Positions 1-64,000 of a stretch of 64,000 bases of DNA are shown here, piece by piece; within the stretch, counting starts at the first letter, position 1; each line of letters opens with the position of its first letter. This DNA is from Alphaproteobacteria bacterium (GTDB lineage: Bacteria; Pseudomonadota; Alphaproteobacteria; Puniceispirillales; Puniceispirillaceae): positions 1 to 64,000 of the forward strand of contig JADHLH010000002.1 in assembly GCA_016780765.1 (NCBI GenBank). The letters run 5' to 3'. Under the pieces are notes generated by a model that was not told where the DNA came from, made no database searches, and worked only from the letters and a program-made list of their open reading frames with translations. The position numbers were made by a program, and so were the translations under genes.

Positions 1-2
1 AA

Positions 3-62
3 CTTGCCACCTGATTTCCAGTCTTGCCCAATGATTTCATGCCTTGCCCCGTGATTTCCGGC
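3..62. repeat. Degenerate 20-bp tandem array, 3 visible copies (cttgccacctgatttccagt / cttgcccaatgatttcatgc / cttgccccgtgatttccggc), may continue left of the window
   Basis: Direct reading; shared cttgcc....tgatttc core at exact 20-bp spacing. Confidence 0.8.
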
Positions 63-129
63 ATTCCAAAGCCTGACAAAAACAGCTAGTTTGCACACAC
101 CGAAACGAAATCTGAATGGAATGAAAAAA

Positions 130-1005
130 ATGGAACGCACGGTTTTTCTCAACGGTGATTTCATGCCCGAAAGCGAGGCACGTCTTCCTATTTTTGACCG
201 CGGATTGCTGTTTGCTGATTCTGTTTATGAAGGCTTTGGCATTCTGGATTCACAGATCACCGACTTTGAATATCACATGAATAGGCTGGACCGCTCGCTC
301 GGTGAACTGAATATGCCATCGCCAATGACCCGCGATGATCTGCTGTCAGCGATGATGAAGCTGATTGCGGCGAATGATGCCAAAGAAGGGTTTTTGTATC
401 TGCAGATTACGCGCGGTAACGGTGACCGCAGCTATCTGTATGATGACAGCTACACCCCGAATATTTTCGCCTTCACACAGGGTGAAAAATTCAAGGCCGA
501 CAGCAACCCGGACCCGGTGGCGCTGGCATCGGTGCCGGACATCCGCTGGGCCCGCCGTGATATCAAGACAACCAACCTGCTTGGTCAGGTGATGGCAAAA
601 CAGGCGGCGCATCTTGCCGGCGCACACGAAGCGCTGATGATCGCACCGGATGGCGATATCACTGAGGCCGGATCATCCAGCTTTTTCTTTATCAAGGATC
701 GGGAATTGTTCGTTCGTCCGGTCAGCAACGAGATTTTGCACGGCATAACCCGCCAGACCATGCTGCGGGTGGCCGAACAATTCCAGCTTAAGATTCGCGA
801 AACAACCTACACGCTGGATGAGGCGTTGCGCGCCGATGAGGCTTTTATTACAGCCGCGTCGATTTATGTTCTTCCCGTCGGGCGGATTGATGACCATATA
901 ATTGGTGACGGCACGACCGGACCGATTACCGCTGCGCTGCGCACCGCCTATCTAGAGACGGCGCGGGCAGAATTTCCGGTGGTGCCCGAAGTTGAGACAA
1001 CATGA
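130..1005 (+). CDS. D-amino-acid transaminase / class IV PLP aminotransferase
   Basis: ORF; N-terminus FLNGDFMPESEARLPIFDRGLLFADSVYEGF and ITEAGSSSFFFIK are typical of class IV aminotransferases; start at 121 or 130. Confidence 0.85.
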   Translation: MERTVFLNGDFMPESEARLPIFDRGLLFADSVYEGFGILDSQITDFEYHMNRLDRSLGELNMPSPMTRDDLLSAMMKLIAANDAKEGFLYLQITRGNGDRSYLYDDSYTPNIFAFTQGEKFKADSNPDPVALASVPDIRWARRDIKTTNLLGQVMAKQAAHLAGAHEALMIAPDGDITEAGSSSFFFIKDRELFVRPVSNEILHGITRQTMLRVAEQFQLKIRETTYTLDEALRADEAFITAASIYVLPVGRIDDHIIGDGTTGPITAALRTAYLETARAEFPVVPEVETT

Positions 1006-1097
1006 TGATGTCTCAAGAAGGTGCTGCAACCACCCGGTATTTTAGCTGATTGGTGATGTGACGAGCTGGCCGGGGCCACAGGGGGAAAGACCAGCCA

Positions 1098-2264
1098 ATG
1101 TCACTGGCGTTGAACACAACGTTGGCGCAGTTACAGGCGATTGCCAAATGTCCGATGCCGCGCGCAACGGCCATGCCCAAGGCGATGTATGTGCTGCCCG
1201 AAATTCTTGCCAAGGAAGAAGAACGCATCTTTGCGGCTGGCTGGCTGTGTGCGGGGCGTGCCGACGAGCTGCCTGACGTTGGCGATTACATGACGTTTGA
1301 GCATGGCCGTCAGCCGGTGATCATATTCCGCGGGGGCGACGGCACGATACAAGCCCATGCAAATGTCTGTCGTCACCGGATGATGCGGCTGGTTGACGGG
1401 CGCGGCAATGCCCGCAAATTCACCTGTCCCTATCATGCCTGGACCTATGATCTGGATGGCCGGCTGGTGGCCGCGCCGTTCATGGACAAAACAGAGTGTT
1501 TCAACAAGGCCGATCTTGGTCTGCATCCGGTGCGATGCGATATCTATCAGGGCTGGATTTATCTGTCATTGGACCCGAACGCCGAGCCGGTCGCAGATGC
1601 GCTGGCCGATCTGACCCCGATCATGGCGGATTACGCGCAGGAAGATTACGTCACCATCTTTGCTGAAGACCATGTCTGGGACACCAACTGGAAGTGCCTG
1701 ACGGAAAACTTCATGGAAAGCTATCACCTGCCTGTTGCGCACAAGGCAACGGTTGGGGCGCATCAGAACACCGATCAGACAAGCTTTGATCCGGCTGGCG
1801 CCCATGATGCCTACACATATCAGCTGTTTACCAAGCGTGACACAACACCGGTCGGATGCGCCCATCCGAACAACACGCGCCTGAAAGGGCGGTGGCGCAA
1901 TACATCGGTGATGCCGACAGTTTTTCCCTCGCACATGTATGTGCTGGCCCCGGATCATTTATGGTATCTGGCACTGCAGCCAGATGGTGTGGGGCGCACG
2001 CGTATCCGTTACGGTGCCGCCATCGCCCCCGAGATGCTGGCAGCCCAGAATGATCGGGACGGTTTTATTGCCGATACAAAGGCTTTCCTTGATCAGGTGC
2101 AGATAGAGGACAAGCATGTTGTCGAAGGCATGTATCGGGGGGCGCAGTCACCACTTGGCAGTAGTGGTCCGTTGAGCTGGCTGGAACGCGCCAACCACGA
2201 ATTCACCCAGTATCTGGCGCGCCGCCTTTGTGGCAACGATCCTTGTGACCGCCAGTCAGACTGA
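1098..2264 (+). CDS. Rieske [2Fe-2S] ring-hydroxylating oxygenase alpha-subunit family
   Basis: Rieske motif CRHRMMRL...CPYHAWTYDLDGRL; C-terminal catalytic domain with ENFMESYHLPVAH. Confidence 0.85.
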   Translation: MSLALNTTLAQLQAIAKCPMPRATAMPKAMYVLPEILAKEEERIFAAGWLCAGRADELPDVGDYMTFEHGRQPVIIFRGGDGTIQAHANVCRHRMMRLVDGRGNARKFTCPYHAWTYDLDGRLVAAPFMDKTECFNKADLGLHPVRCDIYQGWIYLSLDPNAEPVADALADLTPIMADYAQEDYVTIFAEDHVWDTNWKCLTENFMESYHLPVAHKATVGAHQNTDQTSFDPAGAHDAYTYQLFTKRDTTPVGCAHPNNTRLKGRWRNTSVMPTVFPSHMYVLAPDHLWYLALQPDGVGRTRIRYGAAIAPEMLAAQNDRDGFIADTKAFLDQVQIEDKHVVEGMYRGAQSPLGSSGPLSWLERANHEFTQYLARRLCGNDPCDRQSD

Positions 2265-2281
2265 TCATCGGGTTTGCGGTA

Positions 2282-3181
2282 TCAGGCTGATTTATAGCGC
2301 GTGACCAGATAGACACCGGCGCTGGTCACTGCGAAACCCGTCAGGCTGAACAGCGTCAAAGGTTCATTAAAGCCGATGGCCGCAATCACCGCAGTGACTG
2401 GCGGCACAAGAAACATCAGCGATGATGTGGCGGCCATGCTGTCGCGCTGGATCAGCACCATCAAGATCAGATAGGCCCCGGCCGACACCAGCACGATCTG
2501 CCATGCAAGCGCGATGATAAACGGTATCTCCCAGCTGATGCGGGGCGTCTCTACGGTGCTGCAGATAACGATAAAGAACAGGCTGGCTGCAACGGTCTGG
2601 ATGATATTGCCGGGCAACAGACCGATCTGTTTGCCGATCTTTTTCTGCAGCAAGGTACCGCCGGTTACGGCTGCCAGCCCGATGGTGACCGAAATCAGGC
2701 CCAGCACCGGCATGCTGCCGCCCAGCTTGGGCCATAACACCAGAACAACGCCCAACAGGCCGATGGCGATGCCGGCAATCTGTTGCATGCGCAACCGTTC
2801 GGAAAACAGTGAAATGGCCAGCACCGAAGCCAGAATGGGCTGCAGGGATACGATCAACGCTGAAATTCCGGCTGAAAGCCCGACTGACAGTGCAAAGAAC
2901 ACGCTGCCAAGATAGATGCCATGCAGCAGTACCCCGACCAGCGCGGTCAGCAGAATAACGGACGGCGTCGTGTCTGCACTGTCGTGCTGATTGTGGGGGC
3001 TGCGTCGACGCTGCCACCACCGTGCCGCCAGTAGCATCACCAGAAACAACAGGCTGACCAGCGTAAAGCGGACCAGCAACATGGCAAAAGGTGTTGCATA
3101 GACAACACCGACCTTGGCGGTGACGAAAGCCGAAGACCACAACCCTACAAAAATCAGGGGAAGAAATACCCGGAACAGCAT
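2282..3181 (-). CDS. DMT superfamily (EamA) transporter
   Basis: Hydrophobic multi-TM protein starting MLFRVFLPLIFVGLWSSAFVTAK; longer ORF-track start rejected. Confidence 0.8.
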   Translation of the reverse strand: MLFRVFLPLIFVGLWSSAFVTAKVGVVYATPFAMLLVRFTLVSLLFLVMLLAARWWQRRRSPHNQHDSADTTPSVILLTALVGVLLHGIYLGSVFFALSVGLSAGISALIVSLQPILASVLAISLFSERLRMQQIAGIAIGLLGVVLVLWPKLGGSMPVLGLISVTIGLAAVTGGTLLQKKIGKQIGLLPGNIIQTVAASLFFIVICSTVETPRISWEIPFIIALAWQIVLVSAGAYLILMVLIQRDSMAATSSLMFLVPPVTAVIAAIGFNEPLTLFSLTGFAVTSAGVYLVTRYKSA

Positions 3182-3185
3182 GCGT

Positions 3186-3848
3186 CTACAGCCGCGCCGC
3201 AAGGTATGCGGCAATCGCAGTGCCAAAGGCGATATGCGTATCCCTTGTCCAGTGGATCGGGTCCAGCGCAGAGGAAACAGCATGGTCGTTGCCGTCGATA
3301 TATCCGGTGCCGGCCTTCTGGGCTGCGGCTGCAAGCAGGTCCGGCAACAATGCCGATGTTGCCCGTCCATTCTGCCATTCGGCGGCGCGGTCCCAGTCTG
3401 GATCATCAGCACGTTCGCCAAGGCGCGGCGGGCAAATCAGCGTCACAGCAGGTGGCGCGGCATCAGCCCAGCCGCCTGGTCCGCAGGGCAGTGCGGCGGC
3501 AGTTGCAGCAAGCGAAATCTGCGCGTCCACAATATCGGCGGCATTGCGCGCAAACCTTGTTTTCAGATCATTGGTGCCAAGCATGATCAACACATGATCA
3601 AGGGGTTGCTGCGACAGCAGAATGGCCCGCAGCGGCGTCGCTCCGTTGAAATGTGCGCCTTCCTGCGGGTCGTCCAGATTCGTCGTGCGGCCCGGCAAGC
3701 ATTCCTCAATCAGCTCGATATCATGACCATCAGTAAGCAGCTGTGCGGCCATGCTGACCGGCCAGCGGCCTTCAAACCGGGTGCCCAGCCCGTCATCAAG
3801 ATAGCCCCAGCTGTTTGAATCGCCATAGATGAGAATGCGAATAGACAC
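3186..3848 (-). CDS. SGNH/GDSL hydrolase (arylesterase-like)
   Basis: GDSN block (ILIYGDSNSWG), GTND block, C-terminal DPIHWTRDTH; GTG start at 3848 fits the frame. Confidence 0.8.
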   Translation of the reverse strand: MSIRILIYGDSNSWGYLDDGLGTRFEGRWPVSMAAQLLTDGHDIELIEECLPGRTTNLDDPQEGAHFNGATPLRAILLSQQPLDHVLIMLGTNDLKTRFARNAADIVDAQISLAATAAALPCGPGGWADAAPPAVTLICPPRLGERADDPDWDRAAEWQNGRATSALLPDLLAAAAQKAGTGYIDGNDHAVSSALDPIHWTRDTHIAFGTAIAAYLAARL

Positions 3849-3967
3849 GATGAAAGTGACCTGCTGATTGCAAAAGGAATCTGCTACCCGGCGTGTATGC
3901 TGCGTGCAGACTGGTTGTGGTTCTGCACAAAACGAGACTGCGCAGGATGCCCCTTTAATGCAAGCCG

Positions 3968-5668
3968 CTAATGCAAGCTGCCGCCGCGCATGCCGGCAAA
4001 TTTCTCGAACCGCCAGCGAAACCAGCCTTGCAGGCAGATGAAAGTGACAAGCGGGATCACAAGCTGCAACATCGCAGCCATGCCTGCCGCTTGCCGGCTG
4101 CCGCCAGCGGCCAGCGCAACAGCCTCGGTCGTGATGGTGGCGATCCTGCCGCCCCCGGCAAACAGGCTGGGCAGATAAAGGGCGACCGATACCGACATGC
4201 CCAGAAACAGCACGGTGATCAGTGCCGGTGCCAGCAGTGGCAGTGTTATCACCCGAAACCGTCGCCACCGCCGCATGCCAATCGTTGCTGCCACCCGGTC
4301 ATAACGGTGATCGAGTCCGGCATGCGCCGGCGCCATTATCAACCATGTATAGGGAAGGATGAACAACAGATGTATCCAGATCATGGCCAACCAGCTGCCA
4401 TCAAGACGGGTCCATAGCAGCATCATCTGCAGGCCGGTGACAATGCTGATCTGCGGCAGCAACAGCGGAATACAGATCATCCAGTGAAGGGTTGGCCCAA
4501 GGCGTGCCGCAATCCCGGATTGCAGGACAAGCAGACACAGGCCTGTGGCAAGAATCGTTGCAGCGCCGCCCGCAAGAAAGCTGCTGCCAAGCGCGGACAG
4601 CAGGCCGGTCGCACGTGCCCATCCTGCAAAGCTGATGCTGCCCGGCAATGCGTCGGGGAAGAACCAGCTTGTCGTGAATGACCACAGCAAGGCGGCGATC
4701 AGGCCAAGCAGACCGGCCAGCATCGGCAGCACTGCAAAGCCAGACAGGATATGGCGTGCCATGCTTGGCAGCCTTGTGCGGTGTCCACGCCGCCGCCAGC
4801 CTGTCAAAATCGCTGATATCAGAACTTCACCAGCACGCCAGATTGCCAGCGCCAACACCGCCAGGCCGCCCTGCAACAATGCACCGGCCGAAGCGGGCAG
4901 ACGGGCCAGCAGGTCCGGGTCCTCAAATCCGTGCACCACCATGACAGCCAGCGGTGGGGGCAGCCCCGGACCCAGCACCAGTGACATATCCACCACGGAC
5001 ACGCTGAACACCAGAACTGCGGCAAGTGGAAGCCTGATCAGCCGATAGATATCAGGCATCACCAGCAGCCACATCGCGGCGTCTTTTGAGTATCCAAGGC
5101 TGCGACCGATTGCGGTTATCTGTCTGGCTGGTTGCGTGGATAGTGCGGCCAGACTGACAAGACACAGAAACGGGATTTCCTTTGCCAGCAGGGCGATTAT
5201 CAGGCCGTGCTGTTCAAGATCTGGCAGAAGACCGGTTGCCGGTGGGCGCACAAAACCTGTCAATTCCGGCGAGACAAGCCGGATCAGCCAGCCTGACGGG
5301 GCCAGCAGAAACAGGATGCCGATGGCGACGGTGCTGTGCGGTACCGCAATCAACGGCCCCATGATGCTGCGCAGGCGGTGCATTGGTGCGAAAGACGACA
5401 AGGTGACCACAAGGATGAAACTGGCGATGAATGACAGGAAGGTTGCAACCAGACCGGTGCCCAATGACAGCATGATGGCACCAGCAACACCAGGGGTTGC
5501 CAGGAACATCTGCAGCGGAACGGCAGATACATCGCGCGCGCCCAATGCCGGGAACCATCCGAGAGCTGGCAGTATCGTGCCGCAAATCCCGGCTGCCAGC
5601 GGCAGCGCAACGACCAGTCCGAGGGCCAGCCCGGCGATGAATATCAGCCGGTCAGTTGCCGCTGCCAT
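3968..5668 (-). CDS. ynjC: ABC transporter permease, two fused permease units (YnjC-like)
   Basis: About 566-aa two-unit permease overlapping the ynjB-like gene; typical TM content. Confidence 0.7.
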   Translation of the reverse strand: MAAATDRLIFIAGLALGLVVALPLAAGICGTILPALGWFPALGARDVSAVPLQMFLATPGVAGAIMLSLGTGLVATFLSFIASFILVVTLSSFAPMHRLRSIMGPLIAVPHSTVAIGILFLLAPSGWLIRLVSPELTGFVRPPATGLLPDLEQHGLIIALLAKEIPFLCLVSLAALSTQPARQITAIGRSLGYSKDAAMWLLVMPDIYRLIRLPLAAVLVFSVSVVDMSLVLGPGLPPPLAVMVVHGFEDPDLLARLPASAGALLQGGLAVLALAIWRAGEVLISAILTGWRRRGHRTRLPSMARHILSGFAVLPMLAGLLGLIAALLWSFTTSWFFPDALPGSISFAGWARATGLLSALGSSFLAGGAATILATGLCLLVLQSGIAARLGPTLHWMICIPLLLPQISIVTGLQMMLLWTRLDGSWLAMIWIHLLFILPYTWLIMAPAHAGLDHRYDRVAATIGMRRWRRFRVITLPLLAPALITVLFLGMSVSVALYLPSLFAGGGRIATITTEAVALAAGGSRQAAGMAAMLQLVIPLVTFICLQGWFRWRFEKFAGMRGGSLH

Positions 5669-6938
5669 ACCGCCGTTTCCATTCAGCTTCGATTGCCGGC
5701 ATCCATGAGGGGTGCGGTTCGGCAAGTGTGCGTGTCAGATCAGCCTCGCCAAGCGTTGCCACGCCGCGTGGCAGCGCATCAAGCGCCGCCTTGTCAGCAG
5801 GATCGAGCCGATGCCGTGCCAGTACGGTTGGATCACCCCAGATGCGCGGGTCTGCCTTTCTGATCTGTGCGGCAGGGGACAGCAGGAAATTGGCAACAAC
5901 CTTGGCCGCATCCGCGGCGCTGGCATTGAACGGGATGGCCAGAAAATGCACATTGGCCAATGTGCCGCCATCATGAATGTAGGTGCGCACGGTTGGTTGC
6001 AGTTCACCGCGTGCAATGGCGGCAGATGCGTCTGCCGGATTGAAAGCCATAGCGATATCAATCTCGGCATCGGCAAGAAGTTGACGCAGTGCCGGATAGT
6101 TCGCCGGATAGCTTTTGCCGCCGCGCCACAGATAGGGGGTAACGTCCTCAAGCCATATCCACAAAGGCGCTGTCACCGCATCGAAATCTGCCTGTGATAC
6201 CGGGGCATAAAGCGGTGACGGATCGATGCTCAACTCCAATATCAGCTGTTTCAGAAATGACAGGCCGATGAAGTCAGGTGGCAGCGGATAGGTAAACCGG
6301 CCCGGATGCTTTTTGATGTAGGACGCCAGTGCCATAGCATTTTTTGGCGGTAGCGGGGTAATGGCGGTGTCATGTGAAAATACCAGCTGCGCCCGCCCCC
6401 ATGGCGATTCAAGCCCGCCGGTTGGCTCGGCAAAGTCTAGCTTCAGGGCTGGCAGCGCGGCAGCATCGGTAAACTGCCAGTTTGGCAAGTCTTCAACCCA
6501 TGGGGCAGGCTGCAACAGGCTGTGCTGTTTCAGGGCTGCAAAATTGGCACCATTGACCCACAGCAGATCAACGCTGCCATTCGTGTCCCGCCCGGCTGCC
6601 TTTTCGGCCAGTATGCGTGATACCGCCGCGCCCGTATCACCAAGCTTTACATGAACAAGGGTGATGTCAAAGCGTTCGGATACCTCTGCACTTGCCCATT
6701 CGATATAGGCGTTGATCTTGTCATCACCGCCCCAGGCATTGAAATAGACCGTCTGGCCAGTGGCCGCATTGATGACAGAACTAAAATCATGCCCAGACGC
6801 GACACTGTGTTCAGACGCTGTGCTGTGTTCAGACGCCGTACTGGGTGCCGGTGCGACAAGCATGACGAGTGCCACGCACAAAGACATGCATGTGCTGGCC
6901 AAAATCGCAAAACTGAAAGGGTGAAATCGGCAAGGCAT
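5652..6938 (-). CDS. ynjB: ABC transporter substrate-binding protein (YnjB family)
   Basis: GSVDLLWVNGANFAALK, ESPWGRAQL and YPLPPDF resemble remembered YnjB; signal peptide present. Confidence 0.75.
   Translation of the reverse strand: MPCRFHPFSFAILASTCMSLCVALVMLVAPAPSTASEHSTASEHSVASGHDFSSVINAATGQTVYFNAWGGDDKINAYIEWASAEVSERFDITLVHVKLGDTGAAVSRILAEKAAGRDTNGSVDLLWVNGANFAALKQHSLLQPAPWVEDLPNWQFTDAAALPALKLDFAEPTGGLESPWGRAQLVFSHDTAITPLPPKNAMALASYIKKHPGRFTYPLPPDFIGLSFLKQLILELSIDPSPLYAPVSQADFDAVTAPLWIWLEDVTPYLWRGGKSYPANYPALRQLLADAEIDIAMAFNPADASAAIARGELQPTVRTYIHDGGTLANVHFLAIPFNASAADAAKVVANFLLSPAAQIRKADPRIWGDPTVLARHRLDPADKAALDALPRGVATLGEADLTRTLAEPHPSWMPAIEAEWKRRYGSGN
6789..6842. repeat. In-frame 18-bp repeat (2 strong copies plus 1 diverged) in the ynjB-like gene, encoding (S-x-A-S-E-H)n
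   Basis: gtgttcagacgctgtgct / gtgttcagacgccgtact, preceded by atgcccagacgcgacact. Confidence 0.8.
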
Positions 6939-7043
6939 AACGGGCTCCTTGCAGGAGTTTCTGTGACTACTTCCACTAGCACGGATAAATAAACCAAGGC
7001 TATATAGTTTGCCGTCCCAGTACACAGGTCTTCAAGTCAGATC

Positions 7044-7667
7044 ATGCTAAGTCTTCGCGACATAACGATATCCATCGCCGATGAGATGCCGCTGATCAGC
7101 GGTTTGAGCGTTGATATCGAACCCGGCAGTTTGCGCCTGATCCAGGGTGCAAGTGGCAGCGGGAAATCGACATTGCTGTCCGTCATCTGCGGAACAGCGG
7201 ACAGGAATGTGCATGCCACGGGTGATGTGCTGCTGAACGGGCGGGTGGTTAGCGGCCTTGATGCAGAGGACAGGCGCATCGGGTTGATGTTTCAGGACCC
7301 GTTGTTGTTTCCGCATATGTCGATTGGCGACAATCTGGCAATTGCCCTTGCCGCCCACCATCGCCATGACCGCAAGGCGCGCGTGTCCGATGCCCTGGAA
7401 CTGGCTGGCCTTGCCGGATTTGAAGGCCGCGATCCAGCCACCTTGTCCGGCGGGCAGGCGGCGCGCGCTGCCTTGATGCGTACCCTACTCGCAGAGCCTG
7501 AAGCTTTGCTGATGGATGAGGCATTTTCCGCGCTGGATCCGGAATTGCGGCATGCCTTTGGAGGATTCGTCCGCACGCAGATTGCCGAGCGGCGCATCCC
7601 GGCATTGCTGGTCAGTCATGATGCTGCCGATGCCATGTTTGCAGATGACGGTATCATCCGAATCTGA
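7044..7667 (+). CDS. ynjD: ABC transporter ATP-binding protein (YnjD-like)
   Basis: Walker A GASGSGKST, signature LSGGQAAR, Walker B ALLMDEAF; adjacent and divergent to ynjBC-like genes. Confidence 0.75.
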   Translation: MLSLRDITISIADEMPLISGLSVDIEPGSLRLIQGASGSGKSTLLSVICGTADRNVHATGDVLLNGRVVSGLDAEDRRIGLMFQDPLLFPHMSIGDNLAIALAAHHRHDRKARVSDALELAGLAGFEGRDPATLSGGQAARAALMRTLLAEPEALLMDEAFSALDPELRHAFGGFVRTQIAERRIPALLVSHDAADAMFADDGIIRI

Positions 7668-7801
7668 AACCATAGCGCATGATCAGCGACAGACCGGTCA
7701 GGCAGAACGCGTTTCTGTTGCCAATGGATTCTTTCGTCTTGGCGATCGAATCAGGCTAGTCTGCGCTATACGCCAAGTAAGCGCAGCAAACAGGGTTTGA
7801 G

Positions 7802-9007
7802 ATGACGACCAGTACCATCGATGTGGAACAGATCATGCAGAGCTATCCGGCTGCACCCGAGATGCAGGTCACGCTGGCCAACTGGCGTGAGCCGACATTG
7901 TCGCGATGGGCGTTTTCACATGTTCGCCAGATCATGCCGACCGCGCCGATCCCCACCCCTGATCAGCCTTCGGATATGCAGCAGGCGATACAGGATTTGG
8001 CAGCGCTTGATGTCAGCACTGGGACAGACCCCATGACCCTGGGCGGGTGGCTGGAGACCAGCCAGACTGATGCCTTTCTGGTGATGCATCGGGGCAAGCT
8101 TGTCTTTGAATGGTTTGGTGGCTGGGGCGCGGCTGACCGTCAGCACATCATTTTCTCAGTTTCAAAATCACTGACCGCGTTGCTGGCAGGCATTCTGTGC
8201 AAGACCGGCATTCTGGACCCGCAACGTGCTGTTCGCGACTATCTGCCCGAGGTCGCGGGAAGTGCCTACGAAAATGCGCTGCTGCGTCATGTTCTGGATA
8301 TGACCGTCGCCTCCGGTTTTACCGAAGATTACCTTGATACCACCGGTGTTTTCATGGCCTATCGCCGTGCGTCAGCCTGGAATCCGGTCGAATCTGGCCA
8401 GACAACGGATGGTCTGCGCGCCTTTCTGGCTGGCCTGCCGGCATCAGACGGCAACCATGGCCACCGGCATCATTACTGCTCGCCGCATACCGACCTGTTG
8501 GGATGGATTATTGAACGCGCCAGCGGCACGGCTTTCAACACGCTGTTTTCAGAACTGGTGATGCAACCGGTTGGTGCTGCCCGTGACGGGTATGTGACGC
8601 TGGACAGTTTCGGTGCGCCACGTGTGGCGGGGGGCATTTGTGTGGCACCGCATGATCTTCTGCGCATTGCCGAAATGGTGCGCAATTTCGGCGCTGTGGG
8701 TGGCAAACAGATCGTGCCAGAATCATGGATTGCTGATTTCCGCGGGTTTGATGATAGCGCGCCCTGGCAGCGCCAGCAAGATGGTCCGCGGCATTTTCCC
8801 GATGGCGCCTACCGGTCAAAATGGTACCGCACCGGGCTGCCAGATGACGAATTTGCCGCAATCGGCATTCATGGCCAATGGATATGGGTCAATCCGGTGC
8901 GTGAAGTGACGATCATCAGAATGGCATCGAATGATCTGCCGGTTGATGTCGATTCCGGGCCGGCGGTGCATGCAGCCTTCCACGCGGTTTGCCGGTCATT
9001 TGCCTAG
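7802..9007 (+). CDS. Beta-lactamase-family serine hydrolase
   Basis: SVSK (SxxK) motif in IIFSVSKSLTALLAG; YCSPHTDLLGWIIERASG. Confidence 0.8.
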   Translation: MTTSTIDVEQIMQSYPAAPEMQVTLANWREPTLSRWAFSHVRQIMPTAPIPTPDQPSDMQQAIQDLAALDVSTGTDPMTLGGWLETSQTDAFLVMHRGKLVFEWFGGWGAADRQHIIFSVSKSLTALLAGILCKTGILDPQRAVRDYLPEVAGSAYENALLRHVLDMTVASGFTEDYLDTTGVFMAYRRASAWNPVESGQTTDGLRAFLAGLPASDGNHGHRHHYCSPHTDLLGWIIERASGTAFNTLFSELVMQPVGAARDGYVTLDSFGAPRVAGGICVAPHDLLRIAEMVRNFGAVGGKQIVPESWIADFRGFDDSAPWQRQQDGPRHFPDGAYRSKWYRTGLPDDEFAAIGIHGQWIWVNPVREVTIIRMASNDLPVDVDSGPAVHAAFHAVCRSFA

Positions 9008-9058
9008 TTTGGGTTAAATCTATGACAAAGCATTCGGCTTGGGCGCAGCCAAAAAATC

Positions 9059-9451
9059 TCAGGTAGGTCGATCAATCGGCAGCTGCTGCATGCGCCATTC
9101 GGTAAAGCCGCCTTCCATATCCATGACATTCTTCATGCCCATATCCATCAGCGTCTTGTTGGCCAATGCGGACAGCATGCCTGAGGCGCAGAACAGGATA
9201 AGCTTGCGGTCGGTGCTGAAAACGATCTTGTGGTAGGGGCTATGCGGGTCGACCCAGAATTCCAGCATGCTGCGCGGCGCATGATATGATCCGGTCACAG
9301 TGCCATTCTGTTTCAGCTCACCAACATCGCGAATATCAATCAGGCGTGCCTCGCCCTGTTCCTGCATCCGAAAGGCCTTTTGCACGCTTGTCTGTTCAAT
9401 CTGGCTGCGCGCCGAAAGCACAAGATCGCTGACATGATGGGTGAGGGGCAT
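9059..9451 (-). CDS. Rhodanese-like domain protein
   Basis: LIDIRDVGELKQNGTVTGSYHAPRSMLEFW, ILFCASGMLSALA. Confidence 0.85.
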   Translation of the reverse strand: MPLTHHVSDLVLSARSQIEQTSVQKAFRMQEQGEARLIDIRDVGELKQNGTVTGSYHAPRSMLEFWVDPHSPYHKIVFSTDRKLILFCASGMLSALANKTLMDMGMKNVMDMEGGFTEWRMQQLPIDRPT

Positions 9452-9671
9452 CTATCATTCTCCGCGAAAAGGGATAGCGGAATGGACGTTACCCCCGCGA
9501 AACCGGCAGCGACAATAGGGGGGCCGGGAATTTCCGGTGATATCACGGTTTCGTGAAATTTCGGATTGCAACTGGTTCATCTGAACGGGTGTGCGGGTCT
9601 TCCGCATCGCCACTTTTTGTGTCTAGTATGACGCGTTCGAACATTGACCATCCGCTGTGAAGGACTGCACC

Positions 9672-11573
9672 ATGGGAACGTATCAGGATGTCTATGAAGG
9701 CGCACAGAGTGATGCAACCGGCTTCTGGCTGGAAGCTGCCAACGGCATTGACTGGGTCACCCCGCCACAAACGGCGCTGGACGACTCCAACCCGCCCTTC
9801 TATCGCTGGTTTGCTGATGGCACGCTGAACACTTGCTTTAACGCGGTTGACCGGCATGTGGATGCCGGGGGCGGCGATCAGGTTGCAATCATCTATGACT
9901 CGCCGATCACCGGCAATGCATCGAAAATGACATATGGCGCGCTGCAGACGGCAACCGCCCGCTTTGCCGGCATGCTGCAGTCGCTGGGTGTCGAAAAGGG
10001 CGACCGGGTGATCATTTACATGCCGATGATCATTGAATCGATTATTGCCATGCTGGGTTGTGCGCGACTTGGCGCTGTGCATTCAGTTGTTTTTGGCGGG
10101 TTTGCAGCGGCCGAACTTGCCACACGTATCGACGATGCCAAACCAAAAGCGATTATCAGCGCGTCTTGCGGCCATGAGCCAGGCCGGATCGTTGCCTATA
10201 AACCATTGCTTGATGAGGCGATTGAAAACGCTGCGCACAAGCCGGATCACTGTGTCATCTATCAGCGTGAGGCGCTGGCGGCTGATCTGGTCGCCGGCCG
10301 TGATCTTGAATGGCATGCGGCGCACGAGAACGCACCTGAATTGCCGCCGGTCACGGTCAAGGCGACTGATCCTCTGTATGTTTTGTATACGTCCGGTACG
10401 ACAGGTCAGCCGAAAGGTGTCGTTCGTGACAATGGCGGCCATGCTGTTGCGCTGGCATGGTCGATGCCGAATATCTATGCCACCGGGCCGGGTGATGTGT
10501 ATTGGGCGGCCTCGGATATCGGCTGGGTGGTCGGGCATTCCTATATCGTTTATGCGCCGCTGCTTGCTGGCTGTACCACCGTGCTGTTCGAAGGCAAGCC
10601 CGTCGGCACACCCGATGCCGGCGTGTTCTGGCGAATTATCAGCGAACACAAGGTCAAGGTGCTGTTCACCGCACCAACAGCGTTTCGCGCCATAAAACGC
10701 GCCGACCCGGATGCCGATTTCCTTGAGAACTATGATACATCATCGCTGGAATATCTGTTTCTGGCGGGCGAGCGCGCTGACCCTGACACCATTATCTGGG
10801 CGCAGGACAAGTTGAATGTGCCGGTCATCGACCATTGGTGGCAGACCGAAACCGGCTGGCCGATGTGCGCCAACCCGGTTGGTATAGAGCAATTGCCGAT
10901 CAAGCTTGGCTCGCCGTCAGTGCCAATGCCGGGCTATGAGATCGATATTCTGGGCGAAGACGGGTCGGTAAAAGCACCGGATGAGCTGGGCAGCATTGCT
11001 GTCAGGCTGCCGATGCCGCCAGCCTGCTTGCCCACTGTGTGGGGGGCAGATGCCGCCTTTGTTGAAAAGTATCTGACAACCTTCCCCGGCTATTACGAGA
11101 CGGGCGATGCCGGATATAAGGATGCCGACGGATATCTTTATATCATGGCGCGCACCGATGATGTGATCAACGTGGCCGGACACCGCTTGTCCACCGGCCA
11201 GCTGGAAGAGGTTCTGGCCGAACATCCCGATGTTGCGGAATGCGCGGTCATCGGGGTGGCAGACCAGTTGAAGGGGCAATTGCCGCTGGGACTGATCTGC
11301 CTGTATCCCAAAAGCACCAAGCCGGTGGAACAGGTGTGTGCCGAGGCAATCGATCTGGTGAAAACACGCGTCGGCCGGGTGTCAGCTTTCAATCTTGTTG
11401 CCACGATCGACCGGTTGCCAAAGACCCGTTCCGGCAAGGTGTTGCGCGCCACGATGGCCAAGATTGCCGACGGTGAGGCATGGTCGATGCCAGCTACCAT
11501 CGATGATCCGGTTATCCTGGAGGAAGTGGCAACCGCACTAAAGACACTTGGCTATCCGAAGCCAACAGATTAA
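9672..11573 (+). CDS. prpE: Propionyl-CoA synthetase / acyl-CoA synthetase
   Basis: TSGTTGQPKGVVRDNGGHAVALAWSM, characteristic of PrpE. Confidence 0.85.
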   Translation: MGTYQDVYEGAQSDATGFWLEAANGIDWVTPPQTALDDSNPPFYRWFADGTLNTCFNAVDRHVDAGGGDQVAIIYDSPITGNASKMTYGALQTATARFAGMLQSLGVEKGDRVIIYMPMIIESIIAMLGCARLGAVHSVVFGGFAAAELATRIDDAKPKAIISASCGHEPGRIVAYKPLLDEAIENAAHKPDHCVIYQREALAADLVAGRDLEWHAAHENAPELPPVTVKATDPLYVLYTSGTTGQPKGVVRDNGGHAVALAWSMPNIYATGPGDVYWAASDIGWVVGHSYIVYAPLLAGCTTVLFEGKPVGTPDAGVFWRIISEHKVKVLFTAPTAFRAIKRADPDADFLENYDTSSLEYLFLAGERADPDTIIWAQDKLNVPVIDHWWQTETGWPMCANPVGIEQLPIKLGSPSVPMPGYEIDILGEDGSVKAPDELGSIAVRLPMPPACLPTVWGADAAFVEKYLTTFPGYYETGDAGYKDADGYLYIMARTDDVINVAGHRLSTGQLEEVLAEHPDVAECAVIGVADQLKGQLPLGLICLYPKSTKPVEQVCAEAIDLVKTRVGRVSAFNLVATIDRLPKTRSGKVLRATMAKIADGEAWSMPATIDDPVILEEVATALKTLGYPKPTD

Positions 11574-11656
11574 AAGGCGTGTCTGGAATATATGATTCTA
11601 TATTTTGAAGAAAAAATTGCCTATTGTTGAACAAGAAAAAACGTGGAGAGGCTAAA

Positions 11657-12871
11657 ATGAGCCAGAACAAACCCCTATACATGATCCTCGCGGTGGCTGC
11701 GATTGCCATCATCGGATTCCTTGTTGTCTCGCAGCAGGACAAAGGTCCTGCAGGCCAGAAAGATGTCAAGCTTGGCATCGTTTTTGGTTTCACTGGTCCC
11801 ATCGAATCTCTGACCCCGCCTATGGCAGAAGCAGCTGAGCTGGCCATGAGCGAGGTTACTGAGTCAGGTGCGTTCCTTGGCGGTACAGCTGTCACGTCTG
11901 TACGTGCTGATTCAACCTGTGTGGACAATGCTGCGGCAACCGCTGCTGTTGAGCGTCTGATCACATCTGATGGCATCAGCGCCATTGTTGGCGCCGATTG
12001 TTCCGGTGTCACAATTGCCACGCTGCAGAATGTAGCGATGCCAAAGGGTGTCTTGATGATCTCGCCATCGGCGACGTCGCCAGCCCTGTCGACAATGGAA
12101 GATAACGGTCTGTTCTACCGCACCGCCCCGTCGGATGCGCGTGAAGGCCAGGTTGTTGCCGAGATGCTGATGGAAAAGGGCTACAAGTCAGTTGCCCTGA
12201 CCTACACTAACAATGACTATGGCAAAGGCCTTGCTGACGCCATTCAGTCCAACTACGAAGCCAAGGGCGGTTCGATCACCATCGTGACCGCACATGAAGA
12301 AGGCAAAGGCGACTACAGTGCTGAAGTTGGTGCGCTGGCACAGGCTGGCGGCGATCTGCTGGTTGTTGCCGGTTACCTCGACAAGGGCGGCAAGATGATC
12401 ATTCAGGGATCACTGGATGCCGGCTCGTTCGAGACCTTCTTCCTGCCGGGTGGCATGATCGGCGATTCCCTGCCGGCGGCCATTGGCGCAGACCTTGATG
12501 GTTCCTTCGGTGTTGTTGCCGGAACAGACAGCCCGGGTGCCAAGATGATGAGCGAAATCCTTGGTGGCGAGCTTGGTCCGTTTACCGGTGAATCATACGA
12601 CGCAGCGGCCCTGATCATGCTGGCCATGCAGGCTGCCGGTTCAACCAGCAGTGCTGATTTTGCTGGCAAGGTGATGGATGTTGCCAACGCACCGGGTGAG
12701 AAAATCTACCCGGGTGAGCTTGCCAAGGCGCTGAAGATCCTCGCCGATGGCGGTGATGTCGATTATGTCGGTGCATCTGCTGTTGAGCTGATCGGTCAGG
12801 GCGAATCTGCTGGCAGCTACCGGGAAATCCTGGTGGACGGTGCCAAGAACACAACCGTTGGCTATCGCTAG
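11657..12871 (+). CDS. livK: Branched-chain amino-acid-type ABC transporter substrate-binding protein
   Basis: Periplasmic binding protein type I fold; first gene of a liv-type cluster; N-terminal TM anchor. Confidence 0.8.
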   Translation: MSQNKPLYMILAVAAIAIIGFLVVSQQDKGPAGQKDVKLGIVFGFTGPIESLTPPMAEAAELAMSEVTESGAFLGGTAVTSVRADSTCVDNAAATAAVERLITSDGISAIVGADCSGVTIATLQNVAMPKGVLMISPSATSPALSTMEDNGLFYRTAPSDAREGQVVAEMLMEKGYKSVALTYTNNDYGKGLADAIQSNYEAKGGSITIVTAHEEGKGDYSAEVGALAQAGGDLLVVAGYLDKGGKMIIQGSLDAGSFETFFLPGGMIGDSLPAAIGADLDGSFGVVAGTDSPGAKMMSEILGGELGPFTGESYDAAALIMLAMQAAGSTSSADFAGKVMDVANAPGEKIYPGELAKALKILADGGDVDYVGASAVELIGQGESAGSYREILVDGAKNTTVGYR

Positions 12872-12887
12872 ACCAAAACTGAATACA

Positions 12888-12916
12888 CGGCCCAGGCATC
12901 CCGCCTGGGCCGTTTT
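12888..12916 (+). terminator. Intrinsic terminator/attenuator between livK and livG
   Basis: Perfect 10-bp stem cggcccaggc(atccc)gcctgggccg followed by tttt. Confidence 0.85.
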
Positions 12917-12934
12917 GCTTTGTGTATTGTAAGA

Positions 12935-13720
12935 ATGATCACTGTTGAGAATATCTCGAAGAATTTTGGTGGCATCCGCGCTGTCAATGATGTCTCCCTT
13001 AACATCGAAACCGGGTCGATCACGGGGCTGATTGGTCCGAACGGAGCCGGCAAGACCACCCTTTTCAACGTGATTGCAGGCGTCTATCAGCCAACAGCGG
13101 GCAGCGTCATGCTTGATAGTGAGGATATTACGGGCCTTGCGCCGCACCAGCTGTTTGAAAAAGGGCTGCTGCGCACTTTCCAGATTGCCCATGAATTTTC
13201 CACCCTGACCGTGCGGGAAAACCTGATGACGGTGCCGGCGGGCCAGTCGGGCGAAAGTCTTATTGATGCCTGGTTCAGGCCTGGCAAAATCCGCGCCGAG
13301 GAAGCCTTGCTCCGTGAACGCGCCGATGATGTCATTGATTTTCTGCAACTTGGTCAGGTGGTTGACGAGCTGGCGGGCAACCTGTCAGGTGGCCAGAAAA
13401 AGCTGCTTGAACTTGGTCGCACGATGATGGTCGATGCAAAGATTGTGTTTCTTGACGAGGTGGGCGCGGGGGTCAATCGCACGCTGCTGAAAACGATTGG
13501 CGATGCGATCGAAAGGCTGAACCGCGAGCGTGGCTATACCTTCTGCATGATTGAACATGACATGGAGTTTATTTCACGTCTGTGCGATCCGGTGATTGTG
13601 ATGGCAGAGGGCGCGGTGCTGGCGACAGGCAGTGCTGATGAGGTGCGCGCGAATGAGGCGGTAATCGAGGCATATCTTGGTACGGGCCTGAAGAACAAGG
13701 CTGCGGGGGCAGGGGCATGA
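12935..13720 (+). CDS. livG: Branched-chain amino-acid-type ABC transporter ATPase 1
   Basis: Walker A GPNGAGKTT, LSGGQKK signature, LDEVGAGV Walker B. Confidence 0.85.
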   Translation: MITVENISKNFGGIRAVNDVSLNIETGSITGLIGPNGAGKTTLFNVIAGVYQPTAGSVMLDSEDITGLAPHQLFEKGLLRTFQIAHEFSTLTVRENLMTVPAGQSGESLIDAWFRPGKIRAEEALLRERADDVIDFLQLGQVVDELAGNLSGGQKKLLELGRTMMVDAKIVFLDEVGAGVNRTLLKTIGDAIERLNRERGYTFCMIEHDMEFISRLCDPVIVMAEGAVLATGSADEVRANEAVIEAYLGTGLKNKAAGAGA

Positions 13721-14421
13721 GCTTCCTGATCGGCGAGAATATGACCTGCGGTTATGGCGGTGCAGATATCCTGCATAGCTGTAGCGTTGGCGTTGACCCG
13801 GGCGAAATTGCGGTTGTCGTCGGTCCGAACGGCGCTGGCAAATCCACGGCGATGAAGGCGATGTTCGGCATGCTGCACCTTGGCGAAGGGCGGGTCATGC
13901 TGGACGGCACGGATATCAGTCAGCTGAAGCCGCAGGAACGCGTGCTGCACGGCATGGGGTTTGTGCCGCAGAACAACAATGTCTTCACCAGCATGACGGT
14001 GGAAGAAAATCTCGAAATGGGTGCGTTCATCCGGCGTGATGATATATCGGGAACGATGGCGCAAGTGTTCGATCTGTTTCCCGTTTTGAAGGACAAGCGC
14101 CGCCAGCCTGCAGGAGAGCTGTCCGGCGGGCAGCGCCAGCAAGTTGCCGTGGGGCGGGCCTTGATGACCCAGCCGCGCATCCTGATGCTGGATGAACCCA
14201 CCGCCGGTGTATCGCCAATTGTGATGGACGAGCTGTTTGACCGGATTATTCAGGTGGCGCAGACAGGCATCGCCATTCTGATGGTGGAACAAAATGCCAA
14301 ACAGGCACTGAATATCGCTGACAAGGGGTTTGTGCTGGTGCAGGGGCGTAACGCCTATACCGACACCGGTGCCGCGCTGTTGGCTGACCCTGAAGTGCGC
14401 CGCGCATTTCTGGGGGGCTGA
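13717..14421 (+). CDS. livF: Branched-chain amino-acid-type ABC transporter ATPase 2
   Basis: GPNGAGKST, LSGGQRQQVAVGRALM, LDEPTAGVSP; ATGA overlap with livG. Confidence 0.87.
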   Translation: MSFLIGENMTCGYGGADILHSCSVGVDPGEIAVVVGPNGAGKSTAMKAMFGMLHLGEGRVMLDGTDISQLKPQERVLHGMGFVPQNNNVFTSMTVEENLEMGAFIRRDDISGTMAQVFDLFPVLKDKRRQPAGELSGGQRQQVAVGRALMTQPRILMLDEPTAGVSPIVMDELFDRIIQVAQTGIAILMVEQNAKQALNIADKGFVLVQGRNAYTDTGAALLADPEVRRAFLGG

Positions 14422-14422
14422 G

Positions 14423-15436
14423 ATGGCAGATGTACTGAATGCGCTGGTCCTGATCGCCAATTTCATCATCGTCCCTGGTTTTGCCTATGGCAGCCAGCTG
14501 GCGCTTGGTGCGCTTGGTGTCACGCTGGTGTTCGGTGTGCTTCGTTTCTCCAACATCGCGCATGGCGAAACGATGGCGCTTGGCGCGATGTTCACCATGC
14601 TGATTTCGTGGTGGCTTCAATCCATGGGGATAGGGCTTGGCCCGTTGCCGACAGCACTTCTGGCCCTGCCGTTCGGCATCGCGGCATCGATGTGCCTGTG
14701 TCTGATCACAGACCGCGCCGTCTATCGTTATTACCGGCGGGTCAAGGCCAGTCCGGTGATCTATATCATCGTCTCGGTCGGGGTGATGTTCATCTATAAC
14801 GGGCTGGTGCGATTCATTGTTGGTCCGGCTGACCGGGTGATGGTGGATGGCCAGCGCTTTATCATGAAGGCGAAAGACTTCAAGACCGCTACCGGCCTCG
14901 ATGAAGGTCTTGCCATCAAGACATCGCAGGCGGTGTCAGTTGTTTGCGCGGTCATTGCGGTGGCGATGCTGTTCTGGTTCCTGAACCGGACGCGCACCGG
15001 CAAATCCATGCGCGCCTATTCAAATAACGAGGATCTGGCCCTGCTGTCCGGCATCAATCCGGAACGCGTGGTGCTGATCACCTGGCTGCTTGCGGCGGCG
15101 CTGGCGACTGTCGCCGGCACCCTTTATGGCATTGACAAGAGTTTTCAACCCTTTGTTTATATGCAGCTGTTGCTTCCCATTTTTGCTGCCGCGATTGTTG
15201 GCGGTTTCGGCAACCCGCTGGGGGCGATTGCGGGCGGGTTTGTCATCGCCTTTTCCGAACTTGTCGTGACTTTCGCCTATAAGCGGGTTGTTGCCTATCT
15301 GCTGCCAGAGTCGCTGGAACCGGCAGGCCTTGTCCAGCTGTTGTCCACCGATTACAAGATCGCCGTGTCCTTTACCATTCTGGTGATTGTATTGCTGATC
15401 AAACCAACCGGCCTGTTTGCCCAGAGGACCACATGA
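14423..15436 (+). CDS. livH: Branched-chain amino-acid-type ABC transporter permease
   Basis: LALGALGVTLVFGVLRFSNIAHGE motif; operon context. Confidence 0.85.
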   Translation: MADVLNALVLIANFIIVPGFAYGSQLALGALGVTLVFGVLRFSNIAHGETMALGAMFTMLISWWLQSMGIGLGPLPTALLALPFGIAASMCLCLITDRAVYRYYRRVKASPVIYIIVSVGVMFIYNGLVRFIVGPADRVMVDGQRFIMKAKDFKTATGLDEGLAIKTSQAVSVVCAVIAVAMLFWFLNRTRTGKSMRAYSNNEDLALLSGINPERVVLITWLLAAALATVAGTLYGIDKSFQPFVYMQLLLPIFAAAIVGGFGNPLGAIAGGFVIAFSELVVTFAYKRVVAYLLPESLEPAGLVQLLSTDYKIAVSFTILVIVLLIKPTGLFAQRTT

Positions 15437-16746
15437 TCCAGTCACAGCGCACCATTATGTTGTTCGTTGGCATGGCAACCCTGCTGGCCCTTGTCGGTAT
15501 TGGCCAGGGGTGGGATGTGGCGTTGCTGCTGGTGAATATGTGCATCATTTCAGCCATTATGGCGCTAGGGGTGAACATCCAGTGGGGCTATGCCGGGCTG
15601 TTCAGCATCGGGTCCATGGGGTTTGCTGCGCTTGGCGGTCTTGCCGGCGTGATCATTTCAGCCAAGCCGGTGCCGGGCGCATGGCAGGCAGGCGGACTGG
15701 GTGTCATCGGCGGATTGCTGTCTGCATTGATCACCATTGTGCTGGGGATATTTGTCTGGCGGCGTCTGGCGCATCTTGGTCGCTGGCGCTATTGGATCAC
15801 CGGCGTGATCGTGCTGGCCGGATTTATCATCATGCGCAGCCTGATGGGCCCGGCCATTACAGCCATTGAAAAAATTGACCCGGCTGCTGCCGGATATCTT
15901 GGCGGCATGGGTCTTCCTATCCTTCTCTCATGGGCTGTCGGCGGCATCTTTGCAGCAGCTGCGGCGTGGGTGGTCGGCAAGGTATCGCTTGGTCTGCGCG
16001 CTGATTATCTGGCGATTGCCACGCTTGGTATTTCCGAGATCATCATCTTCATCCTGAAGTTTGAAAACTGGCTGACGCGCGGGGTGAAGAACGTCACCGG
16101 ACTGCCGCGTCCTGTGCCTTATGAAGTCGATATGATTGCATCGCCAGCTTTTCAGGGCTTTGCGACTGCGATTGGCACCAACGCCATTGCAGCGGCATCG
16201 ATTATCGTCAAGCTGTGTTATGCCGGATTGTTTTCAGCGGTTCTTGTTCTGGTGCTGTATCTGTCCGAGGTTGCGCTGCGCTCTCCGTGGGGACGAATGA
16301 TGCGGGCGATCCGCGACAATGAAACAGCCGCCGCCGCGATGGGCAAGAACGTGACGGCGCGCCATCTTCAGGTCTTTATCCTGGGGTCTGCCGTGGTTGG
16401 CATTGCCGGCGCCATGCTGACGACGCTTGACGGGCAGTTCACCCCGACCAGCTATCAGCCGCTGCGCTTTACCTTTCTGATCTGGGTGATGGTGATTATT
16501 GGCGGGTCCGGCAATAATCTGGGTGCTGTCCTTGGCGGCTTTGTGATCTGGTTCTTTTGGATCGAGGCGGAACCGGTGGGGCTGTGGCTGATTGAGCTGA
16601 TTACATCTGGCATGGCCCAGAACAGCCCGCTGCGTGCGCATCTGCTGGACAGCGCAGCCTATATGCGTCTGCTGACGATGGGATTGCTGTTGCTGCTTGT
16701 CCTGCGCTTTGCCCCGCGCGGACTGATCCCCGAAGTCAAACGCTGA
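15433..16746 (+). CDS. livM: Branched-chain amino-acid-type ABC transporter permease
   Basis: NIQWGYAGLFSIGSMGFAALGG, LRADYLAIATLGISEI; ATGA overlap with livH. Confidence 0.85.
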   Translation: MIQSQRTIMLFVGMATLLALVGIGQGWDVALLLVNMCIISAIMALGVNIQWGYAGLFSIGSMGFAALGGLAGVIISAKPVPGAWQAGGLGVIGGLLSALITIVLGIFVWRRLAHLGRWRYWITGVIVLAGFIIMRSLMGPAITAIEKIDPAAAGYLGGMGLPILLSWAVGGIFAAAAAWVVGKVSLGLRADYLAIATLGISEIIIFILKFENWLTRGVKNVTGLPRPVPYEVDMIASPAFQGFATAIGTNAIAAASIIVKLCYAGLFSAVLVLVLYLSEVALRSPWGRMMRAIRDNETAAAAMGKNVTARHLQVFILGSAVVGIAGAMLTTLDGQFTPTSYQPLRFTFLIWVMVIIGGSGNNLGAVLGGFVIWFFWIEAEPVGLWLIELITSGMAQNSPLRAHLLDSAAYMRLLTMGLLLLLVLRFAPRGLIPEVKR

Positions 16747-16944
16747 AGCGGCCCAAGGGGATTGCCAGCCCGCTGCCTGATGCCTTAAACAGAAGAACGG
16801 GGTATAAAGGCGGTGCGGCGTTCCTGTCAGCCTGTCTTTTTGCCCGCTGCCTGTTGCCGAAAACGGTTGCCAAGCCGCATTGTAGCTGACTGTCTGCTGC
16901 GATTTGCGGCAGACGGCGCGTCAACGATACTGAAAGGTCATTCG

Positions 16945-18132
16945 ATGCTTGAACGTTTCCAGCCTGTCCCGCCTGACCCCATCCTGGGGCTCGGCCAGCT
17001 CTATGCTGCCGACCCGCGTGATGACAAGATCGATCTGGGTGTCGGGGTCTTCAAAGATGCCGCCGGCAATACACCGATCATGACAGCGGTGCGCAAGGCA
17101 GAGGTCGTTCTGCATGACCAGCAGACGACCAAGGCCTATAAGGGTCTTGCCGGTGATGAGGCGTTTCGCGATGAAATGCGCCAGCTTGTGCTTGGCGATG
17201 CGGTGCCGGCTGATCGCGTGGCAACGATCCAGACGCCGGGCGGTACGGGCGCCATCAGGCAGCTTTATGAAACGCTGAAGATGATCAACATTGATGCCAC
17301 GCTGTGGGTCAGTGACCCGACCTGGCCATCACATGTCGGCATGGCCAAGCATATGGGCCTGAAGCTGGCAAAATACCGGTATTTCGATGCAGCAACCAGC
17401 AATGTTGATACGGCCGCGATGATGGAAGATATCCAGGCAATGCAGCCGGGTGACGTGCTGTTGCTGCATGGCTGCTGCCATAACCCGACCGGAGCCAATC
17501 TTGGTTCTGATGACTGGCAGGCATTGACCGATTTCGTGCTGGAAAAGAATGTCACACCGTTTGTTGATATTGCCTATCAGGGGTTTGGTGACGGGCTGGC
17601 CGAGGACGCAGCCAACCTGCGGATGATGGCAGCGCGCGTTCCTGAAATGTTGATCGCTGCCTCCTGTTCAAAAAATTTCGGCCTGTACCGGGATCGTGTC
17701 GGATGCGCTATGGCGGTATGCAGCAGTGCTGAACAGCATGCTGTCGTCAGCCGCAATCTGGCGGTTCTGAACCGTCTGAACTATTCCTTTGCGCCCGATC
17801 ACGGGGCGGCATGTGTGGCGATCATCCTTGGTGATACCGCATTGCGCGCCGAGTGGGAGAGCGAGTTGAACGACATGCGCGCAACCATGATGACAATTCG
17901 GCAGGACCTTGCTGATGCGCTGCGCCGTCAGTGCAATTCCGACAGGTTCGACTTCATTGCTGAACATCGCGGCATGTTTTCCCGTCTGGGGCTTGCCACG
18001 CCAGAGGTTGAGGCACTGCGCACCGATCATGGCATGTATGTGGTAGGTGACAGCCGGATCAATATTGCCGGGCTGTCTGGCGGCCGGTATGAACCGTTTG
18101 CCAATGCCGTTGCTGCCGTTCTGGCTGGTTGA
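16945..18132 (+). CDS. Aromatic/aspartate aminotransferase (class I PLP)
   Basis: DPRDDKIDLGVGVFKDAAGNTPIM, CSKNFGLYRDRVG lysine motif. Confidence 0.88.
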   Translation: MLERFQPVPPDPILGLGQLYAADPRDDKIDLGVGVFKDAAGNTPIMTAVRKAEVVLHDQQTTKAYKGLAGDEAFRDEMRQLVLGDAVPADRVATIQTPGGTGAIRQLYETLKMINIDATLWVSDPTWPSHVGMAKHMGLKLAKYRYFDAATSNVDTAAMMEDIQAMQPGDVLLLHGCCHNPTGANLGSDDWQALTDFVLEKNVTPFVDIAYQGFGDGLAEDAANLRMMAARVPEMLIAASCSKNFGLYRDRVGCAMAVCSSAEQHAVVSRNLAVLNRLNYSFAPDHGAACVAIILGDTALRAEWESELNDMRATMMTIRQDLADALRRQCNSDRFDFIAEHRGMFSRLGLATPEVEALRTDHGMYVVGDSRINIAGLSGGRYEPFANAVAAVLAG

Positions 18133-18156
18133 GGCCATCAGTATAATGGTCACCAG

Positions 18157-19827
18157 ATGACGGATAGTCGTATCAGGACTGGCGGACAGCTGCTGATGGA
18201 CAGCCTTGTCGGACTTGGTGCCAGCAAGGCGTTTGGCGTTCCTGGCGAATCCTATCTCGCTGTTCTTGATGCCATGGTCGATCATGCCAACAGCTTTGAT
18301 CTTGTGCTGTGCCGGCAAGAGGGCGGTGCTGCCTATATGGCGGCGGGGTGGGCCAAGCTGACAGGACAGCCCGGCCTGTGTTTCGTTACCCGTGGTCCGG
18401 GCGCAACGAACGCGGCTGTCGGTATTCACACCGCGATGCAGGATTCGCTGCCGATGATCCTGTTTGTCGGGCAGGTTGGCACCGACGTGATGGGGCGCGA
18501 GGCGTTTCAGGAGGTTGATTATCCGGCCTTCTTCGGACCCTTGGCCAAATGGGCGGTGCAGATCGATCATGCTGACCGCGTGCCTGAAATTGTAAGCCGT
18601 GCCTGGACAGTGGCGTTGAGCGGCAGGCCGGGTCCTGTGGTTGTCGCGCTGCCGGAAGATATGCTGGTGGCGACCAGCACAGCTGAACCGTGCCATGCAG
18701 TTACCATTCCAGAACCTGCCCCGGCGGCCGCTGACATCAGCGCGCTTCAGGATGTGCTGGCAGGCGCGGCTCGTCCTGTCGTGATTGTGGGTGGTACCCG
18801 CTGGCAGAAAGACAGTGCGCGGGCGATTGAACGCTTTGCAATGGCAAACGAAATTCCGGTTGTTGCGGCTTTTCGCTTTCACGACATCATCGACAATCAC
18901 TGTCCGGCCTATGCCGGTGACGCGGGTGTCGGGATGAATGCATCAATGAAAACGCTGCTGCGTGATGCTGATCTGATTATCGCAGTGAATATCCGCTTTG
19001 GCGAAGCCACCACAGATGGCTATACGCTGTTTGATGCGCCGAAAATGGCAGCAAAACTCGTTCACAGTCATGCCTCGGACGATGAGATTGGCAAAATCTA
19101 TGTGGCTGATCTGCCGCTGCATGCCGGCCCTAACCGTATGGCTGCGGCGCTTGACAATTTGGTGGCGGACCGCCCAGCCGGCCGAGCCGGATGGTATGCC
19201 GACGCGCGCACTGCCTATCTTGAATCACTGGTGCCGCCGCCCCAGCCCGGTGATGTGGATATGGGCATCATAACAGCGCAGATTCAGGCGCGCTTGCCAG
19301 CTGATGCCATCATCACCCACGGGGCTGGCAACTTCTCGATCTGGGCCAACAAATTCATGCAATATGGCCGCGACCAGCGGTTGCTGGGTCCGCAAAGCGG
19401 GTCGATGGGGTTCGGGCTGCCCGCAGCGCTGGCGGCCAAGGCGCATGACAGCGGCCGATTTGTGCTGTGTTTCGCTGGTGATGGTGATTTTCAGATGAAT
19501 GGTGCCGAACTTGGCACAGCCCTGCAGGCAGGGCTGCATCCGGTCATTCTGATCCTGAACAACAGCAGCTACGGCACCATCCGGATGCATCAGGAACGCG
19601 CCTATCCGGCCCGCATATCGGGGACCGAGATCGTCAATCCTGACTATGTTGCGCTGGCTGGTGCCTATGGGTTTCACGGCGAACGCGTCACTCGTACCGA
19701 TGATTTCGCCGCCGCGTTTGAACGGGCACTGGATGCGGCGACTGGCGCCATTGTCGAGATCGTGATCGATACTGAGGCGATTGCCCCGCGCACCACGATC
19801 AGCGCCCTGCGAGAAGCGGCAACATGA
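18157..19827 (+). CDS. Thiamine-pyrophosphate-dependent enzyme, acetolactate-synthase-like large subunit
   Basis: GVPGESYLAVLDAM, RQEGGAAYMAAGWAK, GDGDFQMNGAELGTALQAGLHPVILILNN TPP motif. Confidence 0.85.
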   Translation: MTDSRIRTGGQLLMDSLVGLGASKAFGVPGESYLAVLDAMVDHANSFDLVLCRQEGGAAYMAAGWAKLTGQPGLCFVTRGPGATNAAVGIHTAMQDSLPMILFVGQVGTDVMGREAFQEVDYPAFFGPLAKWAVQIDHADRVPEIVSRAWTVALSGRPGPVVVALPEDMLVATSTAEPCHAVTIPEPAPAAADISALQDVLAGAARPVVIVGGTRWQKDSARAIERFAMANEIPVVAAFRFHDIIDNHCPAYAGDAGVGMNASMKTLLRDADLIIAVNIRFGEATTDGYTLFDAPKMAAKLVHSHASDDEIGKIYVADLPLHAGPNRMAAALDNLVADRPAGRAGWYADARTAYLESLVPPPQPGDVDMGIITAQIQARLPADAIITHGAGNFSIWANKFMQYGRDQRLLGPQSGSMGFGLPAALAAKAHDSGRFVLCFAGDGDFQMNGAELGTALQAGLHPVILILNNSSYGTIRMHQERAYPARISGTEIVNPDYVALAGAYGFHGERVTRTDDFAAAFERALDAATGAIVEIVIDTEAIAPRTTISALREAAT

Positions 19828-19932
19828 CCGGTCATCCGGTGCATCCCGATCCGGAAAAGACACCTGCGGAGACGATAAGTTCCCCGGAGATGAATGTCCC
19901 AGAGGTGAATTCCCGGGAGACAACACCTTAGA

Positions 19933-20090
19933 ATGATCAATGTGCATGCCGAGGGGGAAATCGGATGTGTGGCGATCTGATGCGCCCCCGGGACACGATT
20001 CCGGCGCTGCCCGATTGTTTTGGAGCGGCTTTTGCGCGTGACAAGTTTGTGCTGGCGGGTCACTCTGTTCAACATAAATCATCTGATTGA
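19933..20090 (+). pseudogene. Possible decayed 5' remnant of a proline racemase / hydroxyproline epimerase-dehydratase family gene
   Basis: MINVHAEGEIGCVAI* followed in another frame by DTIPALPDCFGAAFARDKFVL; the DT-(16 aa)-FVL spacing matches the remembered family N-terminus. Confidence 0.4.
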
Positions 20091-20120
20091 ACCATCTGAT
20101 TTCGCGAGGAGTATTTGTCC

Positions 20121-21356
20121 ATGACAGCGCTTGATGTGAATTTTGTTCGCGCACAGTTTCCGGCCTTTGCCGAGCCGAGCCTCGATGGTCAGGCGTTTTT
20201 TGAAAATGCCGGTGGGTCCTATACCTGTGGTCAGGTGATCGACAGGCTTTACCGGTTTTATACCCAGCGAAAGGTTCAGCCCTATGGCAGCTATGCTGTC
20301 TCGCAGCTTGGTGGCGCTGAAATGGACGAAGCGCGGACCCGTCTTGCTGCGATGATGAATGTTGAAACGGACGAGTTGAGTTTTGGTCCGTCGACAAGCC
20401 AGAACACCTATGTGCTGGCGCATGCCTTTGCCGAAACGCTGTCACCGGGCGATGTGGTTATCGTCACCGATCAGGACCATGAGGCCAATAGCGGTGCGTG
20501 GCGGCGTCTGGAAGCGCGCGGCATGGAAGTTCGTGAGTGGCAGATCAATGATGAGACAGGCCAGCTGGAGACAGAAACGCTGGCCGGTCTTCTGGATGAA
20601 AAGGTAAAACTGGTCTGCTTCCCGCATTGTTCAAACATCATCGGGCAGGAAAATCCTGTGCCCGAGATTGTTGCAATGGCGCATGCCGTTGGCGCTGTCA
20701 CATGTGTTGATGGTGTCAGCATGGCGCCGCACGGCTTTGCTGATGTTGGCGCGCTTGGCACAGATATCTATCTCTTTTCCACCTATAAAACCTATGGCCC
20801 GCATCAGGGCGTTATGGTGGTAAGGCGCGCTCTTGCCGACAGGCTGGCCAATCAGGCGCATTTCTTCAATGCCGATGCGCGCACGAAAAGACTGACCCCG
20901 GCGGGCCCTGATCATGCGCAAATTGCAGCCTGTGCCGGCATGGCAGATTATGTCGACGATCTGTATGCACATCATTTCGATGGCGATGCCAGTCCGGCCG
21001 AACGCACCGCAGCGGTCACCGCGATGAAGCGCCGCCATGAAACTGAAACATTGGCCCCGCTGCTGGATTTTCTGGCTGGCAGGGATGATGTGCGTGTTCT
21101 TGGCCACCCCGGCATTGGCAATGACGGGCGGCGTGTACCGACAGTCGCCCTTGATACCAAGAAAGCGGCGAAAGCTGTCGCCGAGAGCCTGGCAAGCCAT
21201 GGGGTCATGGCGGGTGCAGGTGACTTTTATGCGATGCGAACGATTGGTGCGATGGGCTGTAATACAGACGCGGGCGTGCTGCGTCTCAGCTTTGTGCATT
21301 ACACCAATGATGCCGAGGTGGAAAAGCTTATGACGGCGCTGGATACGGCTCTATAA
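20121..21356 (+). CDS. Class V aminotransferase / cysteine-desulfurase-like protein
   Basis: FGPSTSQNTYVLAHAFAETL, DQDHEANSGAW, YLFSTYKTYGPHQGVMVV lysine motif. Confidence 0.82.
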   Translation: MTALDVNFVRAQFPAFAEPSLDGQAFFENAGGSYTCGQVIDRLYRFYTQRKVQPYGSYAVSQLGGAEMDEARTRLAAMMNVETDELSFGPSTSQNTYVLAHAFAETLSPGDVVIVTDQDHEANSGAWRRLEARGMEVREWQINDETGQLETETLAGLLDEKVKLVCFPHCSNIIGQENPVPEIVAMAHAVGAVTCVDGVSMAPHGFADVGALGTDIYLFSTYKTYGPHQGVMVVRRALADRLANQAHFFNADARTKRLTPAGPDHAQIAACAGMADYVDDLYAHHFDGDASPAERTAAVTAMKRRHETETLAPLLDFLAGRDDVRVLGHPGIGNDGRRVPTVALDTKKAAKAVAESLASHGVMAGAGDFYAMRTIGAMGCNTDAGVLRLSFVHYTNDAEVEKLMTALDTAL

Positions 21357-21589
21357 GCTGGTTGCCTGGATATGGGACCGTGCTGGATGCGTCGGTTGTG
21401 CCGGTGCGCGTCATGATGCTATCCACATGGCGGTGATCGAACTGGCCCACAAAATAGGGCTGGTATCTGCCAGCCCGCATCCGTATCCTGCGGTCCGGCC
21501 CATATAGTGCCTCGCGCATTCTCTTGATTGTTTTCTTTGACAATTGCCGCGACTAACCCGCCGATGCCAAAAGCAAGGAAACAGAAGAC

Positions 21590-22762
21590 GTGACTACAGA
21601 TTTTGACGCCATTATCGATCGCCGTAACACGCATTCCACCAAGTGGGATGACATTGAAAGCCGGTGTGGCGTTGCGCATCCAGACGCGATCCCGCTTTGG
21701 GTGGCAGATATGGATTTTCGGGCTCCGCAGGCCGTAACGGACATGCTGCGTGAGGCTGTCGACCATGGGGTATTCGGTTATTACGGTGCCAGAGATTCCT
21801 TTTACGAGGCGCAGGCCGGCTGGATGAAACGCCGCCATGACTGGGACATACAGGCGGAGTGGAGCCTTGTCTCGCACGGGTTGCTGAACGGTATTGCGGT
21901 GTTGTTGCAGTCTTTGTCAGCGCCGGGTGACGGTGTGATTGTGTTCTCGCCGGTCTATTACCAGTTCATGGAATTGATCCGAAAGAACAACCGGCGGCTG
22001 GTTGCATCTGAACTGGTGGTGCAGGACAACCGCTATCATATGGACCTTGATGCGCTGCAGCAGCAGCTGACAGGTGATGAAAAAATCCTGCTTCTGTGTT
22101 CTCCGCATAATCCGGGCGGGCGCATCTGGACGCCGGAAGAATTGCGTGCGCTGGCGGATTTCTGTGTGCGCAATGACATCATCATCTGCAGCGATGAAAT
22201 TCACCATGATCTGGTCATGCCGGGTCACAAGCATCATCTGATGGCCAAGGTTGCGCCCGATGTGGAAGACCGGCTGATCACGATGGCTGCCACCAGCAAG
22301 ACCTTCAATATTGCCGGCATCGAGACTGGCAGCATGTTCATCTCCGATCGCAAGCTGCGCGAACGCATTATGCCTGTCTACAATGCCATGGCGATATCAC
22401 CAAACCGGTTTGGCATGACAATGGCCGAGGCTGCCTATCGCGGCGGGGATCAATGGCTGGATGATCTGATGGTCTATCTGGACCGCAATCGCCGCCAGCT
22501 GAACGCGACAATTGCAAGTATCCCCGGCCTGTCGGTGATGGATCTGGAATCCACCTATCTTGGCTGGGTTGATTGTTCAGGCACCGGCATGTCTGCCGAC
22601 GAGGTGCTGAAACGCCTGTATGAAAAGGGTGTTGTACCAAGTGTTGGCGGCACCTTTGGTATCAGTGGTGAAGACTATATCCGGCTCAATATTGCCTGCC
22701 GTCATGCGATGTTTGATGACGCGATGGACCGCGTCACCGAGGCGTTTTCAGACCTTCAATAG
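21590..22762 (+). CDS. PatB/MalY-type PLP enzyme (cystathionine beta-lyase-like aminotransferase)
   Basis: DFDAIIDRRNTHSTKWD, PLWVADMDFRAPQAV, CSPHNPGGRIW, MAATSKTFNIAGIE. Confidence 0.88.
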   Translation: MTTDFDAIIDRRNTHSTKWDDIESRCGVAHPDAIPLWVADMDFRAPQAVTDMLREAVDHGVFGYYGARDSFYEAQAGWMKRRHDWDIQAEWSLVSHGLLNGIAVLLQSLSAPGDGVIVFSPVYYQFMELIRKNNRRLVASELVVQDNRYHMDLDALQQQLTGDEKILLLCSPHNPGGRIWTPEELRALADFCVRNDIIICSDEIHHDLVMPGHKHHLMAKVAPDVEDRLITMAATSKTFNIAGIETGSMFISDRKLRERIMPVYNAMAISPNRFGMTMAEAAYRGGDQWLDDLMVYLDRNRRQLNATIASIPGLSVMDLESTYLGWVDCSGTGMSADEVLKRLYEKGVVPSVGGTFGISGEDYIRLNIACRHAMFDDAMDRVTEAFSDLQ

Positions 22763-22777
22763 GCTGGTACCGGCTGA

Positions 22778-23467
22778 TCAGGCAATTTTCACGGTGAAGT
22801 CGGCAATGCCGTCAACACCGCCGGTCAGCACATCACCGCGCTGAACCGCACCGACACCGGCCGGTGTTCCCATATAAATCAGATCACCCTGCTGCAGCGT
22901 ATACATGGTCGAAAGATCGGCGATGATTTCTGGCACTGACCAGACCATTTGCGACAGGTCTGCATCCTGCTTTGTCTCGCCATTCTGTTCAAGATGGATG
23001 CGGCCGGTGCCAAGTGATGGTACCTCTGCCATCTGGCGCAATGGCGTGACCACAGCGGATTGTTCAACATCCTTGGATGTGTCCCACGGACGGCGCGTTT
23101 CCTTGGCCTTGTTCTGCATGTCACGGCGGGTCATGTCGATGCCGGCGGCAGCGCCAAAAATATGGGACAGCGCATCTGCTTCGGTGATATTCGTGCCGCC
23201 GCTGTTCAGCGCAAAGACCAGTTCCATTTCATAATGATAATTGTCAGTGCGCGGCGCATAGGCAATCTCGCCCTCGGCCATGATCAGGGTTGTCGGGCTT
23301 TTGGTGAAGTAGAACGGGGCTTCACGATCAATAACGGTTCCCATCTCGGCGGCATGCGCCTCGTAATTGCGGCCTACGCAGAAAATCCGGTTTACCGGAA
23401 ACAGCTTGTCCGATCCGAAAACGGGAATTGTTGAAGGGGCGGTTGGTTCAAAAAGATACGCGGTCAT
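22778..23467 (-). CDS. Fumarylacetoacetate hydrolase family protein
   Basis: FCVGRNYEAHAAEMG, PFYFTKSPTTLI, GDLIYMGTPAGVGAV. Confidence 0.88.
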   Translation of the reverse strand: MTAYLFEPTAPSTIPVFGSDKLFPVNRIFCVGRNYEAHAAEMGTVIDREAPFYFTKSPTTLIMAEGEIAYAPRTDNYHYEMELVFALNSGGTNITEADALSHIFGAAAGIDMTRRDMQNKAKETRRPWDTSKDVEQSAVVTPLRQMAEVPSLGTGRIHLEQNGETKQDADLSQMVWSVPEIIADLSTMYTLQQGDLIYMGTPAGVGAVQRGDVLTGGVDGIADFTVKIA

Positions 23468-23635
23468 GAAGCTGTCCTTTGTTGGATCGGGCGGAAAAAC
23501 AAGTGTCGCCACACTAGCCGAGCGATGGCCCGCAGGCAATGCCGGCTTGCCCTGTTGCTGCTGTCTTGTCTAACAGTGATTGACGGCGTGGCGGTGTCTC
23601 TGGCACGAAGGGAGCCTGAGGGGTGCAGTACGCGC

Positions 23636-24556
23636 ATGATCCATTTCATCTTCAAAGAGCATAACCAGAGAACGGCGTCGATTATCGTCTTTCTCGGCTC
23701 GTCCATGTGGGGGATGCTCTGGATCCCGATGCGCCTGACCGAAGCCATGGGCGTGCCGCCGATCTGGGTGCATTTCTGGTTTGTTGCCATGCCAGCCCTG
23801 CCGCTTGGCTATTTCTGTCTGAAAGCGATCAAGAGCGAGCGCCAGAACTGGGCCATATATCTGGCAGCAGGCATGTGTGTTGGCACAGCCTTTACGCTGT
23901 ATTCCCTTGGTCTTCTTCTGGCGTCGGTCAGCAAGACGACAACCCTGTTCTATCTGACGCCTATTTGGTCAACGCTTCTGGGCAGTGTGTTTCTGGGCGA
24001 GCGCGCCGGTCTGCGGCGATGGGGGGCGATCGGACTTGCCCTTGTTGGATGTTGCTTTGTGATGCAGCTGAACCCGGTGTCGATGCAGTTTGAAAAGCTG
24101 GATTTGCTGGGCTTCTTGTCCAGCATTTTCTGGGCAGTTGGCATGGTGATCCTGGGTCGCTATCCGAATGTTGATTTCAAGATCGCAACGCTGTCGCAGT
24201 ATCTGTGCGGCACGGTGATCACCGTTGTTGCCATTGCCGTCCTTGGCGTTGCACCGCCCGATACATTGACCAGCAGCAAGGCGGCGCTGATGGGGCTGTT
24301 CTTCAGCGGTCTGATCCTGATGCCGTCTTTCCTCGTGATCATCAGAGTTACGCAATATATGTCACCCGGGCTGGTTGGCATTCTGATGCTGTCTGAAGTT
24401 CTGGTCGCCGTGATCACCGCCATGGTGCTGCTGGGTGAGGTGCTGACAATCATGCAATGGATTGGCGTCGGGGTTATCCTTGGAGCCGGTGTGATCGTTG
24501 CTACCGCCGATGAGTCGCGCGGCCGCGCGGCCGTTCCGCCCACAGACCTCGCATGA
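23636..24556 (+). CDS. DMT superfamily (EamA) transporter
   Basis: Multi-TM; FLGSSMWGMLWIPMR, YLTPIWSTLLGSVFLGER. Confidence 0.8.
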   Translation: MIHFIFKEHNQRTASIIVFLGSSMWGMLWIPMRLTEAMGVPPIWVHFWFVAMPALPLGYFCLKAIKSERQNWAIYLAAGMCVGTAFTLYSLGLLLASVSKTTTLFYLTPIWSTLLGSVFLGERAGLRRWGAIGLALVGCCFVMQLNPVSMQFEKLDLLGFLSSIFWAVGMVILGRYPNVDFKIATLSQYLCGTVITVVAIAVLGVAPPDTLTSSKAALMGLFFSGLILMPSFLVIIRVTQYMSPGLVGILMLSEVLVAVITAMVLLGEVLTIMQWIGVGVILGAGVIVATADESRGRAAVPPTDLA

Positions 24557-24667
24557 TGATTGCAGTTCGCTTCCGAGATTGTTTGCGCTGGTGTGAATTT
24601 GCCCAGTGCGGGCAGCTTTGTTAGCCTTCGAGGACATTTTTCAGAAGAAGGGCAGCCGATTGTGACT

Positions 24668-25420
24668 ATGATGCCACTATTGAAGGGTTACCCGGTTTCG
24701 CTGGCTGTTCTTGACTACGGCTTGTTCAGAGTGAACAGCAATGGCCGCGTCATCGGTATCTGCGGGTATCTTGTGCGCACCAGCGTTGATGAACATGTGC
24801 TGATCGACACCGGCTTTCCCAGCAAATACACCGAGGATTTCCGCGCCGCCAGTGACGAGGATCGCCTCTATGAATTTGGCGAGGTTCTGGTCTGCGGACC
24901 TGACAACTTGCCCGCTGCCCAGCTTGCGCGCTGTGATGTTGTGCCGGAGGCGATCAATCTGGTGGTTCAGACACACACGCATATCGACCATATTGGCGGC
25001 ATAGCCGATTTCAAACAGGCGCCGATGCTGATTTCAGCGATTGAGCGGGCGTTACCACGGCCACTTTATTGGGGTGATGTTCAACCGGTTGAATGGCCCG
25101 ACAGGCGCTATATTCAGCTTCAGGAAGACTGTGACATTGGTCCGGATTTCAGCATCATGCTGGTCCCCGGTCATGCGCCGGGACAGCTTGCGATGCTGCT
25201 GCGACTGCCGGAAACAGGGCCCGTGCTGCTGACCAGTGATGCCATATCACGGCCAGCGGAGATCGATGAGAAATTTGCCGGTTCAATGGATGAAGAAGCG
25301 GCTGTCAAAAGTGCTGCACGCCTGATGGCAATGGCAGAGGCCGAAAATGCCTTCGTCATTTATGGCCATGACCCGCAGCAATGGGACGAGATCAAAAAGG
25401 CGCCGCATACCTATAGCTGA
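24668..25420 (+). CDS. MBL-fold metallohydrolase (AHL-lactonase-like)
   Basis: THTHIDHIGG metal-binding motif, VPGHAPGQLAMLLRL. Confidence 0.82.
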   Translation: MMPLLKGYPVSLAVLDYGLFRVNSNGRVIGICGYLVRTSVDEHVLIDTGFPSKYTEDFRAASDEDRLYEFGEVLVCGPDNLPAAQLARCDVVPEAINLVVQTHTHIDHIGGIADFKQAPMLISAIERALPRPLYWGDVQPVEWPDRRYIQLQEDCDIGPDFSIMLVPGHAPGQLAMLLRLPETGPVLLTSDAISRPAEIDEKFAGSMDEEAAVKSAARLMAMAEAENAFVIYGHDPQQWDEIKKAPHTYS

Positions 25421-25472
25421 CACTGATATTGGCATTTATTCGGTATGGGAGCTGATGCTGAATTGTCGTGCC

Positions 25473-25528
25473 TGGCCCGGTGTTGTTGGCCCGGTGTTGT
25501 TGGCCCGGTGTTGTTGGCCCGGTGTTTT
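25473..25528. repeat. 14-bp tandem array, 4 copies (tggcccggtgttgt; last copy tggcccggtgtttt), abutting the stop codon of the SDR gene
   Basis: Direct reading at 25473, 25487, 25501, 25515. Confidence 0.95.
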
Positions 25529-26265
25529 CAGCGTACGTCGCGCCCCTGATTCAGAACAATCACATTGCCAGATGAGATATCACCGCCATCACCAGCCAGA
25601 AACCCGACCCAGCTGGCAATCTGCGCGGGTTGCATCGCTACGCCATGCGGCATTTCGGCAATCGCTTTCGCAAGTGTTTCCTCGGACAGCACTCCAAACA
25701 ACGGCGTTTCGGTCATTGCCGGAGCCAGCGAGTTGACGGAAATTTTCTGTGTTGCGTAGCGGCGTGCCAGATCCTTGGTCAGCGTATCCATGGCGGCCTT
25801 GCTGGTGCGGTAATGCACTGGATCGAAGACGTTGAAGTTATATGCACCGTTCGATGAAATATTGATGATTTTACGTATACCGACTCGCCCCAGCATCAAG
25901 GGCAACGCAGCCTGACAGCAATAGAAAGCAGATTCGAAATTGACTGCCATCTGCGCTTTCAATTCGGTGGCAGGTATGTCCGGAAAGTCTGACATAAAGC
26001 AGGTGCCGGCATTGTTGACCAGAACATCGACACCGCCATGCGCCGCAGCGATGCGCCCGAACAGTGCCGAAACCGCGGCATCATCGGTCAGATCGGTTGT
26101 CTTGGCGCTGAAGCGGGGATGTGCAGTGGCGTCATTCTTGTCGCCATCTGTATGATGCGCAATATCAACGCCCACAACATGGAAACCGTCATCAAGAAGG
26201 CGGGCGCAGATGGCCTTGCCCATGCCACCGGCAGCGCCCGTCACCACAGCTATTTTTGTCATCAC
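25528..26265 (-). CDS. Short-chain dehydrogenase/reductase
   Basis: VTGAAGGMGKAI Rossmann motif, NNAGTC, ISSNGAYNFNVFDPVHYRTSKAAM catalytic YxxxK. Confidence 0.88.
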   Translation of the reverse strand: MMTKIAVVTGAAGGMGKAICARLLDDGFHVVGVDIAHHTDGDKNDATAHPRFSAKTTDLTDDAAVSALFGRIAAAHGGVDVLVNNAGTCFMSDFPDIPATELKAQMAVNFESAFYCCQAALPLMLGRVGIRKIINISSNGAYNFNVFDPVHYRTSKAAMDTLTKDLARRYATQKISVNSLAPAMTETPLFGVLSEETLAKAIAEMPHGVAMQPAQIASWVGFLAGDGGDISSGNVIVLNQGRDVR

Positions 26266-26368
26266 TGCTTCCCCATTCCGCCCGATAGTCGCTAGTCTTG
26301 CTGCTACCCTATCGGAAAGCGGGGCAAGCTGTCGATGCTGGCAGCATGTCCGTGCAAGGAGCCCGCGG

Positions 26369-27499
26369 ATGGAAAAAGTCAGGATACAGTCATTCTTTGA
26401 AAATCTGCTGAAGTCGGTTGAGGCGGAGCCTGAGTCCTTTCTTGGCTTCAGTCAGGCCGAAGCCCCCACACTTGGCGATTTTCTTGCGGACCTTGACCCG
26501 CAGATGTCGCTCGACTGGAACGGGGTCTCATTTCAGGGGCTGCCGGCGCTGCGCGGCCATGTCATTGCGCAGGCCGGGCTTGAGGGTGTGTGCGACCCTG
26601 ATGATGTGCTGATTACGGCCGGCGCCGCCGAAGCCAACTATCTGGCATTGCGCCAGCTTCTAGAGCCGGGTGACGAGATTATTGTCGAGCGGCCCGGCTG
26701 GCCGCAGGCAGATGTGCTGGCCACATCCAACGGTGCTGTGATGGGCGAATGGTGGCGTGACGAGGCAAGTGGCTGGTCTTTGTCGCTGGATGCGCTGGAA
26801 GAACTGGTTACGCCGCGCACAAGGATGATTTTCCTCACCAACCCGAACAATCCGACAGGACAGCTTCTGGATGCGGACATGCTTGGCCAGATTGCGGCGA
26901 TTGCGGCGCGCGTCGGGGCGTGGGTGCTGATTGACGAGGTTTATGCGGGCCTTGAATGGGACCATCCACGCATGCCAGCGATAGCCGGCCTTTATGAGCG
27001 CGGTATTTCAACAGGCAGCGTGTCGAAGGCCTATGGCTTGCAGGGGTTGCGGCTTGGCTGGATGATCTGCCGCGATGCCGGACTGATCAGGGATGCGCTG
27101 GTGTTGCGTGAATACAGCTCGCAGATCAGCAATCATCTTGGCGAGGCGATTGCCGAGATTGCCCTGCGGCCACAGCGACGGGCCGACATGCTGGCGCGTA
27201 TCAGGGCTGACAGCCATGCCAATCTGACGCTGCTTGGCGGGTTTATCGAGGCCCATCCAAAGCTGTCCTGGTGTCCGCCACAAGGGGGGCTGATCGGGCT
27301 TGTCCGGTTGCATGGTAAAATTCTGACCGGCGATGTTTTGGCGGCGCGGGCATTGCAGCCTGAATACAAGACGTTCCTGATTTCCGGCAGCAGTTATGGC
27401 CTGGCGCAGCATATTCGCCTTGGTGTCGGCGGCGGCCGCGCTGCCAATCTGCAGGCCGGCCTCGAACGGCTTGCCGACCTTCTGGACAGTTTCGACTAA
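26369..27499 (+). CDS. PLP-dependent class I/II aminotransferase
   Basis: LTNPNNPTGQLLD, VLIDEVYAGLEW, STGSVSKAYGLQGLRLGW. Confidence 0.87.
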   Translation: MEKVRIQSFFENLLKSVEAEPESFLGFSQAEAPTLGDFLADLDPQMSLDWNGVSFQGLPALRGHVIAQAGLEGVCDPDDVLITAGAAEANYLALRQLLEPGDEIIVERPGWPQADVLATSNGAVMGEWWRDEASGWSLSLDALEELVTPRTRMIFLTNPNNPTGQLLDADMLGQIAAIAARVGAWVLIDEVYAGLEWDHPRMPAIAGLYERGISTGSVSKAYGLQGLRLGWMICRDAGLIRDALVLREYSSQISNHLGEAIAEIALRPQRRADMLARIRADSHANLTLLGGFIEAHPKLSWCPPQGGLIGLVRLHGKILTGDVLAARALQPEYKTFLISGSSYGLAQHIRLGVGGGRAANLQAGLERLADLLDSFD

Positions 27500-28506
27500 A
27501 GCGGAAAACGCGAGAAAACGCGCCGTGAGTTGCCTTCAAAAATCAATTTGCGGGCAGCGTCATCCAGATTTGGCGTGGCGTCGATATAGCGCTTGGTATC
27601 ATCGTAATAATGCCCACTCTTCGGGTCGATGCCGCGCACAGCCCCGATCATTTCCGAGGCGAACAGAATATTCTCCACCGGAATGACCTTCGTCAGCATG
27701 TCGATGCCGTCCTGGTGATAAACGCAGGTATCAAAGAAGATATTGCCCAGAACGCGCTCATTCAGATCGCCAAGTCCCATATCCTGCGCCATACCCCGAA
27801 AGCGGCCCCAGTGATAGGGAACGGCCCCGCCGCCATGCGGAATGATGAATTTGATCGACGGGAAATCGGTGAACACATTTGACATCATGAAATGTACAAA
27901 GGCAGTGGTGTCTGCCCCCAGATAGTATGAGCTGGTGGTGTGCATTGCCGGATGGCACGCGCCGCTGACATGGATCATCGCTGGCACATCCAGCTCGCAC
28001 ATCAGCTCATAAAGCGGATACCAGTATTTATCGCCAAGGGGCACATCCTTCCAGTAGCCGCCGGACGGGTCAGGGTTCAGGTTGCAGCCGATAAATCCCA
28101 TCTCCTCAACACAGCGGCGCAGTTCGGCGATGCTGGTTTCAATCGGCGTCTGCGGGCTTTGGGGCAACTGGCAGACGGGCACGAAATTATTCGGGAACAG
28201 ATTGCAGACGCGGCGGATCAGATCATTGCAATGTTCGGTCCAGGCCTGTGATGTGATGGCGTTGCCGACATGATGGCCCATCCAGCTGGCGCGCGGCGAA
28301 AATACCGTTACATCGGTGCCGCGTTCCTGCTGAACACGCAGCTGGTTGCCCTCGATGCTCTCGCGAATTTCATCGTCGGTGACCGTCATCATGCCTTTTT
28401 CGCTGATATGGTCAGGGTTGGCGGCAACCGCCTCTTTCTGGGCATCGCGCCAGGCAGCAACGCCGGGCGGGGTGGTGGTGTAATGGCCGTGGCAATCAAT
28501 AATCAT
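27496..28506 (-). CDS. ligJ: 4-oxalomesaconate hydratase (amidohydrolase superfamily)
   Basis: MIIDCHGHYTTTP..., IRESIEGNQLRVQQERGTDVTVFSPRASWMGHHVG, NLNPDPSGGYWKD closely resemble remembered LigJ. Confidence 0.85.
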   Translation of the reverse strand: MIIDCHGHYTTTPPGVAAWRDAQKEAVAANPDHISEKGMMTVTDDEIRESIEGNQLRVQQERGTDVTVFSPRASWMGHHVGNAITSQAWTEHCNDLIRRVCNLFPNNFVPVCQLPQSPQTPIETSIAELRRCVEEMGFIGCNLNPDPSGGYWKDVPLGDKYWYPLYELMCELDVPAMIHVSGACHPAMHTTSSYYLGADTTAFVHFMMSNVFTDFPSIKFIIPHGGGAVPYHWGRFRGMAQDMGLGDLNERVLGNIFFDTCVYHQDGIDMLTKVIPVENILFASEMIGAVRGIDPKSGHYYDDTKRYIDATPNLDDAARKLIFEGNSRRVFSRFPL

Positions 28507-28528
28507 CTGTCTGTCTCCGGTAGGCGGG

Positions 28529-29473
28529 TCAGCTTGTGAACTGCTTTTCAATAATGTCCATCACCTGCATGGCGGGCAAACATTGCGCAAGGCTGGAATT
28601 TGGCTCGCGCCCCTCGCGGATGGCGGCGATGAATTCACGATCGATCAGCTCGATCCCGTTTGTCGACACATCAACAGTGCTGACATCGATCTGCTCGTCC
28701 CGGCCGTCGAACAGATCATCATAGCGCGCGATGTATGTTTTGTTATCGCAGATATAGCGGAAGAAGGTGCCAAGAGGCCCGTCATTGTTGAAGGATAGCG
28801 ACAGGGTGCAGATCTTGCCGCTTGGTGTTTTCATGATGATCGACATGTCCATTGCAATGCCCAGATCGGGATGAATCGGGCCTTGCACGCCATGCACCTC
28901 GGTCACCATTTCGCCGGTCTGATACATGAACAGATCGATGGTATGACAGGCATGGTGCCACAGCAGGTGGTCGGTCCAGCTGCGCGGGCTGCCATCGGCG
29001 CTGATATTCTTGCGGCGGAAGAAATATGTCTGCACATCCATCTGCTGAATATTCAGGTCACCGGCGATGATCTGGTTGTGAACATACTGGTGTGACGGGT
29101 TGAACCGGCGGACATGCCCGGCCATTGCCACAAGCCCGGTTTCTTTCTGCTTGGCGACAAGCGCCTCGGAATCGGCAAGGCTGTCAGCCATCGGTATTTC
29201 GATCAGCACATGTTTGCCGGCATTCATTGCGGCAAGGCCCTGTTCGGCGTGCATGCCGGTCGGCGTTGCCAGAATAACCGCATCGATATCCGGCATTGCC
29301 AGCGCATCATCGAGGTTGGTACCAGCATGTGCCGCGCCATATTTGGCGGCCAGTTCCTGCGTTGGCTCCAGCCGTCTGCCAATGACCGACGCAATTTCAA
29401 CACCATCAATCAGCGCCAGCGCATCAAGATGTTTCTTTCCAAAGGCGCCGCCACCGGCAAGACAGATTTTCAT
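28529..29473 (-). CDS. ligC: 4-carboxy-2-hydroxymuconate-6-semialdehyde dehydrogenase (Gfo/Idh/MocA family)
   Basis: IQQMDVQTYFFRRKN, PRSWTDHLLWHHA, LSLSFNNDGPLGTFFRYICDN match remembered LigC blocks. Confidence 0.87.
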   Translation of the reverse strand: MKICLAGGGAFGKKHLDALALIDGVEIASVIGRRLEPTQELAAKYGAAHAGTNLDDALAMPDIDAVILATPTGMHAEQGLAAMNAGKHVLIEIPMADSLADSEALVAKQKETGLVAMAGHVRRFNPSHQYVHNQIIAGDLNIQQMDVQTYFFRRKNISADGSPRSWTDHLLWHHACHTIDLFMYQTGEMVTEVHGVQGPIHPDLGIAMDMSIIMKTPSGKICTLSLSFNNDGPLGTFFRYICDNKTYIARYDDLFDGRDEQIDVSTVDVSTNGIELIDREFIAAIREGREPNSSLAQCLPAMQVMDIIEKQFTS

Positions 29474-29499
29474 GACAGGGTTCTCCGCAGGTCAGTCTT

Positions 29500-30399
29500 T
29501 TATGAGGACAGGTCTTCCAGCGCGGATTCGATCCGCGCCATCTGGTCGGCAATCGGGGTGTCTGCATCAAGGGTTATGCTTTGGCCCAAATCACCCATTT
29601 GCTGTTCCCAGGCGATCGTGCCAGTCGTCATCATCGGCGAGATTCCCAGATCACGCAATGTTTTGGCAACCTCGCGCATTTCGGCAGCGCGGCGCACACC
29701 ATGTGCTGCCATACGTTCCATATTATAGCTGGCGCGGGTGGCCCAGCTGGTACCACCCTCCGATGCATCAAGCGAGGCAGCAACATCTTCATGAACACCG
29801 GCGCGAACCGCGGCCCGGAAACACTCGGCGCTCAGCGCCTCCATACCTTTGATCATTACCGAACGCAGCATCTTGATGGTGGAGGCGCGGCCGATCTCTG
29901 TGCCGATAAATGTGGGGTGCAGGTCAGCCACAGCCAGGCGCGCGAGCGCTGTGTCAGGATCAGCCGCCGCCGCCAGCATCGGCGTTGCATGCCCACGTGG
30001 CTGAATGGGGGCCATAATCGCCACATCGACATAGATGGCACCGGCGCTTTCAACCGGCTTGGCCGCGATCTGCTTTGTGGTAGGGGCGCAACTGTTCATG
30101 TCCAGCCACAGCGCGCCAGCGGCCAGATGCCGTGCTGAAAGCGCTGCCGCCTTTGCCGCCTGATCAGCGGTGACAACACAAAACACAATATCAGCACCGG
30201 CAATGGCGTCTGCTGGCGTGTCGCAGGCGACCAGCCCGGCAGCTTCAATCCGGCGGCGCATGTCAGCGGCAACTGCCGGATCACTGTCAGTCAGCTTGAT
30301 GTCATGCACCTTCACCTTGACAAGGCCAAGTGTGGCGGCAATTGTTGTGCCCGCTTCACCAAAGCCGATCAGGGCGATCTGGGGTGTGTTTGACTGCAT
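29500..30399 (-). CDS. NAD(P)-dependent oxidoreductase, 6-phosphogluconate/3-hydroxyisobutyrate dehydrogenase-like with DUF1932-like C-terminus
   Basis: IALIGFGEAGTTIAATLG Rossmann motif; operonic with ligC and ligJ. Confidence 0.75.
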   Translation of the reverse strand: MQSNTPQIALIGFGEAGTTIAATLGLVKVKVHDIKLTDSDPAVAADMRRRIEAAGLVACDTPADAIAGADIVFCVVTADQAAKAAALSARHLAAGALWLDMNSCAPTTKQIAAKPVESAGAIYVDVAIMAPIQPRGHATPMLAAAADPDTALARLAVADLHPTFIGTEIGRASTIKMLRSVMIKGMEALSAECFRAAVRAGVHEDVAASLDASEGGTSWATRASYNMERMAAHGVRRAAEMREVAKTLRDLGISPMMTTGTIAWEQQMGDLGQSITLDADTPIADQMARIESALEDLSS

Positions 30400-30555
30400 C
30401 CTTCAAGAGATAGCAAACCCTGCCGCATCGCGCCATTGCCAGCGGGATAGAAATTCGGCATGCGGCGATTGCAAGCTTTTATGGTGTGATGTCGCGCGAT
30501 GCCGCTATGATACTGCGCAGGATATTTGCAATTCATATCAGATATGGGCCAACGG

Positions 30556-31620
30556 ATGACATTGAGGGCAATGCCGGGAACACCGTGCATGTGGATGCGG
30601 GGTGGCACCTCGAAAGGCGCATATTTCCTTGCTGATGATCTGCCACGCGATAAGGCCGCGCGTGATGCCTTGTTGCTGCGCATCATGGGATCGCCCGACC
30701 CGCGCCAGATTGACGGCATGGGCGGGGCGAATCCGCTGACATCAAAAGTGGCTGTCATCTCTGCTTCAACGCAGCCAGATGCTGATCTGGACTATCTGTT
30801 CCTGCAGGTGTTTGTCGACAAGGCGCTGGTGTCGGATGCACAGAACTGCGGCAATATCCTTGCCGGTGTTGGTGCTTTTGCGATTGAGCGCGGGCTTGTC
30901 AGTGCCAATGACGGAATCACCGACATACGTATTTTCATGCGCAATACGGGTCAGGTGGCTACTGCCAGCATCACCACACCGAACGGCATTGTGCGCTATG
31001 ACGGTGATGACAGTATTGACGGGGTGCCGGGGACAGCCGCACCGGTGCCGCTGGTGTTTGATGATATTGCCGGATCGATGTGCGGCGCGCTGCTGCCAAC
31101 CGGCAATGCGGTGGACGTGGTTGAACATATCGAGGTGACGATGATCGACAATGGTATGCCTATTGTTGTGCTGCGGGCTGAGGATATGGGCATCACCGGG
31201 TATGAGCCGCCCTCGGAACTGGACAATGATGATGCGTTGAAATCAAGGCTGGAGGCGCTGCGTCTTGCTTGCGGTCATTTGATGGGGCTGGGTGATGTGC
31301 GCCAGAAATCCGTGCCGAAAATGACGATGGTCGCCCCGGCGCAGAATGGTGGTGCCTTTATGACGCGCAGTTTCATTCCGCACAAATGCCATGACACGAT
31401 CGGTGTGTTTGCGGCGGTGTCAGCCGCTACGGCGGCCCTGATTGCAGGCAGCCCTGTCGCCGGACTTGCGCGTCTTCCCGATGGTGATCGCAAGACATTG
31501 GCGGTTGAACATCCGGGCGGGGCCACGGGATGCGTTCTCGAACTTGATGACGCCGGAAATGTAGCGCGCGCAGGTATGCTGCGTACCACCCGCAAATTGT
31601 TTGACGGCGTGATATTTTAG
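30556..31620 (+). CDS. ligU: 4-oxalomesaconate tautomerase, PrpF/GalD/LigU family
   Basis: MWMRGGTSKGAYFLADDLP, MGSPDPRQIDGMGGANPLTSKVAVIS, NCGNILAGVGAFAIERGLV. Confidence 0.83.
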   Translation: MTLRAMPGTPCMWMRGGTSKGAYFLADDLPRDKAARDALLLRIMGSPDPRQIDGMGGANPLTSKVAVISASTQPDADLDYLFLQVFVDKALVSDAQNCGNILAGVGAFAIERGLVSANDGITDIRIFMRNTGQVATASITTPNGIVRYDGDDSIDGVPGTAAPVPLVFDDIAGSMCGALLPTGNAVDVVEHIEVTMIDNGMPIVVLRAEDMGITGYEPPSELDNDDALKSRLEALRLACGHLMGLGDVRQKSVPKMTMVAPAQNGGAFMTRSFIPHKCHDTIGVFAAVSAATAALIAGSPVAGLARLPDGDRKTLAVEHPGGATGCVLELDDAGNVARAGMLRTTRKLFDGVIF

Positions 31621-31634
31621 AGGAGTTTTTTGGC

Positions 31635-32525
31635 ATGACCGATACTGACCCTGTAACGGGCGGCGAAGTTACGTGGCACCCGAACCCGAAAAAGCCGGAT
31701 TTTGTGCCGCCCGCAGGCGCGGTGGATGCGCATTGTCATGTGTTTGGTCCGGCTGGTGAATTCCCGTTTGCGCCCGAACGCAAATACACCCCCGGCGATG
31801 CCGGAAAGGACCAGCTGTTTGCCCTGCGTGATCATCTGGGGTTCGCCCGCAACGTCATCGTTCAGGCAAGCTGTCATGGCAAGGACAACAGCGCGATGGT
31901 TGACGCGCTGCACGCCTCAGACGGGCTGGCGCGCGGTGTTGCTGTTGTGGCGCATGACATTGATGATGACGCGCTGGACGCCATGCATGCGGCGGGTGTG
32001 CGCGGTGTACGGTTCAATTTCGTCAAACGGCTGGTTGATGCCACCCCGCGTGAGGTGTTCATGCGCACCGCTGACCGTGTGCAGCGGCTTGGCTGGCATA
32101 TCGTCGTGTATTTCGAGGCACCCGATCTTGCCGACCTGAAACCATTTCTGAAACAGCTTCCCGGCATTGTCGTGGTGGATCATATGGGACGACCTGATGT
32201 CACCAAACCTGTCGACGGGTCTGACTTTCAGGCCTTTGCCGGATTGATGGCAGAGATGCCGAACCTGTGGACGAAGGTCAGCTGTCCTGAACGGCTGACG
32301 GTGGCCGGACCGCCGTATGATGATGTGGTGCCGTTCCAACGCTATCTCGTCGAACAGTTTAGCGACCGTGTGCTGTGGGGCACGGACTGGCCGCATCCAA
32401 ACATGAAGTCACACAAGCCGGATGACGGGCTGCTGACCGACCATATCGCGCGTATTGCGCCAACGCCTGCCTTGCAACAGGCACTGCTCGTCGATAATCC
32501 CATGCGGCTTTACTGGGCCGATTGA
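31635..32525 (+). CDS. ligI: 2-pyrone-4,6-dicarboxylate lactonase
   Basis: PPAGAVDAHCHVFGP, LFALRDHLGFARNVIVQASCHG, VLWGTDWPHPNM match remembered LigI. Confidence 0.88.
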   Translation: MTDTDPVTGGEVTWHPNPKKPDFVPPAGAVDAHCHVFGPAGEFPFAPERKYTPGDAGKDQLFALRDHLGFARNVIVQASCHGKDNSAMVDALHASDGLARGVAVVAHDIDDDALDAMHAAGVRGVRFNFVKRLVDATPREVFMRTADRVQRLGWHIVVYFEAPDLADLKPFLKQLPGIVVVDHMGRPDVTKPVDGSDFQAFAGLMAEMPNLWTKVSCPERLTVAGPPYDDVVPFQRYLVEQFSDRVLWGTDWPHPNMKSHKPDDGLLTDHIARIAPTPALQQALLVDNPMRLYWAD

Positions 32526-32526
32526 A

Positions 32527-32587
32527 GGCCTCACAGATCGCAACAGGGCCTCACAGATCGCAACAGGGCCTCACAGATCGCAACAGG
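32527..32587. repeat. 20-bp perfect tandem array, 3 copies (ggcctcacagatcgcaacag), starting one nucleotide after the ligI stop codon
   Basis: Direct reading at 32527, 32547, 32567. Confidence 0.97.
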
Positions 32588-32597
32588 TATGTCGGGG

Positions 32598-33287
32598 CTA
32601 TTCGGTGTCGGATGCCCTGGCCGTTCTGCGCGACGCGATGATCCGTCCGGCAACCACCACCATCAGCGCACAGCCTGCGGCGGCATAGGTTGATGTCATT
32701 TCGGGCAGCGTCTTAACACAATCGGCCAATAGCGGATCATGTACGATCAGATCGCCGGCCAGCCACCCCAGCAGGGCGCCACCAAGCATGATGATAATCG
32801 GAAAGCGTGTCATCAGATTCAGAATGATGGCACTGCCTCCGATGATGATCGGCACGCTGAGCGCGAGACCAAAAATCACCAGCGCCATATTGCCTTTTGC
32901 AGCGGCGGCAATGGCCACCGAATTGTCCAGGCTCATCACAAAATCGGCAATGATGATTGTGCGAATGGCATCATAAAGGCTTGCTGACTGCTTTACAGTG
33001 CCTTCGTCAAAATCATCCTCATCGGCCAGCAGCTTGATGCCAATCCACAGCAGCAAAAGCCCGCCGATCAGTTTCAGCGACGGGATGGTCAACAAGGTTG
33101 ATGCAAAAAATACAAGAACGCAGCGCAGAATAATCGCCCCGGCCGTGCCCCACAGAATGCCAAGCCTTTTTTGACGCTTTGGCAGGTTGCGACAGGCGAG
33201 TGCGATGATAATGGCGTTGTCACCACCAAGGATGATGTCGATCGCAATGATCTGGAGAATGGCCACAATCAGCGCTTCGTCCAACAT
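32598..33287 (-). CDS. TerC-family (YjbE-like) integral membrane protein
   Basis: DIILGGDNAIIIALACRNLP and DFVMSLDNSVAIAAAAKG signature TerC motifs. Confidence 0.88.
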   Translation of the reverse strand: MLDEALIVAILQIIAIDIILGGDNAIIIALACRNLPKRQKRLGILWGTAGAIILRCVLVFFASTLLTIPSLKLIGGLLLLWIGIKLLADEDDFDEGTVKQSASLYDAIRTIIIADFVMSLDNSVAIAAAAKGNMALVIFGLALSVPIIIGGSAIILNLMTRFPIIIMLGGALLGWLAGDLIVHDPLLADCVKTLPEMTSTYAAAGCALMVVVAGRIIASRRTARASDTE

Positions 33288-33475
33288 CCGTTCTTCTCTC
33301 CCCATGGCGGGCAGCGTGCCCGATGGCTGATATAGCCAGCGCGACCGGACGGCGCAACCTTCAAACTCAGATTTTCGGTTTACATGCCATTTCCTTTAGC
33401 TGCGACAAAAAAGGCCAACATCATTTGCGGACGGTTTTGAACGCATAAACCCTCTAACCATCAGAAATAAAATAG

Positions 33476-33518
33476 ATAATAATTGATAATGATTTTGGTA
33501 ATCATTATCAATTATTAT
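33476..33518. promoter_or_regulatory. 43-bp palindrome (19-bp perfect arms, 5-nt spacer) resembling a Fur-type iron box
   Basis: ataataattgataatgatt-ttggt-aatcattatcaattattat. Confidence 0.8.
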
Positions 33519-33526
33519 GTTGCTAC

Positions 33527-33555
33527 GTGCGAATGAGTTTGATAATCATTCGCAC
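33527..33555. promoter_or_regulatory. Second palindrome (10-bp perfect arms, 9-nt spacer), Fur-box-like
   Basis: gtgcgaatga-gtttgataa-tcattcgcac. Confidence 0.7.
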
Positions 33556-33593
33556 AACTTGTATTGTTACGCCTGTTGAGAGGGAAAGTCCAA

Positions 33594-34646
33594 ATGTTGA
33601 GTTCCTGTATTTTTCGTACGCTTCGCGATGGTTTGCGGGCGCTGCCTGTCACCCTGTTCTCCCTGTTAATGCTCGGCGGGATCGTCCAGTCGGTACATGC
33701 ATCCGAGGTGAATATCTATTCGCATCGTCAGCAATTCCTGCTGCAACCCTTCCTTGATGCCTTCACCGCCGAGACGGGTATCAAGACCAATGTTGTCTAC
33801 GCCTCGAAGGGTCTGGCCCAGCGGCTGCAGGCCGAAGGCGAGGCCAGCCCTGCCGATGTGATCCTGACTGTCGATATTGCGCGCCTTGGTGAATATGCCG
33901 ATCTTGATCTGCTGGCACCCGTGTCTTCTGATATTCTGAATGCCAATATTCCGGCACATCTGCGGGCAACGGACGGGCGCTGGTTTGCGTTTTCGACGCG
34001 TGCCCGCATTGTTGTCACTTCCAAAGAGCGTGTCGCTGATGGCGCGATCAAGGATTTTGAGGATCTGGCAGACCCGCAATGGCAGGGCCGTATCTGTACC
34101 CGCCAGGGAAGCCATGTCTATAACCGTGCGCTGATGGCATCGATCATCGCTGCACATGGTGAGGCGGCGGCTACCGAATGGGGCAAAGCGCTTGTCGCCA
34201 ATCTGGCGCGCCGTCCGCAAGGTAATGATCGCGCACAGGCAAAGGCCATCTTTGAAGGCCAGTGCGATATCGGCATCATGAACCATTATTACTTCGGCAA
34301 AATGATGTTTGGTGACAAGCCGGAACAGCGCGACTGGGCAAATGCCATTCGCCTTGTCTTTACCAATCAGGAAAATCGCGGTGCGCATGTGAACATTTCG
34401 GGTGGCGGGGTCGCAAAGCACAGCCCGAATCGCGATGCTGCCGTGCAGTTTCTGGAATTCCTGACCCAGACCACGGCGCAGCAGCTTTATGGCGAAATCA
34501 ATTTTGAATATCCGGCAAACCCGTCGGTGGATCCGGGCGGTGTTCTGCAGTCCTGGGGTTCATTCAACCGTGATGAGCTGAATATTGAAAAGCTGTCCGA
34601 ACTCGCGCCATCGGCACAAATGATTATTGATCGTATCGGATGGTAG
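33594..34646 (+). CDS. fbpA: Fe(3+) ABC transporter substrate-binding protein
   Basis: EVNIYSHRQQFLLQPFLDAFTAETGIKTNVVYASKGLAQRLQAEG, NHYYFGKM; FbpA/FutA-like. Confidence 0.87.
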   Translation: MLSSCIFRTLRDGLRALPVTLFSLLMLGGIVQSVHASEVNIYSHRQQFLLQPFLDAFTAETGIKTNVVYASKGLAQRLQAEGEASPADVILTVDIARLGEYADLDLLAPVSSDILNANIPAHLRATDGRWFAFSTRARIVVTSKERVADGAIKDFEDLADPQWQGRICTRQGSHVYNRALMASIIAAHGEAAATEWGKALVANLARRPQGNDRAQAKAIFEGQCDIGIMNHYYFGKMMFGDKPEQRDWANAIRLVFTNQENRGAHVNISGGGVAKHSPNRDAAVQFLEFLTQTTAQQLYGEINFEYPANPSVDPGGVLQSWGSFNRDELNIEKLSELAPSAQMIIDRIGW

Positions 34647-36283
34647 CAACGTTCCTGTCATCCTGGGCGCATGTGCGCAGCCGGCGTGCCGATGGCTGGT
34701 CCATCGGTGCGTTGTCGCTGTGCCTGTTGCTGCTTGGCCCGGTGGTGGCACTGATCCTGAAAGCACTCGGTGACAGTGGCGGCTTGTGGGGACATCTTCT
34801 TGATACGGTGTTGCTGCGCTATATCAGCAATACGCTTGTGTTGATGGTGGGGGTTGGCATTCTTGCCTGCCTGTTTGGCGTGGCGACGGCGTGGGTGATC
34901 ACCCGCTATGAATTTCCGGGCCGTATCCTGTTTGAATGGATGCTGCTGCTGCCGGCTGCAATTCCGGCCTATATCGTGGCTTACACCTATACCGATTTCT
35001 TTGAATATGCTGGCCCGGTGCAGAGTCAGCTTCGGATGTTGTTCGGCTGGACGCGGCCATCCGATTACTGGTTTCCCGAAATTCGTTCGCTGGGCGGGGC
35101 GACGCTTGTCATGGCCTCGGTGCTGTATCCCTATATCTACATGGTGACGCGCATCGCCTTCCGTCTGACACCGGCCAGCCTGTTCGAAATTGCTCTGGTT
35201 CATCGCAAATCACAGTTCTGGGCGGTTGGTCTGCCGCTGGCCCGTCCGGCTATAACAGCCGGGCTGGCGCTGGTGTTGATGGAGGTGGTGTCCGATTTCG
35301 GAACGGTGGAATATTTCGCTGTTGAAACGCTGACGCTGGGTATCTTCAATGTCTGGCTGGGGATGAACAACATTGTTGCGGCAGCGCAGATATCGCTTGT
35401 CGGGTTTGTGTTTATTCTCAGTTTGCTTGGGCTGGAGCTGTATGCCCGCTCCCGCCAGCGGTTCGCCAGTACAAGCCGCGCCACGCACGCGCTGCGCCCG
35501 CTGCATCTTGATCTGCGCGGCCAGACGGCTTGTATCCTTGTTTGCTGTATTCCCCTGTTGTTCGGCTTTGTCATTCCGGTTGGTGTCCTGCTGAAATTTG
35601 TGCTGACTGGCGGGCTGGTCGGCAACGTACTGGCCATTGCCGAGGTGCTGGGCGGGTCCGTTCTTGTGGCCGGTATGGCCGCCCTGCTGATCACGCTGGT
35701 ATCAACCTTTATCGTTTTGGCCGCGACCTATCGTGGTGGTGCTGCGCTGCGCCGGATGGCGATGGTGGCTTCCACCGGATATGCCGTGCCGGGCACGATG
35801 CTTGCCATCGGGGTGCTGATTTTTGCCGGCTCTGTTGATCGCAGCTTTGCCGCGGTGACGGGTGATGGCCGGGCCAGCCTGCTGCTGGGCGGTGTCGGCA
35901 TATTGATCCTTGCTTATCTGGTTCGTTTTCAGGCGGTTGGTTATGGTGCTGTCTTGTCGGGTATCAGACGTCTGCCTGACAATATGATGGGGGCGAGCCG
36001 AGTTCTTGGTAACGGTTTCACCTCCAGCCTGCGGCGGGTGATTTTGCCGCTTCTCAGCGGTTCGATGGTGGCTGGTGGATTGCTGGTCTTCGTAGATGTA
36101 ATGAAAGAACTGCCGATGACGCTGCTGTTGCGTCCGTTCGATTTTGAGACGCTTGCCACCTATACCTATCAGTTAGCAAAGGATGAAATGCTGGAAGAAG
36201 CAGCACTTCCTGCCCTGATGATCGTCATTGCCGGATTGCTGCCGGTGATCCTGATGAACAGGATGTTGCGGCGCACGGAGTAG
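34640..36283 (+). CDS. fbpB: Fe(3+) ABC transporter permease (fused two-unit)
   Basis: YEFPGRILFEWMLLLPAAIPAYIVAYTYTDF; overlaps fbpA by 7 nt. Confidence 0.87.
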   Translation: MVATFLSSWAHVRSRRADGWSIGALSLCLLLLGPVVALILKALGDSGGLWGHLLDTVLLRYISNTLVLMVGVGILACLFGVATAWVITRYEFPGRILFEWMLLLPAAIPAYIVAYTYTDFFEYAGPVQSQLRMLFGWTRPSDYWFPEIRSLGGATLVMASVLYPYIYMVTRIAFRLTPASLFEIALVHRKSQFWAVGLPLARPAITAGLALVLMEVVSDFGTVEYFAVETLTLGIFNVWLGMNNIVAAAQISLVGFVFILSLLGLELYARSRQRFASTSRATHALRPLHLDLRGQTACILVCCIPLLFGFVIPVGVLLKFVLTGGLVGNVLAIAEVLGGSVLVAGMAALLITLVSTFIVLAATYRGGAALRRMAMVASTGYAVPGTMLAIGVLIFAGSVDRSFAAVTGDGRASLLLGGVGILILAYLVRFQAVGYGAVLSGIRRLPDNMMGASRVLGNGFTSSLRRVILPLLSGSMVAGGLLVFVDVMKELPMTLLLRPFDFETLATYTYQLAKDEMLEEAALPALMIVIAGLLPVILMNRMLRRTE

Positions 36284-36368
36284 ACACTGTCACGGCCAGC
36301 ATGGTTTATTGGCGTTGATGGGCAGTCTGCGGCAATATGCTGGCAGGCGGCGCAGCCTCGGAGGGTTC

Positions 36369-37514
36369 ATGACTGCTATCACCTGTGTTGATGATCTGCG
36401 GGATATCGCCAGAAAGCGGACGCCGCGCATGTTTTTTGATTACTGCGAAAGCGGTTCCTGGAGCGAGTCGACCCTGCATGCCAATGAGGCTGATCTTCAG
36501 GCCATAAAATTTCGCCAGCGTGTGGCAATTGATGTTGATGAGCGCAGCACATCAGCGAAAATGCTTGGCGATGATGTCACAATGCCGGTTGCGCTGGCCC
36601 CGACAGGTCTGACGGGTATGCAGCATGCAGATGGTGAGATTCTGGCGGCGCAGGCGGCCGAGGAATTCGGGGTGCCCTTCACGCTGTCCACAATGTCCAT
36701 ATGCTCGATCGAGGATGTGGCCGAAAACACGACAAAGCCGTTCTGGTTCCAGCTTTACGTGATGCGTGACCGGAAATTTGTGCATCGCCTGATTGAACGT
36801 GCCCGTGTGGCTGGCTGTTCAGCACTTGTCATCACGGTTGATCTGCAAATCATGGGTCAGCGCCACCGCGATGTGAAAAATGGGTTGTCAGCACCGCCAA
36901 AACCCACCCTTGCCAATCTTGTCAATCTGGCAACCAAGCCTGGCTGGTGCCTGAAGATGCTGGGCACAAGGCGGCGCTATTTCGGCAATGTCGTTGGGCA
37001 TGTCGACGGTATCGAGGATATGTCGTCACTCGCACAATGGACAGCCGGCCAGTTTGATCCAACGCTGTCATGGGATGATGTGCGCGAGCTGCGCCGCCTG
37101 TGGGATGGCAAGGTCATCATCAAGGGTGTCATGGATGCCGAAGATGCAGCCAAGGCGATAGATGTCGGGGCTGATGCCATTATCGTATCCAATCATGGCG
37201 GACGCCAGCTGGATGGCGCGCCATCATCAATCGCCGCGCTGCCCCAGATTGTCGATATGGTTGGCGGGCGCTGCGAGGTGTGGATGGATGGCGGTATCCG
37301 TTCGGGTCAAGACGTGTTGCGGGCGCTGGCACTCGGCGCGGATGGCACGATGATCGGGCGGGCGTTTCTTTACGGTCTTGCGGCTGGCGGCAAGACGGGG
37401 GTGCAGCAGGTCCTGCAAATCATCCAGAAAGAGCTGGATCTGACCATGGCCTTTTGCGGCCGGCGTACGCTTGGCGAGGTTGATAGAGATATCCTGTTGC
37501 CTAAAAGCGGATAG
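36369..37514 (+). CDS. lldD: FMN-dependent alpha-hydroxy-acid dehydrogenase (L-lactate dehydrogenase type)
   Basis: RMFFDYCESGSWSESTL, MPVALAPTGLTGMQHADGEILAAQAA, ADAIIVSNHGGRQLDGAPSS. Confidence 0.85.
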   Translation: MTAITCVDDLRDIARKRTPRMFFDYCESGSWSESTLHANEADLQAIKFRQRVAIDVDERSTSAKMLGDDVTMPVALAPTGLTGMQHADGEILAAQAAEEFGVPFTLSTMSICSIEDVAENTTKPFWFQLYVMRDRKFVHRLIERARVAGCSALVITVDLQIMGQRHRDVKNGLSAPPKPTLANLVNLATKPGWCLKMLGTRRRYFGNVVGHVDGIEDMSSLAQWTAGQFDPTLSWDDVRELRRLWDGKVIIKGVMDAEDAAKAIDVGADAIIVSNHGGRQLDGAPSSIAALPQIVDMVGGRCEVWMDGGIRSGQDVLRALALGADGTMIGRAFLYGLAAGGKTGVQQVLQIIQKELDLTMAFCGRRTLGEVDRDILLPKSG

Positions 37515-37539
37515 CACGTGATCCGGATGATCGTCCGGG

Positions 37540-38718
37540 TCAGCTGATAATTGGCAGGTCACGCGGCGCGCGGCGGGTCAGCAGTTCTGCCCCGTCGGCG
37601 GTCACCAGTACGTTTTCTTCGGCCACCATCAACCGGTCATCATCATAAATCACCGATGGTTCAATGGTCAGCACCATGCCGGCAGAAACCTCGGTTTCAT
37701 CCCATGCGGTGTGCGAAGGCGGTTCGGTCAGCTGGATGCCGAGCCCGTGCCCATAGCGCCCGACATCATCACCGCCGGAACCGGGCGTGCTGTTTGGGCG
37801 CAATATCTGGTCCATGATCACAAACAGATCCTGCGGGGTAATCCCCGGGCGAAGCGCGATCAGCGCAGCCTCGGTGGCATCATAAAGACGGCTATGCGCC
37901 AGCTTCGCCGTCTCGTTCGGCGTGCCAATCGCAAAATTGCGGTCGAAGTCACAGAAATAGCCATCCCATACGCAGCCAGTGTCCAGCATCAGGATATCGC
38001 CATTTGCCAGCGGGCGGTCATTTGGCGGGGCAATGATATCGCGGTAGCCGCCCGCACCAGCCGAGCCGACCAGATAGCTGACATCATCGACTCCGCGCTG
38101 CAGCGCATCACGCTTGAATTCGCGGAACAGCTGATCAAGCGGCAGGCCGGCCTGCACCCAGTCAGGAACGGCGGCAAAGGCATCATCGGCAAGGCTGCAG
38201 ACATGCCTGATCTTTTCAATTTCACGCGGCGACTTCACCATGCGGATGGACTGGATGTCTCCGGTTATGTCGGTCCAGCTGATCCCGTCCAGCATCGCGC
38301 GCAATGCCATTACATCTGCCAGCGGTGCGCGGAGTGATGTTTCGCGCCCCATCATCACGCCAAGGGTGCCGCTTGGTCCTATGGCCTCGCGGATTTGTCC
38401 TGCCAGCAGCGAGATGCCGTCATCTTCTGGTGCCGGTGATGCCCACCTGACCACCTTGCCGACATAGCATTCTGACATCAGCGGAACGCCGATGGTGGGG
38501 ATGATGGCTATCGGCTGGCCCATCAGGGGCAGAACCAGAAACCAGGGGCGCGTCGGGCTTTGCCAGAACGGCGTCATAAAGCCGGTGAAATAGCGGATTT
38601 CAGGTTCCGAGGCAAACAACATGGCATCCACACCGCGCCGCGCCATGGCCGCCTGGGCCGCGGCACAGCGGGAAGCAAATTCCTCTTCCGGGAAGCCACG
38701 TTGCGGTGTTGCGGTCAT
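37540..38718 (-). CDS. M24-family metallopeptidase-fold hydrolase (Xaa-Pro peptidase-like)
   Basis: DILMLDTGCVWDGYFCDFDRNF, GRYGHGLGIQLTEPPSH, LTIEPSV. Confidence 0.82.
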   Translation of the reverse strand: MTATPQRGFPEEEFASRCAAAQAAMARRGVDAMLFASEPEIRYFTGFMTPFWQSPTRPWFLVLPLMGQPIAIIPTIGVPLMSECYVGKVVRWASPAPEDDGISLLAGQIREAIGPSGTLGVMMGRETSLRAPLADVMALRAMLDGISWTDITGDIQSIRMVKSPREIEKIRHVCSLADDAFAAVPDWVQAGLPLDQLFREFKRDALQRGVDDVSYLVGSAGAGGYRDIIAPPNDRPLANGDILMLDTGCVWDGYFCDFDRNFAIGTPNETAKLAHSRLYDATEAALIALRPGITPQDLFVIMDQILRPNSTPGSGGDDVGRYGHGLGIQLTEPPSHTAWDETEVSAGMVLTIEPSVIYDDDRLMVAEENVLVTADGAELLTRRAPRDLPIIS

Positions 38719-39866
38719 TCAGCAGCCACCGTTTCGGCAAAAAATGCGGGATCGGTCGCCCCTTCGGTGCCGATCAGCAGGATGACAGACTCCGCATCAA
38801 AACCCATTGCTTCCCAGGCCGCGCCGTCATTATGCGCCTGCAACAGGGCGGCAAGCCCCGATGTGGAACATTCCCCAGCCTCGATCGAGGGTGTGCGGTG
38901 ATGGAACCAGCGCATCAGCGGCCGCACAGCATCATCACTGATGGTGATGCAATGGCTGAGAGTCGGCTTCAGGATTTGCCATGCAACATCGGATACCTCG
39001 CCGCAGGAAAGACCGGCCATCAGCGTTTCCTCGGTGGTGTTGATCACCGTTGGCTCGCCCGCCACGATGCTGTCATGCATACAGGCCGACAGCGAGGATT
39101 CGATGGCAATCATCCGGCCAAGATCACGGCCCATGGCGTGCCATAGCGGGGCAATCACACCAGCCGCCAACCCGCCAACACCAACCGGCAGCAGCGCATG
39201 TGTCGGGCGATCTGCCCCCATCTGTTCAATCGCCTCTGCGCCCATGACTGTATAGCCCGCCATGATGCGGATCGGCAGATCGTGATAGCCTTCCCATGAT
39301 GTATCGGAGACCAGATGCCACCCGTTTGCAGCAGCATCAGCCTTGCAGACGGCCAGCGACGCTTCGTAATTTCCCGGCACACGAATGACATCCGCACCGA
39401 AGGCGGTCATTGCTTCCTCCCGGGCCAGGCTGACATTCTCATGAATATAGATTTTGGCGGTGCAGCCAGCGCGCTGTGCGCCCCAGGATACCGACCGGCC
39501 ATGATTGCCATCGGTCGCCGTTGCGACAACCAGATCGGCTGCGGTGCCGCCCTCTGCCCGGGTGCGGGCGACCAGCTGCTGTACGGCATAGGCCCCGCCA
39601 AGCGCCTTGAAAGAACCAAGGCCAAAGCGCGTTGATTCATCCTTGAAGACAACGCGCCGAACACCCAGATGCGCTGCGATATCAGGCAGGTCAATCAACG
39701 CGGTCGGCGCATAGCTGTCCCAGCTGCTGATCTCGGCTTTTGCCTCTGCCATCACAGCTGCATCCAGCGCGCCTTGCCTGTCCGGGAAGGGCGCAGCCTC
39801 ATGTGCCGGATTGTGGCTGCAGGCAAAGCCGCCTGCCTGCGCTGCCTGCGCAAGGTAATGGTCCAT
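38715..39866 (-). CDS. dpaL: Diaminopropionate ammonia-lyase-like fold-II PLP enzyme
   Basis: VVFKDESTRFGLGSFKALGGAYAV, ATDGNHGRSVSWGAQRAG; ATGA overlap with the M24 gene. Confidence 0.8.
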   Translation of the reverse strand: MDHYLAQAAQAGGFACSHNPAHEAAPFPDRQGALDAAVMAEAKAEISSWDSYAPTALIDLPDIAAHLGVRRVVFKDESTRFGLGSFKALGGAYAVQQLVARTRAEGGTAADLVVATATDGNHGRSVSWGAQRAGCTAKIYIHENVSLAREEAMTAFGADVIRVPGNYEASLAVCKADAAANGWHLVSDTSWEGYHDLPIRIMAGYTVMGAEAIEQMGADRPTHALLPVGVGGLAAGVIAPLWHAMGRDLGRMIAIESSLSACMHDSIVAGEPTVINTTEETLMAGLSCGEVSDVAWQILKPTLSHCITISDDAVRPLMRWFHHRTPSIEAGECSTSGLAALLQAHNDGAAWEAMGFDAESVILLIGTEGATDPAFFAETVAAE

Positions 39867-39884
39867 GATTTTCTGCCTTTCAAT

Positions 39885-39980
39885 GGCCTGTCAATGCGGT
39901 GGCCTGTCAATGCGGTGGCCTGTCAATGCGGTGGCCTGTCAATGCGGTGGCCTGTCAATGCGGTGGTCTGTCAGTATTTG
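39885..39980. repeat. 16-bp tandem array, 5 perfect copies (ggcctgtcaatgcggt) plus a degenerate sixth running over the phyH stop codon
   Basis: Direct reading at 39885, 39901, 39917, 39933, 39949; degenerate ggtctgtcagtatttg at 39965. Confidence 0.97.
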
Positions 39981-40801
39981 CCGATCCGGTCTGAACCGGC
40001 ATAGAAAATATCGGACAGTTTCTTGTTGGCATCTGCCCGAAGCGCGACTGCCTCTGCGCTCATTGCGGCGGTGATGCGCGGCGCCTCGATATGATGTTTG
40101 TACCTATCAGTACCGCGTGCCTGCTGTACATACATCTCGCCCAGCACCTGTCTGACTGATGGCGCGATATAGCTTTGCAGCGCAAAGCCGATACGCCGTT
40201 CAGCAGACCGGTTGGGCCCTGATCCGTGGATGATACGCGGGTGGTGCAATGATAATTGCCCGGGCTTCAGCGGCACCGGCACCGCCTTGCTTTCATCGAC
40301 ATCCGGCACAGTTTGTCCGCGGGTCAGCAGATTGTCCTCGCCATAGGTGTCGATATGGTCCTTCAGCGGCGCTGTGTGTGACCCCGGGATCATCTGCATG
40401 CAGCCATTTTCCTCAGTCACGTCGCTGATGGCCAGCCAGCCAGTCACCCAGTCATGCGGTTCCATGCCGATATAGCGCGCATCCTGATGCCAGCTGATGT
40501 ACCCGCTGCTGTCCGGCTCCTTGATGAACAGCGTGGTCCCGGCGGCCAGAATATCCCCGCCGATGACATCCTCGACAGCGTCCAGAAGGCGGCTGTCATG
40601 AGTGATCCGGTCCAGCACCGGCAGCGCCAGATGCGCATTGTTCCGGCCGGGCCCGTCCAGCGCATCGGGCCAGCGCGCCTCTGCTGCTTCGATCTCGGCC
40701 CGAATATCCGCCATTTCATCGGCTGAAAAGATATTGATCGGGGCGACAAACCCATCACGTTCATAGGCCTGCTGCTGGGCTGTGGTTAATCTTTTGGTCA
40801 T
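39971..40801 (-). CDS. Phytanoyl-CoA dioxygenase (PhyH) family Fe(II)/2-oxoglutarate oxygenase
   Basis: WHQDARYIG (HxD), ENGCMQMIPGSH, HHPRIIHGSGPNRS. Confidence 0.85.
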   Translation of the reverse strand: MTKRLTTAQQQAYERDGFVAPINIFSADEMADIRAEIEAAEARWPDALDGPGRNNAHLALPVLDRITHDSRLLDAVEDVIGGDILAAGTTLFIKEPDSSGYISWHQDARYIGMEPHDWVTGWLAISDVTEENGCMQMIPGSHTAPLKDHIDTYGEDNLLTRGQTVPDVDESKAVPVPLKPGQLSLHHPRIIHGSGPNRSAERRIGFALQSYIAPSVRQVLGEMYVQQARGTDRYKHHIEAPRITAAMSAEAVALRADANKKLSDIFYAGSDRIGKY

Positions 40802-40933
40802 GACACATTGATCCTGCTTCGTTAGCCGAATCTAGCTCTATCGGGGCATGCTGGCAAAGCCTTTGCGGCGGCGCTGTTTTCGACTAGCGTGGAGGCGGAA
40901 TACGATCAGAGGAGCAACCAGAGGAGCAACGTG

Positions 40934-41887
40934 ATGACAGGACATGGCTATGAAAGCGGACGGCTGAACCTGCCTTTTGTCGGCTTGTGCAGCTTTGGCA
41001 AATATCCCTACCAGCCGGACTGGACCGCCATCGACGCCGATTTTGCCATTCTGGGTGCGCCGTTTGATTTCGGCACACAGTTCCGTGCCGGTGCGCGCTT
41101 TGGTCCGCGCGGTATTCGCGAGGCCTCGACCCTGTTTTCATTCGGCCATGCCGGTGCCTATGACCATGAGGATGACGTCACCTATCTGGAAAATGACAAG
41201 GTGCGCATTGTCGATATCGGTGATGCCGACATTATCCACACCGACACCATGAAAAGCCATGCGAACATCGAGGAAGGTGTGCGCGCCATTCTGGCAGCCG
41301 GCGCGGTGCCGATTGTGCTTGGCGGGGATCATTCGGTGAACATCCCCTGCATCAACGCCTTTGCCGATCAGGACCCGTTTCATCTGGTGCAGGTCGATGC
41401 GCATCTGGATTTTGTCGATGAACGCCATGGTGTGCGTTACGGCCATGGCAACCCGATGCGCCGTGCCGCCGAAAAGCCCTATGTCACCGGCCTGTCGCAG
41501 GTTGGCATCCGCAATGTCTCCTCGACCGCGCGCGACGGGTATGAGGATGCGCGCGCCATGGGCTCGGACATTGTGTCGGTGCGCCAGTTCCGCAAAATGG
41601 GCGTTGATGCGATGCTGGACCGTATTCCGCCTGCAACGCGCTATTACGTGACCATCGATATTGACGGGTTCGACCCGTCCATTGCCGCGGGTACCGGCAC
41701 CCCGTCACATGGTGGTTTCCTGTATTACGAGGTGCTGGAATTCCTCGACGGGCTGACAAAACGCGGCAGCATCGTCGGCGTGGACCTGGTTGAAGTGGCA
41801 CCGGACTATGATCTGTCAGGCAGTACCACCACGCTGGCAGCACAGCTGCTGCTCAACCTGATCGGCCGCATTGCAGAAAACGGGTGA
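40934..41887 (+). CDS. Ureohydrolase (agmatinase/arginase family)
   Basis: LGGDHSVN, VDAHLDFVDE, TIDIDGFDPSIAAGTGTPSHGG Mn-binding motifs. Confidence 0.88.
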   Translation: MTGHGYESGRLNLPFVGLCSFGKYPYQPDWTAIDADFAILGAPFDFGTQFRAGARFGPRGIREASTLFSFGHAGAYDHEDDVTYLENDKVRIVDIGDADIIHTDTMKSHANIEEGVRAILAAGAVPIVLGGDHSVNIPCINAFADQDPFHLVQVDAHLDFVDERHGVRYGHGNPMRRAAEKPYVTGLSQVGIRNVSSTARDGYEDARAMGSDIVSVRQFRKMGVDAMLDRIPPATRYYVTIDIDGFDPSIAAGTGTPSHGGFLYYEVLEFLDGLTKRGSIVGVDLVEVAPDYDLSGSTTTLAAQLLLNLIGRIAENG

Positions 41888-41897
41888 GTCGTACCCC

Positions 41898-43115
41898 CTA
41901 CTTCCCCACGATCATTTCATCGGTGCCGAACGGGAAGTTGGTGATGTTTTCCGCCCCGTCCTCGGTGATGATCAGGATATCGTGCTCGCGATAGCCGCCG
42001 GCGCCGGGCGCGCCCTCGGGCAGCATGATCATCGGTTCCATCGACACCACCATGCCGGGCTCCAGAACCGTGGTCACATCCTCGCGCAGCTCCACCGACG
42101 CCTCGCGCCCGTAATAATGGCACAGCACGCCAAAGCTGTGGCCATAGCCGAATGACCGGTATTTCAGCAGGTCCCAGCCCGCATACATCTTGTTCAGTTC
42201 CGTTGCGATATCACAGCACCGCGCGCCCGGCTGCAGCAGTTCCATACCGCGCACATGCACCTCGCAGTTCTTCTGCCACAGATCATAATGCGCGTTCGAG
42301 GCATGGCCGCAGAACAGCGTGCGTTCCAGCGCGGTGTAATAGCCGAACATCATCGGAAAGGTGTTGAGCGACAGGATATCGCCATCCTCGACAATCTTGT
42401 TGGTCACCGGATTGTGCGCGCCGTCGGTGTTGATGCCGGACTGGAACCAGGTCCATGTATCCATCAGTTCAACAAACGGAAAGCTGTCAGCAATGCCGCG
42501 TACCATGGCGGATGTCGAGGCAAGCGCGATCTCATGCTCTGGCACACCGGCTTTCACCGCCGCCATCAGCGCCCGCCCGCCAACAGCACACATATCGGCG
42601 CCCTTGCGGATCAGAACATGTTCCTCGGCGCTCTTGATGGTGCGCAGCGCCATGGCAGATGCCGCGCAATCAACCAGTTCCACTCCGGGAAAATGCGCCT
42701 CCAGCAGCGCTCTCAGATCAAGGCTGACCTCGTCAAATTCGACGCCAAGCCGCTTTACATCACCGATGAGGTCCTTCAGCGCGGTGAAATAGCTGTCACG
42801 CCGCCAGTCACTATAGGTGACATTGTCACCGACAGACCGCCGCCAGGGCTGACCGCCATCAATGCCGGCCGACACGGTGGTGACGCCGTCGCGGTTCAGC
42901 ACCGCGCCATACCGCCGCCCGAACTTGCAATACATGAAGCCGGAGAAATAACAGATGTTGTGATAGGAGGTGAACAGGCAGGCATCGATGCCTGCCGCGT
43001 CCATACGCGCCTGCATGGCGTCACGACGGCGCGCCATTTCGCCATCGGAAAAGGGTGAAAACGTCTTCTCGCCATTGTGCCAGCGGGTGACGTGGATCAA
43101 TTCATCTGCAGCCAT
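41898..43115 (-). CDS. Creatinase (creatine amidinohydrolase)-like M24 protein
   Basis: FTSYHNICYFSGFMYCKFGRRYG, MDTWTWFQSGINTDGAHNPVT, MFGYYTALERTLF, VLEPGMVVSMEPMIMLPEGAPGAGGYREHDILI match remembered Pseudomonas creatinase. Confidence 0.85.
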   Translation of the reverse strand: MAADELIHVTRWHNGEKTFSPFSDGEMARRRDAMQARMDAAGIDACLFTSYHNICYFSGFMYCKFGRRYGAVLNRDGVTTVSAGIDGGQPWRRSVGDNVTYSDWRRDSYFTALKDLIGDVKRLGVEFDEVSLDLRALLEAHFPGVELVDCAASAMALRTIKSAEEHVLIRKGADMCAVGGRALMAAVKAGVPEHEIALASTSAMVRGIADSFPFVELMDTWTWFQSGINTDGAHNPVTNKIVEDGDILSLNTFPMMFGYYTALERTLFCGHASNAHYDLWQKNCEVHVRGMELLQPGARCCDIATELNKMYAGWDLLKYRSFGYGHSFGVLCHYYGREASVELREDVTTVLEPGMVVSMEPMIMLPEGAPGAGGYREHDILIITEDGAENITNFPFGTDEMIVGK

Positions 43116-43445
43116 GATTTACTTTCCCTCAATCTGTCGGCCCTGACGCCAGTTTTGTGTGCGGGTTGATATACCGCCCCTGATCGGGTCTTGTGGCAGA
43201 CCCGCACCGCAGCCGGCAAGGGGCCTCACATATCAACCTGCAAGCAGGTATTGCGTACATTCCAGCCGGATAATGCCTTTGGCCGCTGCCGTCAACCATA
43301 CCCGCCCCCGTTTCGCCTATGTTGCTATGATGATGCAGAAAAATGGGCAGGGCAGTGAGCATAAGTTTCTTGCCATGCTATAGGCCATCGTGCTTACCTT
43401 CGCGAATAATCCTTGACTATGCCCCATAGGCTGAATGGATACAGA

Positions 43446-44546
43446 ATGTTGGATGGCTCCGACCCTTTTGTGTGTTTTCGCAATGTGCAAAAAAGCTATG
43501 ATGGCGAAACACTTGTCGTCAAAAACCTGAACCTCGAAATCGAGTCTGGCGAATTTGTGACCATGCTCGGGCCGTCCGGCTCGGGCAAGACGACCTGTCT
43601 TATGATGCTGGCCGGCTTTGAGACAGCGACGCATGGTGAAATTGAACTTGGCGGCAAGCCGATCAACAATATCCCGCCGCACAAGCGCGGCATCGGCATG
43701 GTCTTTCAGAACTATGCGCTGTTTCCGCATATGACGGTGGCAGAAAACCTGACCTTTCCATTGAAAGTGCGCGGCATGTCATCCGGCGAGATCGACGAGA
43801 AAGTCGGCCGCGCGCTGGACATGGTGCAGATGCGTTTCTTTGCCGATCGCAAGCCGGCGCAACTGTCCGGTGGTCAGCAACAGCGGATTGCACTGGCCCG
43901 CGCGCTGGTGTTTGAGCCTGAACTGGTGCTGATGGACGAGCCGCTTGGCGCGCTTGATAAACAGCTCCGCGAGCATATGCAGTACGAAATCAAGCATATC
44001 CACGAAAATCTCGGTGTTACCGTTGTCTATGTGACACACGACCAGTCGGAAGCGCTGACCATGTCGAATCGTATTGCCGTATTCGATGATGGCGTAATCC
44101 AGCAGCTTGCCGACCCGGTGACCCTGTATGAAAAGCCTGAAAACGCCTTCGTTGCCCAGTTTATTGGTGAGAACAACACCCTTGCCGGCACCGTGACCAG
44201 CCTGTCTGGTGGCGTGGCCTCGGTAACGCTTGATTCGGGCGATGCGGTCAAGGCGCTGGCGATCAACACCGATGGCAAGGGCAGTGCCACACAGTTGTCG
44301 GTCCGTCCGGAACGCTGTGTCGTCACACCAAAGAAAAAGGCCGGTCTCAGCTCATTGAAGGGGCGGATCGAGGAACTGATTTATCTTGGCGATCATATCC
44401 GTTGCCGTATGACAGTTGCAGGGAATGACGAGTTTATTGTGAAAGTGCCGAACACGGCCGACCAGCTTGGTCTGCAAATCGGCGCCGAACCTTACGTTGG
44501 CTGGCAGACAGATGACTGCCGCGCCCTTGACGTAAAGGATGCGTGA
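43446..44546 (+). CDS. potA: Spermidine/putrescine-type ABC transporter ATPase
   Basis: LGPSGSGKTT, LSGGQQQRIALARALVFEP, LMDEPLGALD, C-terminal TOBE-like region. Confidence 0.87.
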   Translation: MLDGSDPFVCFRNVQKSYDGETLVVKNLNLEIESGEFVTMLGPSGSGKTTCLMMLAGFETATHGEIELGGKPINNIPPHKRGIGMVFQNYALFPHMTVAENLTFPLKVRGMSSGEIDEKVGRALDMVQMRFFADRKPAQLSGGQQQRIALARALVFEPELVLMDEPLGALDKQLREHMQYEIKHIHENLGVTVVYVTHDQSEALTMSNRIAVFDDGVIQQLADPVTLYEKPENAFVAQFIGENNTLAGTVTSLSGGVASVTLDSGDAVKALAINTDGKGSATQLSVRPERCVVTPKKKAGLSSLKGRIEELIYLGDHIRCRMTVAGNDEFIVKVPNTADQLGLQIGAEPYVGWQTDDCRALDVKDA

Positions 44547-44615
44547 CCATTTTCCGTGCGGATAATTTTTGTCCTTTGGGATGATTGGGTCCGCGGGAGA
44601 GGAGCCGACAACTGA

Positions 44616-44635
44616 ATTTGGCAAGATGGCCAAAT
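44616..44635. promoter_or_regulatory. Small inverted repeat atttggc-aagatg-gccaaat between potA- and potD-like genes
   Basis: Direct reading of perfect 7-bp arms. Confidence 0.5.
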
Positions 44636-44707
44636 CGGGTGCTGCACGTGGCGGTACCCTGCAAGGAGCGTCTTCTGGCGCAAAACAAGAGTAGGGAGAA
44701 AGACAAC

Positions 44708-45799
44708 ATGTCTGGATTGACAAAGAAATTTGTTGCTCTCGCGGGCTTGTCTGCATTCGTTGCGGGCAATGCCGTCGCAGCCGAACTCACGGTTGTGTCA
44801 TGGGGCGGTGCATACACCAAATCGCAGGTCGAGGCCTATCACAAGCCGTGGATGGCTCAGACCGGCCACACCATCATCTCCGAGGACTATGGAGGAGGTA
44901 TTGCCGAGATCAAGGCGCAGGTGGATTCGGGTAACGTGACATGGGACGTCGTTGACGTTGAATTGTCGGACGCTATCCGCGCCTGTGATGAAGGCCTTCT
45001 GGAAGAAATCGACCACAGCACGCTGCCGCCCGCGCCGGATGGCACGCCTGCAGCTGATGATTTCCTTCCCGGGACACTTCATGACTGCGCTGTCGCGAGT
45101 ATCGTGTGGTCGTCGGTCTATGTCTACGATACCAGCAAGGTTCGTAACTGGAACGTGCCAAAGACCATGGGCGACTTCTTCGATACCAACGCATATCCCG
45201 GCAAGCGCGGTATGCGTAAGTCACCGAAAGTCACCATGGAATTCGCCTTGATCGCCGATGGCGTTCCGGTCAGTGAAGTCTATGATGTGCTGGGCACGGA
45301 AGAAGGTATTGAGCGTGCATTTGCCAAGCTTGATACCATCAAGGATGACGTGATCTGGTGGGAAGCTGGCGCCCAGCCGGCACAGCTTCTGGCTGATGGC
45401 GAGGTGATCTTCACCACCGCATGGAATGGCCGTGTCTTCAACGCTGTGGCCGCTGAAGACCAAAGCTTTGAAATGGTATGGGACGGTCAGATCTATGACC
45501 TTGACCTGTGGGTGATCCCGAAGGGCTCGAAGAATGTTGAGGCGGCACTTGATTTCGTTCGTTTCTCGACAGCGACCGAGCAGCTTGCCAATCAGGCTTC
45601 GTGGATTTCCTATGGTCCGGCACGTGCATCATCGGTTCCGTTGATCGGCACCTATCACGACAATCCGGCGATCAAGATGGCCGACCACATGCCGACAGCA
45701 CCTGGCAACTTTGCCAACGCGCTGCAGAACGACTTTGAGTTCTGGGCCGACAATCAGGACGACCTGAACGAGCGTTTCAACGCTTGGCTGGCACAATAA
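44708..45799 (+). CDS. potD: Spermidine/putrescine-type ABC transporter substrate-binding protein
   Basis: Signal peptide; AELTVVSWGGAYTKSQVEAYHKPWMAQTG; operon context. Confidence 0.82.
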   Translation: MSGLTKKFVALAGLSAFVAGNAVAAELTVVSWGGAYTKSQVEAYHKPWMAQTGHTIISEDYGGGIAEIKAQVDSGNVTWDVVDVELSDAIRACDEGLLEEIDHSTLPPAPDGTPAADDFLPGTLHDCAVASIVWSSVYVYDTSKVRNWNVPKTMGDFFDTNAYPGKRGMRKSPKVTMEFALIADGVPVSEVYDVLGTEEGIERAFAKLDTIKDDVIWWEAGAQPAQLLADGEVIFTTAWNGRVFNAVAAEDQSFEMVWDGQIYDLDLWVIPKGSKNVEAALDFVRFSTATEQLANQASWISYGPARASSVPLIGTYHDNPAIKMADHMPTAPGNFANALQNDFEFWADNQDDLNERFNAWLAQ

Positions 45800-45806
45800 A
45801 ATCAAT

Positions 45807-45834
45807 CGGTCACCCTGCTTGCGGGGTGGCCGTT
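45807..45834 (+). terminator. Stem-loop attenuator/terminator between potD- and potB-like genes
   Basis: cggtcaccc(tgcttgcg)gggtggccg with one G-U pair, followed by ttt. Confidence 0.7.
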
Positions 45835-45875
45835 TCTGTTTTGTCCATAAGATGTTCCCGTTTTCTGAGGCATAG

Positions 45876-47123
45876 ATGAACGCAACGCAGCCCATCACTG
45901 CGGCGGACGGCACGCCACTAAAGAAGAAACTCGCGCAAGCGATGTTTCGCAGCAAGCTTCGTGCCGCCGGGCTGGTGGCACCGCTTCTGGCATTTGTGCT
46001 GGCCAGCTTCATCTTTCCGATCTTTGCCCTAATGTGGCAAGGCGTTCACAATAATACGTTTGAACGGCTGATGCCCAATTTGACTGAAGAATTGCGGGTC
46101 TGGGACGGGCTCAGCGAACCCACCGAGGAGATGTATACGCTGCTGGTAGCCGATCTGCGCCAGAACCGTGCCGACAAGACCATTGGCCGGGTTGCATCGC
46201 GTGTGAATCAGGAACTGGCGGGCACGCGCTCGCTGTTCACCTCGACCGCGCGCAAGGCCGCAAAACTGGAGCCGCCATATAGGGATGCTCTGATCAAGAC
46301 CAAGAAAAAATGGGGCGAGATCAAGGTCTGGCAGGCAATGAAGCTGACCAACCAGAGCCTGACGCCCGGTTTTTACGCAACCTCGCTTGACGCTGTCTAC
46401 ACCGTTGATCAGGGCTTCATCATGAAAGAGGAAAAGCGGCAGATTTATACCAAGCTGTTTATCCGCACACTGATGATCTCCGGGTCGGTCATGCTGCTGT
46501 GTCTGCTGCTTGGCTATCCGGTGGCCTATCTTCTGGCGACGCTGCCGCTGAAATATTCCAATCTGCTGATGATCATGGTGCTGCTGCCGTTCTGGACATC
46601 GCTTCTGGTGCGGACAACGGCATGGATCGCCATTCTGCAGTCACAGGGGGTGGTCAATGACATCCTTGTCTGGGTGGGCATCGCCGCCGACGACAGCCGA
46701 TTTTCGCTGATCTACAACATGACCGGTACGATCATCGCGATGACGCATATTCTGCTGCCCTTCATGATCCTGCCACTGTATTCGGTGATGAAAACAATTC
46801 CGCCATCCTATATGCGGGCCGCGCGTTCGCTGGGCGCAACGCCGACACGCGCCTTCATCAAGGTGTATGTGCCGCAGACGATCCCGGGCATGGGGGCTGG
46901 CGGGCTGCTGGTGTTCATTCTGGCGATCGGTTACTACATCACTCCGGCGCTTGTTGGTGGTCAGGATGGGCAGTTGATCTCAAACATGATTGCCTATCAT
47001 ATGCAGAAATCGCTGAACTGGTCGCTGGCCGCGGCGCTTGGCGGCATTCTGCTTGGTGGTGTTCTGATCCTGTACTGGGCGTATGACCGTATCATCGGCA
47101 TCGACAACATGAAGCTGGGATAG
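45876..47123 (+). CDS. potB: Spermidine/putrescine-type ABC transporter permease with large insert between TM1 and TM2
   Basis: Permease motif RAARSLGATPTRAFIKVYVPQTIPG; about 150-aa hydrophilic segment after TM1. Confidence 0.82.
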   Translation: MNATQPITAADGTPLKKKLAQAMFRSKLRAAGLVAPLLAFVLASFIFPIFALMWQGVHNNTFERLMPNLTEELRVWDGLSEPTEEMYTLLVADLRQNRADKTIGRVASRVNQELAGTRSLFTSTARKAAKLEPPYRDALIKTKKKWGEIKVWQAMKLTNQSLTPGFYATSLDAVYTVDQGFIMKEEKRQIYTKLFIRTLMISGSVMLLCLLLGYPVAYLLATLPLKYSNLLMIMVLLPFWTSLLVRTTAWIAILQSQGVVNDILVWVGIAADDSRFSLIYNMTGTIIAMTHILLPFMILPLYSVMKTIPPSYMRAARSLGATPTRAFIKVYVPQTIPGMGAGGLLVFILAIGYYITPALVGGQDGQLISNMIAYHMQKSLNWSLAAALGGILLGGVLILYWAYDRIIGIDNMKLG

Positions 47124-47126
47124 GAC

Positions 47127-48041
47127 ATGGCACAGCTACCACCCTATACAACGACCGGTGAACGGGTTTGGCATTACAGCTTTCGGGTCATCTGCGGCCT
47201 GATCTTTCTGTTCCTGATCCTGCCGGTTCTGATCGTTCTGCCGCTGTCCTTCAATGTAGAGCCCTATTTCAGCTTTACACCCGGAATGCTGGCGTTTGAT
47301 CCCGAGGCCTATTCACTGCGCTGGTACAAGGACATCTTCCGCAATGGCATGGCGGCACCTGATGCCCCGCTCAGTCTTGCCTGGTTTGCCGATGCCTGGA
47401 ACAACGCGCAATGGATGCGCGCCATCCGCAACAGCTTTTTCATCGGCATCTGCGCCATGTTGTTGTCGACAGCACTTGGCACGCTCGCCGCCATTGGCCT
47501 CAGCCGGTCAGAAATGCCCTATCGGCGGCTGATCATGTCGATCCTGATTTCGCCGATGATTGTGCCGCTGGTGATCACTGCGGCCGGCATGTTTTTCTTC
47601 TATTCGAAGATTCAGCTCAGCCAGACCTATTTGGGCGTGATCATGGCGCATGCCATTCTTGGCACCCCTTTTGTAATCATTACCGTAACAGCAACGCTTG
47701 TCGGGTTTGACAAATCTCTGGTGCGGGCAGCGAACTCGCTGGGGGCCGGGCCGATCCAGACCTTTTTCAAGATCCAGATGCCACTGATCATTCCGGGGGT
47801 GATTTCAGGGGGGCTGTTTGCCTTCATCACCTCTTTTGACGAGGTTGTGGCGGTGCTGTTCCTGGCCAGTCCCGAACAGCGCACGATTCCGCGCCAGATG
47901 TGGTCTGGTATACGTGAGCAGATCAGCCCGACCATTCTGGCTGTGGCCACGCTTCTTGTGCTGCTTTCGATCATCCTTCTGACAGTGATTGAATTGCTGC
48001 GTCGGCGGTCTGAACGCCTGCGAGGTGTTACCCCGTCGTGA
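47127..48041 (+). CDS. potC: Spermidine/putrescine-type ABC transporter permease
   Basis: RAANSLGAGPIQTFFKIQMPLIIPG EAA-like motif; follows potB. Confidence 0.85.
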   Translation: MAQLPPYTTTGERVWHYSFRVICGLIFLFLILPVLIVLPLSFNVEPYFSFTPGMLAFDPEAYSLRWYKDIFRNGMAAPDAPLSLAWFADAWNNAQWMRAIRNSFFIGICAMLLSTALGTLAAIGLSRSEMPYRRLIMSILISPMIVPLVITAAGMFFFYSKIQLSQTYLGVIMAHAILGTPFVIITVTATLVGFDKSLVRAANSLGAGPIQTFFKIQMPLIIPGVISGGLFAFITSFDEVVAVLFLASPEQRTIPRQMWSGIREQISPTILAVATLLVLLSIILLTVIELLRRRSERLRGVTPS

Positions 48042-48928
48042 CACGTCTCTGGAACAGCCCGCATTTTACCCTGACAATGGCAATGTGGATGTGGGCGGGT
48101 CACACGATTGCGGCGCGTCTGTCGGTTGGCGAAATGTCGCCGATGACGATGATGGGACTGCGCTGGATGTCCTGTCTGCTGATCCTGATTTTCATTTTTC
48201 GGCGCCAGATGGTGGCAGTATGGCCGCAGGTCCGCGCCCGCATCGGCTGGGTGTTGATGATGGGCGGGTTCGGCATGGCCGGATTTACCTTTTTCTTTAT
48301 TCTTGCCGCGCAGCACACGACAGCTGTCAATCTGGGGATTACACAAAGCGCGGTGCCGGCCATTGTCATGCTGATGAGCCTTGCTGTCTTCGGCACGCGC
48401 ATTGGCAAGATCCAGATCATCGGACTGGCTGTGTCGCTTGTCGGGGTTACAGTGCTGGTCACTGGCGGGTCATGGCAGGCGTTGCGCGGACTGACCTTCA
48501 ATCCCGGTGATGTCCTGATGCTGGTGGCGTGTGTCTGTTATGCCGGTTACACCGTCGGGCTTGGCAAGCGGATCGAGATGTCACCAGCGCTCATGCTCAG
48601 CTTTTTTGCCATTCCGGCGACGATGGTGTTCGCGGTGTTCATGGGCGTGGAATTCTGGCGCGGTACGATGATCCTGCCAGGGGCAAAAGGGCTGGCAATC
48701 GTTGCCTATTGCGCCATTTTCCCGTCGATGCTGGCACAGATCTTCTTTATGCGCGGTGTTGAACTTGCCGGGGCCAACCGGTCCGGGTTCTATTTGAACC
48801 TGATCCCGGTATTTTCAGCCCTGATGGCGGTATTTTTTCTTTCCGAGACACTTTATCTTTACCATGGCCTGTCAATGGCTATGGTGCTGGGAGGCATTTA
48901 TCTGGCGGAAAAGCACAAGCCGGGATGA
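48038..48928 (+). CDS. DMT superfamily (EamA) transporter
   Basis: Multi-TM; GTG start overlaps potC stop by 4 nt. Confidence 0.8.
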   Translation: MTRLWNSPHFTLTMAMWMWAGHTIAARLSVGEMSPMTMMGLRWMSCLLILIFIFRRQMVAVWPQVRARIGWVLMMGGFGMAGFTFFFILAAQHTTAVNLGITQSAVPAIVMLMSLAVFGTRIGKIQIIGLAVSLVGVTVLVTGGSWQALRGLTFNPGDVLMLVACVCYAGYTVGLGKRIEMSPALMLSFFAIPATMVFAVFMGVEFWRGTMILPGAKGLAIVAYCAIFPSMLAQIFFMRGVELAGANRSGFYLNLIPVFSALMAVFFLSETLYLYHGLSMAMVLGGIYLAEKHKPG

Positions 48929-48977
48929 GTGAACACAGCGGATACTAACCGATATCTAAATTACGAATGAAGGCAGA

Positions 48978-50429
48978 ATGACGATGATCGACAAGCGCAA
49001 TCACTATATCGACGGTGCGTGGGTGGCCGCGCAGGGCGGCGCAGATTTTCCGGTTTTCAATCCGGCAACCGAAGAGCCGTTCGCCACGATCTCGCTTGGC
49101 AGTAAAGCTGATACCGAAGCTGCCATCATGGCGGCGCGCGCGGCTTTCCCTGCCTGGTCGGCCACAACACCCGAAATGCGCGGTGATGTGCTGAAGCGGA
49201 TCCTTGCTGCCTATGAAGCACGCACCGAAGACATGGCCAAAGCCATCTCCACCGAAATGGGTGCGCCGATCGATATGTCGATAGCGGATCAGGCTGCATC
49301 AGGCCGCGGGCATCTGAAGGCGTTCATCCGCGCGCTTGATGCGTTTGAATGGACGCGTCCGAACCGTCCCGGCATCGAAGGCCAGGACCTGGTGCATGAA
49401 GCTGCCGGTGTGGCTGCGCTGATTACCCCCTGGAATTGGCCGATGAATCAGGTTGTTCTGAAGGTGGGTGCGGCGCTGGCGGCCGGGTGCACCATGGTGT
49501 TGAAACCGTCCGAAATTGCCCCGATGTCCAGCATTGTCTTTGCCGAAATCATGGATGAAGCCGATGTCCCTGCCGGCGTCTTCAACATGGTCAATGGTGA
49601 CGGTGTGGGCGTTGGCAGCATTCTGTCAGCGCATCCGCAGATTGACGTGGTGTCATTCACCGGATCGACGCGTGCCGGCATTCTGATCAGCAAGGCCGCT
49701 GCCGATACGGTAAAGACGGTGTCGCTGGAACTTGGCGGCAAGTCACCGAATCTGGTCTTTGCCGACAGTGATCTTGATGCAGCGGTTGCGCGCGGCACCA
49801 GCTTCTGTTTCGCCAATACCGGACAGTCCTGCAACGCGGCAACGCGCATGTTGGTTGAACGCAGCGCCTATGAACGTGCAGTGGAAGTGGCAAAGGCTAC
49901 GGCCGAGGCGACCAGCGTTGACATGCCTGACAAGCCGGGCAATCACATCGGGCCGCTTGTGTCGCAAGCACAGTTCGACAAGGTTCAAAAGCTGATCCAG
50001 ACCGGTATCGATGAGGGTGCGCGGCTCGTCGCCGGTGGCACAGGCCGACCCGAAGGGCTGAACCGCGGGTGGTTTGCAAGGCCAACCGTCTTTGCCGATG
50101 CGACACCCGACATGACCATCATGCGTGAGGAAATCTTTGGTCCCGTATTGGCGATGATGCCGTTTGATACCGAGGATGAGGCGATTGCGCTGGCGAATGA
50201 CACGCCTTATGGCCTTGCTGCCTATATCCAGACGGGCAGCACTGATCGGGCGCGCCGGGTGGCATCAAAGCTGCGCGCCGGCATGATTCAGGTGAACGGG
50301 GCGCATCGCGCGTCGGGGATGCCTTTTGGCGGGTACAAACAATCAGGGGTTGGCCGCGAGGGTGGTGCCTTCGGCATCGAAGAGTTTCTTGAGGTGAAGA
50401 CTGTCAGCGGCATTGTTGAGGCGGGTTGA
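48978..50429 (+). CDS. NAD(P)-dependent aldehyde dehydrogenase
   Basis: TPWNWPMNQVVLKVGAALAAGCTMVLKPSE, FTGSTRAG, LELGGKSPNLVF, NTGQSCNAATR. Confidence 0.9.
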   Translation: MTMIDKRNHYIDGAWVAAQGGADFPVFNPATEEPFATISLGSKADTEAAIMAARAAFPAWSATTPEMRGDVLKRILAAYEARTEDMAKAISTEMGAPIDMSIADQAASGRGHLKAFIRALDAFEWTRPNRPGIEGQDLVHEAAGVAALITPWNWPMNQVVLKVGAALAAGCTMVLKPSEIAPMSSIVFAEIMDEADVPAGVFNMVNGDGVGVGSILSAHPQIDVVSFTGSTRAGILISKAAADTVKTVSLELGGKSPNLVFADSDLDAAVARGTSFCFANTGQSCNAATRMLVERSAYERAVEVAKATAEATSVDMPDKPGNHIGPLVSQAQFDKVQKLIQTGIDEGARLVAGGTGRPEGLNRGWFARPTVFADATPDMTIMREEIFGPVLAMMPFDTEDEAIALANDTPYGLAAYIQTGSTDRARRVASKLRAGMIQVNGAHRASGMPFGGYKQSGVGREGGAFGIEEFLEVKTVSGIVEAG

Positions 50430-50571
50430 CGCAACCCTCCAGCAGCATCGCTTGCATCATTCTCGAAACCGCCGATGAGCACAATGTCGGCGCGGTTGCT
50501 GACTGGCAAGCTTGGCAGAGTGAAGGTCGGAAGATCGGAAAGTCAGCGTCGCAGGGTCTTGGAGGGGCAGT

Positions 50572-51225
50572 ATGACGGGTGATGAGAGAGACCGCGGGAC
50601 AGAACTGCTGAAAGGTGCCTATGCGCTGGACAAGCCGGATGACCACCGGGATTTCTACCGCGAATTTGCTGCCCATTATGACCGAAGCTTTGCTGGTGCG
50701 CTGGGCTATATCTATCCGGTGGCCATCGCCGATGCCATTGGTGCGGCGCGTTTGGCGGACGGGCCTGTTCTGGATGTCGGGTGCGGCACCGGTCTTGTGG
50801 CCGAGGCGATCCACAAGCTACGACCGGACCTGGTCATTCACGGTGTCGATCTGTCGCCAGACATGCTGGACAAGGCGCGCGGCAAGGGGCATTACGACGC
50901 CCTGTTTGAAGCTGATCTGACAGCTGATATCAGCTACCTTGCTGGCGGCTACGCAGCGCTGGTCAGTGCAGGGACATTCACCCTCGGTCATCTGGGCCCG
51001 GAACCACTTTCACCGCTGCTGGAACAGTGTCTGCCCGGCGCGATGGCGATCATCGGTGTCAATCGTCAGCATTTTGAAGCCGAAGGTTTCGAGGCTGTGC
51101 TGACCAATCTGCGTGATGAGGGGCGTATTTCATCGCCGCAGCTGAACGAGGTTCAGATTTTTGACGGGCGCGATGCCGACCATTCGGGCGATACCGCCTT
51201 TGTCCTGCAATTTACCGTGGGATAG
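50572..51225 (+). CDS. Class I SAM-dependent methyltransferase
   Basis: VLDVGCGTGLVAEAI motif I. Confidence 0.83.
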   Translation: MTGDERDRGTELLKGAYALDKPDDHRDFYREFAAHYDRSFAGALGYIYPVAIADAIGAARLADGPVLDVGCGTGLVAEAIHKLRPDLVIHGVDLSPDMLDKARGKGHYDALFEADLTADISYLAGGYAALVSAGTFTLGHLGPEPLSPLLEQCLPGAMAIIGVNRQHFEAEGFEAVLTNLRDEGRISSPQLNEVQIFDGRDADHSGDTAFVLQFTVG

Positions 51226-51269
51226 TTTTGCGGGTCAGGCACATCCCCGATGCGGTTGGGGGTCTGGTG

Positions 51270-51629
51270 TCATTCATCATCGCTGACAATGCTCATTGAC
51301 TGGCCATTGCGCATCGGAATTTCGGTGTAATCCTCAATATCTATGCCGTCGATACATCCCAGATTATAGCCATATTGCGGGGCACTGCGCCGCCAGTGAT
51401 GAGTATAGATCCCGCATGTCTTGCAGAAATAATGGCGCGCCGTATTGGTGTTCCATTGATACAGCGACAGGTTGGCCTCACCCGCGAAAATCCTGAAATC
51501 TTCCTTCTTGGCCGTTACCATCACCGCACCCTTGCGGCGGCAGATAGAGCAGTTGCAGCGGCGATATTCCTCAATCCCGCTATCGACTTCAAAGCGCACA
51601 GTGCCGCAATGGCATGACCCTGTTTGCAT
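51270..51629 (-). CDS. GFA (glutathione-dependent formaldehyde-activating)-family zinc protein
   Basis: GSCHCGTVRFEV, CNCSICRRKG, YFCKTCGIYTHH cysteine pattern. Confidence 0.87.
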   Translation of the reverse strand: MQTGSCHCGTVRFEVDSGIEEYRRCNCSICRRKGAVMVTAKKEDFRIFAGEANLSLYQWNTNTARHYFCKTCGIYTHHWRRSAPQYGYNLGCIDGIDIEDYTEIPMRNGQSMSIVSDDE

Positions 51630-51643
51630 CTAAACCCCCGTTT

Positions 51644-51754
51644 TTATGTCTTGGTTCGTCCGGCTTCGGCATAAGCGTCGCGCAGCAAATGCGCAAAGGC
51701 AAGATTTTGCGCTTTTTCCTGCGGTGATTTGCTGATAAGTGCGAATGGGATCAT
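51644..51754 (-). CDS. Candidate 36-aa small ORF, MIPFALISKSPQEKAQNLAFAHLLRDAYAEAGRTKT
   Basis: Below the ORF-track length cutoff; protein-like composition; stop is 14 nt upstream of the GFA gene start on the same strand. Confidence 0.4.
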   Translation of the reverse strand: MIPFALISKSPQEKAQNLAFAHLLRDAYAEAGRTKT

Positions 51755-51775
51755 ACCTAGATCAAATGAGGCGCG

Positions 51776-52819
51776 ATGATGACGGAATGGATGCAACGTC
51801 CGGTTATTGCGCTGCTGATGTTGGCTGCTGGTATGGCCTTCATTCCCCTGAATGACGCGCTTTTCAAACTGATGAGCGCGCGTCTGCCCCTTGCTGAAAT
51901 CACCTTTGTGCGCGGATTGATGACGATGGTCATTCTGGCGGTCGTCAGCAACGGATTTCGGGCCATGGCAAGCTTGTCGGCGGCTGAATTCTGGCAGTTC
52001 TTTGCGCGGGGGCTGTGCCTTGTCGTGGCGATGGTTCTGTTTTTCGTTGCGCTTGGCAGTTTGCCGTTGCCAACATGCGTTGCCATCTTCTTCATCTCGC
52101 CCTTGTTGATCACGCTGTTATCAGTTCCGTTTCTGGGTGAACGGATCGGCATTCATCGCAGTCTTTCGGTGCTTGCCGGCATGGGTGGCGTGTTGTTGAT
52201 CATCAAGCCCGGCACGGATGCGTTTCAACCCGAAACCCTGCTGGTTTTCGGGGCAGCGCTCTCCTATGCGCTTTTTCAGATCTGGACCCGACGCCTAAAG
52301 TCAGTTGGCAATCTGGAAGCCATGGTGACAGTCCAGCATGTGGCCTATGTTGCCGCTGCCACGCCGGCCCTGATCTATAATTTTCTTGCGCCCCTGCCGC
52401 CTTCTGGCAGTGCCACGCTTGATTTCATGCTGCGCGCGCCGACCATGCCGGGGCTGATCGACTGGCTGTTTATTGCGGCCTGCGCGGTGATGGTTTTGTT
52501 TTTGTCATGGGTCTCATCGAACGCCTATCGTGCGGTCGAGGCATCATTCATTGCGCCATTTGAATATGCTGCCATCCCGTTTGCCGTTATTTGGGGCATT
52601 CTGATCTGGCAAGACTGGCCGGATATGCTGGCATGGGCAGGGATGGGCCTGATTCTGGTGGGCGGTCTGTACACTGTCTATCGCGAACGCCAGCAGAACA
52701 CCACGGTGATGAGCGATACGCCCATGCCGGCGTCAACCGCAGCCGCGCATCCGCCTGAACAGGATATGCCGGGGCATGACGCATCCGGCGATGACAGTGG
52801 TCAGGATCAACCTCGATAG
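51776..52819 (+). CDS. DMT superfamily (EamA) transporter
   Basis: Multi-TM; duplicated EamA-like halves. Confidence 0.82.
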   Translation: MMTEWMQRPVIALLMLAAGMAFIPLNDALFKLMSARLPLAEITFVRGLMTMVILAVVSNGFRAMASLSAAEFWQFFARGLCLVVAMVLFFVALGSLPLPTCVAIFFISPLLITLLSVPFLGERIGIHRSLSVLAGMGGVLLIIKPGTDAFQPETLLVFGAALSYALFQIWTRRLKSVGNLEAMVTVQHVAYVAAATPALIYNFLAPLPPSGSATLDFMLRAPTMPGLIDWLFIAACAVMVLFLSWVSSNAYRAVEASFIAPFEYAAIPFAVIWGILIWQDWPDMLAWAGMGLILVGGLYTVYRERQQNTTVMSDTPMPASTAAAHPPEQDMPGHDASGDDSGQDQPR

Positions 52820-52830
52820 TTAGGTTCAAT

Positions 52831-52980
52831 CAGACTGGCCCAAACAGACTGGCCCAAACAGACTGGCCCAAACAGACTGGCCCAAACAGACTGGCCCAAA
52901 CAGAATGGTCCAAACAGAATGGTCCAATCAAACTGGTCCAATCAAACTGGTCCAAACAGACTGGTCCAAACAGACTGGCA
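52831..52980. repeat. 14-bp tandem array, 10 full copies plus partial (cagactggcccaaa with graded variants), ending at the ccmE stop codon
   Basis: Direct reading every 14 bp from 52831 to 52971. Confidence 0.97.
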
Positions 52981-53409
52981 TCATTCGTCAGACCCTTGCC
53001 ACACGCCTTTTTCCTTGAGGGATTCTGCGACTTCTCGCGGCATATAGGTTTCATCATGCTTGGCCAGCACATTGCTGGCGGTCAGGCGGCCGTCATTGAT
53101 CCGGCCTTCGGCGACAACACCCTGTCCTTCTCGGAACAGGCTTGGCAGCGCGCCATCAAAGCTGACAGCAATCTCGCCAACGCCGTCGGTGACCACAAAC
53201 TGTGATGCGAGACCGTCAATATCAACGCTGCCTTCTTTCACCAGCCCACCAAGCCGAATGGCGCGATCTTCCATGCCTGCCGGAATTTCGGACGGGATAT
53301 AGAAAAACACGATATTGTCGCGCAGCGCTGTCAGCACCAGCCAGACAGCCAGACCCAGAAGGGCGGCGATGGCGATGACCGCGGCAAGCCTTTGCTGTTT
53401 TGGTGTCAT
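52981..53409 (-). CDS. ccmE: Cytochrome c maturation heme chaperone CcmE
   Basis: TPKQQRLAAVIAIAALLGLAVWLVLTALRDNIVFFYIPSE, VVAEGRINDGRLTASNVLAKHDETYMPREV. Confidence 0.92.
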   Translation of the reverse strand: MTPKQQRLAAVIAIAALLGLAVWLVLTALRDNIVFFYIPSEIPAGMEDRAIRLGGLVKEGSVDIDGLASQFVVTDGVGEIAVSFDGALPSLFREGQGVVAEGRINDGRLTASNVLAKHDETYMPREVAESLKEKGVWQGSDE

Positions 53410-53473
53410 GCGACGTCTCCGATACGCTGTTGCCGGTGCTTACCCTGCGCTGGTCGACACCGCAAGCGGCATG

Positions 53474-53542
53474 CTGCATCTGTGACCACATGTAGCTGGC
53501 ACCACATGCGGCTTTGTATGCCTGCATCTGTGACCAGATGTA
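53474..53542. repeat. 21-bp direct repeat pair (ctgcatctgtgacca[c/g]atgta) spaced 48 bp in the ccmE / cytochrome c divergent region
   Basis: Copies at 53474-53494 and 53522-53542 with one mismatch. Confidence 0.75.
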
Positions 53543-53659
53543 TCGGAAATCCGGTTATTTTTTACCGGCTGCCGCTTGCAAGCTGGTCTCCACTGCTCTA
53601 TCTGAAACGCAGCGGTGCTGATGCCGCGCATACCCGATGTCGATACGGAAACCATACCT

Positions 53660-54052
53660 ATGCTGAACCGATCTTCGAAGCGACTTTCAACCCTGCTAGG
53701 CGCGGCCATTCTTGGTCTTGCTGCCCTGACGTCTTCACCGGTTCTTGCCGGCGATGCCGAGGCGGGCAAAAAAGTCTTCAAGAAATGCAAGGCATGCCAT
53801 TACGCCGCCAAGGAAAAGAACAAGACTGGTCCTCATCTGGTCAATCTGATGGGTCGTGAAGCCGGATCGATCGAGGGTTATAAATATTCCAAAGCGATGA
53901 AGGCGTCTGGAATTATCTGGGACGAAGAAACGCTGACTGCCTATCTGCGTGCCCCGAAGAAATACGTCAAAGGCACGAAGATGGCATTCGCCGGGTTGAA
54001 GAAAGACGCCGATATTGCAAATGTCATTGTTTATCTGAAGGCCCAGCCTTGA
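53660..54052 (+). CDS. Secreted class I cytochrome c
   Basis: Signal peptide; CKACH heme motif, GPHLVNLMGREAG, TKMAFAGLKK. Confidence 0.9.
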   Translation: MLNRSSKRLSTLLGAAILGLAALTSSPVLAGDAEAGKKVFKKCKACHYAAKEKNKTGPHLVNLMGREAGSIEGYKYSKAMKASGIIWDEETLTAYLRAPKKYVKGTKMAFAGLKKDADIANVIVYLKAQP

Positions 54053-54083
54053 TTGCAGCGGCTGGCAGCCAGCGGGGTTTGTC

Positions 54084-55244
54084 TTGGACCATATGATGAA
54101 ATATCCCCGCCTGCGTGATCTTGAAATGCCGGCGCGTCGACGCATCCCCCCGTTCGTTTTTGCCTATCTTGATTCAGGAACAGGCCATGATGTCGTGCGG
54201 CAGGCCAACCGCGATTACTATGACGCGATTACCTTGACCCCGCGCTTTCTGCGCGGCCGGATTGATGCAGATCTGTCGACATCGATTCTGGGCCAGCGTT
54301 TCGAGGCGCCATTTGGTGTGGCGCCGATTGGCCTGTCATCCATGATCTGGCCGGGGGCCGAGAAAATACTGGCATCTGCGGCTGCCAATCACGGATTTCC
54401 CTACACGCTCAGCACGGTGGCCGGTGACTCCATTGAAAATGTGGCGAAGGCGGGCGGGGCGAACACCTGGTTCCAGCTTTATGCCACCAAGGACCGGCAT
54501 ATCACGTTTGACTTGCTGCGGCGGGCGCGTGACTGCGGCATCGAAACGCTGGTAGTAACAGCCGATGTGCCCGCCCCAAGCCGGCGTGAGCGTATGCGCG
54601 TTGCCGGTGCGCCGCTTGGCAGCCGTGGCAATTCGACCTTTACCCCGCGCGTGATCTGGCAAACGGCCATGCATCCGGGCTGGGCCATGCGGATGATGGC
54701 GATGGGCGGTCCAAAGTTCCGTAATATGGAACCCTATCGCGAAACGCATGGTCATCTGCCAATTACCTCATTCATCGGACAGCAGCTGAATGGCACGTTG
54801 GACTGGGACTATCTTGAGGACATTCGTGCCGCCTGGCCCGGCAAGATGTTGCTGAAAGGTGTTCTGGACGGTCAGGATGCCGAGCGTGCGGTTCGGGTGG
54901 GCGTTGACGGGCTTGTCATCTCCAACCATGGTGGTCGTCAGCTGGATGCCGCGCCGCACCCGCTGGAGCGCATCGGCGCAATCCGCGCGGTCGTTGGCAG
55001 AAAGCTTCCTCTTGTCGTTGATAGCGGCATTCAGTCCGGTCTGGATATCGTCAAGGCGCTGGCATGCGGTGCCGATTTTGTGATGATCGGGCGCGCGTTT
55101 ATGTATGCCGTTGCCGCGCTTGGCAAGGATGGCGGTGAACATGCAGCCGCTGTCCTTCTGGAAGAAATGCGTGATGTGATGGCGCAGCTTGGTGTCGAAT
55201 CCCTGGCCGGTTTGCGTGAGATTGAGATCAGTCGCCGCGGATAG
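54084..55244 (+). CDS. FMN-dependent alpha-hydroxy-acid oxidase/dehydrogenase, second paralogue
   Basis: FVFAYLDSGTGHDV, APFGVAPIGLSSMIWPGAE, GLVISNHGGRQLDAAPHP. Confidence 0.87.
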   Translation: MDHMMKYPRLRDLEMPARRRIPPFVFAYLDSGTGHDVVRQANRDYYDAITLTPRFLRGRIDADLSTSILGQRFEAPFGVAPIGLSSMIWPGAEKILASAAANHGFPYTLSTVAGDSIENVAKAGGANTWFQLYATKDRHITFDLLRRARDCGIETLVVTADVPAPSRRERMRVAGAPLGSRGNSTFTPRVIWQTAMHPGWAMRMMAMGGPKFRNMEPYRETHGHLPITSFIGQQLNGTLDWDYLEDIRAAWPGKMLLKGVLDGQDAERAVRVGVDGLVISNHGGRQLDAAPHPLERIGAIRAVVGRKLPLVVDSGIQSGLDIVKALACGADFVMIGRAFMYAVAALGKDGGEHAAAVLLEEMRDVMAQLGVESLAGLREIEISRRG

Positions 55245-55290
55245 GCTGCCGCGAGGATAGACTGTCGCGGAAGAAAGCTGCGAGGACAGA
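55230..55290. repeat. Degenerate 14-16-bp tandem array starting inside the last codons of the upstream gene
   Basis: agtcgccgcggatag / gctgccgcgaggatag / actgtcgcggaagaa / agctgcgaggacag. Confidence 0.65.
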
Positions 55291-55319
55291 TTTTGGCCAT
55301 TGGGGGAAGGGTTGGTTTT

Positions 55320-55826
55320 ATGAAGCGTATCGTGTTTATGCGTGTCTTGATCGGGCTGGCAGTTTTGCTGTCTCTGCCTGCTGCATTGGCCAATGCAGCC
55401 AGTTCCCAAAACCTTGAAATCAGCGATGTGCACATTCGCGCCACAGCGCCTGGCATGACCGCTACGGGCGGCTATGTGACGATAACCAACATGTCTGACA
55501 AAGCTGACCGTCTGATTGGTGTAAAGGCGTCTTTCGCCGCCATGGCCGACATCCACAACATGATTAATGATGATGGCGTGATGAAAATGCGTGCGCTGGA
55601 GGGTGGTTTGCCGATTGGTGCTGGCCAGACTGTCACGCTGAAACCGGGCGGCCTGCATCTGATGTTCATGGGGCTGACATCCACCCTCGCGCCGGGTGAC
55701 ATGCATGCTGTTACGCTGGAATTTGCATCAGGCGCGGTGGCGCGCGTAATGGGCGTGGTGCGCCGACCGGCTGACATTCACAGCAGTGACGATACGCACA
55801 AGCATGACAAGAAGCACGACAACTAG
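55320..55826 (+). CDS. PCu(A)C-family periplasmic copper chaperone with His-rich C-terminus
   Basis: Signal peptide; MADIHNMINDDGVMKMR, GGLHLMFMGL; tail HSSDDTHKHDKKHDN. Confidence 0.88.
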   Translation: MKRIVFMRVLIGLAVLLSLPAALANAASSQNLEISDVHIRATAPGMTATGGYVTITNMSDKADRLIGVKASFAAMADIHNMINDDGVMKMRALEGGLPIGAGQTVTLKPGGLHLMFMGLTSTLAPGDMHAVTLEFASGAVARVMGVVRRPADIHSSDDTHKHDKKHDN

Positions 55827-55862
55827 GATGAGCGCGGCTCGCAAATATTCGCTGATGCAGCG

Positions 55863-56327
55863 CTAGAAGATGCCGGCATCCATCCCAGCGGCCATTCCCA
55901 TGGCCAGCTCTGAAACCTGATCGCGGTAGGCATCCTGCCAATCACCATGCAGGATCAATGGCGCTGCCACCAGTCGCCAGCGCAAAGCGCCTATGATCGA
56001 TTCGAGGGCGCGCCGGGTTGCAGTGCCATCACGGCCAGCCCGGATATAGATGCCCACCGGCATGGCTTCATGCCTGTCCAGCCAGTCATCATAGCACCGG
56101 TCAAACATGTCCTTGGTCGCGCCAGCCATATAGCCGATATTTTCAGTCGTGCCGATGATCACACCATCGCAGGCACGCAGATCATCCGCCGCCACATCGA
56201 AGGGTGACTTCAGAACAGCAGCTATCTGCCCGGCATCTGGGTGCGTGGCCCCGGCCAGTGCGGCATCTGCCAGCGCGGATGTGTTCACCGACGGCGCATG
56301 AGCGATGATGAGCAGGGATTTTGGCAT
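55863..56327 (-). CDS. Flavodoxin-like/NAD(P)H-dependent FMN reductase family protein
   Basis: SLLIIAHAPSVNTSALADAAL, GVIIGTTENIGYMAGATKDMFDRCYD. Confidence 0.72.
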   Translation of the reverse strand: MPKSLLIIAHAPSVNTSALADAALAGATHPDAGQIAAVLKSPFDVAADDLRACDGVIIGTTENIGYMAGATKDMFDRCYDDWLDRHEAMPVGIYIRAGRDGTATRRALESIIGALRWRLVAAPLILHGDWQDAYRDQVSELAMGMAAGMDAGIF

Positions 56328-56396
56328 GACCGCAGCCTTTCTTGATGCCTATACTTTGCCGAAATCGGAAATATCCGCAAGGGGCAGGAGGCAGGC

Positions 56397-56735
56397 ATGG
56401 CCAACATATCGGGATCGGGAACCGGCACATCAGGGCCCCCGCAATCAACAAGGCTTGATGCATCAGCCATAAGCGCCGCGCTTGCCGACAGGCCGGGTTG
56501 GTCTTTGTGCGATGATGGCCTCGCCATCGAAAAAGAGTTCACCTTCAAGGGATTCAATGCCGCCTTTGGCTTTATGACCCGCGTTGCGATGGCGGCAGAG
56601 CGGGCCAACCATCACCCTGATTGGTCCAATATCTACAACCGTGTGCAGATACGCTGGACAACGCATTCAGCTGGCGGGATCACTGATCTGGATATGCGGC
56701 TTGCTACTTCATGTGACCGTTTCGCGGGCAGCTGA
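56397..56735 (+). CDS. phhB: Pterin-4-alpha-carbinolamine dehydratase
   Basis: KEFTFKGFNAAFGFMTRVAMAAERANHHPDWSNIYNRVQIRWTTHSAGGIT. Confidence 0.92.
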   Translation: MANISGSGTGTSGPPQSTRLDASAISAALADRPGWSLCDDGLAIEKEFTFKGFNAAFGFMTRVAMAAERANHHPDWSNIYNRVQIRWTTHSAGGITDLDMRLATSCDRFAGS

Positions 56736-56774
56736 AACCCGGAATTGGACACCAGCCGGCAGGTCATCTGTCTG

Positions 56775-57089
56775 TCAGAAAATCAGCCAGTTCAGGCACC
56801 ACAGCGCGGCAAGACCGCTGCCAATGGTTGCAAGCACCGAGCGAGTAAGCCAGGCCACCAGAACGGCCAGAATGGCTGCTGGCAGGTGCGCATTATCCGT
56901 AATCTCTACGGCATTGTCTGCGCCGATCAGCACGCTTGGCACGATGATCGCTGTGAGTACCGCCACCGGCACAAAGCTCAGCACGTCCTCGCTCCAGTCC
57001 GGCAGCTTTTTCGGTGCCATATCGGAAAACATCACGAAACGGGTGAAAAAGGTCACCACGCCGCAAAAAATCATCACCCACCAGATCAT
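56775..57089 (-). CDS. azlD: AzlD-family branched-chain amino-acid export subunit
   Basis: Small multi-TM protein coupled by overlap to azlC. Confidence 0.85.
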   Translation of the reverse strand: MIWWVMIFCGVVTFFTRFVMFSDMAPKKLPDWSEDVLSFVPVAVLTAIIVPSVLIGADNAVEITDNAHLPAAILAVLVAWLTRSVLATIGSGLAALWCLNWLIF

Positions 57090-57802
57090 GCGTCGCCCCT
57101 GCCTGCCATTATGCGAAGGGACAACCAGCCCGCCATAATGCCGCCCATACCTGCAAGAATGATCCAGCTGTTCCATGGCAGTGGCTGACCGATGACCGAA
57201 ATGACCGCGGCCGTGCCGCAGGCAATGAAGTCCGCGCGCCGCTTCAGGATTGGCACGACAACAGCGATAAAGGTCAGCGGGATGGCAAATTCAAGCGACC
57301 ATTCAGGCGGAATGGTGGCACCGAACACCACACCGGTGATGGTTGTGATCTGCCAGCACACCCACAACAGCGTGCCTGTGCCCAGAAGATGATAATGCTG
57401 GAACGGGCCAGGGGTCTCGTTGCGCAGCCTGTTGATGGTGACAGCATAGGCTTCATCGGTCAGCAGATAGGCAAGAGGCAGGCGCCAGCGCAGTGGCAAT
57501 GCGCGCAGATAGGGGGCAACTGACGCGCTGTACAGCGCATGCCGCAGATTGATCATCGATACCGATGCCCCGACAACCGGCCCCGGCACGCTGCCCCACA
57601 ATTGCACCAGCACCACCTGGCTGGCACCGCCAAACACAATTGATGACATCAGGATCGTTTGCAGCGGGGTTAATCCGGCGGCCAGTCCCAGAACGCCAAA
57701 TACCAGCCCGAATGGTGCCACGCCAAGCTGCAAGGGCAGTTCCTGACGTACGCCCGACCAGAATTCCTGTTGGCGTGATGGATGAGAGGGCGTCGGCGAC
57801 AT
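57086..57802 (-). CDS. azlC: AzlC-family branched-chain amino-acid export permease
   Basis: PLQLGVAPFGLVFGVLGLAAGLTPLQTILMSSIVFGGASQ. Confidence 0.88.
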   Translation of the reverse strand: MSPTPSHPSRQQEFWSGVRQELPLQLGVAPFGLVFGVLGLAAGLTPLQTILMSSIVFGGASQVVLVQLWGSVPGPVVGASVSMINLRHALYSASVAPYLRALPLRWRLPLAYLLTDEAYAVTINRLRNETPGPFQHYHLLGTGTLLWVCWQITTITGVVFGATIPPEWSLEFAIPLTFIAVVVPILKRRADFIACGTAAVISVIGQPLPWNSWIILAGMGGIMAGWLSLRIMAGRGDA

Positions 57803-57997
57803 GGCGGTCTGCAAATCAAGTGGAAGGTGTAAAGCTGCCTATCATGCACCAATGGTGAAGTACAGTGGACAGGCTGACTGCTGAACCGGTCGGCAAACCG
57901 GTGCGTGGGCCAAGCTGTAATGCGGGCCAGCTTGAATTTATCTCTGCCTTCAGCTATCCGATGACACCGCCTACTGACAGCAAAGTGATGTGCCGCG

Positions 57998-59200
57998 ATG
58001 GATTCCCCGTTTCTGTTCGTTGACGATATTGAAACTGCAGGCAAACGCTGTCTCGTGCGGCTGGATCTGAATGTGCCGTTTGTCGACGGTGTTGTTGGTG
58101 ACGATACACGTATCCGGCGCGTTCTGCCGGGCCTGGAAGCGCTGTGCAGCGCTGGTGCGCGTGTGATCATTATGACCCATCTGGGACGGCCAAAGGGCCG
58201 ACATGTGTCCGAGATGTCGGTGACGCCGGTTGCTGACAGGCTGGCATCGTTGATCGGCCGGCCGGTGCCGGTGGTGAGTGATATCACCGGCCAGCAGGCA
58301 GTGGATGCCGTTGCCGGGATGCAGGATGGTGACGTTCTGATGGTGGAGAATTTGCGCTTCCATGCGGGTGAAGAGGCGAATGACGTCGCATTTGCTGCCA
58401 CGCTGGCAGCACTTGGTGATGTCTATGTTGGTGATGCCTTTTCCTGCACGCACCGGGCGCATGCATCGGTTGAGGCATTGCCCCGCATGATGCCGATTGT
58501 GGCGGCTGGCCGCGCATTGGGGGATGAGTTGTCTGCCTTGCACCGGGCACTGGCCGCACCGGAACGTCCCCTTGGTGCGGTTGTGGGCGGGGCAAAGGTG
58601 TCGACCAAGCTGTCGGTGCTGGAAAACCTGGTCAAACGGGTGGATGTGCTGGTGCTTGGCGGCGGCATGGCCAACACCTTTCTGCTGGCTGACGGGCATG
58701 ATATCGGGGCCTCGCTGGTAGAGGCTGACATGACGGAAACCGCATCCGGGATCGTCAGAACGGCCAATGATCACGGGTGCCGCCTGATCCTGCCGCATGA
58801 TTTCTGTGTGGCCAAGGCGCTGGCAAGTGATGTTGACACCCGTATCGCGAAGACGGGTGATGTCAGGGCTGATGATATGATCCTTGATGCCGGACCGGAA
58901 TCCGCTGCCACCGCCATCGCCGCCCTGTCTGACTGCCGTACAATTGTCTGGAACGGGCCGATGGGCGCGTTCGAATTTTCGCCTTTTGACGCTGCGACGA
59001 ACGCGCTTGCACAGGCAGTTGCCGCGCGTAGCAAGAATGACGGGGTGATGTCGGTTGCCGGCGGTGGTGATACGCTGGCCGCACTTGCCAATGCGGGTGT
59101 CAGTGACGACATATCCTACATATCGACCGCCGGTGGTGCATTTCTGGAATGGCTGGAAGGACGCACCCTGCCCGGGGTAGAGGCACTTCGCCGCGCCTAG
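57998..59200 (+). CDS. pgk: Phosphoglycerate kinase
   Basis: RCLVRLDLNVPFVDG, MTHLGRPKG, GAVVGGAKVSTKLSVLENL, WNGPMGAFE. Confidence 0.95.
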   Translation: MDSPFLFVDDIETAGKRCLVRLDLNVPFVDGVVGDDTRIRRVLPGLEALCSAGARVIIMTHLGRPKGRHVSEMSVTPVADRLASLIGRPVPVVSDITGQQAVDAVAGMQDGDVLMVENLRFHAGEEANDVAFAATLAALGDVYVGDAFSCTHRAHASVEALPRMMPIVAAGRALGDELSALHRALAAPERPLGAVVGGAKVSTKLSVLENLVKRVDVLVLGGGMANTFLLADGHDIGASLVEADMTETASGIVRTANDHGCRLILPHDFCVAKALASDVDTRIAKTGDVRADDMILDAGPESAATAIAALSDCRTIVWNGPMGAFEFSPFDAATNALAQAVAARSKNDGVMSVAGGGDTLAALANAGVSDDISYISTAGGAFLEWLEGRTLPGVEALRRA

Positions 59201-59254
59201 ACCCCCTTGATGATCGGGGGGTGCAGCAGCGATAATGCAGGCTCCTAAACAAGG

Positions 59255-59905
59255 ATGACAGACATGCTGTTTTCAAACCCGTTCAAAGCCCGCCTGCCAT
59301 TGAAGGCAGAGGCACTTCCCGGCCGCAGCGCCCCGATTTTCGATGGTGGGGCGCATTGTGTGCTTGGTACACCGACCACTGGCCCCTTTCCTGACCATCT
59401 GGAAACCGTACAGCTTGGCCTTGGCTGTTTTTGGGGGGCAGAGCGCCTGTTCTGGAAACTGAAGGGCGTTTATACGACTGCAGTCGGCTATGCTGGTGGA
59501 CATACCCCGAACCCCACATATGAAGAGGTCTGTTCAGGGCGTACAGGTCATTCAGAGGTTGTGCTTGTGGTCTATGACCCGGCAGTAATTTCGCTGCAAC
59601 AGGTGCTGAAGGTCTTTTTTGAAGAGCATGACCCGACACAAGGCTATCGTCAGGGGAATGATATCGGCACGCAATATCGCTCGGTGATCTATTGCGACAA
59701 TGATGAAGCGTTGCAGACGGCGCGCGCGACGGCAAAGGCTTATGGCCGCGCACTTGGTGAGGCTGGTCGCGGACAGGTAAGTACCGAGATCGAAGCGGCC
59801 GGAAATTTCTACTACGCCGAGGATTACCACCAGCAATATCTGCACAAGGTGCCGAATGGGTATTGCGGGCTGAAAGGCACGGGCGTCGCCTGTATCACTG
59901 CCTGA
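59255..59905 (+). CDS. msrA: Peptide-methionine (S)-S-oxide reductase
   Basis: [50 protein letters not shown]. Confidence 0.95.
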
Positions 59906-60017
59906 CCGGCGTCGCCAGCAACGGCCGAATCATCTCTTATTTCGCCGTTGACGCGGCGCGGGGCCAGTGTTAGGTTCCGCGCTCAATTGAATTGACCTTC
60001 TGGTTACGGAGCCCGAC

Positions 60018-60143
60018 ATGAAAGTCGTAAGTTCACTGAAAACACTGAAAACGCGTGACCGCAACTGTCAGGTTGTTCGCCGTCGTGGTCGCCTCTATGT
60101 GATCAACAAGCGCAACCCGCGCCTGAAGGCACGCCAGGGCTAA
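60018..60143 (+). CDS. rpmJ: Ribosomal protein L36 (41 aa: [41 protein letters not shown]); absent from ORF track
   Basis: Direct translation; characteristic L36 sequence. Confidence 0.95.
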
Positions 60144-60182
60144 ACATGATCAGGGCAATCTGGCCTGTTCATGCGTTACCAG

Positions 60183-60208
60183 ACGGTCGGCTTTGCCGGC
60201 CGTTTTTG
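60183..60208 (+). terminator. Intrinsic terminator downstream of rpmJ
   Basis: acggtcggc(ttt)gccggccgt stem with one G-U pair followed by ttttg. Confidence 0.85.
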
Positions 60209-60390
60209 TTTGTAGGGTTCCTTTTGCCAACCAGTGTCACTATTTGTCTGTCCTGGAGACCGGTTTTGTAATGCCATGTGCCCTGCGGCATATCGGCCGT
60301 GCGGCTGGATGATCGGTATTCCGTTTTGCTATGGACGAGCGCCCTGCGCTAGTATTACTCGCTGAGGCAAGAGGCCTGCGGAGACAAAAG

Positions 60391-61878
60391 ATGTTGATGC
60401 CCGAACCAGACCAGCAGGTCATTGACCGGCGTGATGATATCTGCCACGCGTTGCGCAAACTGGTGCCGGCAGCGTGCGTTGTTGATTCGACCGAAAGCAT
60501 GCGTGCTTTTGATGCCGACGGATTGTCGGCTTATCGCCAGCTGCCTCTGGCTGTTGTGCTGCCTGAAACGGTCGACCAGATTGCCGCTGTGATGAAATGG
60601 TGCCACCAGAACGAGATCAAGCTGGTACCGCGCGGGGCCGGCACCTCACTGTCGGGCGGGGCGTTGCCGCTGGCTGATGCCGTGCTGCTGGGGCTCGGCA
60701 AGTTCAATCGCATTCATGAAATTGATTATGGCAACCGATGTGTGGTGGCCCAGCCCGGTGTCACCAATCTGGCTATCACCCATGCTGTTCAGGCTGACGG
60801 GTTCTATTATGCGCCGGACCCGTCCAGTCAGATCGCCTGTTCGGTTGGCGGTAATGTTGCCGAGAATTCTGGCGGGGTCCACTGCCTGAAATACGGTTTG
60901 ACAACCAACAATCTGCTGGGTGTCGAGATTGTGACGATGGAAGGGGAGATCCTGCGCTTTGGTGGCAAGCATCTCGATGCCGGGGATTATGACCTGATGG
61001 GCATCATGACCGGATCAGAAGGCCTGCTGGGTGTTGTCAGCGAGGTGACGTTGCGCATTCTGCAAAAGCCTGCCACGGCGCGTGCCTTGCTTGTTGGCTT
61101 TGATGATACGGATTCGGCGGGTACGGCTGTTGGCGATGTGATTGCTGCTGGCATCATCCCGGCAGGTATGGAGATGATGGACGGGCTGGCGATCAATGCG
61201 GCAGAGGATTTTGCCAATGCCGGATATCCGCGTGAGGCCGCTGCATTGCTGATTATCGAACTGGACGGGCCGGAAGTTGAGGTGGATGCGCTGATCGAAC
61301 GTGTTGAAGCCATTTTGCGCACCGCTGGTGCCTCGTCGGTTCGTGTCAGCCAGTCCGAGGAAGAGCGCAATCTGTTCTGGGCCGGGCGGAAGTCAGCTTT
61401 TCCGGCGGTCGGGCGCATTTCGCCCGATTATCTGTGTATGGATGGTACAATTCCGCGCCGCAGGCTACCTGATATGATGCGGCGGATGGCTTCGCTCAGC
61501 CAGCAATACGGCTTGCGGGTGGCAAACGTGTTTCATGCGGGCGACGGCAATTTGCATCCGTTGATCCTGTTTGATGCCAACATACCGGGTGAGCTGGAAC
61601 GCGCCGAGGATTTTGGCGCCGATATACTGAAAAGCTGCGTTGAAATGGGCGGTGTGCTGACCGGTGAGCATGGCGTTGGTGTTGAAAAGCGTGACCTGAT
61701 GACCATCCAGTTCACCGAGGATGATCTGAAACAGCAGCAGCGGCTGAAATGTGCTTTTGATCCCGGACATCTTTTGAATCCCGGCAAGGTATTTCCGCAT
61801 CTGCATCGCTGTGCCGAACTGGGCAGGCTGCATGTCCATAAAGGCAAGATGCCGCATCCCGATCTGCCAAGGTTCTGA
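60391..61878 (+). CDS. glcD: Glycolate oxidase FAD-linked subunit
   Basis: PRGAGTSLSGGALP, CSVGGNVAENSGGVHCLKYGLTTNNLLGVE, GEHGVGVEKRDLM. Confidence 0.92.
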   Translation: MLMPEPDQQVIDRRDDICHALRKLVPAACVVDSTESMRAFDADGLSAYRQLPLAVVLPETVDQIAAVMKWCHQNEIKLVPRGAGTSLSGGALPLADAVLLGLGKFNRIHEIDYGNRCVVAQPGVTNLAITHAVQADGFYYAPDPSSQIACSVGGNVAENSGGVHCLKYGLTTNNLLGVEIVTMEGEILRFGGKHLDAGDYDLMGIMTGSEGLLGVVSEVTLRILQKPATARALLVGFDDTDSAGTAVGDVIAAGIIPAGMEMMDGLAINAAEDFANAGYPREAAALLIIELDGPEVEVDALIERVEAILRTAGASSVRVSQSEEERNLFWAGRKSAFPAVGRISPDYLCMDGTIPRRRLPDMMRRMASLSQQYGLRVANVFHAGDGNLHPLILFDANIPGELERAEDFGADILKSCVEMGGVLTGEHGVGVEKRDLMTIQFTEDDLKQQQRLKCAFDPGHLLNPGKVFPHLHRCAELGRLHVHKGKMPHPDLPRF

Positions 61879-61921
61879 CCAGAGTCTTGCCACACAACCA
61901 ACACCAACTGCGGGTATTCCT

Positions 61922-63124
61922 ATGACAGACGTCATTGCCACCAGTCTTGCCGACGTGAAAGACGCTGTCGAAAGCGCGATTGCGGCCGGGCATCGACTGG
62001 AGGTGCGCGGCACTGGTTCCAAGAGCAACCTTGGCCGCGAATGCAATGCCGATGCGGCGCTGGATGTTTCTAAAATGGCTGGCATTGTTGATTACCAGCC
62101 TGAAGAGCTGGTCATGACGCTGCGCGCGGGCACGCCAATGGATGAGGTTGAGGCTGCATTGGCAGATGCCCGCCAGATGCTGGCGTTCGAGCCGCCGCGT
62201 ATGGGGCGGATTTCGAGCGGACCACGCAGCGAATTGCAGGGTACAATCGGTGGCATTGTGGCAGCAAACCTGTCCGGCCCCCGGCGGCTGACAGCAGGCG
62301 CAACACGCGATTACCTGCTGGGTTTCGAAGCCATTTCGGGGCGAGGTGAGCTGTTCAAATCAGGCGGCCGGGTGATGAAGAATGTAACAGGCTATGATTT
62401 GTCTAAGCTGATGTGCGGGTCATTTGGCACGCTGGCAGTGATGGATGAAATTACCCTGAAAACGTTGCCTGCACCGGAAACCAGTCAGTCGTTGCTGGTT
62501 GCATGTGCAGACTTTGCGGCTGCCACAAAAACCATCGCCCAGATATTCGCAACTCCGCATGAACCGGGTGCCGCAGCAATACTGCCGCAAAGCATTGCTG
62601 CCGAGGAAGCGGTTGATACTGGCGGTGCCTTTACCGTTATCATCCGGCTTGAGGGGATTGAGGCGTCGGTAGCTGACCGTATTGCCAATCTGCAAGCAAT
62701 GACAGGCGGCGAGACCATTGCCAAACCGGCCAGTGAAACCTTGTGGCAACGTATTCGTGATGTGCAGCCATTGGCCGAAAAGCCGCATGATCTGTGGAAA
62801 GTGTCTTGTGCACCGTCCGATGCGCCGCGCCTTGTGGAGTCCCTTGATTCGGCGATGGGTGTTCGTTTCATGGCCGACTGGGCTGGCGGCTTGCTGTGGT
62901 TCGGGGCCAGCCGGTCCCGTGATCTTGGCAACCGGCTTCGCGCGGTCGTTGCGGAACTGGATAGCGGGTTTGCAATGCTGGTGCGTGATGTGGCGGTAAC
63001 ACGTGATGAGATAGCCCCGTTCCAGCCGTTGCCAGCACCGCTGTTCGAGCTTCACAAGCGTGTCAAAGCGTCATTTGATCCACGTGGTGTGCTGAATTAC
63101 GGGCGCATGCATAGCGGTATCTGA
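61922..63124 (+). CDS. glcE: Glycolate oxidase FAD-binding subunit
   Basis: GTGSKSNLGR, ELQGTIGGIVAANLSGPRRLTAGATRDYLLG, GGRVMKNVTGYDLSKLMCGSFG. Confidence 0.9.
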   Translation: MTDVIATSLADVKDAVESAIAAGHRLEVRGTGSKSNLGRECNADAALDVSKMAGIVDYQPEELVMTLRAGTPMDEVEAALADARQMLAFEPPRMGRISSGPRSELQGTIGGIVAANLSGPRRLTAGATRDYLLGFEAISGRGELFKSGGRVMKNVTGYDLSKLMCGSFGTLAVMDEITLKTLPAPETSQSLLVACADFAAATKTIAQIFATPHEPGAAAILPQSIAAEEAVDTGGAFTVIIRLEGIEASVADRIANLQAMTGGETIAKPASETLWQRIRDVQPLAEKPHDLWKVSCAPSDAPRLVESLDSAMGVRFMADWAGGLLWFGASRSRDLGNRLRAVVAELDSGFAMLVRDVAVTRDEIAPFQPLPAPLFELHKRVKASFDPRGVLNYGRMHSGI

Positions 63125-63133
63125 GAGAGAGCG

Positions 63134-64000
63134 ATGCAAACCCATTTTACCGAGGCGCAGCTTGAAGACCCGCAAACCCGTGAGGCGGATGCCATCCTGC
63201 GTAAATGCGTGCATTGCGGCTTTTGTACCGCTACCTGTCCAACCTATGTGCTGACTGGCGATGAAAGGGACAGCCCGCGTGGCCGGATCTGGTTGATGCG
63301 TGAATTGCTGGAATCGCCCGAAACTGTCAGCGCCGACACCGGCTTTCATCTTGATCGCTGTCTTGGTTGTCAGTCCTGCATGACAACTTGTCCGTCCGGT
63401 GTTGATTATGCGCATTTGCTGGATATCGGACGTGAGCGTATGGATGCCGTCAACAAGCGTTCGGTGGCTGACCGTCTGATGCGCCGTCTGCTGGCCATCG
63501 TGATCCCGCATGCCGAACGCTTTCACCTGATGATGCGGCTTGGCGGCGTCGCGCGCCTGTTTGCGCCGGTCTTGCCGGCCTCGATGAAAGCAGCGCTGAA
63601 AAAGATGCCGGTACGTGTCGGGCGTCTGGACAAGATTGGCAGCAAAACGGTTACATTTGCTGCCCGCACGCAATCCCGGCGGCGGGTGATCCTGCTGGCT
63701 GGCTGTGCGCAGCGTGCGCTTGACCCCGGTATCAACGCCAGCACTGTGCGCGTTCTTGGCAAGCTGGGGGTGGATGTCACGGTGCGCAGCGAATCCTATT
63801 GCTGCGGTGCACTTGCCCACCATATCGGCGAGGGCGATGCCGCGCATGAGGCAATGCGCGCAAATCTGCTGGCATGGCGTGAGGAAATCGAAGCTGGCGA
63901 CATTGATGCCATCATCACCAATGCGTCTGGATGCGGCACCATGGTCAAGGATTACGGTCATCTGGCTGCAGGGGACCCGGAACTGGCCGATATCGCCGCA
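63134..64000 (+). CDS. glcF: Glycolate oxidase iron-sulfur subunit (truncated by window end)
   Basis: Two 4Fe-4S motifs CVHCGFCTATCPTY and CLGCQSCMTTCPSGV; no in-frame stop before the end. Confidence 0.92.
   Translation, partial: MQTHFTEAQLEDPQTREADAILRKCVHCGFCTATCPTYVLTGDERDSPRGRIWLMRELLESPETVSADTGFHLDRCLGCQSCMTTCPSGVDYAHLLDIGRERMDAVNKRSVADRLMRRLLAIVIPHAERFHLMMRLGGVARLFAPVLPASMKAALKKMPVRVGRLDKIGSKTVTFAARTQSRRRVILLAGCAQRALDPGINASTVRVLGKLGVDVTVRSESYCCGALAHHIGEGDAAHEAMRANLLAWREEIEAGDIDAIITNASGCGTMVKDYGHLAAGDPELADIAA

Follow-up and report, generated by a model that had tools for sequence, protein, structure and literature searches.

An extended, doubled Fur-type operator predicted before the ferric-iron transporter genes fbpAB of an uncultured SAR116 bacterium

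Two palindromes lie between the divergent genes terC and fbpA in the 64-kb window (the whole stretch of DNA analysed here; Table 1), 38-118 bp before the fbpA ATG (33594). They very probably represent an extended Fur operator in duplicate, at a spacing of 44 bp, through which Fur would repress fbpAB when iron is sufficient. An earlier note on this DNA had given them the same placement and had read them as an iron operator. We retain this reading because of the conservation of the motif before fbpA in the family, its recurrence at suf genes, the presence of a Magnetospirillum-type Fur, and the identity of 12 bp with a published footprint. Under iron sufficiency, both operator copies would be occupied by Fur dimers carrying metal, probably two and perhaps three next to each other on each copy, with an offset of 6 or 12 bp between their hexamers; the bound Fur would cover the fbpA promoter and keep fbpAB from being transcribed. 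Under iron scarcity, Fur would be released and the ferric-iron ABC transporter would be made. SAR116 bacteria are common in the surface waters of the sea, which are often poor in iron. The palindrome pair is almost certainly a well-conserved switch of a known kind in an uncultured marine member of this group, and as a mechanism the operator is ordinary.

Table 1. Genes and predicted regulatory elements at the terC-fbpAB locus (positions in the window)
Feature	Position	Strand	Remarks
terC, YjbE-type TerC family membrane protein	32598..33305	-	start 33305 or 33287
Candidate terC promoter, TTGCGC-17-TATATC	33329..33357	-	position and spacing conserved in the genus
Palindrome 1, candidate distal Fur operator	33476..33518	.	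perfect arms 19 bp, spacer 5 nt
Palindrome 2, candidate proximal Fur operator	33527..33555	.	arms 10 bp, spacer 9 nt
Candidate fbpA promoter, TTGATA-17-TATTGT	33539..33567	+	consensus match only; -35 within palindrome 2
fbpA, periplasmic ferric-iron-binding protein	33594..34646	+	closest solved relative Mannheimia FbpA 1q35
fbpB, fused ABC permease	34640..36283	+	start overlaps fbpA stop

On recomputation, palindrome 1 (43 bp) was exactly as the earlier note had described it, with arms at 33476-33494 and 33500-33518 that are 100% complementary. It is unique in the window, where it is the longest palindrome with a short spacer and the runner-up has arms of 11 bp, 8 bp shorter. Arms of 11 bp were also the most that three dinucleotide shuffles of the whole window produced, and in 2000 shuffles of the intergenic region (288 bp) this length was never exceeded. 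The arms of palindrome 2 were also recovered, although their length alone can be reached by shuffling (arms of at least 10 bp arose in 6 of the 2000 intergenic shuffles) and is not exceptional, the window having two other palindromes with 10-bp arms. The weight of palindrome 2 is in its sequence and conservation, not in its arm length. The outer arms of palindrome 1, ATAATAA/TTATTAT (33476-33482 and 33512-33518), are missing from the closest equivalent in the genus (locus L016).

The two palindromes resemble each other. Gapless alignment of the core of palindrome 1 (33483-33511) with palindrome 2 gives 21 identical positions out of 29, and both have a common 25-bp layout of hexamers, 6-6-6-1-6, which reads GATAAT-GATTTT-GGTAAT-C-ATTATC at 33485-33509 and GCGAAT-GAGTTT-GATAAT-C-ATTCGC at 33529-33553. 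By inspection, each palindrome contains four adjacent GATAAT-like hexamers, some of them degenerate, where at least three are the criterion for a Fur operator. Single Fur boxes were judged against the 7-1-7 inverted repeat, either as TGATAATNATTATCA or in forms richer in GC. The best box of palindrome 1, the right-hand one (33496-33510), has one mismatch to the strict consensus, and the right-hand box of palindrome 2, TGATAATCATTCGCA (33540-33554), fits the variant TGATAATNATTMKCA exactly, with two mismatches to the strict form. Within each array the outer 7-1-7 boxes are offset by 12 bp, and the two arrays are 43-44 bp apart in this genome.

Compared with the classical 19-bp Fur box of Pseudomonas aeruginosa and E. 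coli, GATAATGATAATCATTATC (6-6-1-6), each palindrome is that box plus one extra middle hexamer (25 versus 19 bp), and here two such arrays stand in tandem. The outer half-sites are the same (palindrome 1 starts with GATAATGAT and ends with ATCATTATC), and in both cases GATAAT-like hexamers are arrayed around a single base. However, the boxes are offset by 6 bp in the solved two-dimer complex on GATAATGATAATCATTATC, and by 12 bp in the palindromes. In Magnetospirillum, Fur binds the feoAB1 operator, a single 25-bp site in the DNase I footprint, as one dimer, whereas two dimers bind the P. aeruginosa Fur box (PMC4506495). Read on the opposite strand, the feoAB1 footprint includes TGCGAATGAGTT, 12 consecutive bases that recur unchanged in palindrome 2 at 33528-33539, and the cognate Fur of this operator is closely related to the SAR116 Fur; the sequence of palindrome 2, in contrast to that single site, runs on into a second box. 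The earlier note had taken the length of palindrome 1 as a sign of cooperative binding by several dimers. Multi-dimer binding is plausible in view of the hexamer arrays and the published two-dimer structure, and we infer the dimer count from the number of hexamers and that structure; on the other hand, the outermost 7 bp of palindrome 1, which contribute to its length, are not conserved in the closest equivalent. Another alphaproteobacterial Fur, that of Caulobacter crescentus, also has a palindromic motif, of 19 bp, in the promoters of iron genes (PMC3751524, PMC11475020). The isc-suf operon of Caulobacter was reported not to be directly regulated by Fur (PMC11475020); in the SAR116 genome, by contrast, sufR-sufB has a Fur-type box before it.

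Upstream of fbpA in 29 loci of the family, a Fur box with at most zero, one or two mismatches was found in 13, 24 and 27 loci, respectively, against 0.0, 0.0 and 0.35 expected from shuffling; no match was found in 51 more distant loci, most of which come from uncultured marine alphaproteobacteria, SAR11 among them. In the genus alignment, no part of the intergenic region is better conserved than the two boxes, and in genus relatives a Fur box stands at the position of palindrome 1. Box doublets are frequent before fbpA; their spacing is 48-50 bp in the genus relatives, and in the sister genus g6 it is 43-44 bp. The exact sequence TGATAATCATTCKCA has 22 copies in 10 of the 12 genus genomes (reversed-pattern control, 0), all of which stand before fbpA or sufR-sufB, apart from one before a DUF4856 gene that diverges from terC. 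A family-wide search with a 17-bp pattern finds fbpA, sufR, DUF4856 and the terC/fbpB intergenic region. When the own genome was scanned with the motif, as the earlier note had proposed, the fbpA locus and sufR-sufB were the only places with confident sites; few other places carry the motif, a point against the reading. The motif is a usable marker of the SAR116 Fur regulon (fbpAB, suf and DUF4856). The suf site is on contig C97 (L129), with the Fur-type box at 1077-1091, sufR at 1139 and sufB at 1627, and this arrangement is kept through the genus. A two-mismatch match on contig C69, between frr-like and uppS-like genes on the same strand, is probably due to chance. With three mismatches allowed, the strict scan found 90 sites per strand, compared with 13 in the reversed control, and was set aside because many of the sites listed are TGATGATGA-type repeats.

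The genes and regulators are consistent with this reading. FbpA matches Mannheimia FbpA at 6.6e-87, and many further solved ferric-binding proteins also match. A promoter consensus search before fbpA gave two sites against 0.8 expected; the candidate promoter begins inside palindrome 2, but its -10 element is poorly conserved. The own genome encodes two Fur-family proteins, of 138 and 186 aa, and in each of the 12 genus genomes there are likewise two Fur-family matches, one strong and one weaker. The 138-aa protein matches Fur of Magnetospirillum gryphiswaldense (4ray) at 4.4e-48 and Fur of 5fd5 at 4.7e-47. In the alignment, it shares with Magnetospirillum Fur Tyr56, Arg57, Thr17, Gln19, Arg20 and His33, with Lys15 replaced by Arg; the residues compared are those reported for that protein (PMC4506495). 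The 186-aa protein is Irr, scoring over the IrrA cut-off, and by inspection katG-like and fabA/fabB-like genes adjoin its gene.

The earlier note also suggested that the palindromes couple iron uptake with TerC-type metal handling, with Fur repressing both fbpAB and terC from a shared divergent region. The layout on which this idea draws is conserved. terC is present in 22 of the 61 family genomes, spread over four genera, and is divergent from fbpA, fbpB or a DUF4856 gene in all 19 loci with enough flank (about 1.5 kb beyond terC); in 18 of the 19, a Fur-box match with at most two mismatches lies within 450 bp of terC. Since every terC in these loci has such a neighbour, the comparison cannot separate terC from its iron-gene partner. 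The synteny is real, and it is suggestive of a coupling; the motif draws attention to this conserved association between terC and iron uptake. Nevertheless, Fur boxes also precede fbpA at loci where terC is not adjacent, and seven genus loci have in common a promoter-like sequence, TTGC[GA]N-17-TATA, at -66 to -73 upstream of terC. In the window this element is 119 bp from palindrome 1, the nearer of the two palindromes, and terC in this genome probably has its own promoter. This conserved sequence makes direct Fur control of terC doubtful in the genus, where such control is not supported. In the sister genus g6, five loci have TTGCAA-16-TAT at -100 from terC, and a Fur box comes to within about 25 bp of the candidate -35 element of terC, which makes Fur control of terC possible there. 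Shared control is, on balance, an unlikely account of the locus. A manganese riboswitch was looked for upstream of terC with Rfam; the best matches fell below the gathering scores and none was credible. Literature searches on Fur control of TerC yielded nothing usable. We give a rather low probability to a distinct SAR116 Fur geometry, in which dimers would sit 12 bp apart (or three of them in 6-bp steps) on a 25-bp array that is doubled at about 44-50 bp, together with a coordination of TerC with ferric-iron uptake in several genera.

Other regulators or functions could be considered for the palindromes themselves. The genome encodes a homologue of Irr, whose operator (ICE) has the pattern TTTAGAA-N3-TTCTAAA; no element of this kind was seen on reading 33306-33593 and the conserved motif is of the Fur type, so control of the site by Irr is highly improbable. 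Instead of Fur, the motif might be bound by a regulator of the Rrf2 type, either RirA or the SUF regulator. The RirA operator has the pattern TGA-N9-TCA, which both palindrome centres fit, and sufR, an Rrf2 gene, has an exact copy of the motif immediately before it. However, RirA reached the curated cut-off in none of the 61 family genomes, and the sole protein of the genus with a score in the RirA search is the SUF regulator (47-62 bits, against a cut-off of 193), although another regulator could be missing from the own assembly, which is 82% complete. The motif, moreover, matches operators bound by an alphaproteobacterial Fur (PMC4506495), and we consider binding by an Rrf2-type regulator improbable. 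The length and the AT-rich perfect arms of palindrome 1 may also recall a terminator or a mobile palindromic element, a reading to which we attach hardly any probability: no terminator was predicted at the locus, fbpA and terC are both transcribed away from the palindrome, no second copy was found in the own genome within two mismatches of 18 specified bases, and the position of the box is conserved in relatives. Repression of fbpAB by Fur remains the preferred reading of the palindromes.

DUF4856 genes are found behind strong Fur boxes at several loci (L142, 1501-2797; also L170, L171 and L186), and once a DUF4856 gene takes the place of fbpA opposite terC. The position of these genes makes DUF4856 proteins candidate iron-acquisition proteins; we found no paper that mentions both DUF4856 and imelysin. 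terC (32598-33305 in the window; L187-L208) keeps a divergent iron-uptake or DUF4856 neighbour though the partner gene varies. Just past its 3' end, at 32528-32587, there are about three tandem copies of the unit ggcctcacagatcgcaaca.
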